Assembly (NCBI RefSeq): GCF_014195535.1
Contig: NZ_JACIBY010000007.1
Coordinates: 62,001 to 126,000, forward strand
DNA: 64,000 nucleotides
Direction of reading: 5' to 3'
Origin: Runella defluvii
GTDB lineage: Bacteria; Bacteroidota; Bacteroidia; Cytophagales; Spirosomataceae
The position numbers and the translations under genes are program-made. Every line of letters begins with the position of its first letter. Within the stretch, counting starts at the first letter, position 1. Below the pieces are notes generated by a model. The model was not told where the DNA came from, searched no databases, and was given only the letters and a program-made list of their open reading frames with translations. This document shows positions 1-64,000 of the stretch, in pieces.

Positions 1-2
1 AA

Positions 3-1109
3 GAAGCAGTAAAAGCAACCACCGATTTTTTGCCGCTCAACGGGACTGATTATGTGGAGCTGTATGTCGGAAATTCCAAGCAAGCAGCCCATTTTTTTCA
101 GACAGCTTTTGGTTTTCAACCCTTGGCGTATGCAGGTTTAGAAACGGGCCTTCGCGACCGTGAGTCGTACGTGTTGGTACAAGATAAAATTCGATTGGTA
201 CTGACGTCGCCGCTTCAGGGTGGTACCGAAATCGGGAAACACCTCGACAAGCACGGCGATGGTATTAAAGTGGTCGCTTTGTGGGTGGACGATGCACACT
301 ATTCGTTTGAAGAAACCGTCCGCCGTGGAGCAAAACCCTATTTTGAACCCGTAGTGGAAGAAGATGCGTTTGGGAAAGTGGTACGTTCGGGTATTCATAC
401 GTATGGAGATACCGTTCATATTTTTGTGGAAAGAAGTCAATACAAAGGTGTTTTCTTACCAGGTTTTAAGTCGTGGAATCCTGCCTATCGCCCCGCCGAA
501 ATTGGCCTAAAATACGTGGATCACATGGTAGGAAATGTGGGTTGGAACGAAATGTTACCTTGGGTGAATTTTTATGCCAATGTAATGGGTTTCAATCAGT
601 TGGTGTCGTTTGATGACAAAGACATTTCGACCGATTACACCGCACTGATGAGTAAAGTAATGAGCAACGGCAACGGACGAATCAAATTCCCCATCAACGA
701 ACCTGCCGAAGGAAAGAAAAAATCGCAGGTAGAAGAATACCTAGATTTTTACGGTGGAGCAGGGGTGCAGCATATTGCGGTGGCTACTGATAATATCATC
801 GAAACGGTGACCGAATTGCAAAACCGTGGCATTGAATTTCTACGCGTGCCCACTACCTATTACGATGATTTGCTGTCGCGCGTGGGTCACATTGATGAAG
901 ACCTAGCACCTTTACGCAAGTTAGGAATCTTAGTGGACCGCGACGACGAGGGGTATTTACTCCAAATTTTCACCAAACCTATTATGCCTCGCCCGACCCT
1001 GTTTTTTGAAATTATTCAGCGCAAAGGGGCTAAGTCGTTTGGTAAAGGAAATTTTAAGGCGCTGTTTGAGGCCATCGAGCGTGAGCAAGAATTAAGAGGA
1101 ACGTTGTAG
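3..1109 (+). CDS. hpd: 4-hydroxyphenylpyruvate dioxygenase, 5' end cut by the window
   Basis: Fe(II) dioxygenase of tyrosine breakdown that turns 4-hydroxyphenylpyruvate into homogentisate in the cytoplasm. The frame is open back to base 3 and reads EAVKATTDFLPLNGTDY, so the TTG at 30 is not the start; the true start lies upstream of the window. The two-domain vicinal-oxygen-chelate fold is evident, with the expected metal ligands: the His of VDHMVGNV, the His of VQHIAVATDN and the Glu of FFEIIQRKG near the C-terminus. Eighteen bases separate it from phhA, which makes its substrate precursor tyrosine, so the two form a Phe/Tyr catabolic operon. Family identity is very secure. Confidence 0.96.
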   Translation, partial: EAVKATTDFLPLNGTDYVELYVGNSKQAAHFFQTAFGFQPLAYAGLETGLRDRESYVLVQDKIRLVLTSPLQGGTEIGKHLDKHGDGIKVVALWVDDAHYSFEETVRRGAKPYFEPVVEEDAFGKVVRSGIHTYGDTVHIFVERSQYKGVFLPGFKSWNPAYRPAEIGLKYVDHMVGNVGWNEMLPWVNFYANVMGFNQLVSFDDKDISTDYTALMSKVMSNGNGRIKFPINEPAEGKKKSQVEEYLDFYGGAGVQHIAVATDNIIETVTELQNRGIEFLRVPTTYYDDLLSRVGHIDEDLAPLRKLGILVDRDDEGYLLQIFTKPIMPRPTLFFEIIQRKGAKSFGKGNFKALFEAIEREQELRGTL

Positions 1110-1127
1110 CACCTAACAGGTAAAACA

Positions 1128-1853
1128 ATGCAACAGGACTTTAATAACTATTCGCCCAGCGATCACCAAGTGTGGAGGACGTTGTTTGAGCGGCAGATGG
1201 AACAATTGCCGCTCATGGCGAGCAAAACATACCTAGAAGGAATCAAAAAAGTGGGATTTGTCGCCGACCGTATCCCTAATTTTGAAACCGAAACCAATCC
1301 CCGACTACGGGCGCTGACGGGTTGGGAGGTGGAGCCTGTGACGGGTTTGATTCCCAAACGTGATTTTTTTGAATTATTGGCCAACCAAAAATTCCCCGCT
1401 TCGACTTGGCTACGTACGCCCGAGCAGTTGGATTATTTGGAAGAGCCCGATATGTTTCACGATACGTTTGGACACGTTCCGCTGTTGGCGCACCAGCCGT
1501 TTTGTGATTTTATGTCGGAGTTAAGTAAAGTGGCATTGCGGTGGCTCGACGTCCCCGAAGCCATTGAGCAAATCGGTAGTTTGTATTGGTACACCGTGGA
1601 GTTTGGGTTGATAGAAGAAGAAAACCGACTCAAAATTTACGGAGGGGGTATTTTGTCTTCGATTGGGGAAAGTACCTATTGTCTCCGCGCGGATGTTCCC
1701 AAAATTCGTTTTGATGTAAGAGAGCTTTTAGCCGCTTCTTACCACATCGACCGATTTCAAGACCATTATTTTGTCATAAATTCTTTCGATGAATTGTATC
1801 GTTCAGTGCCTGATATTGAGGATGTTTTAACGGAAATGCACTTTTTGGTGTAA
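1128..1853 (+). CDS. phhA: phenylalanine 4-monooxygenase
   Basis: Pterin-dependent aromatic amino acid hydroxylase converting phenylalanine to tyrosine. The iron-binding motif HDTFGHVPLL gives two His ligands, and the Glu of YWYTVEFGL is the third. At 241 aa it is a bacterial single-domain enzyme without the ACT regulatory domain of animal enzymes. It lies directly behind hpd, so the pair would feed Phe through Tyr and, after transamination, into homogentisate. No pterin-recycling dehydratase is seen nearby. The gene ends just before the promoter of the tRNA pair. Confidence 0.95.
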   Translation: MQQDFNNYSPSDHQVWRTLFERQMEQLPLMASKTYLEGIKKVGFVADRIPNFETETNPRLRALTGWEVEPVTGLIPKRDFFELLANQKFPASTWLRTPEQLDYLEEPDMFHDTFGHVPLLAHQPFCDFMSELSKVALRWLDVPEAIEQIGSLYWYTVEFGLIEEENRLKIYGGGILSSIGESTYCLRADVPKIRFDVRELLAASYHIDRFQDHYFVINSFDELYRSVPDIEDVLTEMHFLV

Positions 1854-1880
1854 AAAAATATAAGTTTTTTTGCGAAAAAA

Positions 1881-1913
1881 TTTGTTTTAAATATTTCAGA
1901 ACCGCTATATTTG
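1881..1913 (+). promoter_or_regulatory. promoter of the tRNA-Ser/tRNA-Pro unit
   Basis: TTTG at 1881-1884, a 21-base spacer and TATATTTG at 1906-1913 match the Bacteroidota housekeeping promoter (TTTG, about 19-21 bases, TAnnTTTG). It sits in the gap after phhA, about 55 bases before tRNA-Ser. Confidence 0.7.
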
Positions 1914-1968
1914 CGCCTCGATAAACGACAAACCAACGCGGTTTTAACTTATCGTTCAGCCTTTAAAC

Positions 1969-2055
1969 GGAGAGATGGGTGAGTGGCTGAAACCAGCAGT
2001 TTGCTAAACTGCCGTACTCGCAAGGGTACCGAGGGTTCGAATCCCTCTCCCTCCG
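1969..2055 (+). tRNA. tRNA-Ser (GCT)
   Basis: Class II tRNA with a long variable arm. The anticodon stem GCAGT/ACTGC encloses loop TTGCTAA, giving anticodon GCT. The T arm is GAGGG-TTCGAAT-CCCTC. The acceptor stem pairs GGAGAGA with TCCCTCC with one A-C mismatch, and the discriminator is G. CCA is not encoded. Confidence 0.93.
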
Positions 2056-2076
2056 CTTGCTTGAAATAGCAGGAAT

Positions 2077-2151
2077 CGGGATGTAGCGTAGTCCGGTCAT
2101 CGCGCCTGGTTTGGGACCAGGAGGTCGCAAGTTCGAATCTTGCCATCCCGA
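2077..2151 (+). tRNA. tRNA-Pro (TGG)
   Basis: Acceptor stem CGGGATG/CATCCCG is perfect. The anticodon stem CCTGG/CCAGG holds loop TTTGGGA with anticodon TGG. The T loop is TTCGAAT and the discriminator is A. It lies 21 bases after tRNA-Ser and shares its promoter and the terminator at 2153-2184. CCA is not encoded. Confidence 0.95.
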
Positions 2152-2152
2152 C

Positions 2153-2184
2153 AAAAAAGCCTTCCAACTTGGAAGGCTTTTTTA
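2153..2184 (+). terminator. terminator of the tRNA unit
   Basis: Stem GCCTTCC/GGAAGGC (2159-2165 with 2171-2177) around a 5-base loop, preceded by an A run and followed by a T run: a typical intrinsic terminator. Confidence 0.85.
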
Positions 2185-2201
2185 TTTTCTATAGCTTCAT
2201 T

Positions 2202-2317
2202 TTTTACCCGCAGAAACCCCCTAAATAATACAACCGCAGATGGACGCTGACAGAAGACTTAATAAGTTTTTTCAGCGCCCATCTGCGGGTTAAATCTGCG
2301 AAAGTCTGCGGGTAAAA
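2202..2317. repeat. nested palindromic intergenic element
   Basis: Two nested inverted repeats. The outer arms TTTTACCCGCAGA (2202-2214) and TCTGCGGGTAAAA (2305-2317) are a perfect 13-bp match. The inner arms at 2233-2250 and 2272-2290 pair over about 18 bp with one bulge and one mismatch. The word CTGCG or its complement recurs throughout. This looks like a REP/MITE-type intergenic repeat. The stretch 2152-2517 holds only this element and the tRNA terminator. Confidence 0.6.
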
Positions 2318-2517
2318 CTTTAACCAAACTTAGTAAATACGCTACTTGTTTATTTTTTGTTATTTGTAAAATATTGATTGTCAGTATTTTAAAAAATAAT
2401 TTCAAAGAAATTTCAAGAAAAATAATCCTCTTCAAATCTAAGCGCTGACCAATCGCCGTAAGTCTGTTTGTAATTCAACATTTGAACAATCCATAAAAAA
2501 ACCAAATTACAAACAGA

Positions 2518-3063
2518 ATGAAAAAGCTAGTAATGTTGCTCGTGTCAGCGTTTATTTTCAACGCATCTTTTGCACAAGAAAAAACAGTTGAAGTAGGTGG
2601 AGCTCCTATGTATCCGTCGAAAAACATCGTGCAAAATGCAGTTAATTCTAAAGACCACACGACGCTTGTCGCAGCCGTAAAAGCCGCTGGGTTGGTAGAA
2701 ACTTTGCAAAGTGCAGGTCCATTTACAGTTTTTGCTCCTACGAATGCTGCTTTTGACAAATTGCCTGCGGGAACGGTAGAAACACTCGTAAAACCTGAAA
2801 ATAAAGGTACGCTCACTACAGTGTTGACTTATCACGTAGTGGCAGGGAAAATGGATTCAAAAGCAATTGCAGCTGCTATCAAAGCAGGAGGCGGAACGGC
2901 TACGTTCAAAACTGTACAAGGTGGAACGTTAAAGGCAATGATGAAAGGGAAAAAATTGGTTCTTACTGATGAAAAAGGAGGTATGTCAACAGTAACAATC
3001 AAAGACGTGTATCAAAGCAACGGCGTGATTCATGTTATTGACACAGTCGTAATGCCAGGATAG
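2518..3063 (+). CDS. secreted fasciclin-domain protein
   Basis: 181 aa with a signal peptide (MKKLVMLLVSAFIFNASFAQ) followed by one FAS1 domain. The conserved FAS1 segments are visible: GPFTVFAPTNAAFDKLPAG and TYHVVAGKMDS, ending with NGVIHVIDTVVMP. FAS1 proteins are extracytoplasmic adhesion or binding modules; the ligand cannot be told from sequence. The gene stands alone, with the nested palindrome upstream and a strong terminator downstream. Confidence 0.9.
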   Translation: MKKLVMLLVSAFIFNASFAQEKTVEVGGAPMYPSKNIVQNAVNSKDHTTLVAAVKAAGLVETLQSAGPFTVFAPTNAAFDKLPAGTVETLVKPENKGTLTTVLTYHVVAGKMDSKAIAAAIKAGGGTATFKTVQGGTLKAMMKGKKLVLTDEKGGMSTVTIKDVYQSNGVIHVIDTVVMPG

Positions 3064-3095
3064 GTAAGTGCGGATGGTTGGCTTACGGCCTGCGA

Positions 3096-3123
3096 GCGGT
3101 GGATAATTTCCACCGCTTTTTTT
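3096..3123 (+). terminator. terminator after the fasciclin gene
   Basis: GCGGTGGA/TCCACCGC stem (3096-3103 with 3109-3116), 5-base loop, followed by seven T. Confidence 0.85.
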
Positions 3124-3135
3124 ATTTTGTGCCAA

Positions 3136-3612
3136 CTAAAACAAACTTCCCTGCAATCCTCCCTTTTCAAATTCAATAAGCCATTTTTTGCGCCAAAGTC
3201 CACCTGCATAACCCGTAAGACTACCGTCGGAGCCAATGATGCGGTGGCAGGGCACAATGAGCCAAATGGGGTTTTTGCCATTGGCAGCCGCCACGGCACG
3301 AATGGCTTTTTCGTCGCCTAGTTGCCGAGAAAGTGCTAAATAAGAAGTGGTTCGGCCAAAAGGGACAAGGAGTAAGTCCTGCCAAACGCGTCGTTGAAAT
3401 TCGGTTCCTTTGGGATTTAGCTTTAGGTCAAAAACTTGACGTTTCCCTTCAAAGTATTCTTTTAATTGGACTACACAGCTCTGAACTACCTCACAGGTTG
3501 GGGCTTCGACGGCAGGAAAGGCATCGTTGGTAATGGTCACTTTTTGGATGCCGTCGTCGTCACCTTCAATGTGAGCTACTCCGAGGGGCGTTTGCAAATA
3601 CGCAATAGACAT
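3136..3612 (-). CDS. ogt: methylated-DNA-protein-cysteine methyltransferase
   Basis: Suicide repair protein that moves the alkyl group of O6-alkylguanine in DNA to its own cysteine. The active-site motif PCHR lies in WLIVPCHRIIGSDGSL, followed by TGYAGGLWRKKWLI, both diagnostic. The ATG at 3612 gives 158 aa starting MSIAYLQTPLG, the family's usual length. The frame is open further upstream, but that part would read backwards through the divergent aminotransferase gene and resembles nothing. It is transcribed away from the aminotransferase gene. Confidence 0.94.
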   Translation of the reverse strand: MSIAYLQTPLGVAHIEGDDDGIQKVTITNDAFPAVEAPTCEVVQSCVVQLKEYFEGKRQVFDLKLNPKGTEFQRRVWQDLLLVPFGRTTSYLALSRQLGDEKAIRAVAAANGKNPIWLIVPCHRIIGSDGSLTGYAGGLWRKKWLIEFEKGGLQGSLF

Positions 3613-3665
3613 GGGTTGTAGTTGATAAAATTGAAATAAAAATAGGTTTTTTTTGCATATAATCG

Positions 3666-3673
3666 TAATTTTG
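3666..3673 (+). promoter_or_regulatory. -7 element of the aminotransferase promoter
   Basis: TAATTTTG fits TAnnTTTG and lies 27 bases before the ATG at 3701. No TTTG was found at the usual 19-21 base distance, so only half of the promoter is supported. Confidence 0.45.
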
Positions 3674-3700
3674 CGCGCAAATTTTTTAAAACAACTTACT

Positions 3701-4918
3701 ATGTCTGCTGTTGTAGAAACGGCCAGTGTTTTGGCCGACCGCATTAACGCGTTAGAAGAGTCTTCTACGTTGGGAATGACCAAAAAAGCGCGCGAACTCG
3801 CCGCACAAGGTCATAAAGTGATTAGCTTGAGCGTTGGTGAGCCCGACTTCAAGACCCCCAAGCACATCTGCGAAGCTGCAAAGCAAGCCATCGACGAAGG
3901 CTATCACGGCTATTCGCCAGTGGCAGGTTATGCCGATTTGCGCAAAGCCATTGCTGATAAGTTTAAGAACGAGAATAATATAAATTGGAAACCTGAAAAT
4001 ATCGTGGTTTCAACGGGGGCGAAGCATTCGTTGGCTAACGTAATTCAGGTATTGGTAAACCCAGGCGACGAAGTGGTGATTTTGTCTCCATATTGGGTGA
4101 GCTATTCCGAAATGGTGAAGTTGGCGGAAGGGAAATCGGTGATTGTGGATGGTAGCTTTGAAAATGATTTTAAAGTAACACCTGAGCAATTGGAAGCGGC
4201 CATCACGAGCCGTACCAAAGTAGTAATGTTTGCTTCTCCAAATAACCCAACGGGTTCGGTATATAGCGAAGAAGAACTTCGTGCGTTGGCAGCGGTGATT
4301 GCAAAATACGAAAATGTGTATGTATTGGCCGACGAAATCTACGAATACATCAACTTTACACCACAAGGTCACTTTAGCATTGGCTCAGTAGCCGAAATCC
4401 ACGACCGTGTGGTTACGGTTAACGGAGTAGCCAAAGGGTATGCCATGACAGGATGGCGCATTGGTTACATCGGTGCTGCTAAATGGATTGCCGATGGGGT
4501 AGAAAAATTGCAAGGCCAAGTAACTTCAGGAACGGGTTCAATTTCACAGCGTGCTGCGTTGGCTGCCATCACAGGCCCTAAAGATGCCGCCAAAGAAATG
4601 TGCGAAGCCTACGACCGTCGCCGTCATTTGGTGGTTGGTTTGTTGAAAGAAATTCCAGGATTCAAAGTAAATATGCCACAAGGTGCGTTTTATGCGTTCC
4701 CTGACATTAGCTATTATTTCGGTAAAACGGATGGTAAAACGGCCATCAACGACTCGGATGATTTCTGCATGTGGTTGTTGAACGAAGCGTTCGTAGCCAC
4801 AGTTGCAGGTTCTGGTTTTGGAGCACCAAACTGTATGCGTATCTCAACGGCTGCTTCGGACGAAAACTTAACCGAAGCATGTCGTCGTATTGCAGAAGCC
4901 GTAGCAAAATTGTATTAG
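3701..4918 (+). CDS. class I/II pyridoxal-phosphate aminotransferase (aspartate aminotransferase type)
   Basis: 405 aa, fold type I PLP enzyme. Visible features are LSVGEPDFKTP near the N-terminus, ASPNNPTGSVYSEEEL, the DEIYEYI segment (PLP-binding Asp), and the Schiff-base lysine in NGVAKGYAMTGWRIGY. This is the AspB/AspC-I gamma subgroup, usually aspartate:2-oxoglutarate transaminase, but prephenate or aromatic substrates are possible. The ATG at 3701 is chosen because it follows a -7 box by 27 bases and gives the normal N-terminus; the longer frame from 3653 would start upstream of that box. Confidence 0.92.
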   Translation: MSAVVETASVLADRINALEESSTLGMTKKARELAAQGHKVISLSVGEPDFKTPKHICEAAKQAIDEGYHGYSPVAGYADLRKAIADKFKNENNINWKPENIVVSTGAKHSLANVIQVLVNPGDEVVILSPYWVSYSEMVKLAEGKSVIVDGSFENDFKVTPEQLEAAITSRTKVVMFASPNNPTGSVYSEEELRALAAVIAKYENVYVLADEIYEYINFTPQGHFSIGSVAEIHDRVVTVNGVAKGYAMTGWRIGYIGAAKWIADGVEKLQGQVTSGTGSISQRAALAAITGPKDAAKEMCEAYDRRRHLVVGLLKEIPGFKVNMPQGAFYAFPDISYYFGKTDGKTAINDSDDFCMWLLNEAFVATVAGSGFGAPNCMRISTAASDENLTEACRRIAEAVAKLY

Positions 4919-4948
4919 TCACAAACTGCGACTGACGAAAATAGGTGT

Positions 4949-4988
4949 ACCCCGAGAAAGCAAACGCGCTTTTTCGGGGTCTTTTTTT
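4949..4988 (+). terminator. terminator after the aminotransferase gene
   Basis: Inverted repeat ACCCCGA...TCGGGGT with additional inner AAAGC/GCTTT pairing, followed by CTTTTTTT. The DUF3817 gene converges on it, so it may act from both sides. Confidence 0.75.
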
Positions 4989-4989
4989 G

Positions 4990-5301
4990 CTATTGCTTTG
5001 GAAGCTTTTTAAGTATGGCTGAATCAATATAAAACGTACCAAAAGGAATAAAGCATGCCAATAAAACTTTCCAAGTTACTGTTCGGAAAGGCCAACGTTG
5101 TTCAAGGCTTATTTTGAGGGTACTAAAAACAAAAAGTACAAAAAGGATACCATGGACAGGGCCAATGGCTTTTACCCAACTTGGATTATGCGCTATGTAC
5201 TTGAGCGGGACCGCTACAAAAACGAGCAATAGTAGAGAAATACCTTCCAAAAAGGCAATAAGCCGTAACCGACCTACGGAGGTCGTGAAAAAAGAGCTCA
5301 T
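4990..5301 (-). CDS. DUF3817 family small membrane protein
   Basis: 103 aa with about three hydrophobic segments (SLLLLVFVAVPL, GPVHGILFVLFVF, VLLACFIPFGTF) and the GPVHG motif typical of DUF3817 (YdzA-like) proteins, whose function is unknown. The ATG at 5301 starts MSSFFTTSVGRLR; the longer frame to 5370 would run into the upstream gene. Ten bases separate it from the upstream membrane protein, so the two are probably co-transcribed. Confidence 0.8.
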   Translation of the reverse strand: MSSFFTTSVGRLRLIAFLEGISLLLLVFVAVPLKYIAHNPSWVKAIGPVHGILFVLFVFSTLKISLEQRWPFRTVTWKVLLACFIPFGTFYIDSAILKKLPKQ

Positions 5302-5311
5302 AATGTAAATG

Positions 5312-5776
5312 TTAGAAAGTTCTAAAAAGTGGTCGAGTAGAGAGCGGAGAAAATGGCCAAGGTATGGCAATAAAAATAACCAAGAGGGTCAATCCAAACC
5401 AGAAAAACATGGTTTTGAATTTATCGTGGTCGGTGACTTTTCGTTTTGCTAACGCCGAACCGATGGTGACAAGAACAACCGCGATAAACATTAGCAATGG
5501 ATGAATCAATCCGAAAAATGTTAAATCAATGTGTTGAAAACCCATTCGGATATGTTTCAAAAAATACATTGCCATCGGGCTTTCGCTGTAAATCCATAAG
5601 CCGAGCATCAACTGAATATGGGCCATAGTAGCTGTCCAATGCCGAAAAGCGTTATCGGCTCTTGTGAATGGACGGGGTTGGCGAATTCCTAAATAAGCCC
5701 TAATCAGGGAGATAACTAAGCTGGCGACGACCAACCAACGAACCGTGGAATGTAGAAATAAAAGAAGTGAGTACAT
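5312..5776 (-). CDS. four-helix membrane protein, cytochrome b-like
   Basis: 154 aa with four predicted membrane helices and several His near helix ends (LFLHSTVRW, FRHWTATMAHIQ, MGFQHIDLTFFGLIHPLLMF). This pattern resembles short Bacteroidota proteins often labelled cytochrome B, and the paired His could hold heme, but that is inference. It is the first gene of a two-gene unit with the DUF3817 protein. A -7 box TACTTTTG (5814-5821, minus strand) lies about 38 bases upstream of the start. Confidence 0.65.
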   Translation of the reverse strand: MYSLLLFLHSTVRWLVVASLVISLIRAYLGIRQPRPFTRADNAFRHWTATMAHIQLMLGLWIYSESPMAMYFLKHIRMGFQHIDLTFFGLIHPLLMFIAVVLVTIGSALAKRKVTDHDKFKTMFFWFGLTLLVIFIAIPWPFSPLSTRPLFRTF

Positions 5777-5813
5777 AAATCTTTTTTTGGCAAAGGTCGT
5801 TGCTAACCGAATA

Positions 5814-5821
5814 CAAAAGTA
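5814..5821 (-). promoter_or_regulatory. -7 element for the cytochrome b-like gene
   Basis: On the minus strand this reads TACTTTTG, a TAnnTTTG match in the 63-base gap between the AraC gene and the membrane protein gene. A TTTG (5846-5849) lies 24 bases upstream, wider than usual. Confidence 0.45.
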
Positions 5822-5839
5822 GGACGAGAAAAGCCGATA

Positions 5840-6748
5840 TTAGGACAAATCAATCCTTTTGCGAAACTCAAGCGGACTAATTCCTACGTATTTTTTAAAT
5901 AGCCTACTAAAATAAGAAGCGTCTAGTAAGCCAAGTTCGGTAGCAATTTCACTGATACTCAGTTTGCTTTGAAACAGGAGCACTTTGGCCTCCAGCACGA
6001 GCGTTTCATCAATCCATTTGGAGGGAGATTGGTTTGTAACATCACGAATAATTTTGTTGAGGTGGTTGGGGCTAACGTGGAGTAATTCGGCGTATTCACT
6101 CACAAGATGTTTACTGCGAATGTATTGATGTAAGAATGCTTTGAAGCGATTGGTTAGGTGCAAAGACGTCGTGCTTTTTCCTTGTGCCAGTGGTTGATAA
6201 GCCGTATTTAACTCGCACAGTGCCGCAATAAAATAGGGCTGAATCAACGAACTTCCCAAGCCGTATTGTTGGTATTCGAGCTGTACCCGTTGAAAAAGCA
6301 TTGCTAAAAAAGGGGCGCTTGACGGCTCTGGGCGAATGATGGGGTTGCCCCAAAGCGTAAGAAACTCAAATTGGTCAATCAGTTCTTTACTGCCAATTTT
6401 ACCAATGAGAAAATCACTGCTAAAAACAGCGATGTATCCTTGATTTTGCTCGTATTTGTCGTAGGAAAAGACCTGTCCAGCGGGTACAACAAGGCATTCG
6501 TTGGCTTGAATGCAAACATCGTGGAAGCCAATTTTCATGGTAGCTTCCCCTGACGTTAAGTAAATAAGCGAGTGCGTAGTGGAGCGAGAAGCGGGAACGG
6601 GTAATTTAGACAGTTTTATCAATTCTTGCACATCTACAATAAAGAAGCGCCCAAAGTCGGGGCGCATCATTTCTTGCAGCGGAGGCTCAGGCTCAAAATA
6701 CCTATCGACAAATTCGTAGGTCGAAAACGTTTTTATTTTTTTTGACAC
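5840..6748 (-). CDS. AraC family transcriptional regulator
   Basis: 302 aa. The N-terminal half is a cupin-like ligand domain (HSLIYLTSGEATMKIG, CLVVPAGQVFSYD). The C-terminal ~100 residues hold two helix-turn-helix units (SEYAELLHVSPNHLNKIIRD and ISEIATELGLLDASYFSRLF) ending in GISPLEFRK. The GTG at 6748 (MSKKIKTFSTYEF) is preferred. An ATG at 6787 is in frame, but it would overlap the end of the beta-lactamase-like gene by 25 bases and add an unlikely arginine-rich tail. It may regulate its neighbours; no operator was identified. Confidence 0.88.
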   Translation of the reverse strand: MSKKIKTFSTYEFVDRYFEPEPPLQEMMRPDFGRFFIVDVQELIKLSKLPVPASRSTTHSLIYLTSGEATMKIGFHDVCIQANECLVVPAGQVFSYDKYEQNQGYIAVFSSDFLIGKIGSKELIDQFEFLTLWGNPIIRPEPSSAPFLAMLFQRVQLEYQQYGLGSSLIQPYFIAALCELNTAYQPLAQGKSTTSLHLTNRFKAFLHQYIRSKHLVSEYAELLHVSPNHLNKIIRDVTNQSPSKWIDETLVLEAKVLLFQSKLSISEIATELGLLDASYFSRLFKKYVGISPLEFRKRIDLS

Positions 6749-6762
6749 GGCACTTGTCTCGT

Positions 6763-7716
6763 TTATTCGACGGCTTCTTGGTACCATTTTTCAAAATTGG
6801 CAGGAGCCTGCCAAGGGTGTTTTGGCTCGTAATAATTCCAAAGCGCTTTTGCTACCTTTCTAAGTAAAACATAACCAGCGTTATTGGAGGTCCAACTTTC
6901 GTCTTTGTTGTTTTTGGTAATGACACAATACACGTACTCTCCGTGAGGCGCATGAACCAAGACGGCTTCTGAGCGAGAGCGATTGACCGCGCCATTTTTA
7001 CAGGCCGTTTTGATTTCAGGGGGAAGTTGCGAAAGCCCTTCGCCGTCCCAATATTGGCGGGTTAAGTTGCGGTACATACGGTCGGAGGCGTCGGGGCTAA
7101 TGGCTTTTCCCGCCCGAATCATTGCAATGAGTTCGGCCATTTCGCGGGGACTGGTTTGTCCCCAGCCGTAACGCGTGCGGTTGGCTTCGCGGCCAGGGGT
7201 TCGCGAATTGACTCGGGTGGCCGTGAATCCGTTTTTGTCCAACCATTCGTTGATACTTTTGCCACCTCCCGCTAAGGCTTGACACCAAAGACTGCCTGTG
7301 TTGTCGCTGACGGTTTCCATGAGCATTACCACTTCGCTCAGCGGAATTTTTGCGCCGTCTTTGAGTGAGCCCACAATCCCATCGTCGTAGTGTAGCGAAT
7401 CTTTGTAGGTAAGAATGGCATTGTATTTTAACTCACCCTTACTGATTTTGTCAAACAACCCGCACTGAATCGGTACTTTAATCATGCTGGCGGTAGGAAA
7501 CAGCGTATCGGCATTGATTTCGACGATTTTGTTGGTTTTCAAATTCCGAACGTAAATCCCGACATCTCCCTCGTGTCCCTTGATGAGTTCTTGAAGAAGC
7601 GCCGTAAGTTTTTTGTCCACTTTGGGGTTACCAATTGCGGAAGGCTGAGCCGATGCTGTAATAATACCGCAAAGGCAAATGATGATAAGAAAGGAAAGGC
7701 GAGATGATGAAAACAT
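6763..7716 (-). CDS. class A beta-lactamase-like serine hydrolase
   Basis: 317 aa, exported (signal peptide ending TASAQ at residue 24). The class A layout is clear: SMIK at 77-80 (SxxK nucleophile), SDN at 137-139, and KNG at 240-242 where most enzymes have KTG or KSG. The omega-loop Glu is uncertain: the region reads TPGREANRTRYGWGQTSP rather than the usual ExxLN. It could be a true beta-lactamase or a penicillin-recognising amidase/esterase. The AraC gene follows immediately on the same strand. Confidence 0.82.
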   Translation of the reverse strand: MFSSSRLSFLIIICLCGIITASAQPSAIGNPKVDKKLTALLQELIKGHEGDVGIYVRNLKTNKIVEINADTLFPTASMIKVPIQCGLFDKISKGELKYNAILTYKDSLHYDDGIVGSLKDGAKIPLSEVVMLMETVSDNTGSLWCQALAGGGKSINEWLDKNGFTATRVNSRTPGREANRTRYGWGQTSPREMAELIAMIRAGKAISPDASDRMYRNLTRQYWDGEGLSQLPPEIKTACKNGAVNRSRSEAVLVHAPHGEYVYCVITKNNKDESWTSNNAGYVLLRKVAKALWNYYEPKHPWQAPANFEKWYQEAVE

Positions 7717-7749
7717 GGGTTGGTGTATTGGGAATTAAAGTGTGCTTTT

Positions 7750-7763
7750 GGTTGCTCACAACC
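7750..7763. repeat. GGTTGCTCACAACC hairpin
   Basis: GGTTG/CAACC stem around CTCA, extended weakly by flanking TTT/AAA. It lies in the gap between the D-lactate dehydrogenase and beta-lactamase genes. The identical 14-base word occurs at 28247-28260 inside the starch locus. Confidence 0.5.
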
Positions 7764-7779
7764 GAAATAGTGCGCTACG

Positions 7780-8769
7780 TTAGTGAACCAACGTGGTGGT
7801 TTTGGAAAGCTGGTTATTCTCAAAATCTGACAGGTTTTGCAACGTCACTTGGGCGATTTGAGTGAGGGCTTCTTCCGTAAAAAAGCCTTGGTGCGCTGTA
7901 ATCAGCACATTTGGAAAACTCATCAGTCGCATGAGCATATCGTCTTGGATGATGCTTTCCGAAAAATCATTGAAAAACAAATCGGCTTCTTGTTCATAGA
8001 CATCAATGCCTAAATATCCTAATTTTCCGTTTTTTAGGGCATTAATAACCGCTTTAGTGTCGATAAGCCCGCCGCGACTCGTATTGATGAGCATGGCGTT
8101 AGGTTTCATTTTTTCGAGCGACTCGCTGTTAATGAGGCGATTGGTTTGGGGCGTGAGCGGACAGTGCAGTGAAATTACGTCCGACTGGGCAAATAGCTCG
8201 TCTAATTCCACAAATTGAATTCCTGCATTGATAAGAACAGGATTGGGATGAATGTCATAAGCCAGTACTTTGCACCCAAACCCTTTCATAATGAATGCAA
8301 AAGCCTCCCCAATTTTTCCTGTTCCGACCACACCGACGGTTTTCCCGTACAAATCAAAACCCGTGAGGCGTTCCAACGAAAAATTCCCTTCACGGACGCG
8401 GTTGTAAGCTTTATGCGTTTTTCGATTAAGCGTCATGATGAGTGCCACGGCGTGTTCGGCCACGGCGTGAGGCGAGTAAGCAGGTACACGAACGACGGCA
8501 ATGCCCTGTTTTTGAGCCGCTTGAAGGTCCACATTGTTGAAACCCGCACAGCGTAGGGCGATGATTTTGATGTTTCGCGCGGCGAGTTGTGTAATGACTT
8601 CAGCGTTGAGTTGGTCATTGACAAAGACGCATACCCCGTCGTAGCCGTTGGTCAAATCAACGCTTTCGGCGTTGAGGGGATTTTCAAAGTATTTTAACTC
8701 ATGGTATGTATTGTAGCGGTTAAAATAGATTTTATCGTAGATTTTTGAACTGAAAAATGCAATTTTCAT
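7780..8769 (-). CDS. D-2-hydroxyacid dehydrogenase (D-lactate dehydrogenase type)
   Basis: 329 aa NAD-dependent enzyme reducing pyruvate to D-lactate or acting on a related 2-keto acid. The N-terminus MKIAFFSSKIYDK is typical of LdhA-like proteins. The nucleotide-binding loop is VGVVGTGKIGEAF. Catalytic residues are the Arg of NTSRGGLID, the Glu of DVYEQE and the His of TAHQGFFTEEAL. It diverges from the BON-LysM gene. The exact substrate cannot be set from sequence. Confidence 0.9.
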   Translation of the reverse strand: MKIAFFSSKIYDKIYFNRYNTYHELKYFENPLNAESVDLTNGYDGVCVFVNDQLNAEVITQLAARNIKIIALRCAGFNNVDLQAAQKQGIAVVRVPAYSPHAVAEHAVALIMTLNRKTHKAYNRVREGNFSLERLTGFDLYGKTVGVVGTGKIGEAFAFIMKGFGCKVLAYDIHPNPVLINAGIQFVELDELFAQSDVISLHCPLTPQTNRLINSESLEKMKPNAMLINTSRGGLIDTKAVINALKNGKLGYLGIDVYEQEADLFFNDFSESIIQDDMLMRLMSFPNVLITAHQGFFTEEALTQIAQVTLQNLSDFENNQLSKTTTLVH

Positions 8770-8809
8770 ACCTTTTGTGTGACTTAAAACTAAAATAACG
8801 GTCTAACGA

Positions 8810-8840
8810 TTTGCAAGGACTTAAAAAACACTTAGATTTG
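8810..8840 (+). promoter_or_regulatory. promoter of the BON-LysM gene
   Basis: TTTG (8810-8813), a 19-base spacer and TAGATTTG (8833-8840) give a complete Bacteroidota-type promoter, 49 bases before the ATG at 8890. Confidence 0.7.
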
Positions 8841-8889
8841 AGCCTTGTGAATCAAATATAGTATAAACCAAACAAAATCTTTTTCAACC

Positions 8890-9351
8890 ATGGGACTCAT
8901 GTCATTTTTTAAGGGTGTTGGAGAAAAAATCTTCGGCAAAGACGAACCAGCTGCAGCACCTGAAAAAGTTGCGGAACTCAAAGCAGGCGCGTTGTTACAA
9001 CACGTAAAAACGTTGGGCTTGCCTTACAATAAACTTATTGTAAAAGTTGCGGGTCACACCGTTATTATCGAAGGTGAAGTTGCGAAACAAGAAGACGCTG
9101 AAAAAATCGCGTTGGCAGTAGGAAACGTTGAAGGCGTTGAAGCTGTTGATAACAAAATGGAGGTAGCTGAACCAGCTCCAGAGGCTCAGTATCACACAGT
9201 TGTAGAAGGTGATTGGCTTTCTAAAATCTCAGCTAAGTACTACGGAGACCCAATGAAGTACGAAATTATTTTTGAAGCAAACAAGCCAATGTTGACTCAC
9301 CCTGACAAAATTTACCCAGGTCAGGTGTTGCGCATTCCGCCGCTTTCATAA
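8890..9351 (+). CDS. lysM: BON and LysM domain protein (YgaU/LysM family)
   Basis: 153 aa. A BON domain covers roughly residues 35-95 (VAGHTVIIEGEVAKQEDAEKI, VEGVEAVDNKMEV). A LysM domain forms the C-terminus (YHTVVEGDWLSKISAKYYGD ... IYPGQVLRIPPL). It resembles the E. coli potassium-binding protein Kbp/YgaU in order and size. No signal peptide is seen, so a cytoplasmic location, as for Kbp, is plausible. A consensus promoter lies directly upstream and a double hairpin downstream. Confidence 0.9.
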   Translation: MGLMSFFKGVGEKIFGKDEPAAAPEKVAELKAGALLQHVKTLGLPYNKLIVKVAGHTVIIEGEVAKQEDAEKIALAVGNVEGVEAVDNKMEVAEPAPEAQYHTVVEGDWLSKISAKYYGDPMKYEIIFEANKPMLTHPDKIYPGQVLRIPPLS

Positions 9352-9376
9352 TTCAACTTTCTGAAAGTTTTAACCC

Positions 9377-9409
9377 AACTTCCCGAAAGTTTTGAACTTT
9401 CGGGAAGTT
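9377..9409. repeat. 15-bp perfect hairpin, TTCCCGAAAGTT family, copy 1
   Basis: AACTTCCCGAAAGTT and its exact reverse complement are separated by TTG. No T run follows, so alone it is a poor terminator. A second member of the family is at 10526-10560; the two bracket the ppk2 gene. Confidence 0.75.
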
Positions 9410-9415
9410 CTCCTC

Positions 9416-9454
9416 AAGCCCTTCTAAGCGTCATTTCTTGGAAGGGCTTTTTTG
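9416..9454 (+). terminator. terminator after the BON-LysM gene
   Basis: AAGCCCTTC/GAAGGGCTT stem (9416-9424 with 9441-9449), 16-base loop, then a T run. Confidence 0.75.
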
Positions 9455-9575
9455 TTTTTACTACCCCCAAAAAAGTGAAACTGATTTTTATCATGGTTTG
9501 GGTTAACAAAAAGTCATAAAAGGCTAGTGGGAAAATGATTGTTTTGAGAACAAACATTTTAACCATCGTCGCACT

Positions 9576-10520
9576 ATGACAAAACGTATTTCTTCCTCGA
9601 CACCCATTGCGGCCCCAAGCCCCGCGTCAGAATCGGTAGTTGCTAGTTCCATTGTTGATGTAAATGAAGTGGATGCGTCCATTCAATTGTCCGAACTGCG
9701 CAACCTTCGCACCAAAAAAGACCTGTCCGATTTATTTAAACGCAACAACTCTGATCCCCGTAAAGTGCTGGAAACCATTCGCTACGAAGAGGAATTGGAG
9801 AAATTACAAATCGAACTAGTAAAACTTCAACGTTGGGTACAGGCCAAGGGAAAACGGATTGCGATTTTGTTTGAAGGGCGCGATGCGGCTGGAAAAGGAG
9901 GAACCATTCGGCGATTTACGGAACACCTCAATCCCCGTGCGATGCGGGTGGTGGCCCTACCCAAACCGACTGAAGAAGAAAAAGGTCAATGGTATTTTCA
10001 ACGCTACGCCAAGCAACTTCCCAACCGTGGCGAAATTGTTTTTTTTGACCGAAGCTGGTACAACCGCGCGGTGGTTGAGCCAGTCAATAACTTTTGTACG
10101 GAAGGGCAATACGATATTTTTATGCAGCAAGTGCCTGAGTTTGAGCACATGTTGTACGAAGACGGACTTATCATTATCAAGTTTTGGTTTTCGATTTCCA
10201 AGGAAGAACAGTTGAATCGGTTCAAATCGAGAAAAGCCAATCCGTTGAAACAGTGGAAATTAAGCCCCGTAGATATGCAAGCACAAGAAAAATGGACGAC
10301 CTACACGAAGTTCAAAGAACAGATGTTTAGCAAAACGCACACTTCGTTTAGTCCGTGGATTATTGTGAAGGCCAACAACAAACAAAAAGCGCGTTTAGAA
10401 AGTATTCGGTACGTATTGTCCATTATTCCTTACGAAGGAAAAGACAAAAGCGGTGTTTCACTCTATCCCAATCCTAATATCATTACGCGTTTTCACCGAA
10501 ATGCAATGACGGTGGATTGA
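9576..10520 (+). CDS. ppk2: polyphosphate kinase 2 family protein
   Basis: 314 aa. The PPK2 core starts near residue 90 with Walker A in LFEGRDAAGKGGTIRRF, then lid and Walker B parts VVALPKPTEEEKGQWYFQRY and FFDRSWYNRAVVEPV, and ends with FKSRKANPLKQWKLSPVD and WIIVKANNKQKAR. These enzymes move phosphate between polyphosphate and nucleotides (GDP/ADP to GTP/ATP). The first ~45 residues are a Ser/Ala/Pro-rich extension with no recognisable domain. It stands alone between two copies of the TTCCCGAAAGTT hairpin. Confidence 0.93.
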   Translation: MTKRISSSTPIAAPSPASESVVASSIVDVNEVDASIQLSELRNLRTKKDLSDLFKRNNSDPRKVLETIRYEEELEKLQIELVKLQRWVQAKGKRIAILFEGRDAAGKGGTIRRFTEHLNPRAMRVVALPKPTEEEKGQWYFQRYAKQLPNRGEIVFFDRSWYNRAVVEPVNNFCTEGQYDIFMQQVPEFEHMLYEDGLIIIKFWFSISKEEQLNRFKSRKANPLKQWKLSPVDMQAQEKWTTYTKFKEQMFSKTHTSFSPWIIVKANNKQKARLESIRYVLSIIPYEGKDKSGVSLYPNPNIITRFHRNAMTVD

Positions 10521-10525
10521 TAGCT

Positions 10526-10560
10526 ACCTTCCCGAAAGTTTTTTAAACTTTCGGGAAGGT
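10526..10560. terminator. 16-bp perfect hairpin between convergent genes, TTCCCGAAAGTT family, copy 2
   Basis: ACCTTCCCGAAAGTTT (10526-10541) pairs fully with AAACTTTCGGGAAGGT (10545-10560) across a TTT loop. It ends one base before the convergent FemAB-like gene, so it may stop transcription from both sides. Confidence 0.65.
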
Positions 10561-10561
10561 T

Positions 10562-11527
10562 TCAGACTTGAGGGGAGGCTTTCTTTCTCCGATACGCCTG
10601 TAATTGTTTCAGCGGAAAAGGCAGGTTATTATAATGCAGCACCGAATACCGTTCGGGCTGAGCACCGAAGGAAGCATAAAACGAGGCAATGGATGCCTTT
10701 TCGGGACTTTCAAAGTCGAAAATATAGACTGAGTTGGCGTAGGTTTGAAAGAGTTGATCAATCAACAATGTACGCGCGTTGCCTTTACGCCCGACGGGAG
10801 AGGCGGCGTTGAACAAATAAATAATGCGCTGATCGTGGATGGCAAACAGCGCTCCAGCTTCTATTTTTCCGTCTTTGAGCGCATAGATAAGGCGCGCGGC
10901 GTTTTGGTATCGCAATACTTCTACCACCTTGCGTAATAATTCGTAAGCCGTTTCGGCCACGCCACCCTGAATGTTGGCAGCATGGTTTTCTTGAAACAAT
11001 TGTATCAGTGGGTCAAGGTCTTGGCTCTCGGTGATTTCCCACCCAAAACGAAGCGCCCGTTGTAGGTTCATCCGACGGTCGGGAGAATAGCGTTGACGGA
11101 GGGTAGGGTAGGGTGCATCCAGCGGAAAAAGGTGCGTGTAGCAGTGCCGAAGTTCAAATTGTGGAGGAAATTGTTCTCCCAAAAACCGCCCAGAATAACT
11201 AGAAACGTACCGAAAATGCGTAGAAAGAGCTTCCAAAAAAGCAGCTTGCACCGAGGCAAGCTCGACCGAAGGTGCAGTGAAAATTCCTAAAAATTGACAG
11301 TAAAATGGCTGTTGGACTACGTTTAACCCCCATTTTTGCTGAACAGGCAACGGCATGATGGCCTTCCAAATTCCTTCTTCTTCCCAAACCAATGCCTGCC
11401 ACTGCGGTGAAACCACCTCCAAATACCACGAATAGGCATACACGACCCGCTGCGGGGAAGCCGCAATAAAAGCATCCCAACGGCTAAGGGAAAAATCGGT
11501 ATGCGGGAGGAGGTGGAGGTTACCCAA
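10562..11527 (-). CDS. FemAB/GNAT-like acyltransferase
   Basis: 321 aa, cytoplasmic. The C-terminal half looks like a GNAT/FemAB (BioF2-like) domain: LIQLFQENHAANIQ, RLIYALKDGKIEAGALFAI, IIYLFNAASPVGRKGNARTLL and the final YASFGAQPERY. Such proteins transfer aminoacyl or acyl groups; the substrate here is unknown. The start overlaps the last 8 bases of dnaA, so it is read through from dnaA and probably translationally coupled to it. Confidence 0.75.
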   Translation of the reverse strand: MGNLHLLPHTDFSLSRWDAFIAASPQRVVYAYSWYLEVVSPQWQALVWEEEGIWKAIMPLPVQQKWGLNVVQQPFYCQFLGIFTAPSVELASVQAAFLEALSTHFRYVSSYSGRFLGEQFPPQFELRHCYTHLFPLDAPYPTLRQRYSPDRRMNLQRALRFGWEITESQDLDPLIQLFQENHAANIQGGVAETAYELLRKVVEVLRYQNAARLIYALKDGKIEAGALFAIHDQRIIYLFNAASPVGRKGNARTLLIDQLFQTYANSVYIFDFESPEKASIASFYASFGAQPERYSVLHYNNLPFPLKQLQAYRRKKASPQV

Positions 11528-12947
11528 AATTACTCCGAATTTTTTGGAGCGCTTCTTTGACTGCTTCGTCTTGTTCCATCAAATCACTGATGGTCTGTAC
11601 GGCGTGAATGACCGTGCTGTGGTCGCGGCCGCCAAAGTGATAGCCAATGGATTTCAACGACAAGTCGGTGAGTTCTTTGGCAAAATACATGGCCACTTGA
11701 CGCGGGAATACCAACTCTTTTTTACGGCTCTTGCTTTTCAAATCGGCGATGGTCACGTCGTAAAAGTCGGATACAATGTCCTGAATCGTGTCGATGTTGA
11801 CTTCCTTTTCTTCGGTAGAAACAATGTTTTTCAACACGTTTTTGGCCAATTCAAGGTCAATGTCGCGGCGGACGAGCGATGCCTGCGCCATAAGGGAGAT
11901 AATTACGCCCTCAAGTTCGCGAACGTTGGTATTGACACTGTGTGCCACGTACTCAATCACACTTGCTTCAATGTAAATCCCCTCGGCTTGGAGTTTGCGC
12001 TGAATGATGGCAATCCGCGTTTCGAGGTCGGGTTGTTGGAGGTCGGCCGTAAGTCCCCACTTAAAGCGCGAAAGCAAACGGTCTTGAAGTCCTTGTAATT
12101 CACTCGGACGACGGTCGGAGGTCATGATGATTTGACGTCCCGATTGGTGCAAGTGATTAAAAATATGGAAGAAAGTATCTTGCGTTTTTTCTTTGCCCGA
12201 CAAAAACTGCACATCGTCCAAAATCAACGTATCCACCCGCATGTAGAAGTCGGTGAAATCTTGCAGGGTGTTGTTTTTGATGGCGTTGATAAATTGGTTC
12301 GTAAATTTTTCCGAAGAAACGTACAACACCGATTTATCGCCAAAATGACCTTTGATGTGGTTACCGATGGCTTGTACCAAGTGTGTTTTGCCCAAGCCCA
12401 CGCCGCCATAAATCAGAAGCGGGTTGAACGAAGTAACGCCTGGGCGCTGCGCGACGGCCATTCCAGCCGAGCGGGCCAAACGGTTGCAATCTCCCTCGAT
12501 GTAGTTATCAAAACTGTAATTGGCATTGAGAAACAAATCCAACTCCGTCGTATCAATCCCTCTTACGGGCGGTGGAGCAGGCTTTCGGGGTTCAGAAGCT
12601 GCTTTCTGACGCGCCTCGGCCGCTACGGGCGAGTTGGTCGTCGGAACGTGCACCTTAATCGGCGGCTGGCGGTCGGTGCCAGTGTCAACAATGATAGAGT
12701 ATTCGAGTTGTCCTTCACGGCCAATAGCGAAATCGAGTGCGCGTCGAAGAACGTGAATATAGTTTTCTTCGAGCCACTCATAAAAAAACTGACTAGGTAC
12801 TTGTATGGTCAAAGTTTTCCCATCAAGCCGAAAGGGGACAATCGGCTCAAACCAGGTTTTAAAACTTTGTTCGGAGATATTTGCCTTGATGACTTGCAGG
12901 CATTTCTCCCATACCTCATCGACTTCGCGGCGTAATTGATAGTTCAC
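11520..12947 (-). CDS. dnaA: chromosomal replication initiator DnaA
   Basis: 475 aa AAA+ initiator. Domain I covers residues 1-90, a Pro/Ala-rich linker about 90-140, the AAA+ core has Walker A GGVGLGKTHL and Walker B LILDDVQFL, and the C-terminal DNA-binding domain carries the signature GGRDHSTVIHAVQTI. The start is a GTG at 12947. A consensus promoter lies 29 bases upstream. No cluster of DnaA boxes was found around the gene, so the origin is not placed here. Confidence 0.98.
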   Translation of the reverse strand: MNYQLRREVDEVWEKCLQVIKANISEQSFKTWFEPIVPFRLDGKTLTIQVPSQFFYEWLEENYIHVLRRALDFAIGREGQLEYSIIVDTGTDRQPPIKVHVPTTNSPVAAEARQKAASEPRKPAPPPVRGIDTTELDLFLNANYSFDNYIEGDCNRLARSAGMAVAQRPGVTSFNPLLIYGGVGLGKTHLVQAIGNHIKGHFGDKSVLYVSSEKFTNQFINAIKNNTLQDFTDFYMRVDTLILDDVQFLSGKEKTQDTFFHIFNHLHQSGRQIIMTSDRRPSELQGLQDRLLSRFKWGLTADLQQPDLETRIAIIQRKLQAEGIYIEASVIEYVAHSVNTNVRELEGVIISLMAQASLVRRDIDLELAKNVLKNIVSTEEKEVNIDTIQDIVSDFYDVTIADLKSKSRKKELVFPRQVAMYFAKELTDLSLKSIGYHFGGRDHSTVIHAVQTISDLMEQDEAVKEALQKIRSNFG

Positions 12948-12975
12948 TCAACTCTATTTTTTGGACAAAGGGCTG

Positions 12976-13005
12976 CAAAATTAGGGAAAACTTACGCATA
13001 AACAA
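12976..13005 (-). promoter_or_regulatory. dnaA promoter
   Basis: On the minus strand: TTG (13005-13003), 19-base spacer, TAATTTTG (12983-12976), 28 bases before the GTG. The rest of the 238-base dnaA-mutA gap is AT-rich and contains a palindrome TTTTTTGCAAAAAA (13042-13055). Confidence 0.65.
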
Positions 13006-13108
13006 CAAGCAGGAGGTGCTGATTTTTGTCAGAAATGCAGTTTTTTTGCAAAAAATCATGGGTTTTTTGCGCATCTATATCTATATAGCAGCAAATCCAG
13101 CACAAGGC

Positions 13109-13139
13109 TTGAAACGGAAAGTTATTCCCTCTATTTTTA
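13109..13139 (+). promoter_or_regulatory. possible mutA promoter
   Basis: TTG (13109-13111), 20-base spacer, TATTTTTA (13132-13139), one base off TAnnTTTG, 46 bases before the mutA ATG. Confidence 0.4.
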
Positions 13140-13185
13140 CCCCATCGTTATAAAATTATTTTTTCTTTAAAAAGTACCAAACTTC

Positions 13186-14574
13186 ATGAACTTACCTCTT
13201 TTCTCCGAATTTTCCCCCGCCTCCAAAGAAATTTGGAAACAACAGACCCTCAAAGACTTAAAGGGAAAGGATTTTGAGGCAACCTTGTTTTGGAAAACGG
13301 CGGAAGGGATTGTGGTCGAACCTTACTATGCGGCGGAAGACCTTGTGGACGAGCGTTTTGTGGAAATACAAGCCTGCCAAGTCAAAAATACGGGTTGGCT
13401 CAATCAGCCACAAGTGGGAGTAGGGGAAGAAAAAGCAACCAATGCCCAACTCAAGGCATTACTTCAAAAAGGAGTGGATGCGTTGACGTTGGATTTGACA
13501 AAAAATCAAAAAATAGAACTGACAAAATTGCTCGATGGGATAAAGTTGAGTGAAACGCCCGTTTTTTTTCAAACAGGAGGACGAGAAGCGGCCACCGTTT
13601 CGGAATTACTCCGATTTATTCCTTACCAAATGAAAGGCGGTTTGGCCGACGACAGTTTGGCGCGTTGGACGCAAACGGGGGAACTTTCAGCCACGTATTT
13701 TGAAGAGTTGGCCAACTGTATTCGACACACTCAAACATCGCCGCAGTTTCGGACGGTGTGCGTCAGTAGTCATGCGTTTCATAATGCAGGGGCAACTACT
13801 GCGCAAGAATTGGCCTTCACACTCTCGTCGGCTGTGACCTACCTAGATAAACTTACCGATGAAGGGCTTTCGGTCGAAGATATTTTGCAAAAAGTATATT
13901 TCTCGTTGTCGATTGGTACGAATTATTTTTTGGAAATCGCTAAACTCCGTGCACTGCGGTATTTGTGGGAGCGAATCAGTGGGCAGTTTTTGAAGGAAGG
14001 AGATACCTCCTTGCGTCAAGCGAACTGCTACATCCATGCGCAGACATCGACGTTTTATGAGGCAGCCACCACGCCCAATACCAATATGCTACGCGCCACG
14101 ACGGAGGCCATGAGTGCGGTTATGGGCGGTTGTGATGCGTTAACCGTTCACGCGTACGATGCAGTTTTTCAGGAAACGGACGAGTTCTCAGAGCGGATTG
14201 CTCGGAATATTTCCATTTTGTTGAAGGGGGAAAGTTATTTAGACAAGACTATTGACCCTGCGGCGGGAAGTTATTACCTCGAAAACCTGACGCTTCAATT
14301 GGCCGATGCGGCTTGGGCATTGTTCTTGGCTATTGAAGAAAAAGGTGGGTTTATGGAGGCAATTGCCCAAAATTTTATTCAAGATGCCATTGAGGAGAAT
14401 TTCCAACAAACGCTCAAAGCTTTGGAAGAAGGGAAACGTGTGATGGTGGGCGTCAATAAATTTAGGTTTGATGATGGCACCGTTGTGATACCTCCCGCCA
14501 TTGATGAAAAGTCCATTCAATCAGCGTTTAAATTACTTGTCAACCGTCGAATTGCCCAATCGTTTGAAGTATAA
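13186..14574 (+). CDS. mutA: methylmalonyl-CoA mutase small subunit, short form
   Basis: 462 aa. The TIM-barrel part of the mutase is recognisable: LFWKTAEGIVVEPYY near the start, ETPVF-type barrel strands, TSTFYEAATTPNTNMLRATTEAMSAVMGGCDAL and DPAAGSYYLENLT. It partners the catalytic large subunit (15683-17833) in interconverting succinyl-CoA and methylmalonyl-CoA. Typical small subunits are above 600 aa with a degenerate cobalamin-like C-terminal domain; here the protein stops at the end of the barrel, so that domain is missing. A permease gene lies between it and mutB. Confidence 0.9.
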   Translation: MNLPLFSEFSPASKEIWKQQTLKDLKGKDFEATLFWKTAEGIVVEPYYAAEDLVDERFVEIQACQVKNTGWLNQPQVGVGEEKATNAQLKALLQKGVDALTLDLTKNQKIELTKLLDGIKLSETPVFFQTGGREAATVSELLRFIPYQMKGGLADDSLARWTQTGELSATYFEELANCIRHTQTSPQFRTVCVSSHAFHNAGATTAQELAFTLSSAVTYLDKLTDEGLSVEDILQKVYFSLSIGTNYFLEIAKLRALRYLWERISGQFLKEGDTSLRQANCYIHAQTSTFYEAATTPNTNMLRATTEAMSAVMGGCDALTVHAYDAVFQETDEFSERIARNISILLKGESYLDKTIDPAAGSYYLENLTLQLADAAWALFLAIEEKGGFMEAIAQNFIQDAIEENFQQTLKALEEGKRVMVGVNKFRFDDGTVVIPPAIDEKSIQSAFKLLVNRRIAQSFEV

Positions 14575-14587
14575 AAGCTAGGATAGA

Positions 14588-15622
14588 ATGACCACACCAG
14601 ATAAAGTAAGTCGGTATTTACAAATCCTGCTCATGGGGGCAGTGATTATGTATTTCACCAAAGTGATTAGCATTCCGATGATGTTTGGGTTACTGATTGC
14701 GATGGTACTTTACCCGCTTTGTCGGTGGCTTGAACAACGTCGTTGGCCTCGTAGTGCTGCCATTGCGGCGTGTCTTGCCATTGTGTTGGTGATTGGCGCG
14801 GGCTTGGTTGGAATTATGGTGTGGCAAGTGGTCGAATTACGGCAGGAACTACCACGATTGACGCTGAAAAGTGACAAGATATTGGTTGATTTTCAACAGT
14901 GGCTCACGACGAAATGGCATATTTCGCTTGACATGCAAATCAATTGGCTGCGACAGACGGCTAATAATTTGGGCAGTCGATTGGGAGCAGTGCTGTTGGG
15001 GACGGTCAATGCGACGGCAAGTTTACTGTTCAATTTGGTGATGATACCGCTTTTTACGGCCTTGTTTTTAAGCTACCGAGAACTGCTGATGCGGGGCTTA
15101 TATCAACTTTTTGGCGATGCAAACCGCAACCGAGTAAGGGTGGTAGCGATGCAAACGGTAGATACCTATTATAACTACATCAAAGGCTTGCTCTTGGTAT
15201 ATTTGATTGTTGGTATTCTCAACAGTGTGGGCTTGGCCATTGTGGGGTTAAACCAAGCGATTTTGTTTGGTTTTATTGCGTCCATTTTGACCATCATTCC
15301 TTACGTTGGGATTGCGATTGGGGCGTTGCTGCCCATTTCGGTTGCTTGGATGATGCACGATTCTATTTGGTATCCGTTGGGTGTGGTGGCGGTTTTTGGC
15401 ATCGTTCAGTATTTGGAAGCCAACGTCATTTTTCCTTGGGTGGTAGGCGTACAATTAAAGGTAAATACGCTGGCGTCGGTAGTGGCGTTGTTTTTGGGCG
15501 GGGTTATTTGGGGGGTATCGGGCATGGTGTTGTTTTTGCCTTTTGTGGCTATTTTAAAGCTCATCGCCGATAATGTGGACGAGTGGAAACCCTTAGCGAC
15601 GTTTTTAGGGCCTGATAAATAA
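14588..15622 (+). CDS. AI-2E family transporter (PerM-like permease)
   Basis: 344 aa integral membrane protein with about seven or eight helices and the family's arrangement: an N-terminal helix pair, a cytoplasmic stretch (LKSDKILVDFQQWLTTKW), then VDTYYNYIKGLLLVYLIVGILN and GFIASILTIIPYVGIAIGALLP. Members include PerM, TqsA and sodium/proton exchangers; the substrate is unknown here. It begins 13 bases after mutA and precedes mutB by 60, splitting the mutase pair; no functional link is known. Confidence 0.88.
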   Translation: MTTPDKVSRYLQILLMGAVIMYFTKVISIPMMFGLLIAMVLYPLCRWLEQRRWPRSAAIAACLAIVLVIGAGLVGIMVWQVVELRQELPRLTLKSDKILVDFQQWLTTKWHISLDMQINWLRQTANNLGSRLGAVLLGTVNATASLLFNLVMIPLFTALFLSYRELLMRGLYQLFGDANRNRVRVVAMQTVDTYYNYIKGLLLVYLIVGILNSVGLAIVGLNQAILFGFIASILTIIPYVGIAIGALLPISVAWMMHDSIWYPLGVVAVFGIVQYLEANVIFPWVVGVQLKVNTLASVVALFLGGVIWGVSGMVLFLPFVAILKLIADNVDEWKPLATFLGPDK

Positions 15623-15682
15623 AAACCCATCTGTGTGCATCCGTACGAAAAATGGTATGAATTAACATTTGAACTATAAATT

Positions 15683-17833
15683 ATGAAACCCAACTTCCTC
15701 AACATAGAAAAAGAACTAGCTACTTCCTTGCGTCAACACGACAAATTGCAAGAGGGGTTAAAACCCTTCGTTACCGCCGAAGGCATCAAAGTAAAAACAA
15801 CTTTTACCAACGCAGACGTAGCCGATGCCGAACATTTGGGGTTTGCGGCGGGTATTCCTCCCTTTTTGCGCGGCCCGTACAGCACTATGTACGTGATGCA
15901 ACCTTGGACGGTGCGCCAATATGCAGGTTTTTCAACGGCGGAGGAGTCCAATGCGTTTTACCGTAGAAACTTAGCCGCAGGGCAAAAAGGACTTTCAGTG
16001 GCGTTTGACTTAGCAACGCACCGTGGGTACGATTCCGACCACCCGAGGGTAGTGGGTGACGTAGGGAAAGCAGGGGTAGCCATCGACAGCGTGGAGGATA
16101 TGAAAATTCTTTTCGACCAAATTCCCCTTGACCAAATGTCGGTTTCGATGACCATGAACGGGGCCGTGGTTCCGATTATGGCCTTTTATATTTTGGCCGC
16201 CGAAGAACAAGGCGTTTCGCCCGAACAGTTGGCAGGAACGATTCAGAACGATATTTTGAAAGAGTTCATGGTGCGCAACACCTACATTTATCCTCCCGCG
16301 CCAAGTATGCGGATCATTGGGGATATTTTTGCGTACGCAAGCCATTTTATGCCCAAATTCAACAGCATCAGTATCAGTGGCTACCACATGCACGAAGCGG
16401 GCGCACCTGCCCACATTGAGCTTGCTTATACGTTGGCCGACGGGTTAGAATACATTCGTACGGGCTTGGAGGCGGGGATGGACATTGATGATTTTGCGCC
16501 GCGTTTGTCGTTCTTTTGGGGAATTGGCATGAACCATTTTATGGAAATTGCCAAAATGCGTGCGGGACGATTGCTATGGGCAAAAATTGTGAATAAATTT
16601 TCTCCCAAAAACAAAAAATCGCTGGCATTGCGTACCCATTGCCAAACCTCAGGCTGGTCGCTGACGGAGCAAGACCCGTTTAACAACGTTGCGCGCACGG
16701 CGATTGAAGCGATGGCGGCGGCCTTGGGCCACACCCAAAGTTTACACACCAATTCGCTCGACGAAGCCATTGCCCTTCCTACCGATTTTTCGGCGCGGAT
16801 TGCTCGGAACACCCAATTGTATTTACAAAATGAGACGGACATTTGCCGCGTTGTAGATCCGTGGGGAGGGAGCTACTACGTCGAATATTTGACCAAAGAA
16901 TTGGCTGAGAAAGCGTGGGCGTTGATTGAAGAAGTGGAGCGAATGGGCGGAATGACGAAGGCGATAGAGGCGGGCCTTCCCAAAATGCGCATTGAAGAAG
17001 CGGCTGCCCGTAAACAAGCCCGCATTGATAGCGGCAAAGATATTATTTTAGGGGTCAACAAATTTAAACCTGACTCGGAGAAGGCGCTGGATATTTTGGA
17101 GGTGGATAATCAGGCCGTTCGAGAGTCGCAAATTGCGCGGTTGAATCGTTTGAAAGCCGAGCGCGACCCCGAAAAAGTACGAGAAGCATTGGATGCCATT
17201 ACGGAGGCGTGTCATCGGCAAGGAGGAACGGATTTTGACTCCAATTTGCTCAGTTTGGCCGTAAAAGCGGCGCGTTTGCGCGCAACTTTGGGAGAGATTT
17301 CGGAGGCAATGGAAAAAGTTTTTGGAAGATATAAAGCCGTGATACGTTCAATTTCAGGAGTATATAGTGCGGAGGTTTCGGACGATGAAAACTTTCGTTT
17401 GGCCCGCGAGATGGCCGACCGTTTTGCCGAACTTGAAGGGCGTCGTCCGCGTTTGATGGTGGCTAAAATGGGGCAAGATGGCCACGACCGTGGCGCTAAG
17501 GTGATTGCGACGAGTTTTGCCGATTTAGGTTTTGACGTGGACATGGGGCCGCTGTTCCAAACCCCAGAAGAAACGGCTCGCCAAGCGGTGGAGAACGATG
17601 TGCACGTAGTAGGAGCGTCGAGCTTGGCAGCGGGGCACAAAACCCTCGTTCCGCAACTGATTGAAGAACTCAAAAAACTAGGCCGCGAAGATATTATGGT
17701 GATTGCGGGCGGCGTGATTCCTCCCCAAGACTACGATTTCTTGTACAAAGCAGGGGTAAAAGGTGTTTTTGGCCCAGGGACAATTATCTCCATTGCTGCT
17801 CAGAAGATTTTGAAGGAATTGATGGGAGAGTAG
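15683..17833 (+). CDS. mutB: methylmalonyl-CoA mutase large (catalytic) subunit
   Basis: 716 aa, full length. The barrel carries the N-terminal [20 protein letters not shown] (substrate-binding Tyr region) and [20 protein letters not shown]. The C-terminal cobalamin domain has the base-off motif [14 protein letters not shown] (DxHxxG) and GPGTII. It needs adenosylcobalamin and links propionyl-CoA with succinyl-CoA. It forms the heterodimer with the short MutA. A strong hairpin follows at 17866-17920. Confidence 0.97.
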
Positions 17834-17865
17834 AGAGAATAATAGGAGGATATTCTGTACTAAAA

Positions 17866-17920
17866 ATATAATAAACTCGTTTGTAATAGAGTCTGTCTAT
17901 TGCAAACGAGTTTATTGTTT
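17866..17920 (+). terminator. terminator after mutB
   Basis: AATAAACTCGTTTG (17870-17883) is fully complementary to CAAACGAGTTTATT (17903-17916), with AATAGA/TCTATT pairing inside the loop. The T run is short, but the stem is very strong. Confidence 0.7.
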
Positions 17921-17934
17921 AATGAGAAAAATAT

Positions 17935-18444
17935 ATGAAGAATTTTTTATACATCCTTCTTTTTCTTGCTTTTGTGAGTTGTAAAGACTCTGATGATCAA
18001 GGAACTATTCCGTTGAACCCGAATGAGCCGTTTGGGGCGCGCTACCAAGTCATGTTGAACTATCATATAAAAGTAATAGATTATGCCAACGGCTATAAGT
18101 CGTATTGGGTAGAAAAAGGAGGGAATCAAGCGGTGGTTCTATTTACATTAGAGCCAGGTGCCGACAGAACTTGCTGCGATAATGGTTCTCCCTTTATTGC
18201 CTTTGAAATTGACCCTAACCAACCCAAATTTGAATATACTACGCCACAACAGCTTGAAAATGCGAAAGCAAATACAGGTTTAACAAACAGTTTTGCAGGG
18301 CGTCAGTCGTATGGATTAAAAGACGGAAAAGTGAGTGGTGTGAAAGTGACACCCAAGGAATGGCAAATCACCATTGATATTCCTCAAAAAACGAATGGCT
18401 TTTACAATGGTATGGTGGTGAAAGGGAATTTCGTTGAAATATAA
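17935..18444 (+). CDS. lipoprotein of unknown function
   Basis: 169 aa. MKNFLYILLFLAFVSCKDSDDQG is a lipoprotein signal with Cys at 16; the following residues (K, D, S, D, D) are acidic. The mature part is soluble and probably beta-rich, with a CC pair in DRTCCDNGSPFIAFEID. I do not recognise the family. It is followed 20 bases later by another unrecognised envelope protein in the same direction, so the two may work together. Confidence 0.7.
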   Translation: MKNFLYILLFLAFVSCKDSDDQGTIPLNPNEPFGARYQVMLNYHIKVIDYANGYKSYWVEKGGNQAVVLFTLEPGADRTCCDNGSPFIAFEIDPNQPKFEYTTPQQLENAKANTGLTNSFAGRQSYGLKDGKVSGVKVTPKEWQITIDIPQKTNGFYNGMVVKGNFVEI

Positions 18445-18464
18445 AACCTAATTTCCTGCAAGAA

Positions 18465-19109
18465 ATGCAAAGTAAATGGATGCCTTTAGTTTTGACACTG
18501 TGCTTAGCGATGGTATTAAGCTTGCTTGTCTCAAAATTTAAGAACTGGAAGTCGAGAGAAAATTTTGGTACTGCATATAACGACGAACGAGAAGGTTTGG
18601 GGATTCCTCCTATTGGCCGTAAATGGTATTTTTCAACAGACACTGTAAAAGTCCATAATATCGTCAACCTACATTGGTTTAAATATGAAAACCCAGAAAA
18701 GGTAATTTATAATTCTACCATATTGCCTCAGCACATCAGTAAAACAGTAGTTCTCACCAATGGCAAGCGTTCGTTGGAGCGTGATACTTATTATTTCAAA
18801 AGCAATGGAGTGTTTCAAACGTTGACTTTGAGTTATGATTTTGACGAAAAAAAATGGGGTAGTTCGTTGGAAGTAGATTACAACGCGGATATTTTGATGG
18901 AGATGAATGCCGAAATTACTGAAAATCTGGAAGAAATATCGTTAAATAATGAGGTGACTCTTGAAATTAGAAATCGGGTGATAAATGAAGTATCAAAAAA
19001 ATACCAGCCCAGAATGAAGGCGCCTTCTAACACTTATTTTGAAGTAAATGCCTTACAAAAAGCCGATAGCATTTTGGCCAGTTGGAAACTACGGCGGGTT
19101 GGAGGTTAA
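18465..19109 (+). CDS. membrane-anchored protein of unknown function
   Basis: 214 aa. Residues 6-22 (MPLVLTLCLAMVLSLLV) form a single N-terminal hydrophobic anchor or uncleaved signal; the rest is soluble and probably periplasmic, with no Cys cluster or known motif. It lies behind the lipoprotein gene and in front of a hairpin terminator, giving a two-gene unit. Function unknown. Confidence 0.65.
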   Translation: MQSKWMPLVLTLCLAMVLSLLVSKFKNWKSRENFGTAYNDEREGLGIPPIGRKWYFSTDTVKVHNIVNLHWFKYENPEKVIYNSTILPQHISKTVVLTNGKRSLERDTYYFKSNGVFQTLTLSYDFDEKKWGSSLEVDYNADILMEMNAEITENLEEISLNNEVTLEIRNRVINEVSKKYQPRMKAPSNTYFEVNALQKADSILASWKLRRVGG

Positions 19110-19120
19110 AAAAAGCAAGA

Positions 19121-19177
19121 TTCAAACCTGTAGCCCCGTTAGCAATAGCGGGGCATTTTTTGTTATTTTGAGACGTA
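19121..19177. repeat. direct repeat A beside the DUF4143 ATPase gene, with terminator hairpin
   Basis: 57 bp with about six differences from the 58-bp copy at 20507-20564. It contains GCCCCGTTA/TAGCGGGGC closing a GCAA tetraloop (19133-19154), followed by ATTTTTT, a good intrinsic terminator for the upstream pair. The two copies bracket the ATPase gene. Confidence 0.75.
19133..19161 (+). terminator. terminator inside direct repeat A
   Basis: Nine-pair stem with one G-T pair and a GNRA-type GCAA loop, then a T run. Confidence 0.75.
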
Positions 19178-19185
19178 CTGATTTT

Positions 19186-20367
19186 CTAAAATAGACTTCC
19201 GCCCCATAAAAAATTAGAAAAACCACTTTCGGGACGATAGCGGCCAATGAGCTGACAATCTCCAACTGATAATTGTTTTGTCCGATCTGTTAACGTTTTG
19301 AGGTCGTATGGCGTGCAGGTCTCTTTTACTTCAAAAGCTATTTCTCCGTTTAAAATAAAATCAATCTCTGTACCAGCACTTTTTTCAAAGTATTGAATTT
19401 TCCCCAGAGGTTGCAATTGATTGGCAATCTTGTTTTCGAACAAAGCTCCGCTACTGACTTTGCCACAAACTTGAAGTAAGCCCGTGTCAGAAAAGTACAT
19501 TTTGGGTTGTTTACTGATTTCTTTATCAATTCCGTTTGTTAAGGGAGAAATGGTCTGAATAAAGTAAGTGTATTCGAGAAGGTGCAGATAATCTTTTATC
19601 TTGTGGCGGTTAAGCCCCGTTAAGCTTGCAAGTTTGGTATAATCAATTCGACTACCTACTCGATTAGCCAATAATAAAATGAGTTTATACAAACTATCGC
19701 TCACAGAGAAGTCGGATAATAGCTTAATATCAAGCTCAATATAGGCATTCAAAACGTCTTTGAGGTAGTCGATTTTATCCTGATGGGTATCGGCAAGAAC
19801 AACCTCAGGAAATCCACCGAATTGGATGAATTCTTCGTATAGGTCGTGCCATAAATCAAAATAAGTGGGTAAGAACGGCCGAAATCGCTCACTCAGTAAA
19901 CGATTTGCATCAAAACCTTTGAAAGTGACAAACTCTTCGAAGTCAAGTGGCCACATCTCAAAAATTTGCTTTCGGCCAGCTAAACTTTCCGAAAAATGAT
20001 TTTTCAAGTAAAACGAACTCGAACCTGTTACCAAAAATTTTATGTCATAAGTATCGTATAGACTTTTAATTACGCTTGTGCTGTTGGGGACAAGTTGAAT
20101 TTCATCAAGAGCGAGTACAGCAGGTTGTTTTAGGTTGAGCCCTAATGCGACTAATCCTCGTTCAATGTCATTGTATGATTGTTGGTTGAAAAGGACTCTG
20201 TTTTCAATACGCTCGAAATCTAGGTATAATTTGTTTGAATGGGTTACGTGGTCGAGTAAATAGCGTAAAGCTGTGGACTTTCCCACCCGCCTCATGCCAG
20301 TGATTACCGTAACTTGCCTTTTGGGTAAGTGGGTTAATAATTGCGAAAAAGTTTTTCTATTGTACAT
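19186..20367 (-). CDS. AAA_14/DUF4143 ATP-binding protein
   Basis: 393 aa. Walker A is GMRRVGKSTALRYLL near residue 24, and Walker B-like LALDEIQLVPN follows, with the sensor-like FLVTGSSSFYLKNHFSESLAGR. The C-terminal half matches the DUF4143 pattern, including TKLASLTGLNRHKIKDYLHLLEYTYFI (winged-helix-like), YFSDTGLLQV and TEIDFIL with a nuclease-like D-(x)n-E-x-K arrangement (EIDFILNGEIAFEVKE). The family is common and patchily distributed, with unknown function. The flanking direct repeats suggest it was gained as a cassette. Confidence 0.88.
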   Translation of the reverse strand: MYNRKTFSQLLTHLPKRQVTVITGMRRVGKSTALRYLLDHVTHSNKLYLDFERIENRVLFNQQSYNDIERGLVALGLNLKQPAVLALDEIQLVPNSTSVIKSLYDTYDIKFLVTGSSSFYLKNHFSESLAGRKQIFEMWPLDFEEFVTFKGFDANRLLSERFRPFLPTYFDLWHDLYEEFIQFGGFPEVVLADTHQDKIDYLKDVLNAYIELDIKLLSDFSVSDSLYKLILLLANRVGSRIDYTKLASLTGLNRHKIKDYLHLLEYTYFIQTISPLTNGIDKEISKQPKMYFSDTGLLQVCGKVSSGALFENKIANQLQPLGKIQYFEKSAGTEIDFILNGEIAFEVKETCTPYDLKTLTDRTKQLSVGDCQLIGRYRPESGFSNFLWGGSLF

Positions 20368-20506
20368 ATTATCGGAATTTATGTATAAATATATGACAAA
20401 AATTCCAGAATTGGCATTTAATAAACAACTATTAGTAATGAAAAGGAAGGAAAGACACGGTTTGGATGGCTAATTGTGACTAGGGCGGTCTTTACTGACA
20501 GTTAAA

Positions 20507-20564
20507 TTTAAACCTGATACCTCCGTTAGCAATAGCGAGTCATTTTTTGTTATTTTGAGACGTA
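20507..20564. repeat. direct repeat B beside the DUF4143 ATPase gene
   Basis: 58 bp; from GTTAGCAATAGCG to the end it differs from copy A at only two positions. Its hairpin stem is degraded, so it no longer makes a good terminator. The 319-base gap 20368-20686 otherwise shows nothing clear. Confidence 0.7.
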
Positions 20565-20686
20565 TTTGATGCTCATCTTACAAAAGGTAAATGAGTACAA
20601 AGCAAATTTTGGGTAATGGATTTTTACTTAAATGTATCAAAATCAGAGGCCAAACTTTTAAAAAATGAACAATTAACGAATTTTCA

Positions 20687-21481
20687 ATGCAACAATACCA
20701 CGACTTACTTCGCCATATTTTAGCCAACGGAACCCGTAAAACTGACCGTACGGGCACAGGAACCATTAGCGTGTTTGGCTACCAAATGCGTTTTGATTTA
20801 CAAAAAGGTTTTCCTTTGGTCACAACCAAAAAAGTCCATACCAAATCAATCATTTATGAGCTGTTGTGGTTCTTGAAAGGCGATACCAATACCAAGTACC
20901 TCAAAGACCACGGTGTCAGTATTTGGGATGAATGGGCGGATGCCGATGGCAACTTAGGGCCCGTCTATGGAAAACAGTGGCGTAGCTGGGAAGCCCCTAA
21001 CGGACAGGTGATTGACCAGTTTATGGATGTGTTGAAACAATTGAAAAATAGCCCCGATTCTCGTCGGATTATCGTTTCGGCCTGGAATCCTGCGGATTTG
21101 CCAAAAATGGCGCTTAGTCCTTGCCATGCCTTGTTTCAGTTTTATGTGGCCGATAACAAACTTTCTTGTCAGTTGTACCAGCGGAGTGCCGATGTGTTTT
21201 TGGGCGTGCCTTTCAACATCGCTAGTTATGCGTTGTTAACGATGATGATTGCCCAAGAATGCGGTTTTGAGTACGGTGATTTTATTTGGACGGGTGGAGA
21301 TACCCACATTTATCTTAACCATTTGGAACAAGTTGAGTTACAACTTAGTCGGGAGCCTAGAGAGCTGCCGACCATGAAGCTCAATCCCGACGTGAAGAGC
21401 GTATTTAACTTTACATTTGAGGATTTTACCCTCGAAAATTATAATCCTTGGCCAGGTATCAAAGCCCCCGTGGCTGTTTAG
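20687..21481 (+). CDS. thyA: thymidylate synthase
   Basis: 264 aa, the usual ThyA length. It methylates dUMP to dTMP using methylene-tetrahydrofolate. The catalytic Cys is in [13 protein letters not shown]. Other signatures are [27 protein letters not shown] and [19 protein letters not shown]. Twenty-two bases separate it from the starch regulator gene on the same strand with no terminator between, so the regulator may be partly read from the thyA transcript. Confidence 0.98.
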
Positions 21482-21503
21482 TTGGACCTAATACTAAATC
21501 GTG

Positions 21504-23399
21504 ATGAAGAATTGGTGGCGTTGTTTGATGGGAGTACTTTTTCCTTTGTTTGCAATTGCGCAAATTAGGATTGAGATTGTGCGTCATGCCCCTTTCAAAA
21601 CGGCTAACCAGCGACTTTTTTTAGCCAGCGATTTTAATAATTGGCAACCTGGAGATGCCGCATTTGAATTTAAACGGGATAAAGCGGGCAACTTCTTTTT
21701 GGATTTGCCCGATACACTGACCAATTTTAAGTTTAAGGTAACGCAAGGAAGCTGGGGGTTAGTAGAAGGGGATAGCACAGGAAAAAGCCGTCCTGACAGG
21801 GTCTATTATCGTTTTGATGAGAAAAATCCAAAATTCCTGCAAATCAGTATTGATGGCTGGGAGGCAAGGGCAATGTATCGTTTTGTGATTAACGAAATCC
21901 CCGAAAATACGCCCAAAGATGCCACAATTTACATCACAGGTAACTTTAATAACTGGCATGCGGGAGACGAAGATTTCAGGCTAAGAAAACAAGTAGATGG
22001 CACATACCGTGTCACAGTTGCGTCGGATTTACCAAGGCTGGAGTATAAGTTTACTCGTGGAGACTGGAATAGCGTTGAAGGACAGGAAAACGGAAAAACG
22101 CGAATCAATCGAATTTTATACCGAGGTCAAATTATTAATAATGAGAATATTGAAGTAAAAATAGAAAGTTGGGAAGACCTTTCGGGGACGTTTCGCTCCA
22201 TTTCTATCTATGATCTTCTGTTGTTGTTTTCGGCCTTTCAAAGCATTTTATTAATCATTGCCATCACTTCCATGCAAGACTACAACCGACACGCGAATCG
22301 TTGGTTGGTGGTTTCGCTGGCGTTTATGGCTGTGGTAGTGGCTATCAAAGTGGTCAGTGCATACCGTGAAGTAGCGCAAGAATATACTAAGATGCTACTT
22401 ATCCCCGATTTCGCGCTGTTTTTGTACGCCCCGCTTTTTTATTTTTATATTCAAAAACTGCTTTTCAAAATTCCCAAATTTCCGCGCCACTGGTGGGGGC
22501 ATTTTTTATTGCCAGCGGTTCAGTTGCTGGTCTATCTTCCTTTCTTTTTTATGGAAGAAAAGCGCCTTCAAATCAAAATTGTCAACCGTGAAATTGACAT
22601 TGTTTGGTTGTTTTGGGGAACAGGAACGCTGGCGCTATTGACCAATTTGTACTACTGGATGGTGTGCTATCGTGCCATTCGTTCGTATCGGTCATTAGCT
22701 GCCAATCAATCTTCGTCTGAGTACAACCTTCAATACCTTTCGACGGTTTTGGGCTTGCAATTGGTCTGTTTGGTGCTTTGGCTTTTTTCGGGCTTGTTGT
22801 TTGGCGTGGGGTATTTTTTCAAAATTGAAACAGTGTCGATTGTCCAAAAAAGCATTGACACCATTTGGTTGGCTTTTTCGACGATTCCCTATTTCCTGGG
22901 TTATTTTGCTATTCACCAACCCGAAATTTTTAAAATTCAGGCCAAACCTCAGCCTTTCCTGAAACCTACCGAAGAGCCAACGGTCACCATTGCATTGCAC
23001 GATACATTGGCTCCCGTGCTAGAAAAAGAGGTGGATACGCTCGAAAATTTAGGTGGGTACAAAAGCAAATTGGAAACCTACATGCTGCAATACAAGCCTT
23101 ATACCAACCCTGGGTTGACGCTCAATGAATTGGCCCAGAAATTAAAACTTGCCCCTCATTTATTGTCAAAAATTATCAATGAAGGCTACAACAAAAACTT
23201 CTTTGACTTTATAAACGAATACCGAATCGAGGAATTTAAACAACGTTTTGAAGACCCGCGCAACAAGCATTTTACCCTTTTGGCGATTGCCTTTGAAGTA
23301 GGGTTTAATTCAAAAACGGCTTTCAACCGCGCTTTCAAAAAAATGACGCAACAAACCCCGCGAGAATATTTCTTTGAGGCGAGGATTGAGGATGAATAA
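21504..23399 (+). CDS. membrane-bound AraC-type regulator with two CBM48-like glucan-binding domains
   Basis: 631 aa from the ATG at 21504 (a GTG lies one codon before). Order: signal peptide (residues 1-20, ending FAIAQ); two tandem extracytoplasmic E-set domains, about 21-115 and 125-228, each with an FNNW motif (SDFNNWQPGD, GNFNNWHAGDEDF) and a W..VEG....K.R.nR..YR tail like the starch-binding CBM48/AMPK modules; seven predicted membrane helices between about 236 and 472; a linker; and a C-terminal AraC helix-turn-helix domain (TLNELAQKLKLAPHLLSKII, FTLLAIAFEVGFNSKTAFNRAF, QTPREYF). It lies 255 bases before susC in the same direction. The inference is a one-component sensor that binds glucan outside the inner membrane and activates the locus, in the role of SusR but with different architecture. 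Confidence 0.85.
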   Translation: MKNWWRCLMGVLFPLFAIAQIRIEIVRHAPFKTANQRLFLASDFNNWQPGDAAFEFKRDKAGNFFLDLPDTLTNFKFKVTQGSWGLVEGDSTGKSRPDRVYYRFDEKNPKFLQISIDGWEARAMYRFVINEIPENTPKDATIYITGNFNNWHAGDEDFRLRKQVDGTYRVTVASDLPRLEYKFTRGDWNSVEGQENGKTRINRILYRGQIINNENIEVKIESWEDLSGTFRSISIYDLLLLFSAFQSILLIIAITSMQDYNRHANRWLVVSLAFMAVVVAIKVVSAYREVAQEYTKMLLIPDFALFLYAPLFYFYIQKLLFKIPKFPRHWWGHFLLPAVQLLVYLPFFFMEEKRLQIKIVNREIDIVWLFWGTGTLALLTNLYYWMVCYRAIRSYRSLAANQSSSEYNLQYLSTVLGLQLVCLVLWLFSGLLFGVGYFFKIETVSIVQKSIDTIWLAFSTIPYFLGYFAIHQPEIFKIQAKPQPFLKPTEEPTVTIALHDTLAPVLEKEVDTLENLGGYKSKLETYMLQYKPYTNPGLTLNELAQKLKLAPHLLSKIINEGYNKNFFDFINEYRIEEFKQRFEDPRNKHFTLLAIAFEVGFNSKTAFNRAFKKMTQQTPREYFFEARIEDE

Positions 23400-23438
23400 G
23401 CAGAGTTAGCTTCGTAAATGTGTACCATTTTAATGGTT

Positions 23439-23478
23439 AGGACGTGCCACCTTCTAAAAGTGGCACGTCCTTTTTTTT
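23439..23478 (+). terminator. terminator between the regulator and susC
   Basis: GGACGTGCCAC/GTGGCACGTCC stem, 9-base loop, then eight T. It separates regulator transcription from the sus operon. Confidence 0.9.
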
Positions 23479-23567
23479 GTAATATTCTGATAAATAGTTG
23501 TTTATAAAAAATAGTAGCTCTTTTTGTCATTATTGCAAAGTGGGACGACAAGCGGGGTTAAGTATGG

Positions 23568-23575
23568 TACTTTTG
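23568..23575 (+). promoter_or_regulatory. -7 element of the susC promoter
   Basis: TACTTTTG, a TAnnTTTG match. No TTTG is seen at 19-21 bases, consistent with a promoter that needs an activator such as the upstream AraC-type protein. Transcription would start near 23582, which argues against using the ATG at 23586. Confidence 0.45.
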
Positions 23576-23654
23576 CAAGAAGAAATTGATGAAACGCCAT
23601 GTTTACTCCATTTCAATCTTTCCAATTATCCAATTTAACTTACATCAAACCCCT

Positions 23655-26618
23655 ATGATGATTTCGATGTACAAGGTTTTTGGCCGAACAAATGTTCGTC
23701 TAAATTTGATGATGTTGCTGTGGGCTTGTGTGTCCATAACAACCATGGCGCAGGACATTACTGTGTCAGGAAAAGTCCAAGAGTCCAACGGTTCGGTGCT
23801 CCCAGGCGTGAGCGTGTTGGTGAAAGGAACCACGCGCGGAACGCAGACTGACGCCGATGGTAACTTTAAAATTGCGGCGCCAAGCAGCGCAACGTTGGTG
23901 TTTAGTTTTGTGGGCATGACTTCGCAGGAGGTGGCCATCAACAACCGTACGCAGCTTTCGGTGACGTTGCAAAATGACAACAAGCAACTGGCAGAAGTGG
24001 TCGTAATTGGGTACGGTACGCAACGTAAAAAAGACCTGACGGGCTCTATCGCTTCGATCACTACCGCCGACTTTAACAAAGGTAACATTGCCACGCCCGA
24101 CCAACTCGTAGCGGGTAAAGTTGCGGGGGTGCAGATTACGCCCAACGGCGGTGCGCCAGGCGCGGGAAGTACGATTCGTATTCGCGGCGGGGCTTCGTTG
24201 AATGCCAGCAATGATCCACTCATTGTTATCGACGGTGTGCCTTTGGACAATACCACCATCAATGGTGCAGCAAACCCTTTGAGTTTGATTAACCCCAACG
24301 ACATTGAATCATTTAATATCCTTAAAGATGCTTCTGCAACGGCTATTTATGGTTCACGAGCTTCTAACGGGGTCATTATGATTACGACCAAAAAAGGTAA
24401 AAAAGGCGATGTGATGCGCGTAAATTTGAGCACGCAAGCGTCAGTTGGTCTTAAAACAGGCTTGGTTGATGTACTTTCGGGCGATGATTTTCGCGCGTTG
24501 GTCAATAAATACGGTACGGCAACGCAAAAAACGTTGTTAGGTAAGACAAACACGGATTGGCAAAATGAAGTCTATCGTGCAGCAGTAAGTACAGACAATA
24601 ATTTGAGTATCACAGGTGCATTCAAAAATACGCCTTACCGCGTGTCGGTGGGTTACACCAACCAAAACGGTATTTTGAAAACCTCCAACATGGGTCGTAC
24701 TTCGGCCTCGGTAGGATTGACGCCAATGCTGTTGGATAACCACCTAAAAATTGACATCAACGTCAAAGCGGCTTCGATTAAAAATAAATTTGCCAACCAA
24801 GGGGCTATTGGGGCAGCGGCTTCTTTTGACCCAACCCAACCCGTGTATTCGGGGACGGAAGCGTACGGCGGTTATTACGAGTGGGTAAACGCCGATGGAA
24901 AACCTAACACGATTGCGACGCGCAACCCACTTGGCTTGTTGAATTTGACGGACGACCGTGCCACGGTAAACCGCAGCATCGGAAATGCGCAGTTTGATTA
25001 TAAATTTCACTTCCTTCCAGAACTACATGCTAACCTGAACGTTGGTTATGATGTGTCAAGAAGCGATGGTAAAAAGGTTATTCCTGCTTTGGCAGCTTCT
25101 AACTTCAGTAATGGCGGCGAAAAGACGGTTTATACCCAAGACCGCACCAACAAATTGTTGGATTTCTACCTCAACTACGTCAAAGACTTGACAAAAGACA
25201 CACGCCTTGACTTGATGGCGGGCTATTCGTACCAAGATTTTATGAATTCGACCACGACCATAACTAAGGACGAAGCCGAAACCAAAACCCTCAACGACAG
25301 TCCCTACAAGACGCAAAATACCTTGGTGTCGTTTTTTGGTCGGGCCAATTTGAACGTGCAAGACCGTTATTTGTTGACACTGACGCTTCGTCGCGATGGT
25401 TCTTCTCGCTTTGCCAAAGAAAACCGTTGGGGAACGTTTCCGTCGGCGGCTTTTGCTTGGAAAATCAGCGAAATGGATTTCTTGAAAAGCTCTAGTGTGA
25501 TTTCAGACTTGAAATTACGTGTCGGATACGGGGTAACAGGTCAGCAAGATGTGGGACAAAACTTCGCTTATTTGGCACGTTATACCCCAAGTACGGCCAC
25601 TGCCCAGCAGCTTTTGGGAACAACCTACTACAACACACTCCGCGCCGAAGGCTACAATGCGAACATCAAATGGGAGCAAACGGTTACGCAAAACGTTGGG
25701 TTGGACTTTGCTTTCAAAAAAGCACGTTTGTCGGGTAGCATCGACTACTACATGAAAAATACGTCTGATTTGTTGAACGTTGTTCCAGTAGCAGCGGGCA
25801 CCAACCTTACCAATGAAATCTTGTCGAACGTTGGCTCTATCGAAAATAAAGGTTTAGAGTTGTTGTTGAACCACAACACCATCAGCCGCGAAGATTTTAC
25901 GCTTGATTTAGGCTTCAACGCGACTTACAACGAAAACAAGATCACCAAGTTAACCTCGGCCAATGATCCCAATTATAAAGGGGTATTGGTGGGTGGAATT
26001 TCAGGTGGGGTAGGAAGCACCATTCAAATCCACTCGGTTGGCTATCCTGCTTCTTCGTTTTTCGTAGCCCAACAAGTCTATGATGCCTCAGGCAAACCCG
26101 TAGAAGGCGTGTATGTGGACAAAAATGGCGATGGTAAAATCACCGTGGACGATTATTATCACTACAAATCACCCGCTCCACGCGTATTTATTGGTTTCAA
26201 TGCCCAAGCGACGTACAAAAAATTGAGTGCAGGCTTTGTCTTACGTGGCAACTTTGGCAACTACGTTTATAACAACATTCTTTCAACCAATGGCGTATTG
26301 CAAGCCTTCCAAGGTGCTAATAACTCATTGGGTAACGTTGTGCCAAACGTCCTTACTACCTTGTTTGCGACGCCTCAGTATTTCTCCGATTACTACATGC
26401 AAAATGGTTCATTTTTACGAATGGACAACGCATTTGCAGGCTATGATTTAGGGAAAATATTTGGCGGAAAATCGACGGCCCGCCTTTCAGCAACGGTTCA
26501 GAATGTATTTGTAATTACAAAATACACGGGGCTTAACCCTGAAGTGAGCGGAGGAATTGATAATAACATTTATCCCATTCCACGTACGTTTACCCTTGGC
26601 TTAAACATCGGATTCTAA
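23655..26618 (+). CDS. susC: SusC/RagA family TonB-dependent outer membrane transporter
   Basis: 987 aa from the ATG at 23655 (others at 23658, 23667 and 23586 are in frame; the first lies too close to the -7 box). The signal peptide ends TTMAQ. Next are a carboxypeptidase-regulatory-like domain (DITVSGKVQESNGSVLPGVSVLVKG), then the plug with the SusC signature (DIESFNILKDASATAIYGSRASNGVIMITTKKG), then the 22-strand barrel ending FTLGLNIGF. It imports oligosaccharides with SusD as lid. The neighbouring GH13 enzymes and SusE-like protein point to maltodextrins. Confidence 0.96.
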   Translation: MMISMYKVFGRTNVRLNLMMLLWACVSITTMAQDITVSGKVQESNGSVLPGVSVLVKGTTRGTQTDADGNFKIAAPSSATLVFSFVGMTSQEVAINNRTQLSVTLQNDNKQLAEVVVIGYGTQRKKDLTGSIASITTADFNKGNIATPDQLVAGKVAGVQITPNGGAPGAGSTIRIRGGASLNASNDPLIVIDGVPLDNTTINGAANPLSLINPNDIESFNILKDASATAIYGSRASNGVIMITTKKGKKGDVMRVNLSTQASVGLKTGLVDVLSGDDFRALVNKYGTATQKTLLGKTNTDWQNEVYRAAVSTDNNLSITGAFKNTPYRVSVGYTNQNGILKTSNMGRTSASVGLTPMLLDNHLKIDINVKAASIKNKFANQGAIGAAASFDPTQPVYSGTEAYGGYYEWVNADGKPNTIATRNPLGLLNLTDDRATVNRSIGNAQFDYKFHFLPELHANLNVGYDVSRSDGKKVIPALAASNFSNGGEKTVYTQDRTNKLLDFYLNYVKDLTKDTRLDLMAGYSYQDFMNSTTTITKDEAETKTLNDSPYKTQNTLVSFFGRANLNVQDRYLLTLTLRRDGSSRFAKENRWGTFPSAAFAWKISEMDFLKSSSVISDLKLRVGYGVTGQQDVGQNFAYLARYTPSTATAQQLLGTTYYNTLRAEGYNANIKWEQTVTQNVGLDFAFKKARLSGSIDYYMKNTSDLLNVVPVAAGTNLTNEILSNVGSIENKGLELLLNHNTISREDFTLDLGFNATYNENKITKLTSANDPNYKGVLVGGISGGVGSTIQIHSVGYPASSFFVAQQVYDASGKPVEGVYVDKNGDGKITVDDYYHYKSPAPRVFIGFNAQATYKKLSAGFVLRGNFGNYVYNNILSTNGVLQAFQGANNSLGNVVPNVLTTLFATPQYFSDYYMQNGSFLRMDNAFAGYDLGKIFGGKSTARLSATVQNVFVITKYTGLNPEVSGGIDNNIYPIPRTFTLGLNIGF

Positions 26619-26635
26619 TCGAAACTTGAAAAAAG

Positions 26636-28231
26636 ATGAAACATTTCATTTCTAAAAATACAGTACTTGGAGGGATTGCACTCGCGTTGACAATGTCCTC
26701 ATGTATCAAAGACCTAGACCGTAAGCCGTTCAATGAAGTCACTTCAGCAACGGTCTATAACGACCCCGCAGCCTACAAGCAAGTAGCGGCCAAATTGTAC
26801 GCAGGTATGATGCTAACGGGGCAGCAAGGCCCTGCGGGCGACGACCGTACGAAGGACATCAAAGGAATGGACGAAGGGTTTTCGAGCTATTTGCGTAATT
26901 ATTGGTACTTGCAAGTCTTGCCAACCGATGAGGCCGTGATTGCGTGGAGTGACGCAGGTTTGCCCGAAATCAATTACATGAAGTGGTCGTCGAATAACGC
27001 ATTCATTCGTGGTTTTTACAACCGTGTCTTTTACCAAATCGCTTCTTGCAATGAATTTATTCGTGAGACGAGCGATGCCAAATTAAACGAAAGAGGTGTT
27101 TCGGGGACTATTTTGACCGAAACAAAAGCCCTTCGGGCGGAGGCTCGTTTTTTGCGGGCATTGAGCTACTGGCACGCGTTGGATTTGTTCGGAGGAAATG
27201 TACCTTTTGTAACAGAAAATGACGCTGTGGGTTCTGCTCCGCCAAAACAAACAAATGCAAAAAGCTTGTTTGAATACATCGAATCAGAATTGAAAGCAAT
27301 TGATGGCGAGCTAGTTGACGCTCGTAAAAACGAATATGCTCGCGCCGATAAAGCGGCTGCGTGGATGTTGTTGGCAAAATTGTACCTCAACGCCGAAGCC
27401 CAAGGCCAAGGAAACCGCTACGCAGATGCGGCTACCTACGCCAAAAAAGTGATTGACGCGGGGTATTCTTTGCAAACCAAATACGAAGATTTGTTCAAAG
27501 CCGACAATAACACCTCAACGGAGGTGATTTGGGCACTCGCCGCCGACGGAACACGTAGCCAAACTTGGGGTGGAATGACGTTCCTATGCCATGCACCCGT
27601 GGGTGGTTCGATGCCAGCTTCTGCCTATGGTATCGACGGCGGTTGGGGCGGTGTCCGTGTGACGCCATCGTTTGTGAAGCTTTTTGCTGACCCAACTGGT
27701 AAGACCGACAAACGTGCGATGTTCTATACGGATGGCCAAAAACTTGAAATCAACGAATTGAGCACATTTACGGACGGATATGCGATGCCTAAGTTCAAAA
27801 ACGTAACATCGGCGGGTAAAGTAGGTAGCAACCTAACGCACCCTGATACCGATTTTCCGATGTTCCGTTTAGCGGATGCCTACTTGATTTATGCCGAAGC
27901 TGCCTCTCGTGGCGCTGGTGACAAAACATTGGCGTTGGACTATGTCAATAAAATCCGCGCGCGTGCCTATGGAAGTGCCGCTGGAAACATCACTTCGTCT
28001 GAGTTGACGCCTGATTTTGTGTTGGCCGAACGTGCCCGCGAATTATCGTGGGAGGGAAGTCGCCGTACGGACTTGATTCGCTATGGTAAATTTACGGGTG
28101 CCTCGTATTTGTGGGCGTGGAAAGGTGGCGTTAAAGACGGGGCGGGGGTTCAAGATTACTTGAAAATTTTCCCACTTCCATCTACTGACCTAACGGCGAA
28201 TCCAAACTTGGTTCAAAACACAGGATATTAG
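26636..28231 (+). CDS. susD: SusD/RagB family starch-binding lipoprotein
   Basis: 531 aa. Lipobox TMSSC near residue 23. TPR-like helical segments of the SusD family include LRAEARFLRALSYWHALDLFGGNVPFV, and the C-terminal signature is LAERARELSWEGSRRTDLIRYGKF. It covers the SusC barrel at the cell surface and captures the glycan. Only 17 bases separate it from susC. Confidence 0.96.
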   Translation: MKHFISKNTVLGGIALALTMSSCIKDLDRKPFNEVTSATVYNDPAAYKQVAAKLYAGMMLTGQQGPAGDDRTKDIKGMDEGFSSYLRNYWYLQVLPTDEAVIAWSDAGLPEINYMKWSSNNAFIRGFYNRVFYQIASCNEFIRETSDAKLNERGVSGTILTETKALRAEARFLRALSYWHALDLFGGNVPFVTENDAVGSAPPKQTNAKSLFEYIESELKAIDGELVDARKNEYARADKAAAWMLLAKLYLNAEAQGQGNRYADAATYAKKVIDAGYSLQTKYEDLFKADNNTSTEVIWALAADGTRSQTWGGMTFLCHAPVGGSMPASAYGIDGGWGGVRVTPSFVKLFADPTGKTDKRAMFYTDGQKLEINELSTFTDGYAMPKFKNVTSAGKVGSNLTHPDTDFPMFRLADAYLIYAEAASRGAGDKTLALDYVNKIRARAYGSAAGNITSSELTPDFVLAERARELSWEGSRRTDLIRYGKFTGASYLWAWKGGVKDGAGVQDYLKIFPLPSTDLTANPNLVQNTGY

Positions 28232-28240
28232 TCCACTGTG

Positions 28241-28299
28241 CCTCTGGTTGCTCACAACCAGAGGAAGCGATGAAGTGTTTCTGTTTGTGAGCAACCAGA
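28241..28299. repeat. alternative hairpins between susD and susE-like gene
   Basis: CCTCTGGTTG/CAACCAGAGG (28241-28250 with 28255-28264) closes a CTCA loop. A second word TTGTGAGCAACCAGA (28285-28299) is the exact reverse complement of 28243-28257, so a longer stem can form instead of the local one. No T run follows. It could act in processing or attenuation between susCD and the downstream genes, or simply be a repeat pair. Confidence 0.5.
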
Positions 28300-28350
28300 A
28301 AAAACGCGGGATATTCATAGACAATAGTCAATAAAAACTTAGAAAGACAA

Positions 28351-29661
28351 ATGAAAAAGTGGTTTCATAAATACGTATTCGCGGTCGTTGCGACGACGAT
28401 GTTGGCCTCATGCGAAAAAGACGAAATAAAGGCCGTCCTCAATTCGGGGGCAGTGCCTGTGGTGACCCTTTCTTCGCAAACAGTCGTACTGACAAAAGAA
28501 AATGCGGACAAAGATGCCTTGACGGTATCGTGGGCAAAACCCGATTATGGTTTTGAGGCACCTGCCAACTACACCGTTTTGATTGATAAAAAAGGAGGTG
28601 ATTTCTCCAATGCAGCGTCGATTGTGACGGGAACAGAATTGAAAAAGACGTTTAAAGCCTCTGAATTGAACCCGATTTTGTTGAAACTCGGCTTGAAGGC
28701 TGCTACCGCTGGCGACATCGACATCAAAGTTCAATCGTTTTTGGGTGGAAGTACCACGCTGGCTTCGACGGTGATGTCCGTAAAAGCAACGCCATATTTG
28801 GACAAACTTGACCTTTCTACCAATTGGGGAATCGTGGGAAGTGCGACTGTAAACGGCTGGAATGGCCCAGATATGCCGTTCTACAAATCGGATAAAGCCA
28901 ATGTGTATGTAGCGTACGTAGCGTTGGTGGACGGAGAAATCAAGTTCCGCCAAGACAACAAATGGGATGTAAACATGGGCGATAATGGCGCTGACGGTAC
29001 GCTCGAAGCAGGTGGTGCCAACATCGTAGTCAAACAAGGAAATTATAAGATTACGTTTGATGCAGGTGCTATGAAATATACCATTGATAAATACGCGTGG
29101 GGAATCGTGGGAAGTGCTGCTCCAAGTGGCTGGAATGCACCTGATGCACCGTTTTTCTATGACCCTGCCACCGATCAATGGCGTGTGATTGTGACGTTGA
29201 AAGACGGTGAAATCAAAATTCGTCAGAACGAAGATTGGGCGGTCAACTACGGTGACAAAGGGGCCGACGGTACGCTTGACGCAGGTGGGGATAACATTGT
29301 GGTAAAAGCAGGTTTGTATTTGATTACGGTTGATTTTAAGTCGCTTAAATACACCATTGTTCCTTTCAAAGTATGGGGGATTGTGGGAAGTGGCGCACCA
29401 AATGGCTGGAATGGCCCTGATACGAAATTTACGCCTGATTTTGGTAATGAGGGAATTTGGACATTGAACGGCATTAAATTGGTGGACGGAGAAATCAAAT
29501 TCCGCCAAAACGATGATTGGGCTGTTAACTACGGTGACGACAAGGCCGATGGTGTAATGGAGGCAGGTGGTGCCAACATCGTCGTAAAAGCAGGAACGTA
29601 CGACATTGTCCTCGACTTTACAGTGGCGGCCAAACCAACGTATAAATTGACGAAGAAATAA
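28351..29661 (+). CDS. susE: SusE/SusF-like surface starch-binding lipoprotein with three repeats
   Basis: 436 aa. Lipobox TMLASC at residue 21, then an N-terminal SusE-type immunoglobulin-like domain (about 30-150). Three tandem modules begin WGIVGS at residues 159, 250 and 342, each about 91 aa with the pattern WGIVGS..p.GWNgPD..f, dGEIKfRqn..W.vNyGD..aDG.leaGG.NIvVk.G.Y.i. These are the starch-binding modules of SusE/SusF. The modules are also similar in DNA, suggesting recent internal duplication. The protein would hold starch at the surface. Confidence 0.9.
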   Translation: MKKWFHKYVFAVVATTMLASCEKDEIKAVLNSGAVPVVTLSSQTVVLTKENADKDALTVSWAKPDYGFEAPANYTVLIDKKGGDFSNAASIVTGTELKKTFKASELNPILLKLGLKAATAGDIDIKVQSFLGGSTTLASTVMSVKATPYLDKLDLSTNWGIVGSATVNGWNGPDMPFYKSDKANVYVAYVALVDGEIKFRQDNKWDVNMGDNGADGTLEAGGANIVVKQGNYKITFDAGAMKYTIDKYAWGIVGSAAPSGWNAPDAPFFYDPATDQWRVIVTLKDGEIKIRQNEDWAVNYGDKGADGTLDAGGDNIVVKAGLYLITVDFKSLKYTIVPFKVWGIVGSGAPNGWNGPDTKFTPDFGNEGIWTLNGIKLVDGEIKFRQNDDWAVNYGDDKADGVMEAGGANIVVKAGTYDIVLDFTVAAKPTYKLTKK

Positions 29662-29704
29662 CAATTGCATAAGTAACAAACTGAAAACTAATAGGTTGAA
29701 CTGC

Positions 29705-29738
29705 AAAGCACCGATGAATTTTTGTCGGTGCTTTTTTC
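29705..29738 (+). terminator. terminator between the susE-like gene and the first GH13 gene
   Basis: GCACCGA/TCGGTGC stem (29708-29714 with 29725-29731), 10-base loop, six T. It may reduce readthrough from susCDE into the amylase genes. Confidence 0.8.
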
Positions 29739-29764
29739 TACTACTTAACTCCTGTACAACCATC

Positions 29765-31600
29765 ATGAAAAAATATAGCTTGTTTTTGTTCTTTATCGCA
29801 GCAGTACTGCCGCTTTATGCCCAGCGCGTCGAACCTGCCTTTTGGTGGGTGGGAATGAAAGAACCGCGTTTGCAGTTGCTCATCCACCAAAATAATATTG
29901 GTACTACCGAGCCTCAAGTGACCTACGCGGGGGTAAAATTGACCAAAGTGACGCGCGTAAAAAGCCCCAATTATCTTTTTTTGGATTTAACCATTGCAGC
30001 TACTGCCAAAGCAGGAAGTTTCCCAATCACGTTTAAAAAAGACGGAAAAACGGTGGCAAGCTATTCGTACGAATTAAAAAATCGGGAACCTAATTCAGCT
30101 AATCGCCAAGGGTTTACCTCGGCCGACGCCATGTATTTGGTAACTCCAGACCGTTTTGCCAATGCGAATCCCGCCAACGATAACGTGGAAGGAATGGTCG
30201 ATAAAGTTGACAGGGCGGGCAAAGACAAACGGCACGGAGGTGACATTCAGGGAATTATCGAACAGTTGGATTACATTCAAAAGCTGGGTTTTTCGGCGCT
30301 TTGGATTTGCCCACTTCAAGAAAATAATCAAAATATGGGCTCGTACCACGGCTATGCCATGACCGATTTGTATAAAGTGGACGCACGTTTTGGGAGCAAT
30401 GAAGAGTACCGAAAGTTGTCGAAAGAAGCCCAAAAAAGAGGCATAAAATTGGTGATTGATTTGGTGCCTAATCACTGTGGTTCAGAACATTGGTGGATGA
30501 AAGATTTACCCACCGACGACTGGGTGAATTTTCAAGGAAACCCTAAAATAACCCACCATGCTCGCGAAAGTATTCAAGACCCTCATGCAAGCGAATACGA
30601 CAAAGAACTACACGCCAGCGGTTGGTTTGTACCAAGTATGCCCGATTTGAATCAGCGTAATCCATTGATGGCCAATTATTTGATTCAAAATACGATTTGG
30701 TGGATTGAATACGCTGATTTGCACGGAATTCGGGTCGATACGTATCCTTATTCTGATAAAGACTTTATGAGTCGCTGGTCGCAGCGCATCATGCGTGAGT
30801 ACCCCCGTTTTAGCATGGTCGGGGAAGAGTGGTCGGTCAATCCTTCGATTGTTGCATTTTGGCAAAAAGGGAATAAAAATACCAATGGATACGTGTCGGA
30901 AATGTCAAGTATGTTTGATTTTCCGCTGCAAAATGCCTTGACAGAAGCCTTGAATGAAGATGACCGAATTTACAACCGTGGTTTGGTGAAAATATACCAA
31001 ACGCTGTCGCAGGATTTTTTATATGCCTCGCCCAATGATTTGGTTATTATGCCCGACAACCACGACATGAGCCGTTTTTACACCCAAATCCACGAAAATT
31101 TCGACCTTTGGAAAATGGGAATTTCGTTTTTGCTGACGACGAGGGGCACACCACAAATTTATTACGGAACAGAAGTGCTGATGACCAATCCGAAAAGTGA
31201 TTCGCACGACGAAATTCGGGGAGAAATGCCAGGGGGATGGGCTGACCATACCGTGAGTGCGTTTACGGAAAAAGGCTTGACGCCTCAGCAGTTGGAGGCA
31301 AAACAGTTTATGACAAAAATGCTGCAATGGCGTAAAACCAACGCGGTCGTTCAAACGGGGAAATTGAAACACTTTACCGCCCGCGATGGCCTGTATGTGT
31401 ATTTTAGGTACAACGATGCCCAAAAAGTGATGGTGGTGATGAATAAAAATAAAGAACCCTTGAAGTTGGATTTGGGCAAATATTCAGAACTACTAAAAGG
31501 GGCTTCGACGGCAAAAAATGTGTTGACGGGAGAAACGAATTCGTTGGCCAATGGCTTGACTGTCAATGCGTCGTCGGCGTTGGTATTGGAGATAAAATAA
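29765..31600 (+). CDS. susA: GH13 neopullulanase/cyclomaltodextrinase (SusA-like)
   Basis: 611 aa; the ATG at 29765 gives a clean signal peptide (MKKYSLFLFFIAAVLPLYAQ), whereas the longer frame would start before the terminator hairpin. Residues 21-105 match the cyclomaltodextrinase N-terminal domain (VEPAFWWVGMKEPRLQLLIH). The GH13 barrel follows with VIDLVPNHCG, the nucleophile Asp325 in GIRVDTYPY, the acid Glu354 in MVGEEW, and Asp434 in MPDNHDMSR. As for B. thetaiotaomicron SusA, it probably cuts imported maltooligosaccharides, pullulan or cyclodextrins in the periplasm. It has no lipobox and no T9SS domain. Confidence 0.93.
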   Translation: MKKYSLFLFFIAAVLPLYAQRVEPAFWWVGMKEPRLQLLIHQNNIGTTEPQVTYAGVKLTKVTRVKSPNYLFLDLTIAATAKAGSFPITFKKDGKTVASYSYELKNREPNSANRQGFTSADAMYLVTPDRFANANPANDNVEGMVDKVDRAGKDKRHGGDIQGIIEQLDYIQKLGFSALWICPLQENNQNMGSYHGYAMTDLYKVDARFGSNEEYRKLSKEAQKRGIKLVIDLVPNHCGSEHWWMKDLPTDDWVNFQGNPKITHHARESIQDPHASEYDKELHASGWFVPSMPDLNQRNPLMANYLIQNTIWWIEYADLHGIRVDTYPYSDKDFMSRWSQRIMREYPRFSMVGEEWSVNPSIVAFWQKGNKNTNGYVSEMSSMFDFPLQNALTEALNEDDRIYNRGLVKIYQTLSQDFLYASPNDLVIMPDNHDMSRFYTQIHENFDLWKMGISFLLTTRGTPQIYYGTEVLMTNPKSDSHDEIRGEMPGGWADHTVSAFTEKGLTPQQLEAKQFMTKMLQWRKTNAVVQTGKLKHFTARDGLYVYFRYNDAQKVMVVMNKNKEPLKLDLGKYSELLKGASTAKNVLTGETNSLANGLTVNASSALVLEIK

Positions 31601-31609
31601 ATCAATGGT

Positions 31610-34393
31610 ATGAAAAAACTCATTTCTATTTTTCTAGGATTGTTGCTGAACCAGTGGAGCTGGGGACAAGCGTTGGTCTTGAAACCAGAATTTCCCACCG
31701 CTGATGGTGAAGTAACGTTGACGTTTGATTTGACGCAAGCGAAAGATAGCCGTAAAGCTGCCTTGATGAATCAAGCCTCAGGGTTGTATATTTGGGCCTG
31801 GGGGGGCTCGGATGTATCGAACCGAACGTCCGAATTTGGCCCCGCTGGCCAATCCAGTTTTTCACAAGCCTACGCGCCTGGACTGTTGACGTGGGTAAGT
31901 GACAACGTTTGGACGATTAAAATTACGCCTTCAAAATACCTGAGCGTGCCTGCGGGAAAAACGCTTCGGTGGATGGGCGTATTGGTAAAAAACGCCAACG
32001 GCTCAGGCCAAACCGAAGACTTTTTGTTTAATTTTTACGCTTCTAATCAGTTGTTTGTACGATTTTCGACTCCGACCGAAAAAACACTTTTTGTCGATGC
32101 CAATGCTTCGTTGCGCGTTCGGGCAAGCGCTTCCACGAGTTCTCAGCTCACGCTGACGCTTGATGGAGTGACTGTTGCGTCAGTTAAAGATACGGCCATT
32201 TCTACCTCAATTTCGGTGGGGAATACGCCCAATCAGCGGCGAACGGTGAAAGTTACGGCAAGTGCTAATAACCAAGAAGTCACGGATGAATTTTCGTTTA
32301 CGGTGAGCCCAACCCCTAAAGTAGCGGCTCTTCCTGCTGGACTGAAAAATGGCATTAATTACACTTCGGCTACGTCGGCAACATTGGTGCTATTTGCTCC
32401 CAACAAGAAGTTTATTTACGTCACGGGTGATTTTAATAATTGGGAAACGCGCACCGATTATTTGATGAATAAAACGCCCGATGGGCAAACGTATTGGTTA
32501 GAAATCAAAGACTTAACACCTCAAAAAGAATACGCGTTTCAGTACTTGGTCGATGGCGTAACGCCCATCAATGACCCGTACAGTGAGAAAATCTTGGATG
32601 CGGCCAACGATAAATTTATTCCCGCCACGAACTATCCTAACCTGATGGCTTTCCCCGCGAAGGCGTTGGGGAATAGCGCTTCGGTACTTCAAACGGCCCA
32701 AGTACCTTACGTTTGGAAAACCACCAATTTCAAACGTCCCGCCAACGAAGATTTGGTGATTTATGAGCTACTCGTACGCGATTTTGTCGATAGTCGTTGG
32801 TATAAAACCGTCGGTGATTCGCTTAATTACCTCAAAAAACTGGGCGTCAACGCCATTGAATTGATGCCCGTGATGGAGTTTTCGGGCAACGATTCGTGGG
32901 GGTACAATCCCATCTTCCACGCGGCACCTGATAAGGCATACGGCACGCCCGATGATTTGAAGGCATTCATTGACAAGTGCCACGCCAACGGCATTGCGGT
33001 GATTTTGGACATGGTGCTCAATCAAGCCGATTATGAGTTTCCATACGTAAAAATGTACTGGGATGGCAACCGCCCGTCGGCCGATAATCCCATGTTCAAC
33101 ATTCAAGCTACGCACCCGTTTAGCGTGTTTTTTGATTTTAACCACGAATCCGCCGCCACCAAGTCGTACGTGGAGCGGGTCAATGAATTTTGGTTGAAAG
33201 AATACCGTTTTGATGGCTATCGCTTTGACTTGTCCAAAGGATTTACGCAGGTGAATTCGGGAAATGACGTGGCTTTTTGGGGTCGTTACGATGCCAGTAG
33301 AATCGCGATTTGGAAGCGAATTTATGACCAAATCCGCAAAACTGACCCGACGGCCTACGTAATTTTGGAACACTTTGCCGATGATAACGAAGAGGCTGAG
33401 TTGACCAATTACGGAATGATGGTGTGGGACAACCAAAACGGCGCCGTACGAGAGGCCGTAAAAACGGGGAAAGGAAATTTTAACCGATTGTCGTGGAAAA
33501 ACCACGCGGGTTTCCAAAAAGCAGCGGCTATTGGTTACATGGAAAGCCACGATGAAGAGCGAATTATTTACGACGCCATCACCAACGGCAGTGCTGAGGT
33601 GAAAAGTGTGGCCACGGCCATCGAACGCGTAAAGGCCGCTGCCGCGTTGTTTTTCCTAACGCCAGGGCCAAAACTGATTTGGCAATTTGGAGAATTGGGC
33701 TACGACGTGTCGATTGATCAAAACGGTCGGACGGGGGCTAAACCCATTCGGTGGGAGTATTTGCGGGATAATAAACGCCTTCAACTCTACAATGTGTTTT
33801 CGGAACTGATTCGTTTTAAAACAACTCAAGCAGTCACGAAAACGACGGATTTTAGCCTCCAAACGACCGAAACGGTTAAACAATTGATACTGAATACGCC
33901 GACGATGAAAGTGCAGGTTATGGCCAACTTTGGCCTTACCGACCAAGTTGTTGCTTTGCCCGTAGGCCGTTGGTTCGATTTCTTCTCGGGCGATGAAATC
34001 ACGGTGACGTCTTCCTTGCCGCAATACGCGTTTCGGGCGGGGCAGTTTCACGTACTGACTTCCGAAAAGGTAGCCGTTACCTCACAAAATACCGTTTCGT
34101 GGAAAATTCAAACGATTACCTCGGTAGAACCTTCGTCCAAAGAGACAGCCCTGCAATTGTCGCCTAATCCTACCCAAGATTGGCTAAACGTGGCGTGGGA
34201 GAGTGCCTACCGCGGGGAGGTAAGAATAGAAATTATGGATATGACAGGACGGGCGCTGCGCTATTTTTTACCCCAAAAAACGACCAACCAAATGCAGCAG
34301 CGCATTTCGGTGAAAGAAGTGCCAGCGGGTACTTATTTCTTGAAAATAGGGGAAGGAACAACAACTCAAACCCAACGCTGGATAAAACAATAG
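31610..34393 (+). CDS. secreted CBM48-GH13 amylase with T9SS type A sorting domain
   Basis: 927 aa. Signal peptide 1-19. Residues 20-240 hold two beta domains of the kind found before SusG-type amylases. A CBM48 follows (about 255-330, VTGDFNNWETRTDY). The GH13 barrel covers about 380-770 with catalytic Asp540 (FDGYRFDLSKGF), Glu587 (VILEHFADD) and Asp648 (YMESHDEER). The last ~80 residues are a type A C-terminal sorting domain (LSPNPTQDWLNV ... VPAGTYFLKIGEG) for T9SS export. It would start extracellular starch breakdown. It follows the SusA-like gene by nine bases. The end of the gene lies in a 115-bp tandem duplication. Confidence 0.93.
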   Translation: MKKLISIFLGLLLNQWSWGQALVLKPEFPTADGEVTLTFDLTQAKDSRKAALMNQASGLYIWAWGGSDVSNRTSEFGPAGQSSFSQAYAPGLLTWVSDNVWTIKITPSKYLSVPAGKTLRWMGVLVKNANGSGQTEDFLFNFYASNQLFVRFSTPTEKTLFVDANASLRVRASASTSSQLTLTLDGVTVASVKDTAISTSISVGNTPNQRRTVKVTASANNQEVTDEFSFTVSPTPKVAALPAGLKNGINYTSATSATLVLFAPNKKFIYVTGDFNNWETRTDYLMNKTPDGQTYWLEIKDLTPQKEYAFQYLVDGVTPINDPYSEKILDAANDKFIPATNYPNLMAFPAKALGNSASVLQTAQVPYVWKTTNFKRPANEDLVIYELLVRDFVDSRWYKTVGDSLNYLKKLGVNAIELMPVMEFSGNDSWGYNPIFHAAPDKAYGTPDDLKAFIDKCHANGIAVILDMVLNQADYEFPYVKMYWDGNRPSADNPMFNIQATHPFSVFFDFNHESAATKSYVERVNEFWLKEYRFDGYRFDLSKGFTQVNSGNDVAFWGRYDASRIAIWKRIYDQIRKTDPTAYVILEHFADDNEEAELTNYGMMVWDNQNGAVREAVKTGKGNFNRLSWKNHAGFQKAAAIGYMESHDEERIIYDAITNGSAEVKSVATAIERVKAAAALFFLTPGPKLIWQFGELGYDVSIDQNGRTGAKPIRWEYLRDNKRLQLYNVFSELIRFKTTQAVTKTTDFSLQTTETVKQLILNTPTMKVQVMANFGLTDQVVALPVGRWFDFFSGDEITVTSSLPQYAFRAGQFHVLTSEKVAVTSQNTVSWKIQTITSVEPSSKETALQLSPNPTQDWLNVAWESAYRGEVRIEIMDMTGRALRYFLPQKTTNQMQQRISVKEVPAGTYFLKIGEGTTTQTQRWIKQ

Positions 34394-34536
34394 TTTAAAG
34401 AGCTTCGATGTACAGCGCATTTCGGTGAAAGAAGTGCCAGCGGGTACTTATTTCTTGAAAATAGGGGAAGGAACAGCCTCCCAAACCCAACGCTGGATAA
34501 AACAATAGTTTAAAGAGCTTCGATGTACAGCGCATT
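34298..34536. repeat. 115-bp tandem duplication at two convergent gene ends
   Basis: Copy 1 (34298-34412) and copy 2 (34413-34527) have exactly 115-bp spacing. The word CAGCGCATT starts copy 1 and recurs just after copy 2 at 34528, so 9 bases of homology probably seeded the duplication. Copy 1 carries the functional end and stop of the amylase gene. Copy 2 repeats it as a non-functional remnant and also supplies the end of the convergent 665-aa gene. The copies differ only at four clustered bases. Confidence 0.9.
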
Positions 34537-36507
34537 GCCGTCGGTGGTGCGCTGTATTTTTTTGCCGTTGATAGTCACCGTAAACTGCACTGGTTCAAAG
34601 GCTTCTGCAAACGTGTCTTGGAATATTAGCAACCGTTTACCCGTTTTGGGATTACGCCACACCTGCAACCACGGTTGATTAAACTTAAATGCCCGAGCAA
34701 ATTCCCCCGTATCGTTTTGCCAAGTCGCTTTTTGGGGTTTTTGAGTAGAACGTTGGTAGTCAAAAGCATAACTTTCGCGTACTTGACTGCCATCCAAAAT
34801 GAGTTGGTGCTTTGCAAATAGCTCGTGCGCTTGCACCATCGCCGCTACGCCGAGGGCATCTTTTCCCATATAATCTTCGGCCACCGTGGGGCAAGCGGGC
34901 TGGTCGGGGCCTTGGTAGTCATACACAAAATAGCCGCCTGTATTTTGCGAAACACAAGATAAATTACCGTTGATTTTGGCGTAACGAAGGGCTTGGTAGG
35001 GGTCGTACGATTGGCCAAAAATCCAGTAGTTGGTATAAAAAACGCGGGGATTGCACAAGTGAACAAAAACCGCATCGCGCACCAAATTCATGGGATACAT
35101 CACCCGATTGTCCAGTTGCCGAATGTAACCTTTTGAGCCGTGCCCCACCTTAAAACGTCGGGTGTGGCTTCGGCACGCATCGGAAGGTTTGTCTTCGTAC
35201 GGCCAAAAAAAGTTGATAAATTTCACCGATGGAGAAGCCGTGAGCGACTTGATATTCAGCATATCGAGGGTACGCAAGTACCAGTTGATGGGTGCTTTCC
35301 AAACGTGGGCGGGTTGGTCGGTGGCATCACTGGTATTGACAGTGCTGCTGGTATATCCAAAGCCCGTCATAAGCACCACGGGCGAAGGTAGCTGTACTTG
35401 CTGAATGTCTTTGGGGTGTTCGTGAAGTGCTAAGTAATCATCAATTTTTTTCTTATCCGCACTCCAATTGTCGTTGGCGTAGCCGTCAAGTTTGAAATTT
35501 TTACCTTGAAACGTGAAAGTCAACGGGTCGCCAATCCACGAAAAAAAGAGCTTTCCGTGTTTTTTGTAGATTCTATCTGACAAATCGTACATGGTTTTCC
35601 GAAAAGCAGGGTCGCTCATATCCCATTGCCAACCGTCAGCGGCGGGGTTGGCAGGCTCAAAATCAACAGCAAAGGTGGACGAAGGCAATCGTTTGGCCAA
35701 CCAATCGGCAGCTTGGTCAAGCTGACGGGCATCAAATCGGGTAATGCCTCGTCGGTTTTGGGCACGGCTGTGGTTCATCAGTTCGAGTACTTCGCCCGCG
35801 TACAAAAGTTTAAAACGATCATCGCTGATGTTCCAGCCCACTTTTCGCAAATTGGCGACGGGTTCATCGAGCGGTTTGGATTCCGAACCGTATTTTTTTT
35901 GAGAAGGAAGGGAAAAAGCGGGAGTTTGCTTGAAAATTTTACTATCTCCTACGGAGCCGTTGGTAGGCCAAAGTGGTTGGGTATAAGCAAGTTCGCTGGT
36001 TGATTTTTGTAAGGAATCGCGTACCCAAAATATCACCTCCGATACGGACGAATATTTGGTCTGTCCCGCCACTGTATTCGTTTCTGACGTGAGCCACGCT
36101 TCTGAATTGATGTTGTTGATTTCGGCGGTGTATTTTACCAAATGAATCCAACGAGAAGGCTGAATCGGCAAGTCGCTGAGGCGTCGGGCGTCGGTGGCAT
36201 TGACGCTGCCGTTGAGGGCATAATAGGTAATCCTTCCTTTTTCGGGCTTGGCATCATCGACGAGGTAGAGCCGATGGTCATTTCGCCGAACTACCCGCAG
36301 TTGAAGCTGTTGGTCTTCGTAGTTTTTTGGGTCGGGTTCGTGCTCAAAATAAACAATGGTAGCTTGCGAACGCGGCAATTCGGGCAGGAGCGGAGCAGGG
36401 GACGTAATGACAGGTTCGGGAGAGCTAAACAGGTTATTTCGTTGGTAATAAACCACTAAGCTTACAATTGCTGCGAGCGTAATCCCTATTTTAACCATAC
36501 GTTTCAC
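34510..36507 (-). CDS. unrecognised 665-aa envelope protein
   Basis: An N-terminal hydrophobic stretch (VKIGITLAAIVSLVVYY) anchors or exports the protein, followed by a Pro-rich linker. The rest has no motif I can name with confidence; segments such as STFAVDFEPANPAADGWQWD, KLFFSWIGDP and VVLMTGFGYTSS would suit a TIM-barrel glycoside-hydrolase-like fold, but no catalytic pair is assigned. It begins with a GTG that overlaps the stop of the MerR gene (GTGA), so it is translationally coupled; an ATG at 36498 is the alternative. Its 3' end lies in the 115-bp duplication. Confidence 0.7.
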   Translation of the reverse strand: MKRMVKIGITLAAIVSLVVYYQRNNLFSSPEPVITSPAPLLPELPRSQATIVYFEHEPDPKNYEDQQLQLRVVRRNDHRLYLVDDAKPEKGRITYYALNGSVNATDARRLSDLPIQPSRWIHLVKYTAEINNINSEAWLTSETNTVAGQTKYSSVSEVIFWVRDSLQKSTSELAYTQPLWPTNGSVGDSKIFKQTPAFSLPSQKKYGSESKPLDEPVANLRKVGWNISDDRFKLLYAGEVLELMNHSRAQNRRGITRFDARQLDQAADWLAKRLPSSTFAVDFEPANPAADGWQWDMSDPAFRKTMYDLSDRIYKKHGKLFFSWIGDPLTFTFQGKNFKLDGYANDNWSADKKKIDDYLALHEHPKDIQQVQLPSPVVLMTGFGYTSSTVNTSDATDQPAHVWKAPINWYLRTLDMLNIKSLTASPSVKFINFFWPYEDKPSDACRSHTRRFKVGHGSKGYIRQLDNRVMYPMNLVRDAVFVHLCNPRVFYTNYWIFGQSYDPYQALRYAKINGNLSCVSQNTGGYFVYDYQGPDQPACPTVAEDYMGKDALGVAAMVQAHELFAKHQLILDGSQVRESYAFDYQRSTQKPQKATWQNDTGEFARAFKFNQPWLQVWRNPKTGKRLLIFQDTFAEAFEPVQFTVTINGKKIQRTTDGNALYIEAL

Positions 36508-36878
36508 GTTAATACCTCTTTCAAGTTTTCTAAATATAACTTTACTGTTTCTAACTGTTCGATAGCCCGATTTATTTTATTCCGTTGACTTCTACCCGAT
36601 TCTATCAACTGACGAGCAGCGGCCAATTGATGTCCTTTGTACTCGACTAAATACACGATTTCGTCCAAAAGTTCGATGTCACCACGGTTATAAATACGAT
36701 CACCTCCGCGTTTTTCGGGGCGTAACATGGGAAATTGAGTTTCCCAATAACGCAATTTAGACGTATTTTCAAACCCATAACGCGCTGCTACCTCGTTGAT
36801 GTCAGAAATTAATTTGGGTTCGGGGTAAATGGGTCTTGCGCCCTTGTTTGGAAGCTTTTTCGGCTTAATTGTTGCCAT
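36504..36878 (-). CDS. MerR family transcriptional regulator
   Basis: 124 aa. The winged-helix MerR motif is clear: ISDINEVAARYGFENTSKLRYWETQFPMLRPEKRGGDRIYNRGDIELLDEI, followed by a short helical dimerisation tail (QLIESGRSQRNKINRAIEQLETVKLYLENL). The ATG at 36878 starts MATIKPKK; the frame continues to 37007 but that part overlaps the upstream gene. There is no ligand domain or Cys metal site. It is the middle gene of a three-gene minus-strand operon, overlapping both neighbours. Confidence 0.85.
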   Translation of the reverse strand: MATIKPKKLPNKGARPIYPEPKLISDINEVAARYGFENTSKLRYWETQFPMLRPEKRGGDRIYNRGDIELLDEIVYLVEYKGHQLAAARQLIESGRSQRNKINRAIEQLETVKLYLENLKEVLT

Positions 36879-37512
36879 AATACTGCAAATAAGTGACCAA
36901 TCGTTCAAAATTACTAAGCTCAGTTTCATTGGCAAACTTCGTGAGGTAATTTTGGTAAGTGGTGGCAATTTGGGCGTACCGTGGGTTGTCGTTGAGTTTG
37001 GCGGCAATCAACCCTTTGTAACAGCGATGAACCTGATTATAAAGGTATTTTGAAGGTTTGTGCGCCTGCCCGTTCAAGATTTGGTCAATGTCGCTGAGTT
37101 TAGTGACGGAGTTTAAAAAGCTAAATCCTGAAAGATTCATAAATTCCATGATGGAATCGCAGGCGTCGTTGAGGTCTTCGTCGTTCTGGATTTTGTAACG
37201 GAAATACTTTACGTTGTTATAGTTACCCGTCGAAATAATGAGGGTATTGACATCGGCCCGAAAATCAATGAGGTTTGCATTCAAAAATTGTTGGGCAATC
37301 TGCTCAATCTGGTCATTACGGCATCCCACGTGTACTTCTACCCAAGCGTCGGCGTCTTTTTGGTATTCCGACACCGAAAAAATGACGTTGACAAACCCCG
37401 AAGGTGTATTTTTCCGAAACTGTTTTTTGTCCATCAACAAATGAAATTCTGCTGATTCAAAAAAATCGTAGAGGGCATAATACAACTTAGCTTCGGTGGT
37501 TTTAATACTCAT
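36865..37512 (-). CDS. unrecognised 215-aa cytoplasmic protein
   Basis: No signal peptide or membrane segment. The sequence is mixed alpha/beta with acidic and aromatic residues (LYYALYDFFESAEFHLLMDKKQF, GFVNVIFSVSEYQKDADAWVEVHVG), and the C-terminus is helical. I do not recognise the family. It overlaps the MerR start by 14 bases and is the first gene of the operon ending with the 665-aa envelope protein. The promoter would lie in 37513-37597, where only a weak TAAACTTG match was seen. Confidence 0.65.
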   Translation of the reverse strand: MSIKTTEAKLYYALYDFFESAEFHLLMDKKQFRKNTPSGFVNVIFSVSEYQKDADAWVEVHVGCRNDQIEQIAQQFLNANLIDFRADVNTLIISTGNYNNVKYFRYKIQNDEDLNDACDSIMEFMNLSGFSFLNSVTKLSDIDQILNGQAHKPSKYLYNQVHRCYKGLIAAKLNDNPRYAQIATTYQNYLTKFANETELSNFERLVTYLQYYGNN

Positions 37513-37595
37513 AGATAGAATAGTTTAAACGATAACCATTTCCTCACGGAACAAGTTTACGGTTTTGTTAAGTAGTTGCGCATAAATTTTAGTGT

Positions 37596-37802
37596 ATTAG
37601 TAGTTTATATCGCTTCGGAGAAGCGCAACCTTTGTAGTAGTAAGGAGAGCCATCCATAAAACCCTTTTGCTTCGGATGGGGCCGCCCGAGCGGAAGCATA
37701 ACTTGTTGCTTTGTTATGCTTCTCCGAAGCAAAAATTAAAAAAATCTCCTCCTGCTACTACAAATGTTACGCCTCTACCGAGGCTACTTTGAACTACTCT
37801 AG
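37596..37802. repeat. ~205-bp nested palindrome
   Basis: Outer arms 37598-37650 and 37743-37802 pair imperfectly over about 50 bases (for example TTTGTAGTAG with CTACTACAAA, and CGCTTCGG-AG with CTACCGAGG). Inside, TTTTGCTTCGGA (37665-37676) pairs perfectly with TCCGAAGCAAAA (37723-37734), and GAAGCATAAC (37693-37702) pairs with GTTATGCTTC (37713-37722), which directly abuts the previous arm. The gap 37513-37944 holds this element and the receptor promoter only. It is either a mobile palindromic element or a structured RNA. Confidence 0.65.
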
Positions 37803-37922
37803 AATTTTTTACTTTATTACTTAAAACTATCCAAACGCGGTTTTTACATTGAAAGTACAACGACTGCACATTTTTTGTAGTGAGCGATTGAAAAAAAATG
37901 GCATTAATCAAGAGGGATGCCG

Positions 37923-37930
37923 TACTTTTG
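37923..37930 (+). promoter_or_regulatory. -7 element of the TonB-dependent receptor promoter
   Basis: TACTTTTG followed by CG, almost the same as at susC. It lies 14 bases before the chosen ATG, so the leader would be very short. No TTTG at the standard distance. Confidence 0.4.
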
Positions 37931-37944
37931 CGAAAAAATCGACA

Positions 37945-40305
37945 ATGAAGTCCACCTTAAAATCCATTATTTTTCTTTGTACTTTTTCTTTGGGTTTGAT
38001 TATCAACGGATTTGCCCAAAATTTCCTCACCCAAACCCTCCGAGGTCAAGTAGTAGATGCCGATAACAACCAGCGACTGAGTGGGGTAAGCATCAAGCTC
38101 ATTGGAACTGAAAAAGGTACATTATCAGATACATTGGGTCAATTTCGACTGATTTCAGTACCTATTGGTCGTTATTCGCTACAAATAAGTCGGGTGGGTT
38201 ACGAAACGATGGTTTTACCCGAAATTCTGGTGGAAGCTGGAAAAGAAAAGGTGATTACAATCTCGTTGAAAGAAACAACCCAACAGCTTTCAGAAACGGT
38301 TGTTCGTTCGGCTAGGCCGTCATCCCAAACCAGCCTCCAAACGATTACCATTGAACAAACCCTGCGCTTTGCAGGTACGTTTTTTGACCCCGCCCGTTTG
38401 GCTACGTCTTTCCCAGGGGTATCGGCAGCCAATGACCAAGCCAACGGATTAGTCATTCGAGGAAACTCACCGACGGGGACGCAATGGCGTTTGGAAGGGG
38501 TGGAAATTGTCAATCCTAACCACCTCAGCAACGCGGGTACATTCAGCGACCGACCCACGCAAACGGGCGGTGGAACCAATATTTTGAGTGCGCAACTTAT
38601 GGAGCGCGCCGATTTTATGACGGGTGCCTTTCCTGCCGACTATGGCAATGTACTGGGTGGGGTGATGGATGTACATTTGCGAAAAGGAAATGACCAAAAA
38701 CACGAATTTACGGGTCAAGTGGGCTTGATTGGCGTCGATTTTGCCGCTGAGGGGCCACTTTCGCGCCAAAACAAATCTTCCTATTTGGTCAATTACCGCT
38801 ATTCGTTCACGGGTTTGTTGGCCATGATGGGGGTTAAATTTGGAGGAGAAGACATTCGTTTTCAAGATATAGCCTTCAATCTATCGTTTCCTACCAAAAA
38901 AGCGGGACACTTTACCGTCTTCGGAATGGCAGGAGCGAGCAGCAATGTTTTCCAAGCCGAACGCGATACAACCTTGTGGAAATTCCAGAAAGACGGGTAC
39001 GACATCGAATTTAAAAACCGAATGGGGGCAATGGGCGTTACACATTCCCTGAATTTGTCCCGAAATACCCTTTGGAAAACCACCTTGGCCGTGTCGGGGC
39101 TGGAGACCCGCCGCGAAGGATACCAATTGAACAAAGCTAATTTTGCCCGTACCCTGACCCAAGTAGATGCGTTTCGGAAAACCCGTTATTCGCTTTCAAC
39201 GTCACTGACGCACAAAATCACGCCTAAAGTTCAGTGGAAAGAAGGGGTGATTATTACGTACCAACAAGATTCAGTACAAATTAGTAACGGCGGCGTTTCA
39301 AAAGGTCAACTTGAAGGATTGATTCTTCAGCCGTATGTTGCCCTCTCAGGGACGTTGGCCGCGCGACTTACTTTCCAAGCGGGGCTGCATTATTTGAATT
39401 ATACCTACAACCAAACGCAATCGCTCGAACCCCGCATTTCTTTCCGTTACAGCGCTACGGGGCGGACGGCCTTCACGGCGTCGTATGGTTTGCATAGCCA
39501 ACTCCAACTGCCACAGACGTATTTGTCACTTTTTAACTCGGATGCGCAATTGAATTTGTTTCCCAACAAAAAATTGGGCTTTACTAAAGCACATCATTAC
39601 GTGTTAGGTTGGGAACAACAATTGACGGCGTTACCAAAACAATCGTCATTGAAAGTAGAAGCCTATTATCAGTCGTTGTTTAATGTGCCCATTGCCCAAG
39701 CCAACAGCCAAATCGCAGGCACTAACTCGTTTTCGGCGCTGAATCTCATTGAAGGATTTACCAATGTGGGTTTAGAAAACAAAGGAACTGGACGCAATTA
39801 CGGGGTGGAAGCGACCTATCAGCAGTTTTTGAGCAAAGATTTCTATGCCTTACTAACGGCTTCTCTGTATAATTCTACCTACAAAGGTCAAGATGGAATC
39901 GAACGAAATACGCGTTTTAATGGTAACCATACGTTTAGCTTGGCCGCAGGGAAAGAGTTTCACAAACGGGTCAATCGTACCTTTGGCGTGAACGTCCGAG
40001 TGTTATGGCTAGGAGGTTACCGCGATACACCGATTGACGCAGATGCCTCTAAATTAGCAGGAAGAACCATTTACAAAGCATCGGAACTTTATACTATTAA
40101 AGTAAAAGATTATTTCCGTCCCGATGTTCGTATTTTCTGGAAACGCAACAAGCCTAATTACACCCGTACTTGGTCGATTGATATTCAGAATTTGACCAAT
40201 ACCGAAAACGAAGCGTTCAGCTACTACGATACTTACCAGCGTCAGATTGTCCAGCAATTCCAGTTGGGAATGGTGCCTGTGATCAACTACCGTGTAGAGT
40301 TTTAG
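37945..40305 (+). CDS. TonB-dependent receptor with carboxypeptidase-regulatory-like domain
   Basis: 786 aa from the ATG at 37945 (MKSTLKSIIFLCTFSLGLI..., signal peptide ending NGFAQ). The N-terminal CarboxypepD_reg domain (LRGQVVDADNNQRLSGVSIKLIGTEKG) is followed by a plug (GVSAANDQANGLVIRGNSPTG) and a barrel ending PVINYRVEF. It lacks the SusC signature and has no SusD beside it, so the substrate may be a metal chelate or another nutrient. coaX follows 11 bases later. Confidence 0.9.
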   Translation: MKSTLKSIIFLCTFSLGLIINGFAQNFLTQTLRGQVVDADNNQRLSGVSIKLIGTEKGTLSDTLGQFRLISVPIGRYSLQISRVGYETMVLPEILVEAGKEKVITISLKETTQQLSETVVRSARPSSQTSLQTITIEQTLRFAGTFFDPARLATSFPGVSAANDQANGLVIRGNSPTGTQWRLEGVEIVNPNHLSNAGTFSDRPTQTGGGTNILSAQLMERADFMTGAFPADYGNVLGGVMDVHLRKGNDQKHEFTGQVGLIGVDFAAEGPLSRQNKSSYLVNYRYSFTGLLAMMGVKFGGEDIRFQDIAFNLSFPTKKAGHFTVFGMAGASSNVFQAERDTTLWKFQKDGYDIEFKNRMGAMGVTHSLNLSRNTLWKTTLAVSGLETRREGYQLNKANFARTLTQVDAFRKTRYSLSTSLTHKITPKVQWKEGVIITYQQDSVQISNGGVSKGQLEGLILQPYVALSGTLAARLTFQAGLHYLNYTYNQTQSLEPRISFRYSATGRTAFTASYGLHSQLQLPQTYLSLFNSDAQLNLFPNKKLGFTKAHHYVLGWEQQLTALPKQSSLKVEAYYQSLFNVPIAQANSQIAGTNSFSALNLIEGFTNVGLENKGTGRNYGVEATYQQFLSKDFYALLTASLYNSTYKGQDGIERNTRFNGNHTFSLAAGKEFHKRVNRTFGVNVRVLWLGGYRDTPIDADASKLAGRTIYKASELYTIKVKDYFRPDVRIFWKRNKPNYTRTWSIDIQNLTNTENEAFSYYDTYQRQIVQQFQLGMVPVINYRVEF

Positions 40306-40316
40306 AAAACAGCATC

Positions 40317-41075
40317 ATGGGTAAGACCAAACGCAATGCAGCCGTTGATGTCGGGAATACCTTCGCCAAAATTGGGTGGTTTGAGGGCGAGAAGTTGACG
40401 GAAACGGTGTCAAAAATCCCCATAGATACGCTGGAGACGCACCTTCGTGCCAATCCGCCAGCGTATGCAATATTTTCATCAACAAGCCAAGATACCACAA
40501 AATACACCGACTTACTGCGTGAATTTGGCGTAACTTCGTTTCAGTTGACCCCCACGTTGGCGTTGCCTATCGAAAAGAATTACGACACCCCTAACACCCT
40601 TGGAGCCGACCGCGTGGCAGCGGCAGTGGGAGCCAAAGTGCTTTTTCCCAACGACCATTGTTTGGTCATTGACATGGGTACGTGTGTTACCTATGATTGG
40701 GTAAGTGCAACGGGCGTTTTTGAAGGAGGAATAATTTCTCCTGGCTTTCGTATGCGATTTCAGGCCATGAACGCGTTTACTAAAAGGTTGCCTTTGATAG
40801 AAATCAACTCAACCGACTTTCAGGTACCAAGTTTAGTGGGAAAAAGCACCCGCACAGCCATGGAAAGCGGCGCATTTAATGGCCTTTTGGCCGAAATGCA
40901 AGGGTTTATCGAACGCTATCGTTCCGAACGAGGTGAATGTCAGGTGCTTTTGTGCGGAGGTGACGCACCTTTGTTTGAAAATAGCCTCAAAAATCGCATC
41001 TTTGCGGCACCAAATGTAGTTTTAACGGGTTTAAATCGAATTTTACAATATAATATCAATTTACAAAATGCGTAA
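40317..41075 (+). CDS. coaX: type III pantothenate kinase
   Basis: 252 aa. First step of coenzyme A synthesis: ATP-dependent phosphorylation of pantothenate. ASKHA-fold signatures are DVGNTFAKIGWFEG at the N-terminus, NTLGADRVAAAVGA, VIDMGTCVTYDWV, GGIISPGFRMRFQAM and LLCGGDAPLF. The gene overlaps the next one by 8 bases. coaBC, acting later in the same pathway, is at 51712-52920. Confidence 0.95.
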   Translation: MGKTKRNAAVDVGNTFAKIGWFEGEKLTETVSKIPIDTLETHLRANPPAYAIFSSTSQDTTKYTDLLREFGVTSFQLTPTLALPIEKNYDTPNTLGADRVAAAVGAKVLFPNDHCLVIDMGTCVTYDWVSATGVFEGGIISPGFRMRFQAMNAFTKRLPLIEINSTDFQVPSLVGKSTRTAMESGAFNGLLAEMQGFIERYRSERGECQVLLCGGDAPLFENSLKNRIFAAPNVVLTGLNRILQYNINLQNA

Positions 41076-42336
41076 GCTTTTCCAGTGGAGTTGGGTCGTA
41101 GGGGTTTTATTTATTCAATCAAATGTAATAGCGCAAGGGTTAGGTAATGCTCCTTATTCTGCCATCGGAGCAGGCGAGTTAATGAGCCCTGGCTATGCTC
41201 CTAACAATGGAATGGGGGACGCTGGCGTGGCTACTGCAAACCCGTTGTATATCAATTCGCTCAATCCTGCTCTTTTGGTAACAAACCGCTTTACCATGTT
41301 TGACGTAGGGGTGGTAGGGCAGTATAAAGGACTCCGTGATGCTAGAGAAGCGCAACGCGATTTTGGCGGAAACATCAGCTACTTGGCCTTGTCATTTCCT
41401 GTGGCACCAAAATGGTCGGTTGGGATAAGTCTCAAGCCGTATAGTTTTATCAATTACCAACAAAACTCGTATGCGCGTATTGGTACTTCTATTTATGAAG
41501 CTCAGTATGTTTATGCAGGAAAAGGCGGACTCAACCAAATCAACTTCTCTAATGGGGTTCAGATTACAAAAAACCTGAGTTTGGGGGTAGATGCTTTTTA
41601 CTTGTTTGGGAACTACAACAAGAGCGTTACTTCGCAAGTGCGTATTGGCGATAGCCGCGACTACATCGTTAGCCGCGACGACCGTATTAATATGAAAGAT
41701 TTGAATTTTAAGGGTGGTTTGGCTTGGAAACAAAAATTGAAAAAAGACCACTATCTCAACTTTGGCGCAACCTACAAACTAGGCTCAACTGCATCAGCCA
41801 TTCGTAATACCACAATTGAGGTGCAAAGTAGCAGCAACTCGCCTGTGACAAACCCCGATACAATCGCTCAGACGGATCTAAAAGTAACCATGCCTTCTGC
41901 TTGGCGGGTGGGTATCAGCTACGAGTATTTATACCGCTTGACGGTTTCGGCCGACTATGAGCGTCAAAACTGGGCCAATTTTGTAGGAGTAGGAGGTACC
42001 AATGAAAACATGAGAAATGGTCAAAGTTATCATTTTGGAATAGAGTACATGCCTAAATTCAATTCAACGAAATACATGGATTTGGTGTTTTACCGTGCTG
42101 GTTTCACCTTTAATCAAACTCCTGTGGTTATTGGCACCAAACCTATCGACGACATGAGTGTTTCTCTGGGGGTGTCTCTGCCAGTAGGACGTAATTTTGT
42201 GAACTTGATTAACCTTTCGGTTGTGGGAGGGCAGCGGGGTAGCATTTCTTCCCAAGCTTTCCGAGAACGATACGCCCGCTTTGTGATTGGATTCTCACTG
42301 AAAGATACTTGGTTCCAAAAATTCAAAGTCGATTAA
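41068..42336 (+). CDS. outer membrane beta-barrel protein
   Basis: 422 aa with a signal peptide (ending NVIAQ) and alternating barrel strands finishing in RFVIGFSLKD. The start (GLGNAPYSAIGAGELMSPGYAPNNGMGDAGVAT) resembles FadL/PorV-like Bacteroidota outer membrane proteins. The function is not determined. It overlaps coaX and ends at a terminator. Confidence 0.75.
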   Translation: MRKLFQWSWVVGVLFIQSNVIAQGLGNAPYSAIGAGELMSPGYAPNNGMGDAGVATANPLYINSLNPALLVTNRFTMFDVGVVGQYKGLRDAREAQRDFGGNISYLALSFPVAPKWSVGISLKPYSFINYQQNSYARIGTSIYEAQYVYAGKGGLNQINFSNGVQITKNLSLGVDAFYLFGNYNKSVTSQVRIGDSRDYIVSRDDRINMKDLNFKGGLAWKQKLKKDHYLNFGATYKLGSTASAIRNTTIEVQSSSNSPVTNPDTIAQTDLKVTMPSAWRVGISYEYLYRLTVSADYERQNWANFVGVGGTNENMRNGQSYHFGIEYMPKFNSTKYMDLVFYRAGFTFNQTPVVIGTKPIDDMSVSLGVSLPVGRNFVNLINLSVVGGQRGSISSQAFRERYARFVIGFSLKDTWFQKFKVD

Positions 42337-42344
42337 CAACATTC

Positions 42345-42372
42345 AATGCTCTTTCCGAAGAGCATTTTTTTT
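42345..42372 (+). terminator. terminator after the outer membrane protein gene
   Basis: AATGCTCTT/AAGAGCATT stem closing a TCCG loop, followed by T. Confidence 0.9.
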
Positions 42373-42608
42373 CGCCTATCGTTTCGAGTTTTGAAAAAAA
42401 ATTAAAAATGAGGGGTAAAATGAAAATATTTTTTCAGGCATAAACGCTTTATTATCAGTATATTCGTATGCTTGCATACAAATCTGTGCTAAAAAAAATG
42501 AAAAAAAATCTGATAAAAAAACAATTGCTTTTGGAAAGTCTTTCAAAAAAGGCTAATTTTACCGCCAAGATGTTAAGGTGGGTTAATACAACATCTGCAA
42601 AGATGCAA

Positions 42609-43166
42609 ATGGGAGATAAACTTTTATCTCCTATTTGTTTTATATTACTTCTCACTTTTGGGATGGCTTGCCAAGAAGAAAAAAAAGCAACCAAGTTTAT
42701 TCCCTACAAAGGTCCCCTCGAAGAAGCAGAAAAGATAGAAGTACTTTACAGCGAAGAAGGTTTGCTGAAAGTGCGGGTAAAAACTGCCAAACAAATCAAG
42801 TCAGGGTTAGACGATAAAATTTTTCCAAAACAAATTTTTGTGGACTTTTTCGGGCCAAACGGTCAGGTGCTTACAACCCTTGTGTCAGACTCGGGTAGGT
42901 ACGATTCCCGAACGGGTATGTATCGCGTCATTGGAAACGTAAAAGTGGTCAATACCGTGAAGCAAGAGCGATTGCTAACCGATGAGCTTACGTGGAATCC
43001 GAATACCAAAAAGATATATACCGAAAAACCTGTCACGGTCGAAAATCAACTGTCAGGGGAGCAATTAAAAGGAATTGGGTTAGATGCAAACCAAGATTTT
43101 ACCCAATACAGTATTCGCCGACCCACGGGCTTTTTCAACGCTCCAGCGGGAATGACGCCGAATTAA
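42609..43166 (+). CDS. lptC: LptC-like LPS export lipoprotein
   Basis: 185 aa from the ATG at 42609, giving the lipoprotein signal MGDKLLSPICFILLLTFGMAC; the frame extends upstream to 42468 through a Lys-rich part that looks non-coding. The mature part matches LptC in Bacteroidota: VLYSEEGLLKVRVKTAK, FPKQIFVDFFGPNGQV, SDSGRYDSRTGMYRVIGNVKVV and LLTDELTWNPNTKKIYTEKPV, a beta-jellyroll that passes LPS from the inner membrane LptBFG complex to LptA. An OstA-like LPS protein is at 55135. Confidence 0.85.
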   Translation: MGDKLLSPICFILLLTFGMACQEEKKATKFIPYKGPLEEAEKIEVLYSEEGLLKVRVKTAKQIKSGLDDKIFPKQIFVDFFGPNGQVLTTLVSDSGRYDSRTGMYRVIGNVKVVNTVKQERLLTDELTWNPNTKKIYTEKPVTVENQLSGEQLKGIGLDANQDFTQYSIRRPTGFFNAPAGMTPN

Positions 43167-43254
43167 TCCATTTGAGAAAGAATATTGAAGACAAGCGAGG
43201 AAAAATTAGACTTTCCTCGCTTTTTCTATGTAATTCCATCCCTCCGTTTCTCAA

Positions 43255-44961
43255 ATGAAAAGACGAATTTTTATTCAAAATGGGGCAACAGCTTTGGCAG
43301 CTTTGCCTTTGGTTACTTTTGGTTCTACTACGACTCAAACGGCCGATAAACCCGCTTGGCTCGTTGAATGGATTAAAATTTACGATGAGTCAATTGCGAA
43401 CTACCGTGCTTTAAAAGTCTCTGACGCCAACCATGTGTATGCGGGAGGCTACAAAGACGATACCGACATTCCCAATCCGCACACCACATGCGGTTTTCTC
43501 ATAACGGCATCTATGCTGATGTCTTGTCCAGAATCCAAGCATTATCAATCGCCAGCGCTTTTAAAAGAGATAGAAGCCGCCGCACAGTGTATGTTGAAAA
43601 TGCAGCATTCGGATGGTACGATTGATTTACTTTCTACGAATTTTCACTCGACGCCCGATACCGCCTTCGTATTGGAAAACATGGTACCTACGTACCGATA
43701 TTTGAAAAAAATGTCGCTCAAGGGCCGTGAAAAATCCATTGAGCTGGTCACAACATTCTTGAAAAATGCGGGAGAAGCGTTGATTGTTGGAGGTATCCAT
43801 ACGCCCAATCACCGCTGGGTGGTTTCGGCGGCATTGACCAAACTCAACGAACTTTTTCCAGATGTTCGTTATGTAAAACGGATTGACCAATGGTTGGCCG
43901 AACACATCGACATCGACCCCGATGGACAGTACAACGAAAAGAGCACAAATACGTATTCGCCCATTGTCAATCGGTCGTTGATTATTATGGCGAAAGGGCT
44001 GCGTAAACCTGAGTTGTTGGAGCCTGTTCGCCGCAATTTAGTGATGACAACCTACTTTGTTCATCCAAACGGTGAAGTAGTAACAGAAGCCTCAAATCGG
44101 CAAGATAAAGGGACGATTGGGAATATGTCGCGTTACTATTATTGTTACCGTTATATGGCTTTGCACGACAAAGATGGGCTGATGGCAGCCATGTGTCGCC
44201 AGATTGAACAAACCAGCACGAAAGCCCAGTTGGCGGGTTATTTGGACTATTTTCTTGAAGACCCAAGCCTTTGGGACGAACTTCCCGTTAGTAAACCCCT
44301 GCCTACGAGTTATGCCAAAGCCTTTCCGTATTCGGGCGTAGTGCGGATTCGTCGGGAGAATTGGGATGCAACCATTTTGGCAAAAAATGCCGCTTGGTTG
44401 ACCTTCCACAAAGGAAATTCGGTGCTTCAGGCGATGCGAGTAGCGGCTTCTTTTTTTGGAAAAGGCCAATTCCAAACCGAAAAAATTGAGCAAGAAGGGG
44501 ATACTTGGGTGATGACTCAAACGTTGGATGGGCCTTATTACCAGCCAATTGCGGCAGATAAAATTGCCCCCGACGGAGATTGGGACAAAATGCCACGGGC
44601 TGATAGACCCCAAAGCGAGGTACAAAAGCTGACATCGACAGTACGTATTAAAGAAGTAGCGGGTGGCCTGGAGGTTCGGGTGGAACTGACGGGAACGGAG
44701 GGTGTACCTGTGTCGTTGGAATTGATTTTCAGGGCAGGAGGGGAATTGTCGGGGGTTGTGCCGTATGCCAAACGTGCAAATGCGTATTTGTTGGAAGGAG
44801 AGCAAGGAACTTACACGTTGAACGGCGACGTCATTCGTTTTGGAAAAGGGCGAGCGGAACACAAAGGCGTTGTACTTCGCGGGGCACTGCCGCCAGTGGA
44901 AGCCCCAACGGTTTATTTGACAGGTTTCACCCCATTTACGCATACCCTTAGGTTAGGATAA
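43255..44961 (+). CDS. exported alpha/alpha-barrel protein, heparinase/lyase-like
   Basis: 568 aa. Tat-like signal MKRRIFIQNGATALAALPLV. Residues 40-340 are helical with the look of an alpha/alpha-toroid, and the C-terminal half is beta-rich (VRIRRENWDATILAKNAAWLTFHKGNSVLQAMRV, TLDGPYYQPI), as in heparinase II/III-type polysaccharide lyases and related proteins. No catalytic residue is assigned. It is followed 37 bases later by a Tat-exported Gfo/Idh/MocA oxidoreductase, so the pair may act on an acidic or modified sugar. Confidence 0.65.
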   Translation: MKRRIFIQNGATALAALPLVTFGSTTTQTADKPAWLVEWIKIYDESIANYRALKVSDANHVYAGGYKDDTDIPNPHTTCGFLITASMLMSCPESKHYQSPALLKEIEAAAQCMLKMQHSDGTIDLLSTNFHSTPDTAFVLENMVPTYRYLKKMSLKGREKSIELVTTFLKNAGEALIVGGIHTPNHRWVVSAALTKLNELFPDVRYVKRIDQWLAEHIDIDPDGQYNEKSTNTYSPIVNRSLIIMAKGLRKPELLEPVRRNLVMTTYFVHPNGEVVTEASNRQDKGTIGNMSRYYYCYRYMALHDKDGLMAAMCRQIEQTSTKAQLAGYLDYFLEDPSLWDELPVSKPLPTSYAKAFPYSGVVRIRRENWDATILAKNAAWLTFHKGNSVLQAMRVAASFFGKGQFQTEKIEQEGDTWVMTQTLDGPYYQPIAADKIAPDGDWDKMPRADRPQSEVQKLTSTVRIKEVAGGLEVRVELTGTEGVPVSLELIFRAGGELSGVVPYAKRANAYLLEGEQGTYTLNGDVIRFGKGRAEHKGVVLRGALPPVEAPTVYLTGFTPFTHTLRLG

Positions 44962-44998
44962 TTGAAGTAATTTCTATCATACTAAACGCTTACACCGA

Positions 44999-46318
44999 AT
45001 GAAAAAAGAATCAACCGTTTCGAGGAGGGAGTTTGTGGGCAAGGCTGCTTCCGTTTTGGCGGGTTTTACGATAGTGCCACGTTTTGTTTTGGGAGGAACT
45101 CGCCCCGATGGCACCAAATACATTGCGCCGAGTGATGTCATTTCGTTGGGTTTTATTGGAACAGGCAAACAAGGACGTGGGCTTACGACGTCGTTTTTGA
45201 ATACCAACGAAGCACGGATTGTGGCTTTGAGCGAAGTATATAAAGCAAAAGCCCAGCTAACCCTTGATCGAATTAAGGCGCATTATGAAAAAAACACCCA
45301 GTTGGGCGCTTATTCGGATATCCCTGTCTATGTCGATTTTCGGGAGTTGTTGGCCCGTAAAGACATCGACGCCGTGGTGATTGCGACGCCCGACCACTGG
45401 CACGCAGCCATGTCGGTGAAAGCGGCGGAAGCAGGAAAAGATATTTATTGTGAAAAACCCCTCGCCTTGACCATACGGGAAGGACGTGCGATGGTGAATG
45501 CCGCCCGCAAATACAACCGAGTGTTCCAGACGGGAAGCATGCAACGCTCATGGCCAGAGTTTCGTCAAACCGCCGAATTGGTGCGTAATGGGTACATTGG
45601 TGAAATTAAAAGTATCAAAGTAAACGTAGGGCCACCACCGAAATCGTATGATTTGTCGGCTGAAACCATTCCTGAAGGCTTGGATTGGGACAAGTGGCTA
45701 GGGCCAAACAGCCCCGTGGCGTTTAATTCAGAATTGGCCCCTCCCATTTCTAAGGATGTTTTCCCCAACTGGAGAAACTACAAGGAGTTTGGCGGAGGCA
45801 TGGTGACCGACTGGGGTGCTCACATGTTTGATATTGTGCAGTGGGCGTTGGACATGGACAACAGCGGCCCCGTAGAAATAATTGCTCCCGATGGAAAAGA
45901 TCACCCGTTTTTAACCTACCGCTACGCAAATGGAATTACGATGACCCACGAAAAATGGGATTGGAGCAATGCGATTCATTTTGTGGGAACGGAAGGCGAA
46001 ATAAAAGTTCAGCGTAAAAAACTAGAAACAACCCCTGCATCGCTCAAAGACAAAGTGATTGGCGACACCGAAAAACACGTTTACAAGAGCGAAAACCACT
46101 ACAAAGATTTCTTGGATGCCATGCGCAAACGTAGCAAGCCGATATGTGACGTTGAAATTGGTCATCGCACTTCTTCGGTTTGTAACTTGGGTAACATCGC
46201 TTACGAATTGAAGCGCCCTTTGCAATGGAATCCTAAAAAAGAGCAGTTTAAAAACGACAAAGAAGCCAACGAACTTTTGGGGCGTTCGATGCGAGCTGAG
46301 TGGGGAATAAAAATATAG
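44999..46318 (+). CDS. Tat-exported Gfo/Idh/MocA family oxidoreductase
   Basis: 439 aa. Twin-arginine signal VSRREFVGKAASVLAGFTIVP. Rossmann loop GFIGTGKQGRG, and the EKP motif in YCEKPLALTIREGRAMV. The C-terminal domain follows GGGMVTDWGAHMFDIVQWAL. These NAD(P)-dependent enzymes oxidise or epimerise sugars and, in exported Bacteroidota forms, can act as glycosidases. The substrate is unknown. It is probably co-transcribed with the preceding barrel protein. Confidence 0.92.
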   Translation: MKKESTVSRREFVGKAASVLAGFTIVPRFVLGGTRPDGTKYIAPSDVISLGFIGTGKQGRGLTTSFLNTNEARIVALSEVYKAKAQLTLDRIKAHYEKNTQLGAYSDIPVYVDFRELLARKDIDAVVIATPDHWHAAMSVKAAEAGKDIYCEKPLALTIREGRAMVNAARKYNRVFQTGSMQRSWPEFRQTAELVRNGYIGEIKSIKVNVGPPPKSYDLSAETIPEGLDWDKWLGPNSPVAFNSELAPPISKDVFPNWRNYKEFGGGMVTDWGAHMFDIVQWALDMDNSGPVEIIAPDGKDHPFLTYRYANGITMTHEKWDWSNAIHFVGTEGEIKVQRKKLETTPASLKDKVIGDTEKHVYKSENHYKDFLDAMRKRSKPICDVEIGHRTSSVCNLGNIAYELKRPLQWNPKKEQFKNDKEANELLGRSMRAEWGIKI

Positions 46319-46328
46319 AAAATTTTAC

Positions 46329-46361
46329 TTGACTCTTACCTTACGTGATAGCCTACATTTG
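46329..46361 (+). promoter_or_regulatory. promoter of the TipA-like regulator
   Basis: TTG (46329-46331), 22-base spacer, TACATTTG (46354-46361), 26 bases before the ATG at 46387. The wide spacing would suit a MerR-activated promoter. Confidence 0.45.
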
Positions 46362-46386
46362 TACAGTCAGTCAAAATGAAGGCAGT

Positions 46387-47157
46387 ATGATACGTTATTC
46401 GGTTAAAAAATTGGCAAAATTGGCAGGTGTGAGCGTGCGCACGCTCCACCTGTACGATGAAATTGGGCTTTTAAAACCAGCCATCCGTACGGAGGCCAAG
46501 TATCGGATGTATGGCGAAAATGAGCTGTTGCGCTTGCAGCAAATTCTTTTTTACAAAGAACTGGATTTCCCATTGCAAGAAATTGGGCAGATTCTTGATG
46601 CACCTGGTTTCGATTTACTTACTGCGTTGGGAAACCACAAAAAAGCCCTTGAAGCCAAACAAAGCCGAATTGAGACATTGCTTTTGACGATTGACAAAAC
46701 AATGTTTAATCTAAAAGAAGGTATTATGTTGAAGCACGAAGAATTGTACGAAGGATTGTCGCAAGAAACTGCCGACGCCTATCGAAAGGAAGCCATCGGT
46801 GCGTATGGCACTGAAGCCGTAGAAATAGCCGAAAAATCGTTGCGGTCGTTGACCAAAACGGATTTTGAGGCGCTAAAAAGGGAAAGTTTAGAAATTAGCA
46901 GTGGACTGGCTTCCATGACGGGCAACGACCCGACGAGTGAAGTCGTTCAGCGTCAAATTGCCCGACACTATGAAGTAATTCGTAAGTTCTGGGGAACATC
47001 AGGTTCGACTGACCCACAAGCAGAGGCGTATAAAGGATTAGGAGATTTGTACGTCAACGATGAGCGTTTCACTCAAATAGATGGTCAACCCAATCCTATT
47101 TTTGCGCTATTCATGCAAAAAGCGATGGCCTATTTTGCAGAAACGAAACTGGTATAA
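46387..47157 (+). CDS. MerR family regulator with TipAS domain
   Basis: 256 aa. MerR DNA-binding domain: YSVKKLAKLAGVSVRTLHLYDEIGLLKPAIRTEAKYRMYGENELLRLQQIL, then a coiled coil. The C-terminal TipAS-type domain (HEELYEGLSQETADAYRKEA, FWGTSGSTDPQAEAYKGLGDLYVNDERFT) binds small or peptide drugs in TipA-like proteins. The ATG at 46387 is used; the GTG at 46345 would precede the promoter box. Confidence 0.9.
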   Translation: MIRYSVKKLAKLAGVSVRTLHLYDEIGLLKPAIRTEAKYRMYGENELLRLQQILFYKELDFPLQEIGQILDAPGFDLLTALGNHKKALEAKQSRIETLLLTIDKTMFNLKEGIMLKHEELYEGLSQETADAYRKEAIGAYGTEAVEIAEKSLRSLTKTDFEALKRESLEISSGLASMTGNDPTSEVVQRQIARHYEVIRKFWGTSGSTDPQAEAYKGLGDLYVNDERFTQIDGQPNPIFALFMQKAMAYFAETKLV

Positions 47158-47161
47158 AACA

Positions 47162-47189
47162 AAAAACGGCGGGAACCCCGCCGTTTTTC
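47162..47189. terminator. bidirectional terminator
   Basis: CGGCGGG/CCCGCCG stem with an AAC loop, A run before and T run after, between convergent genes. Confidence 0.9.
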
Positions 47190-47603
47190 TTATTTTGGAG
47201 GACATTTTTCTAAAGCCGCTTGGACGGTTTCTACGGTCGTAATTTCCGTTTCTTTTCCCCAAGTAGCATAGACATAGGTCATAATTTCGGCAATTTCTAA
47301 CTCTTTTAAATCAGGGTTTGCAGGCATAGCTCGATTATAGCTTTTACCGTTGACGGTCATGGGTTGATGAACCCCATTTTTAATCCAGCAAATTACCTGA
47401 TTCTTGTCTTTGAGGTAGTTGGTAGCGAGGGCGGGGTAGAGGTTTTCCAATCCTTTCCCGTCGCGTTGGTGGCAATTGGCACAATGCGTTTGAAACAACG
47501 TAAATCCTTCGGCTACGTATTGCTCGTGCTTTATGGCGCTTCCGCCTTGGCACGCGAGTATCAAAACCACAAGAAAACTAGCCAATAGAAGACTCAATTT
47601 CAT
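47190..47603 (-). CDS. c-type cytochrome lipoprotein
   Basis: 137 aa from the ATG at 47603, with lipobox LILAC near residue 19. Single heme-binding motif CANCH, with the likely axial Met in NRAMPANPDLKELEIAEI: a class I cytochrome c. An ATG at 47624 is also in frame but would overlap the SCO gene. It is last in a three-gene unit with SCO1 and a lipoprotein, suggesting respiratory electron transfer or oxidase assembly. Confidence 0.9.
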   Translation of the reverse strand: MKLSLLLASFLVVLILACQGGSAIKHEQYVAEGFTLFQTHCANCHQRDGKGLENLYPALATNYLKDKNQVICWIKNGVHQPMTVNGKSYNRAMPANPDLKELEIAEIMTYVYATWGKETEITTVETVQAALEKCPPK

Positions 47604-47610
47604 ATCAATG

Positions 47611-48255
47611 CTATTGTTTTTCATCTTTGTACTCTTTACGAAGGCGCTCAATGTCAGCAATTAAGCGTTGCGTGCCCGCTTCGTCGGTACCGTTGTACAT
47701 GCCTCTCACGCGTTTTTGTTTGTCAACCAACACAAACGCGCCACTGTGAATATACCCACCTGGCGCAGTCGAATCGGCGCCTGCCACGACCAAGTACTGT
47801 TTTTCCCCGATTTCGTAAATTTTTTCCCGTGGCCCCGTCACAAACATCCATTGGGTGCCAGATACGCCCAAATCCTTGGCATATTCTTTCAAAACTGCGG
47901 GTGTATCGTGGTCAGGGTCAATGGTGTGCGACAAAATGGCTACTTCATTTTCTCCTTTAAATTTTTCATACACCTTCTTCATTTGCTTTTTCATGACGGG
48001 GCAAATGGTGGGGCAGGTGGTAAAAAAGAAATCTGCTACGTAAATTTTGTCGTTGAAATTTTGAGCGCTAACGGTATCGCCTTCTTGGTTGACAAATTTA
48101 AAATCGGGGATGGTATGGTAAACCGTATCAACGACTTCTTTCCCATCCACCATTTTTTTCACTGTGTCGCGTTCCCCCAAAATTGGTAAACGTTCGGACG
48201 ACCCCCCACAACTCCAAAGCGAGAACAAGGCTAGTACTATGATTAATTTGTTCAT
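47611..48255 (-). CDS. SCO1/SenC family copper chaperone
   Basis: 214 aa. Lipobox LFSLWSC near residue 16. Thioredoxin fold with the copper motif CPTICP in FFFTTCPTICPVMKKQM and the distal His in GGYIHSGAFVLVD. SCO proteins deliver copper to cytochrome c oxidase. The ATG at 48255 overlaps the preceding lipoprotein stop by 4 bases; the longer frame reads through that gene and is rejected. Confidence 0.93.
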   Translation of the reverse strand: MNKLIIVLALFSLWSCGGSSERLPILGERDTVKKMVDGKEVVDTVYHTIPDFKFVNQEGDTVSAQNFNDKIYVADFFFTTCPTICPVMKKQMKKVYEKFKGENEVAILSHTIDPDHDTPAVLKEYAKDLGVSGTQWMFVTGPREKIYEIGEKQYLVVAGADSTAPGGYIHSGAFVLVDKQKRVRGMYNGTDEAGTQRLIADIERLRKEYKDEKQ

Positions 48256-48683
48256 TTTCCTAAGAAGGTCTTGGCTTTGTCCATTCCTTCGCGCATTTTG
48301 TCGCGGACAGTGTTGATTTTTGTTTTTTCGGCACTCATGGCTTTGATGGCTTCTTCGCTGCCTAAGGCTTTGAGCGAATCGCCACGGTAATCGTGCATCC
48401 AATCCATCATCCCTTTATCGGCTTCTTGGAGCGTAGTGCTGATGGCCAAGGCTTCGTCTTTACGTTTTTGAAGGCTATCGTTTGACTTGATTTTCAGGAG
48501 GCTATCCAATTTGGTGATTTCGATTGACAGGCCATTTTTGTATTCCATCAGTTGCGACATTTGGGGCATGATTTCGTCATGAACCGCAAATACTTCTTTT
48601 TCAGCGTTTTCAACGGCGGCCTTATCTTGCCCACAAGAAGTCATAAGAGCTACGCAACACACTGCAATAAGTTTTATTTTCAT
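48252..48683 (-). CDS. helical lipoprotein of unknown function
   Basis: 143 aa. Lipobox ALMTSC near residue 17, then an almost wholly helical, charged protein with coiled-coil character (AVENAEKEVFAVHDEIMPQMSQLMEYKNGLS, EKTKINTVRDKMREGMDKAKTFL). Proteins of this size are often found next to SCO genes in Bacteroidota and labelled inclusion-protein-like. The stop overlaps the SCO start, so the two are coupled. Confidence 0.75.
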   Translation of the reverse strand: MKIKLIAVCCVALMTSCGQDKAAVENAEKEVFAVHDEIMPQMSQLMEYKNGLSIEITKLDSLLKIKSNDSLQKRKDEALAISTTLQEADKGMMDWMHDYRGDSLKALGSEEAIKAMSAEKTKINTVRDKMREGMDKAKTFLGK

Positions 48684-48745
48684 TTTTCAGTTGGTTTAAT
48701 GAATAAAATTGTATGAATCTCAAAGTCGGTTAGAATAAAATCAAT

Positions 48746-50422
48746 CTAGCCTTTTTGGCGTTGAGTTACTTGCGTTTGGAGCATTTCGCGCGCATTTTGA
48801 ACGATGGCTTCGCTTGGTTTTAGTCCCCCAATCATCTGAGCAATTTCTTGTACGCGTTCCTCAAAGGTTAATTTTTTGATTCGGCTGACGGTTTTTTCGG
48901 CAGAATTATCTTTATAGACAAAATAATGGGCATGGCCGTAAGTCGCGATTTGGTGCAAATGTGAAATAGCAATCACTTGGTGATTTTGGGCAATATCATT
49001 CATCATTTGACCCATTTTAATGGCAATTTCGCCCGAAACACCCGTGTCAATTTCGTCAAAAATAATGGTAGGGAGTTTGCGTTTGGTGGCTAAAATATAC
49101 TTGATAACCATCATCAAACGTGAAAATTCCCCTCCCGATGCCACGTTCTTGAGTTGTTGTGGTTTAATACCTTTGTTGGCACTGAACAAGAAGTCAACAT
49201 CGTCGATGCCATCTTCAGTCGGCTCGATGAGAGTCTGTTGGATGTGCAACGTGGCATTCGGCATACCGAGATCAAGCAAGTATTTTTTTACTTCTTTTTC
49301 AACGGGTGCAATGGCCACTTTACGCGAATTAGAAAGTTTATCGGCACTTTTTTGGAGCTTTGCCTTGGTCTTCTCCACAGCCGTATGGGCTTTTGCAATG
49401 TCTTCGTCAAGGTTGAGAACGCGGCTTACTTTTACCTCCAATTCGTCCCGAATCGCGATGAGTTCCGCCAAGGTTTTTACTTGGTGTTTTTGCTGAAGAT
49501 GATAAAACAGATTCAGGCGTTCACGTACATCTTCGGCGCGCGCATCGTCAATTTCAACGTTATCTTGTTCGTCACTAATTTCAGAAGCCAAGTCTTTTAG
49601 CTCAATGTACGCACTTTGCGTCCGTTCGCGAAGTTGTTCGTATTGAGGCGCAAACTTACTGATGGAATTGAGGCTACTAACGGCGTTTTTGAGCAGAGAA
49701 AGGGCCGATTGTTCGGGATTATCGAGGTAATCGTTGGCCAATTGAAGGCGCTCTTTTACGTCGGCTGCATTTTCAAGAATGGTTAATTCTTGCTCCAATT
49801 GCTCTTGTTCTTCGGCTTGAAGCTGGGCTTTGTCCAACTCATCAAACAAAAATTGATTGTAATCAGACTCTTTACGAAGCTGTGCTGCTTCCGATTTGAG
49901 CCGTTCGAGGACTTGCGTTGCTTTACGGTACGCCTGATAATCCGTGTGGTACTGACGAAGGATGGATTCGTTTTGGGCGTAGGTGTCAACGATTTGCAAC
50001 TGAAACTCATTCGAGCCCAACAGTAAAGTATCATGTTGCGAATGAATGTCCATCAATTGCCCCGTAATTCGGCGGAGCGTTTCTAGGTTGACAGGGGTAT
50101 CGTTGATAAATGCCCGCGACTTTCCCGACGGGCTTATTTCCCGTCGAACGAGGCAAGTGGTCGAAAAATCAAGCTCTTCTTCTTCAAACAGATGCTCAAT
50201 AAAGTACCCATTTAAGTCGAAAGTACCTTCAATGACACATTTTAAGGAAGGGTTGTACAGCACTTTGGTATCAGCACGGCTACCGAGCAATAAACCAATG
50301 GCACCCAACATGATTGATTTTCCTGCTCCTGTTTCCCCCGTAATAATATTGAGTTGAGAATCAGGAGTCAGTTCCAGATGTTCAATTAAGGCGTAATTTT
50401 TAATCAGCAAATGAGCAAGCAT
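48746..50422 (-). CDS. recN: DNA repair protein RecN
   Basis: 558 aa SMC-like ATPase for double-strand break repair. N-terminal MLAHLLIKNYALIEHLEL and Walker A ETGAGKSIML, central long coiled coil (about 150-350), and C-terminal signature LKNVASGGEFSRLMM with Walker B LPTIIFDEIDTGVSG. Full length. It closes the coaBC-porD-Sm-like gene run on the minus strand. Confidence 0.97.
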   Translation of the reverse strand: MLAHLLIKNYALIEHLELTPDSQLNIITGETGAGKSIMLGAIGLLLGSRADTKVLYNPSLKCVIEGTFDLNGYFIEHLFEEEELDFSTTCLVRREISPSGKSRAFINDTPVNLETLRRITGQLMDIHSQHDTLLLGSNEFQLQIVDTYAQNESILRQYHTDYQAYRKATQVLERLKSEAAQLRKESDYNQFLFDELDKAQLQAEEQEQLEQELTILENAADVKERLQLANDYLDNPEQSALSLLKNAVSSLNSISKFAPQYEQLRERTQSAYIELKDLASEISDEQDNVEIDDARAEDVRERLNLFYHLQQKHQVKTLAELIAIRDELEVKVSRVLNLDEDIAKAHTAVEKTKAKLQKSADKLSNSRKVAIAPVEKEVKKYLLDLGMPNATLHIQQTLIEPTEDGIDDVDFLFSANKGIKPQQLKNVASGGEFSRLMMVIKYILATKRKLPTIIFDEIDTGVSGEIAIKMGQMMNDIAQNHQVIAISHLHQIATYGHAHYFVYKDNSAEKTVSRIKKLTFEERVQEIAQMIGGLKPSEAIVQNAREMLQTQVTQRQKG

Positions 50423-50499
50423 ACAGCATATCTCGGTTGAACCGCCGCGAAGTTAGTCAACTATTCAACAAAAAGGAATGCCTTTGGGTTTGGAACTAC

Positions 50500-50727
50500 T
50501 CAAAAAGTAGCTGATTTGTCATAAATTACCGATTCGATTTGCGTAAAAGCCAGTTGATGAGCATGTTTTCGGAAATCCCGTAAAACAAAGAAGGCGTTTT
50601 CGATGCGTTCACATTGCCCATAAAATGTTTGATTGCTTTTTAAAACAACATTGACCGTTTTCCCGATAAGCTCATTGGCGTGAGCGGGCAGATCATTCAG
50701 CGAAATTTTAACCAATCGTTTGCTCAT
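50500..50727 (-). CDS. 75-aa Sm/Hfq-like protein
   Basis: Short protein MSKRLVKISL... without signal or membrane segment. From residue 20 it resembles an Sm fold: GKTVNVVLKSNQTFYGQCERI (Sm1-like, with a hydrophobic strand, then G at 37), FFVLRD, and after a short loop LAFTQIESVIYDK in the place of the Hfq Sm2 motif. This is by eye only. The start ATG overlaps the PorD stop (TAATG), so the genes are translationally coupled. Classical Hfq is generally not found in Bacteroidota, which makes it interesting. It could also be a small beta-barrel of another type. Confidence 0.6.
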   Translation of the reverse strand: MSKRLVKISLNDLPAHANELIGKTVNVVLKSNQTFYGQCERIENAFFVLRDFRKHAHQLAFTQIESVIYDKSATF

Positions 50728-51665
50728 TAGCGCATCAATTTACGGTACATTTCGGTTTTGGCAGGGTCGAGTTGTGAAAGAATTGCAAATGCTTTCTGTC
50801 GGTCTTCTTTACTAGCTTCTGCCATGATTTTGTAAATTTCTTCACCTTTGGCATCGAAGAGCGTGTTGATATACACTGCGCCTGGCATTCCTTTGCTTGC
50901 TTGTTGGACGGCATTCAACAGGTTCATCACTTGTTGACGAGCGGCAATGGGGTTTTCGGTAAATTTATCCAACCCTGTTCGATGATAAGCGTACATAGAT
51001 TCACGAACAGGAAGCATGATTTGATTATTAAAATTATCGATTAACCAATACCGATTTCGTCGGTCACCTCCTGTAGAGTTCCAGCCTGCGGGTGCGCCTG
51101 CGGGGCTAACTCCCGCCGCTAGGTTTGCCGTTTGTAGGGCTTTTTGTAGGTAAGGATTCCCGCCAAGTTTACTAAAAGAATCATAGTCAACGGCTAAAAT
51201 TAGGTACGCATAAAATGCCAATGTCTGGGTTAATTCATCACTGTAGGTGTTTTCATTATAGTACATTGGGTTGCTTGGTAGGTAGCTAAAATTAAAATTA
51301 CGATCAATGAAATTTAAAATAACACTTTCGTAATTAGTGCCATACACGGGGCGGGTTGCTACCACTTGGGCGGTGCCTTCATAAATCCCTTGGGCGGGTG
51401 AGCGAACAAGGTTGATGTTGATTTTACAGTTAATGCGTTCCTCTGGGTTGTAGTTGTCGTTGGTCCAGCGGCGGGCATTGATAAAATCCGCAATCACCGA
51501 ACGAAGCTGATTGAGGTTGCTGTTGTCGGTGTTTTGCTGAGAAACAAGTTGATTGAAATTAAGCGTTACAGTGCAGTTAAGTTCTTGCGCTTCTGCTGAT
51601 TGGGGAGGTATAAAGGCGCATAAAGCAACCAAAAACAACCAGCTATATTTCTTAATCATATTCAT
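50727..51665 (-). CDS. porD: DUF4835 protein (PorD-like, T9SS-related)
   Basis: 312 aa with a signal peptide (ending QSAEAQ). The mature N-terminus ELNCTVTLNFNQLV and segments such as IADFINARRWTNDNY, FNFSYLPSNPMYYNENTYSDELTQTLAFYAYLIL and GGDRRNRYWLIDNFNNQIM match DUF4835, the family of Porphyromonas PorD, needed for gingipain secretion. The ATG at 51665 was chosen (51659 also fits). It lies 46 bases behind coaBC and is coupled to the Sm-like gene. Confidence 0.88.
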   Translation of the reverse strand: MNMIKKYSWLFLVALCAFIPPQSAEAQELNCTVTLNFNQLVSQQNTDNSNLNQLRSVIADFINARRWTNDNYNPEERINCKININLVRSPAQGIYEGTAQVVATRPVYGTNYESVILNFIDRNFNFSYLPSNPMYYNENTYSDELTQTLAFYAYLILAVDYDSFSKLGGNPYLQKALQTANLAAGVSPAGAPAGWNSTGGDRRNRYWLIDNFNNQIMLPVRESMYAYHRTGLDKFTENPIAARQQVMNLLNAVQQASKGMPGAVYINTLFDAKGEEIYKIMAEASKEDRQKAFAILSQLDPAKTEMYRKLMR

Positions 51666-51711
51666 AAAGGCTATCATCAATAGTTGAATCACTGAAATTT
51701 CGAGTACTAAA

Positions 51712-52920
51712 TTAGGACAACAATTTTGATACCACAAGTGCTAAAATATCCTGGGCTACTTCATTTTTAGACTTTAGCTCAAATTGATGCACGGTGGCGT
51801 CTGATTCAATAACGGTTATTTTATTGGTATCGTATGCAAAGCCCGCTCCTTTGTCGTTGAGGGAGTTGAGTACAATCAGGTCAAGGTTTTTGGAGGCTAA
51901 TTTGCCAAGTGCATTTTCAAATTCGTTGTCGGTTTCTAAGGCAAAACCAACCATAAGTTGATGAGACTTTTTTTGACGACCAAGCGTAGCCGCAATGTCA
52001 ACGGTTTTGGTTAGTTCAATCGAAAAATGAGTTTCCTTTTTCTTGATTTTCCTGTCCGCAGGCTGGGCAGGTGTGTAATCTGCAACCGCAGCAGACAAAA
52101 TGATAATATCGGCAGCGGGAAACTGACCAGCCGTTGCTTCGTACATTTCTTGTGCCGATTTCACCTTAATGACATTGATAGATGAATCGTCTAAGGTTTG
52201 ATTGGTGGGGCCACTCACCAAAGTGACATCAGCTCCCGCAAATGCAAACGCTTGAGCAATCGAATACCCCATTTTTCCCGTTGAATGGTTGCTAATGTAG
52301 CGTACGGGATCAATGGGTTCTTGGGTAGGGCCTGCAGTAATAAGTACTTTTTTTGCCTTTAAAACGGGCTGTACCGAAAAATGCTTTTCAAGAGCAGTGA
52401 TGATATGTTCTGGCTCGGCCATTCTGCCAGTACCAACAAGCCCACTGGCCAACTCACCATGTTCGGCTTGGATAAGATGGTTGCCAAACGCTTGCAGGGT
52501 TTCTAGGTTCTTTTGAGTAGAACCATGCTGATACATATCTAAATCCATGGCTGGGGCGAAAAAAACGGGACAACGTGCCGATAAATAAACGGCTGTTAGC
52601 AGGTCGTCGCACAGCCCAGTGGCGCATTTTGAAAGGGTGTGTGCCGTAGCGGGGGCAACAACTACGGCGTCGGCCCAAAGTCCTAAATCGACGTGGTTAT
52701 TCCATTCGCCTGCTTCATTTTGTACAAACTCACTCAGCGCAGGCCGTTTGGATAACGTGGCCAAAGTAAGGGGCGTGATGAATGATTGGGCGGCTTTGGT
52801 CATGATTACTTGGACTTCAGCGCCTGCTTTAATCAGTAACCGAACAAGCAGGGCACTTTTGTAAGCAGCGATGCTGCCCGTAACCCCAACGATAATTTTT
52901 TTGTTTTGTAAGATAGACAT
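51712..52920 (-). CDS. coaBC: bifunctional phosphopantothenoylcysteine decarboxylase/synthetase
   Basis: 402 aa. The CoaC half (about 1-180) binds FMN: KKIIVGVTGSIAAYKSALLVRLL, then PATAHTLSKCATGLCDDLL and FFAPAMDLDMY. The CoaB half has VLITAGPTQEPIDPVRYISNHSTGKMGYSIA and IKKKETHFSIELTKTVDI. Together they make 4'-phosphopantetheine for CoA. The ATG at 52920 is preferred over 52953, which lies in the terminator region. Confidence 0.96.
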   Translation of the reverse strand: MSILQNKKIIVGVTGSIAAYKSALLVRLLIKAGAEVQVIMTKAAQSFITPLTLATLSKRPALSEFVQNEAGEWNNHVDLGLWADAVVVAPATAHTLSKCATGLCDDLLTAVYLSARCPVFFAPAMDLDMYQHGSTQKNLETLQAFGNHLIQAEHGELASGLVGTGRMAEPEHIITALEKHFSVQPVLKAKKVLITAGPTQEPIDPVRYISNHSTGKMGYSIAQAFAFAGADVTLVSGPTNQTLDDSSINVIKVKSAQEMYEATAGQFPAADIIILSAAVADYTPAQPADRKIKKKETHFSIELTKTVDIAATLGRQKKSHQLMVGFALETDNEFENALGKLASKNLDLIVLNSLNDKGAGFAYDTNKITVIESDATVHQFELKSKNEVAQDILALVVSKLLS

Positions 52921-52943
52921 AGAGGCTGTTGAGAAAAACAAAG

Positions 52944-52980
52944 AAAGCCGCACAAATCTAAGGATTGGTGCGGCTTTTTA
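52944..52980 (-). terminator. terminator after rpoZ
   Basis: AAAGCCGCAC/GTGCGGCTTT stem (52944-52953 with 52968-52977) between rpoZ and coaBC; T-rich on both strands. Confidence 0.75.
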
Positions 52981-53002
52981 CTACGTATTTTTCAGATGTT
53001 TG

Positions 53003-53317
53003 TTATTTAGCGTCGTCTTCGTCGTTTGCACGCCAGTACAACTTATCTTCCATGAACTCTTCGATGGCGATGCTCGTAGGTTTTGGCTGACGCTCATAAA
53101 ACTTAGAGATTTCGATTTGCTCACGGTTTTCAAACACTTCTTCAAGGTTGTCGATGCCAGATGCAAACTCAGCCAATTTGTTGTTGAGTTCTTCTTTTGT
53201 TTTAGAAGCAATCTGACGCGCACGACGAGAAATAATTGATACCGACTCGTACAAGTTGCCAGTTTTGGCGGCAAGTTTATCGGAGTCGCGTGTTATGATA
53301 GAAGGTGAAGCTGCCAT
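53003..53317 (-). CDS. rpoZ: RNA polymerase omega subunit
   Basis: 104 aa. The omega pattern is short but clear: ITRDSDKLAAKTGNLYESVSIISRRARQIASKTKEELNNKL, with the RARQI motif. The C-terminal part is Bacteroidota-specific. It stabilises the beta' subunit. It follows bamD by 23 bases, and a terminator separates it from coaBC. Confidence 0.9.
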   Translation of the reverse strand: MAASPSIITRDSDKLAAKTGNLYESVSIISRRARQIASKTKEELNNKLAEFASGIDNLEEVFENREQIEISKFYERQPKPTSIAIEEFMEDKLYWRANDEDDAK

Positions 53318-53340
53318 ATATATTAATTGTTACAGATGAA

Positions 53341-54261
53341 TTACTTGTTTTGTGGTGTCGTTGACGACGGAGTTGAGAGCTTTCCAGTGTTGGACGGAGC
53401 GGCCTCTTTGGCAGCCTCCTTAGCGGCTTTCTCTGCGTCTAAAATCGTCGCTAATTCCTTTTGGGTACTTTCGTAGAAGCGTTCGGCCTGACGTACAAAC
53501 TTACTTTTGGGATATTTATCCAGGAAAGCAAGGTAGTATTTGTTTACATCTTGGTAGCGTTCCTTTTGTTTTTCAGCAAAACTCAATTTGGCAAGTTTGT
53601 ACTGAGCATCAACCCGCAGGTAAGAAAGTTCTTCGTTGTATTTAGAATCTGGAAATTCTTTTTGGTAATTGTTGATTGTCACAACTGCCGAACGGAAGTT
53701 CGCGATATTGGCTTCACTTGTTTGGTAGTAAAGCTTTGCTTTTTCGTAGGCTTTCTTCTCCAATTTATCCCGAAGCTCTAGGATAAGCCCCGTACATTCT
53801 TCACGAAAAGCACTTTCAGGGTAAGTATTAATAAAATCCTGAAGGGCCGCAATTGCCGTCAATGTACTGGTTTGGTCTAGGTTGAAGTTTGGAGAATCTT
53901 TGTAGAGCGAGTAAGCGTGCATGTACAACGACTCTTGGGCGTATTCGCTTCGTTGGAATGTCTCATAAAAGTTTTTGAACAAAAACTGAGACATGTTATA
54001 ATTGGCTTGCTTAAAATTACAATACGCATTGTAAAACTGAGCAAGTTCAGCTTGTCTAGCATCTTTCCCATTGAGAAGGGGAGTGATTTCTTCAAAAAGA
54101 AGACCAGCATGATAATAATCCGCCTTTTTATAATATTGGAGAGCGGCCTCGTATTTTTGTTCGAGGGTTCCTTCTTTTTGAAGTTTTGAAAACTTACTGC
54201 ACGAACCCAAAACGAGGGTAGTCAAGAAGAGCAGTGTATATCCGAATAGGGTCTTACGCAT
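53341..54261 (-). CDS. bamD: outer membrane assembly factor BamD
   Basis: 306 aa from the ATG at 54261; lipobox LVLGSC near residue 18. TPR-like repeats: YEAALQYYKKADYYHAGLLFEEI, AQFYNAYCNFKQANYNMSQFLFKNF, ALQDFINTYPESAFREE and VNKYYLAFLDKYPKSKFV. BamD is the conserved lipoprotein partner of BamA in barrel insertion. The last ~30 residues are Ala/Ser/Pro-rich and probably disordered. It forms a unit with rpoZ. Confidence 0.9.
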   Translation of the reverse strand: MRKTLFGYTLLFLTTLVLGSCSKFSKLQKEGTLEQKYEAALQYYKKADYYHAGLLFEEITPLLNGKDARQAELAQFYNAYCNFKQANYNMSQFLFKNFYETFQRSEYAQESLYMHAYSLYKDSPNFNLDQTSTLTAIAALQDFINTYPESAFREECTGLILELRDKLEKKAYEKAKLYYQTSEANIANFRSAVVTINNYQKEFPDSKYNEELSYLRVDAQYKLAKLSFAEKQKERYQDVNKYYLAFLDKYPKSKFVRQAERFYESTQKELATILDAEKAAKEAAKEAAPSNTGKLSTPSSTTPQNK

Positions 54262-54271
54262 AGCAGGCACA

Positions 54272-54316
54272 AAAATACAAAAATAGCTTTATATCTCCCA
54301 ACGAAATATAAAGCTA
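54272..54316 (-). terminator. terminator after the T9SS cargo gene
   Basis: TAGCTTTATAT/ATATAAAGCTA (54284-54294 with 54306-54316) followed on the minus strand by T-rich sequence. That sequence contains two adjacent TATTTTTG words (54270-54285), possible -7 boxes for bamD. Confidence 0.65.
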
Positions 54317-54346
54317 TAAAAGTATGCTTTTGTATAGAATTCGATA

Positions 54347-54970
54347 CTAATGGCGAATCAATAATTTTTTTGTTGCAGTTGCTTTTCCTTCGAGGAGCAA
54401 GCGGTAAAAATAAACGCCCGTTGGCATTTCGCGAGTTGAGATACGAAGCTGACGGTCGTTTTTGTCTAATTCGTACTCTGCCACACTGTTACCAATCACG
54501 TTAAAGAGCGTAATTTTAGCTGGCCCTGTTAATCCTGAAATTTGATAATCAATTTCGGTATAATCATTGGCAGGATTAGGATACGCATTTAAAACACGGA
54601 TTTTATCACTCAAAAAAAGCAAATCTTCCGACTTCGTTTCATCAAGTGAAGGGCGTGAATCGGTCGCGATAAAGCTGGCAGACTCCTTGGTTGTACGGTT
54701 TTTATTAACAGTTGCGCTGCCAGTTGTTGTGGGTGTATTAAGCATTACCGAACGATAATAGGCATTAATAGCCGCACTTGGGCGTAACTTGATACTTCTA
54801 TCGAGCGAACTTGGAATCTTCGTTAAAGTTGCCGCAGTGCTTTCTGCGGGCTTTTTACCAATATTCAATCGGCTTTTGTTTCGATTGGCATCGGTTTGGG
54901 CGAATACATTACTAAGCGTCAGTAAACTGAAGCAAGTGAGCAATGTATATGTAAGTATAGTTTTCTTCAT
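54347..54970 (-). CDS. small protein with T9SS type A sorting domain
   Basis: 207 aa. Signal peptide ends NVFAQ. Residues 25-125 are low-complexity and Ser/Thr/Lys-rich with no known domain. The last ~80 residues are a typical type A sorting domain: RVLNAYPNPANDYTEIDYQ, ALITLFNVIG-like strand (KITLFNVIGNSVAEYEL) and MPTGVYFYRLLLEGK, ending KKLLIRH. It is exported through the T9SS, but the passenger has no recognisable function. A promoter precedes it. Confidence 0.88.
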   Translation of the reverse strand: MKKTILTYTLLTCFSLLTLSNVFAQTDANRNKSRLNIGKKPAESTAATLTKIPSSLDRSIKLRPSAAINAYYRSVMLNTPTTTGSATVNKNRTTKESASFIATDSRPSLDETKSEDLLFLSDKIRVLNAYPNPANDYTEIDYQISGLTGPAKITLFNVIGNSVAEYELDKNDRQLRISTREMPTGVYFYRLLLEGKATATKKLLIRH

Positions 54971-55017
54971 AGCTGATCTTGGACGAAATGAGCATAGTGT
55001 CGGCTCTAATGGTTGGA

Positions 55018-55050
55018 CAAAAATATATTGAAATTAATTGAAAATCAAAA
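55018..55050 (-). promoter_or_regulatory. promoter of the T9SS cargo gene
   Basis: Minus strand: TTTTG (55050-55046), 20-base spacer, TATTTTTG (55025-55018), about 47 bases before the ATG. Confidence 0.6.
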
Positions 55051-55134
55051 AATGGAACTTAAAATGTTGTTAAAAATTATTTTGCGGTTGTACAATATAT
55101 ACGACGAAAAAACGTAAAAAAGTTTCACTCTTTT

Positions 55135-56916
55135 CTAAAGTTTTTTTGACTTTGCTTTGACTTTCGGTTTTACCCCGCCTTTGTTTACTGTTGTCTTGGG
55201 TTTTTCGGGGGCTTTTTCTACCGCTTTGACAACCGTGGGCGGATTAGGTTTAAAGTTAGCCCTAGAAAAAATTTCTTCTTTTGTTGGTTTTTCTTTGTCT
55301 CTCCAGCTAAAGCCTTCTAGTTGTTTTTCGTCACCTTTTATGTTTTGTGGTGGAATAAACCGCCCTTCGGGCTGTCCAACAAATTGTATTCGCTTTACTT
55401 GATTTTGTTTGAAATTGAGGGTCATTTTGGCGCACTCTACGCGGTTCATCCCCATGGGCTTCATGGCGTCGTCGGCTACAAAATAGACACTTTCCCCGTT
55501 GCCCTCTACAAACACTTTTTGTAATCGAGTACTGTCATCAAAAGAAGCCGTAATTCGCCTGCCCTTGACTTGGTTAAAATTAAGCAATGTATCCCGAGCA
55601 ATGACAAACGATTTTGCCTTCAAATACATCGTTCTCAGCTTTTGATCTACTAGTTGTGCAATGATGGAGTCGGCCTCCATTTGGTATTGTTTAGACCAAA
55701 TTATTGGCTTCTTTAAAAAAGTGATATTTGAGTCTAATGAATTGTAAATCAAAGAGTCACACTTGCTTTGTAGATCTCTTTTGTACAACAAAACATTTTT
55801 ATAACCAATCAATTGCCGCGGTTTTTGTTCGTTTGTCGAGTCACTTTCAACGTTTTTTTGTCTTAGGTTCTGCCGCTTTGATTTTTGTGTAAGCGAGTCA
55901 GACTTAATTTCAATGGAATACAGCGTGTCGGCGGTCATAAACAACGTATCTTTAGAGATAACGGTGCGCGTAAGGGCGTGTCCCCATACCTTCGACTTAC
56001 CAAGTTTTCCATCGTATTGCCCAAAATCCCCATTCAAAATGGTTTCGTCGTTTTTGGCGACTAATTCTACTTTGCCTTTGGCAAATCCCCGTTTGTTGAG
56101 GTTATCAAACGTTAATGAGTCGCCAGTGAGGGTATAGTCAGGGTTGTTGATGGTGGTTCTTGTTCGGAAAATCGACGCGCCTGTCTCGGTGTTATAAGAA
56201 CCATTTTTAGCAACAACTGTTCCGTCTTTGCTCACAACTTTTGTCAAACTCCTAAAGTCGGCAATTTTTGTTAGCGAGTTATAAACAAGTGTATCGGTAG
56301 TGAGGGTATATTTTTTGTTGACCAGCTTCACGTCTCGGTAATAGGTCGAGATTTTTGTTCTGGTGTCGTAATACCCCTGCTTGCTTGTTAACGTATTTTC
56401 GGCATCTACTGTTTTTCCACGGTTGGGATAAAACGCAATGCCGCTTGCCATGTCATATTCAATTCGATTGGAGGTAAGCGTACGTTTTTGGTCTTTAAGC
56501 GTTACTGTTTTCCCCGAAACTTTTGCCAAACGGCTATTGCCGTAGTAAAACAAGGTATCTCCCGTGACTGTTACCGTATCACCCTGTACAATTTTTACAT
56601 TACCGTAGGCTTCAAGTGCATTTGATAACACATTGTGAATGGCCAAATTACAGTGCATGATAGCCCCTTTGTGTTGGAAAGTTACTTTGCCAGTTACTCG
56701 ACGGATTTCGCTCCCGTCGGGAAGTTTACTAATGGTAATGCTATCGGCACCTAATAAAAATACCTTCTCTTCACCTGCAACCGCTGGGGTTGGGCGTTGG
56801 GCGTTGGTTTGTAAGGTAAAAAGTAAACCCATGAGAACTACGAGGTGTTTTACTCGTAATACGCACAAAAGCCCTTGAGGGTTGCAATGAAATAAACGAT
56901 TATTTGAAAAAATCAT
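55135..56916 (-). CDS. OstA/LptA-like envelope protein
   Basis: 593 aa. A hydrophobic signal region precedes TNAQRP. Repeated OstA-type beta strands run through the protein (EIRRVTGKVTFQHKGAIMHCNLAIHN, EAYGNVKIVQGDTVTVTGDTLFYYG, LTSKQGYYDTRTKI, YTLTGDSLTFDNLNKRGFAKGKVELV), as in LptA and the N-terminal part of LptD. The Lys/Pro-rich tail is basic. It is probably the periplasmic LPS-bridge component that works with LptC at 42609. The start is uncertain, since the first ~20 residues look atypical. Confidence 0.82.
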   Translation of the reverse strand: MIFSNNRLFHCNPQGLLCVLRVKHLVVLMGLLFTLQTNAQRPTPAVAGEEKVFLLGADSITISKLPDGSEIRRVTGKVTFQHKGAIMHCNLAIHNVLSNALEAYGNVKIVQGDTVTVTGDTLFYYGNSRLAKVSGKTVTLKDQKRTLTSNRIEYDMASGIAFYPNRGKTVDAENTLTSKQGYYDTRTKISTYYRDVKLVNKKYTLTTDTLVYNSLTKIADFRSLTKVVSKDGTVVAKNGSYNTETGASIFRTRTTINNPDYTLTGDSLTFDNLNKRGFAKGKVELVAKNDETILNGDFGQYDGKLGKSKVWGHALTRTVISKDTLFMTADTLYSIEIKSDSLTQKSKRQNLRQKNVESDSTNEQKPRQLIGYKNVLLYKRDLQSKCDSLIYNSLDSNITFLKKPIIWSKQYQMEADSIIAQLVDQKLRTMYLKAKSFVIARDTLLNFNQVKGRRITASFDDSTRLQKVFVEGNGESVYFVADDAMKPMGMNRVECAKMTLNFKQNQVKRIQFVGQPEGRFIPPQNIKGDEKQLEGFSWRDKEKPTKEEIFSRANFKPNPPTVVKAVEKAPEKPKTTVNKGGVKPKVKAKSKKL

Positions 56917-57016
56917 GGGCCGCGAAAAACTGGTCAGTTTAATGTACTGAATTAGAGAATGTGCAAAATTAACTAAAAACGGTTTGGCCTTCCATTCTTA
57001 ACATACATTAACGAAA

Positions 57017-57059
57017 ACAAGAAAGCCAACAGTCTGTTCTGCACTTCGACTGTTGGCTT
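57017..57059 (-). terminator. terminator after argC
   Basis: AAGCCAACAGTC/GACTGTTGGCTT, a 12-bp perfect stem, with T-rich sequence on the minus-strand 3' side. Confidence 0.85.
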
Positions 57060-57080
57060 CGAAAACTCTTAATCTGATGG

Positions 57081-58058
57081 TTAAAACGAGGGGGCTTTCA
57101 AACGTAAACCTGCGTCTTCGGAAAGGCCAAAGAGAAGGTTCATGTTTTGGACTGCTTGTCCTGATGCTCCTTTGGTAAGGTTGTCTATTTCGCTCGTTAT
57201 CAGCAGGTTATTGTCGTGTTTTTGCAGTTGAATCAAACACTTGTTGGTATTCACTACTTGCTTCAAATCAATGTCTTGGGTCGTTACGTGCGTAAACGGA
57301 TGCGAGGCATAAAACGATTGATAAAGTGCAACGGCTTCGTCCAATGTACCTGTAAAATGTGTGTAAACATTGGCCATGATACCACGGGTAAAATCGCCAC
57401 GGTAAGGAATAAAATTGACTTCTTTGTCAAAACCTTCTTGCAAACTCGCCAAGCTCATTTTGATTTCTTTGAGGTGTTGGTGCGTAAAGGCTTTGTAAAT
57501 CGAAATGTTGTTGTTACGCCACGAAAAGTGGGTGGTAGCACTCAACGACTGCCCAGCGCCTGTAGAGCCCGTGATGGCGCTTACGTGGATGTCGTTCGTA
57601 AGCAACCCTGCCGCTGCCAGTGGGAGCAAGGCAAGCTCGATACTTGTTGCAAAACAACCTGGGTTAGCGATTTTGGTCGCCGTTTTGATTTGTTCCCGCT
57701 GAAGCTCAGGCAAACCATAGACAAAGCCATTGGACTGGTCACGAAAGTCGGTACTGAGGTCAATGATTTTGACCGTTGCTGGAACGGCATATTCTGTCAA
57801 AAACTTTTTCGATTCGTTGTGCCCCGAACAAAGAAAAATGACATTTAGCCCTTCAAGTTGGAGCAAACTGGCAATGTCTTCGCCCGAAAAAGTCAATTCG
57901 GTGTCGCCCAATAAATCGGTATGGGTAGCATAAACGGGCTTGCCCGCTTGGCTTTTAGAATGTGCCCAGCGAATATCTGCGTGGGGGTGATTGACTAAAA
58001 TACGGAGCAGTTCGCCGCCTGTATAGCCTGCCGCCCCGACGATTCCTATTTGTATCAT
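57081..58058 (-). CDS. argC: N-acetyl-gamma-glutamyl-phosphate reductase
   Basis: 325 aa. Third step of arginine synthesis (NADPH reduction of N-acetylglutamyl phosphate). N-terminal GIVGAAGYTGGELLRIL, catalytic Cys in IANPGCFATSIELALLPL, and GSTGAGQSLSATTHFSWR. The ATG at 58058 gives the usual N-terminus MIQIGIVG. An in-frame ATG at 58091 overlaps the gldC stop as TAATG and would add 11 residues, so it may be the real, coupled start. Confidence 0.95.
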   Translation of the reverse strand: MIQIGIVGAAGYTGGELLRILVNHPHADIRWAHSKSQAGKPVYATHTDLLGDTELTFSGEDIASLLQLEGLNVIFLCSGHNESKKFLTEYAVPATVKIIDLSTDFRDQSNGFVYGLPELQREQIKTATKIANPGCFATSIELALLPLAAAGLLTNDIHVSAITGSTGAGQSLSATTHFSWRNNNISIYKAFTHQHLKEIKMSLASLQEGFDKEVNFIPYRGDFTRGIMANVYTHFTGTLDEAVALYQSFYASHPFTHVTTQDIDLKQVVNTNKCLIQLQKHDNNLLITSEIDNLTKGASGQAVQNMNLLFGLSEDAGLRLKAPSF

Positions 58059-58090
58059 TGGTGGATGGTGAGTTTGAACTTCATCGAACA

Positions 58091-58432
58091 TTACTTCGCT
58101 GCTTGCATTTCCTTTTGGAGCCGTTTCGTAAGGGCCAAGCCTACTTCGTCGATTTGAGCAGCCATGATTTCATCGCCAGTGGCATTGCGTAACGTATCAG
58201 CTACACAGCCAAGCATTTCGATGCAAAAACGTTTCATTTCAAACACTTCCATTTCTTTGGTCCAAAGCGGAATGAACAACGTTCCTTTGTGGAATTGATC
58301 CCACACACCTACTGCAATGGCTTTGGTTTCTTCTAACCCTTCGTTGGGGTTGTCGGTTGCCTCCCAATATATTTTTTCTGGGATTCTTTCAGCGTCTTGT
58401 TCAATGGTGAACCTAATTTCTTTTTGTGACAT
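58091..58432 (-). CDS. gldC: gliding motility protein GldC
   Basis: 113 aa, soluble. The sequence matches GldC: IRFTIEQDAERIPEKIYWEATDNPNE, then AIAVGVWDQFHKGTLFIPLWTKEMEVFEMKRFCIEML and ADTLRNATGDEIMAAQI. GldC is an accessory protein of Bacteroidota gliding. It supports a gliding or T9SS-bearing host, in line with the T9SS sorting domains in this window. It overlaps argC by TAATG if argC starts at 58091. Confidence 0.9.
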   Translation of the reverse strand: MSQKEIRFTIEQDAERIPEKIYWEATDNPNEGLEETKAIAVGVWDQFHKGTLFIPLWTKEMEVFEMKRFCIEMLGCVADTLRNATGDEIMAAQIDEVGLALTKRLQKEMQAAK

Positions 58433-58478
58433 GCGGAGGATGAACTTATTTTGGGGGCGTAAAATTACGTAAAATTGG

Positions 58479-58516
58479 TAAAGAAAAGGTGTTGATAGTT
58501 GCCTACCAACACCTTT
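58479..58516 (-). terminator. terminator after lon
   Basis: AAAGGTGTTG/CAACACCTTT stem (58485-58494 with 58507-58516), followed on the minus strand by a T-rich stretch. Confidence 0.8.
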
Positions 58517-58546
58517 GGGAACGCAAAAACGTTCATTTAGATTCCT

Positions 58547-61039
58547 TTAATTGACCGATAAGGAGGTACTTTCCTTTTTTTCTTCGGGCAAAATAAACTG
58601 CATTGGATTTTTGACTTTCTCAGGCAACAAAGCAATCGCTAATACATCTTGAACCGTATCCACGTAATGGAACGTCAGGTTTTTGATGTAACTAGCATTG
58701 ATCTCTTCGACATCTTTGCGGTTTTTTGAACACATAATAATGTCTTTGATGCCCGCGCGGCCAGCGGCCAATATTTTTTCTTTGATACCTCCCACGGGCA
58801 ATACTTTGCCACGAAGGGTGATTTCGCCTGTCATAGCCAAATGTGGCATAATGCGACGTTGGGTGAAAATCGACGCAATTGACGTCAGCATCGTGATACC
58901 CGCCGAAGGGCCATCTTTTGGCACCGCTCCCGCAGGAATGTGGATGTGAAGGTCGTAATTATGGAAAATACGGTAGTCGATGGCCAAGTCGTCCGAATGG
59001 GCTTTGAGGTAAGAAAGCGCCGTAACGGCCGATTCTTTCATGACATCCCCGAGCTGCCCAGAAAGGGTTAATCCTCCTTTTCCTCGGCTCAAACTTGATT
59101 CAATAAACAAGATTTCGCCCCCAACCGACGTCCACGCTAAGCCCGTCACGATACCTGCGGTGTCATTGCCTTGGTAAGAATCTTTGTCAAATATTTCGGC
59201 ACCTAACCATTTTTCAATGTGCTCGGCCTTGATTGTTTTTGGGTATTCTTCTTCAAGCGCAATCGACTTGGCAATCTTACGAACGAGCGTGCCAATTTTT
59301 TGTTCGAGGTTACGTACTCCCGATTCACGGGTATAGTTTTCGATTACTTTTACCAATGCCTTGTCGTCAACCGAAAACGATTTGTTGTCTAAACCATGGT
59401 CTTTGCGTTGTTTTGGAACAAGGTATTTTTTGGCAATCTGCAATTTTTCTTCTACCGTATAGCCCGTCAACTCAATGATTTCCATGCGGTCGCGTAGGGC
59501 GGGATGAATGCTTTCCAAAGAGTTAGCAGTGGCAACAAACATCACCCGCGACAAATCATATTCTACCTCTAAGTAGTTGTCGTTGAAGGCGTTGTTTTGT
59601 TCAGGGTCGAGCACTTCAAGCAAAGCTGAAGCAGGGTCGCCACGGAAATTAGAGCTCACTTTGTCTATTTCGTCCAAGATAAAAACGGGGTTAGAAGAAC
59701 CCGATTTTTTGATATTTTGGATGATTTTGCCTGGCATTGCCCCGATGTATGTTTTACGGTGCCCACGGATTTCGGCTTCGTCGTGCAAACCACCCAAGGC
59801 CATACGGATGTACTTACGTCCGAGGGCTTTGGCGACTGATTTTCCTAACGACGTTTTTCCTACCCCTGGAGGGCCGTACAAACACAAAATAGGCGCTTTG
59901 AGGCTATTTTTAAGTTTAAGAACGGCAAGGTATTCGATGATACGCTCTTTGACTTTTTCTAGGCCAAAGTGGTCAGCATCAAGGATTTTTTGTGCTCTCT
60001 TTAAGTCAAAATTGTCTTTTGTATATTCGCCCCATGGCAAATCAACCATCAATTCGAGGTAGTTGAGTGTCACGGGGTAATCAGGTGCCATTGGATTGAT
60101 ACGCTGGAGCTTTTGTGCCTCTTTGTCAAAGTGTTTTTTGGCATTTTCTGGCCATTTTTTCTTTGAGGCACGAAAACGGATGTCTTCTAGCTCGCGTTCG
60201 GGAGTTTCCATGCCTAGCTCATCTTGCAATACTTTGATTTGCTGACGCAAGAAATAGTCGCGTTGTTGTTGGTCAATGTCCGAACTAGCCTTCGACTGAA
60301 TGTCGCGTTTTAGTTCGAGCATTTGAATCTCACGCATCATCAGCTCAAGCAACTTGACGGCTTGTTCGGAGATGGTAGCTTTTTCAAGCAAGTCTTGTTT
60401 TTCGGCTACTTCGGCATTGAGATTTGACGACAAGAAGTGGGTCAAAAACGTTGGACTTTCTATGTTGTCCAAAGCGATACGCGCTTCTTGAGGAATATCT
60501 GGATTGAGACGAAGAATTCTATGAGCGGAGTCGCGGAGCGACTGAATGAGGGCTTTGGACTCTTTTTTGTTTTGATTGGGAAAGTAATCTTCGATGGGAG
60601 ATACTTTGGCAATCATATAAGGTTCTTCGCGAACGTAATCACTAACCCTAAAACGTTGGCGTCCTTGTAAAATAATTGTGGTGTTACCATCGGGAAGGGT
60701 AATCATTTTGATGATGTAGCCCATCGTCCCAATGTCGTACAAATCAGTACTAACGGGTTCGGCTTTATCCTGATTTTTTTGGGCAATTACCCCAATAATT
60801 CGGTCGCCTTTGTACGCCTTTTTAACCAAACGAATGGATTTTTGGCGTCCGACTGTCACAGGGATGACCATGCCAGGGAACAAAACGGTATTCCTAAGGG
60901 GAAGAATGGCTAGTTCATCGGGCATTTCAATCGGCTCATCGTCGCCTTCTGGACCTCCAAGGGGAAGTATTTCGAGGTTATCAATGTCTGATTCCGCCAA
61001 CATGAGTCGAGTATATAGTTCGTTTGGGTCAATTTTCAT
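58547..61039 (-). CDS. lon: ATP-dependent protease Lon
   Basis: 830 aa. N-terminal substrate domain (LAILPLRNTVLFPGMVIPVTVGR), coiled part, AAA+ module with Walker A GPPGVGKT at 389-396 and Walker B VFILDEIDK, and the C-terminal protease domain with catalytic Ser in PKDGPSAGITM and Lys in GGIKEKILAAGRAG. It degrades damaged and short-lived regulatory proteins. A 15-bp dyad lies just upstream of the start (61047-61061). It follows groES-groEL on the same strand after a terminator. Confidence 0.97.
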   Translation of the reverse strand: MKIDPNELYTRLMLAESDIDNLEILPLGGPEGDDEPIEMPDELAILPLRNTVLFPGMVIPVTVGRQKSIRLVKKAYKGDRIIGVIAQKNQDKAEPVSTDLYDIGTMGYIIKMITLPDGNTTIILQGRQRFRVSDYVREEPYMIAKVSPIEDYFPNQNKKESKALIQSLRDSAHRILRLNPDIPQEARIALDNIESPTFLTHFLSSNLNAEVAEKQDLLEKATISEQAVKLLELMMREIQMLELKRDIQSKASSDIDQQQRDYFLRQQIKVLQDELGMETPERELEDIRFRASKKKWPENAKKHFDKEAQKLQRINPMAPDYPVTLNYLELMVDLPWGEYTKDNFDLKRAQKILDADHFGLEKVKERIIEYLAVLKLKNSLKAPILCLYGPPGVGKTSLGKSVAKALGRKYIRMALGGLHDEAEIRGHRKTYIGAMPGKIIQNIKKSGSSNPVFILDEIDKVSSNFRGDPASALLEVLDPEQNNAFNDNYLEVEYDLSRVMFVATANSLESIHPALRDRMEIIELTGYTVEEKLQIAKKYLVPKQRKDHGLDNKSFSVDDKALVKVIENYTRESGVRNLEQKIGTLVRKIAKSIALEEEYPKTIKAEHIEKWLGAEIFDKDSYQGNDTAGIVTGLAWTSVGGEILFIESSLSRGKGGLTLSGQLGDVMKESAVTALSYLKAHSDDLAIDYRIFHNYDLHIHIPAGAVPKDGPSAGITMLTSIASIFTQRRIMPHLAMTGEITLRGKVLPVGGIKEKILAAGRAGIKDIIMCSKNRKDVEEINASYIKNLTFHYVDTVQDVLAIALLPEKVKNPMQFILPEEKKESTSLSVN

Positions 61040-61046
61040 GATTGGG

Positions 61047-61061
61047 CTGTCATTTTGACAG
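61047..61061. promoter_or_regulatory. dyad in the lon leader
   Basis: CTGTCA-TTT-TGACAG, 7 bases before the lon ATG on the minus strand. It could be an operator or a leader hairpin covering the start region. The 343-base gap 61040-61382 otherwise holds the groEL terminator and AT-rich sequence. Confidence 0.4.
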
Positions 61062-61323
61062 TGCTTATTTAAAAACTTAAAATAACAAAATTTTAACGAT
61101 TTTTTAGCTATGCTAAGGGCAGGAGAAATGAAATCAATTGTTTGTTAGACGGAAACTAATAAAAATGTATTGGTGCAAAGTGAAAAATTTTGTTATTCTA
61201 ACTACTTAAGCAAGTACTAATACTGAGTATTTTTTCCACAAAACTACTTAAATGTTTTCAGGCGTAAGTAAAAGTCTGTTAACGTTAACCAATACAATTA
61301 ACTGTGCGTAAGTATTGGTCGAA

Positions 61324-61352
61324 ATAAAAGCCCCCGGAAGTCCGAGGGCTTT
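61324..61352 (-). terminator. terminator after groEL
   Basis: AAAGCCC...GGGCTTT stem with CGG/CCG inside, followed by T-rich sequence on the minus strand. Confidence 0.8.
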
Positions 61353-61382
61353 CGTTGTACGCTACTATGAGGAAGCTCCTGA

Positions 61383-63041
<1,659 letters not shown>

Positions 63042-63130
63042 TTATGGAATTTGGAAATTTGAAAATAGAGCAACTGAAAACTGGGCTGATATATAGTACC
63101 AAATTATCAAATTGCCACATTTGCATTGAT

Positions 63131-63409
63131 TTAGATAATAGCGAAAATGTCAGATTCGCGCATGATGAGGTACTCTTGGCCTTCAACGGCGATTTCAGTG
63201 CCCGCATATTTACCGTACAAAATAGTATCTCCTACTTTTACTGTTAGGGGCTCGTCTTTTTTACCTGGGCCTACTGCTACTACAGTACCACGTTGTGGTT
63301 TTTCTTTTGCAGTGTCTGGAATGATGATACCAAATGCAGTTTTTTCTTCGGCAGGTGCAGTTTGCACTAGAACGCGATCAGCTAATGGTTTAACTTTTAC
63401 TTCTGACAT
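63131..63409 (-). CDS. groS: co-chaperonin GroES
   Basis: 92 aa, typical length. [36 protein letters not shown] includes the mobile loop. [27 protein letters not shown] is the usual C-terminus. First gene of the groES-groEL operon. A 16-bp perfect palindrome lies 37 bases upstream (63446-63461); no CIRCE element is present. Confidence 0.98.
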
Positions 63410-63445
63410 GATTATCAGGGGTTTTGATGGTTTTACAACTATTGG

Positions 63446-63461
63446 AACTTAGTACTAAGTT
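63446..63461. promoter_or_regulatory. perfect palindrome upstream of groES
   Basis: AACTTAGTACTAAGTT, 16 bp, fully self-complementary, 36 bases before the groES ATG. It is a candidate operator for heat-shock control. The 330-base gap 63410-63739 shows nothing else clear. Confidence 0.45.
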
Positions 63462-63739
63462 TTGTCGTCTCTTTTTAACTCATTTTCTATGCCAGCTCAA
63501 AAATTGAATTATAGTCTGACATTTTTTCAGTTTTTGTAGTAAAGACATGGGAAAGTCTGACATTATCAAAATAATCATTGGGGATTCGTAAAAATACCTT
63601 TGATATTATTTGGTTGTGCTGCTTTTTTTTGTAATTTGGGACAGTCGAAGGAAGAGGTGGTAGATAAGATGCAAAGACCATTTTTCCCCTTGATATGCAC
63701 AGGTTTCCGAATGTTTTCAACCACTGAAAGTTTTAAGAC

Positions 63740-64000
63740 ATGAGAAAATTGAATCATAACTGGCTCACGGAAGGATTGATAGACTTTGAGTATAAAAAAT
63801 ACGTGTTAAAGGCTTATTTACAGGGAGTTAATTCGCAGTTTGATGAGCATAAACTGTATCCGTATTTGCCCGAGGTTGAAAAACATTTTAAACTTTCGGC
63901 GCAGTTGAGGCAGTCAAAAAAGCAATTTTTAGCCTCTTTCCGAAAGCGTATTGTGGGGGTAGATGTACAAAAAATGGAATTTTTGTATGAACAAGTGGCA
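63740..64000 (+). CDS. unrecognised protein, 3' end cut by the window
   Basis: The ATG at 63740 opens a frame that runs unbroken to the window end (87 codons), starting MRKLNHNWLTEGLIDFEYKK and continuing with helical charged sequence (LQGVNSQFDEHKLYPYLPEV, KHFKLSAQLRQSKKQFLAS). There is no signal peptide. I do not recognise the family. It diverges from groES. Confidence 0.7.
   Translation, partial: MRKLNHNWLTEGLIDFEYKKYVLKAYLQGVNSQFDEHKLYPYLPEVEKHFKLSAQLRQSKKQFLASFRKRIVGVDVQKMEFLYEQVA

Follow-up and report, generated by a model that had tools for sequence, protein, structure and literature searches.

A putative seven-helix transmembrane AraC-type regulator ahead of the starch utilization operon in Runella and its relatives

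In Runella and its relatives, one protein appears to switch on the genes for starch use, with a sensor resembling starch-binding modules on the outer side of the inner membrane, seven helices and a DNA-binding end on the inside. The protein is encoded in the window, a stretch of 64,000 nucleotides from Runella defluvii (assembly GCF_014195535.1, contig NZ_JACIBY010000007.1, positions 62,001 to 126,000 of the forward strand), whose coordinates are used below. We read it as a probable transmembrane one-component activator of the adjacent sus operon that would sense periplasmic alpha-glucan oligosaccharides and act through two DNA sites, Box A and Box B, and we give this reading a probability of about 0.68. 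The combination of parts and the candidate operator appear to be new as far as the open-access papers searched show; membrane one-component regulators, including SusR, are known.

The regulator gene occupies 21504..23399 on the forward strand and encodes 631 amino acids from the ATG at 21504; the frame is also open from a GTG at 21501. The hydrophobic N-terminus (residues 1-19, 21504..21560, ending in AIA before Q20) is read as a signal peptide from its hydropathy and the conserved AQ in which it closes. Two CBM48-like modules follow, module 1 at about residues 22-119 (21567..21860) and module 2 at about residues 123-226 (21870..22181), and then seven hydrophobic segments at about residues 229-478 (22188..22937), placed by family-averaged hydropathy and by counts of lysine and arginine (K+R) in the loops. 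The AraC-type DNA-binding domain (23130..23369) gives the sole Pfam match above cutoff: HTH_18 covers residues 543-622 with E=7.3e-14 and 52.3 bits (cutoff 33.6), and HTH_AraC also scores above its threshold (29.5 bits vs. 26.6). Both families were matched in 34/34 homologues at E<=0.01, and by this domain criterion the regulator belongs to the AraC/XylS family. A thyA gene on the same strand (window 20687-21504) has its stop 22 bp before the regulator start, and thyA also precedes the regulator in six other Runella loci (L083, L084, L088, L109, L110 and L128). With thyA adjoining it upstream on the same strand, the regulator may share a transcript with a housekeeping gene.

Hydropathy averaged over 38 homologues gave seven peaks, near residues 247, 277, 307, 341, 375, 424 and 460. 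Mean K+R counts were 1.7, 2.4 and 3.5 in the loops assigned to the inside and 1.7, 2.4 and 0.7 in those assigned to the outside, a moderate positive-inside bias consistent with an external sensor. The acidic linker after helix 7 (K+R 2.4, D+E 5.3) adds nothing to this bias. Given seven segments and external modules, the HTH would be cytoplasmic. The linker between the helices and the HTH is the least conserved part of the protein, at 19% mean pairwise identity.

Modules 1 and 2 are 30% identical over 80 residues (E=6e-18, a single-comparison value). This mutual similarity, together with conservation across homologues, rules out chance occurrences of an FNNW motif. The window protein itself matches the CBM48 clan below Pfam cutoffs (AMPK1_CBM E=0.079, CBM53 E=0.22), and the CBM_48 cutoff of 22.4 bits is surpassed in the relatives L149 (30.5), L151 (24.5) and L153 (33.1). 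Matches to the clan at E<=0.01 among the 34 homologues were to X25 (7), AMPK1_CBM (7), CBM53 (3) and CBM_48 (1). A profile of 22 modules searched against PDB sequences returned weak values, the GH13 amylase 8dl1 at E=0.0035 and the glycogen-binding domain of AMPK beta at E about 0.14, with branching enzymes and pullulanase also among the matches; searches with single modules gave weak matches only. In module 2, W151, K182, W188 and N202 are invariant in all 38 rows of alignment A1, and in a wider set of 35 sequences they are kept in 35, 34, 35 and 32. We take these W/K/W/N positions to correspond, at sequence level, to W100, K126, W133 and N150 of AMPK beta. Module 1 retains W47 and K78 in 33/33 sequences, W84 in 32/33 and N98 in 29/33, the last being D98 in the window protein. 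From the invariant residues of module 2 and the alpha-glucan genes nearby, we infer that the ligand would be an alpha-glucan.

The layout proposed in the earlier note was borne out, with a hydrophobic N-terminus, two CBM48-like modules resembling each other, seven hydropathy peaks and an above-cutoff AraC domain. The pair of modules that it described proved not to be obligatory: mean pairwise identity is 41% for module 1 vs. 52% for module 2, and 8 of 48 regulators placed in a tree lack module 1, the one-module proteins keeping the membrane-proximal module. The tree (40 two-module and 8 one-module regulators), built by a quick method and with some long branches, needs at least four changes between the two states, of which the starred branches force three.

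The same module of about 100 residues (FNNW...KFTRGxW..VE...NR) also occurs in PF00756 esterases, some of which have T9SS tails; there it is fused to an enzyme, with no TM segments or HTH. Proteins of about 330-570 residues in Bacteroidota-type records (L151-L161, L164, L165, L167, L168, L173, L175, L176 and L181) consist almost wholly of CBM48-like modules, in arrays of three or five.

Downstream of the regulator, on the same strand, lie a susC-like gene (23586..26618, TIGR04056 at 774 bits; its start is more likely the ATG at 23655, the conserved start in the Runella alignment), a susD-like gene (26636..28231) and a susE-like gene (28351..29661). Two GH13 genes follow, a neopullulanase-like one with Cyc-maltodext_N/C domains (29768..31600) and another with its own CBM48-like region and a T9SS tail (31610..34393). 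These genes agree with the starch-type sus locus that had been claimed ahead of which the regulator sits. In the SusE-like protein the pattern VWGIVGS.APNGWN recurs, seemingly as three tandem copies. Beyond the operon, on the opposite strand (34510-36507), a protein of 665 residues has no Pfam match at E<=1e-5.

The link between regulator and operon was examined across 200 genomes of the family, counting homologues of regulator length as regulators and proteins close to the window SusD (E<=1e-70) as starch-type SusD. Such a co-occurrence map had been proposed in the earlier note, and the two genes proved to go together: 62 genomes held both, 6 the regulator only, 7 SusD only and 125 neither (Fisher p=2e-36, a value that ignores kinship). 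In one genome tallied as SusD only (G010) the regulator is cut by a contig end, which makes the counts 63, 6, 6 and 125. SusD lay within 20 kb of the regulator at 54 of 69 places, on the same strand at 50 and divergently at 4. The pattern repeats among close relatives within Runella, where 8 of 13 genomes had both genes (G010 included), one SusD only and four neither.

Homologous frames of at least 568 amino acids were found at these 69 places in 68/200 family genomes, and 40 such loci that were retrieved align with the window protein through the HTH, which is more than chance would give. In a survey of named genomes restricted to the best 80 of 424 confirmed relatives, the architecture was present in Runella, Flectobacillus, Rudanella, Fibrisoma, Arsenicibacter, Dyadobacter, Emticicia, Lacihabitans and Jiulongibacter. 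The same 80 loci included Chryseolinea, Flammeovirga, Cellulophaga, Croceivirga, Maribacter, Zobellia, Marinoscillum, Phaeodactylibacter and Saprospiraceae records. The architecture recurs in the Spirosomataceae and extends to marine Flavobacteriaceae, Flammeovirga and Saprospiraceae. Sensor and helices were both matched in only 4 of 395 genomes sampled across the phylum (G000, G345, G020 and G271), so the regulator is concentrated in a few lineages.

In Cellulophaga, Maribacter and Zobellia the regulator stands directly before a GH13 gene in a locus that holds susCDE. Surroundings were listed for 14 loci, all or nearly all with no adjacent starch-type susC, and chosen neighbours were scanned in five. 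An alpha-amylase adjoins the regulator away from susC in L092, L124, L137 and L146, loci chosen for their amylase-looking frames. The neighbours at L127 (3824-8182) are a GHMP kinase, GalT and a sortilin-like protein and not starch genes; in this Arcicella-type clade (related loci L130 and L073) they hint at another ligand. Regulators with no obvious sus neighbours were also seen in Flammeovirga and Phaeodactylibacter (L136, L138, L139, L149 and L150), the surroundings of the first four being among those listed.

Alignment of the interval between regulator and susC revealed two conserved boxes. In the window, Box A (23444..23466, forward strand), a near-palindrome proposed as the distal operator, is contained in a perfect inverted repeat followed by a T run (23440..23470), which resembles a terminator. 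Box B, AAAGTGGGACGAC (23537..23549), is proposed as the promoter-proximal operator, and TACTTTTG (23568..23575) fits TAnnTTTG, which we take to be the consensus of the Bacteroidota -7 element. The Box A consensus is GTrCCAyTTTaTAAArtGG, close to a palindrome, and Box B reads AAAGTGGnnCGAC; reverse-complementing its core gives the left half of Box A. TAnnTTTG lies at a distance of 30 bp from Box B in 16/17 pairs and of 31 bp in the remaining one. The spacing of Box A and Box B falls into two classes among 18 loci, 8 with 77-84 bp and 10 with 91-94 bp, which are suggestive of helical turns. Variants occur in Fibrella (AAACTGGAACGAC) and in Flectobacillus (31-bp spacing).

When the 350 bp preceding the susC frame were searched, Box B turned up at 26 of 49 regulator-linked loci, or 21 of 40 after duplicate removal. 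Boxes lying at a greater distance (Flectobacillus, Emticicia) and the Fibrella variant escape this count. Box B was found at none of 41 other sus-type loci, which come mostly from more distant families and of which L143 and L144 carry the regulator in a position not directly before susC, and in 1% of base-shuffled sequences. A looser composite was present up to 7 kb after the regulator at 24 of 50 loci and absent from 38 non-regulator sus loci (1.48 Mb, both strands counted). At two divergent loci (L072 and L132) both boxes are present and point to susC, and L288 has a Box A-like sequence and the site before susC, with the regulator on another contig. By position, Box B goes with susC and not with the regulator gene. 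Because the boxes are kept with susC in the divergent loci, they are not merely the end of the regulator gene; the reading of Box A as a terminator alone is weakened by the same loci and is retained as a rival.

A strict composite (Box B, 20 bases, TAnnTTTG) was searched in the 200 genomes, with the reversed pattern as the control. It occurred at 53 sites, vs. 24 for the control. Thirty-five of the 53, all from different genomes, had a regulator within 8 kb, and three had SusD within that distance but no regulator nearby (G041 and G008). The 15 sites elsewhere (10 in regulator genomes, 5 in others) are at about chance level given the control count; among the ten in regulator genomes, four were inspected, and L279, L284 and L288 precede a susC or GH13 frame and L289 does not. 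The window's own genome has the strict site once, before susC. Of the 63 genomes with both genes, 35 have the site next to the regulator or upstream of susC; the other 28 lack it, some having variants and others none that we could see. The site was present in 2 of 6 regulator-only genomes (G028 and G057) and in 1 of 6 SusD-only genomes (G008), and was not found in the other five SusD-positive genomes lacking the regulator. G008 (L305, position 2368) holds both boxes and susCDE, but its assembly (97% complete, 570 contigs) contains no regulator, which is either lost or in an assembly gap.

SusR is the nearest functional parallel. In PMC3878776 it is a membrane-bound activator of sus that senses in the periplasm and binds DNA through a cytoplasmic domain, and its predicted operators are two sites 67 or 77 bp apart, a wide spacing comparable to the 77 to 94 bp between the present boxes in 18 loci. 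The two proteins nevertheless have no sequence similarity (BLASTP E=2.2 vs. the SusR of L247). The SusR profile NF058541 and its C-terminal DUF6377 (PF19904) were absent from the window protein's matches at E<=0.1 and E<=1, whereas true SusRs elsewhere score 585-610 bits on NF058541 (431 for one cut by the end of its stretch), and membership in SusR is rejected. SusR-type proteins at four other sus loci (L226, L229, L245 and L247) carry DUF6377 and no AraC domain, which upholds the earlier statement that the layout differs from that of SusR. The idea of a one-component transmembrane glucan sensor stood in part: a sensor, TM segments and a DNA-binding domain do lie in one polypeptide with no kinase or receiver, as the sequence has it, but the mechanism is not new, as SusR is already such a regulator (PMC3878776, PMC10269533).

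Four of the 200 family genomes encode SusR, all four alongside the present regulator; SusR lies 4.8 kb from a second SusD in G107 and G114, 26 kb away in one genome and on another contig in one. Across the phylum, 39 loci around SusD were annotated by length and BLAST, and nine chosen frames were scanned with Pfam/NCBIfam. Besides the four SusRs, these loci held an HTCS (L244), a LacI (L240) and an NrtR-like protein (L224), which suggests that at least four unrelated controls have been set over the sus operon: SusR, HTCS, LacI and the present regulator. In G047 and G095 (L309 and L310), two of the five SusD-positive genomes with neither regulator nor strict site, FecR-like and small frames before susC resemble, by eye, an ECF sigma/anti-sigma pair. 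Like the present regulator, HTCS proteins combine a periplasmic sensor and an AraC domain in one polypeptide at PULs. HisKA, HATPase_c, Response_reg and Reg_prop were not among the families matched by the 34 homologues, the first three being found in the L244 protein, and HTCS membership is rejected. PMC3878776 gives an average spacing of 21 bp for predicted HTCS boxes, unlike the 77 to 94 bp found here.

Two further groups share the seven-helix layout. 7TMR-DISM receptors have an extracellular sensor, seven helices and a cytoplasmic output, an arrangement similar to that of the regulator. PF07695 was matched neither in the regulator nor among the families of the 34 homologues, and it was matched ten times elsewhere in the window genome; hhalign against nine 7TMR-DISM members of that genome gave a probability of 0.16%, and membership is rejected. 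The TM parts aligned by hhalign with 12 sensorless 7TM-AraC proteins at a probability of 96.8% (E=2e-10); one row of the inputs to these hhalign comparisons (L031) contains stops. Two such proteins of the window genome, L002 and L003, have the same TM-AraC chassis (29% and 32% identity) but are only 373 and 377 amino acids long and have no CBM-like modules.

Transmembrane transcription regulators are a recognised class (PMC10269533), about 56% being single-pass and 27% having more than two TM regions. CadC, ToxR, ChiS and others are likewise one-component proteins acting from the membrane (PMC10269533); the words AraC and HTH_18 do not occur in its main text. RsgI-type anti-sigma factors are described as also using a CBM as the extracellular sensor of a transmembrane regulator, but they act through a sigma factor where the present protein has an AraC domain. 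No paper on this domain combination and operator was found in the open-access literature, which leaves most subscription journals outside, and no AraC regulator of the present layout appears in the part of PMC10766802 consulted.

SusCD imports maltooligosaccharides into the periplasm, as is established for sus. There, these would be bound by module 2, next to the membrane, through its W-K-W-N set, with module 1 as an accessory that can be lost and that may help module 2 where present. Binding would shift or pair the seven-helix bundle, and the AraC domains, which the poorly conserved linker would keep at the inner face, could then bind Box A and Box B. Because Box B sits where a -33 element would be, the bound regulator may recruit RNA polymerase to the susC promoter. 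Every step of this scheme is inferred, from parts that are evident in the sequence.

Other explanations were weighed against this one. The protein might regulate sus with modules that bind no starch, serving as a stalk or contacting another periplasmic component, for example a sugar-loaded binding protein, so that the signal is indirect, as has been proposed for ChiS and chitin-binding protein. The module's presence in PF00756 esterases and in secreted three- and five-module arrays of no shown starch link fits this explanation, as do the non-starch locus L127 and the activation of ChiS through a periplasmic binding protein reported in PMC11856585. The 38/38 invariance of W151, K182, W188 and N202 nonetheless exceeds the needs of a stalk, and the CBM48 clan consists of alpha-glucan binders, and we regard an indirect signal as unlikely, if the most serious of the competing accounts.

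It is still less probable that the boxes are bound by another factor, or that Box A is only the regulator's terminator, and that the protein controls something else. Such an account would suit the perfect hairpin and T run around Box A in the window and the boxes of G008, where the regulator is missing, but it sits poorly with the Box A-like sequence that stays with susC at L072, L132 and on the regulator-less contig L288, and with the lack of the site in five SusD-positive genomes without the regulator. We hold it equally improbable that the DNA-binding part is freed by intramembrane proteolysis or that the protein represses. The poor conservation of the linker speaks for this account; against it, Box B stands immediately before the -7 element, where an activator substituting for a -33 element would be expected.

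If the activator reading is right, the protein is a starch switch made by one gene, so that sensing, relay across the membrane and DNA binding are open to study in the same polypeptide; a predicted operator and natural variants lacking module 1 come with it. Starch sensing in Bacteroidota outside Bacteroides is hardly worked out. Since the unrelated SusR also has widely spaced boxes, how a membrane-held factor finds and bends its promoter becomes a testable question. A broader idea, which we consider possible but rather doubtful, is that sus in the Spirosomataceae is usually regulated by a family of 7TM-AraC receptors, whose seven-helix bundle couples an exchangeable periplasmic sensor directly to a DNA-binding domain kept at the membrane, and which arose independently of SusR while sharing with it two far-apart boxes. 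If so, dimeric activators anchored in the membrane that loop a promoter to it would follow a general design rule, a pair of boxes separated by many helical turns. As a separate observation, frames at L308 (12076-13724) that code for repeated FNSYLVRLK, partly masked, resemble a CRISPR-type repeat array.
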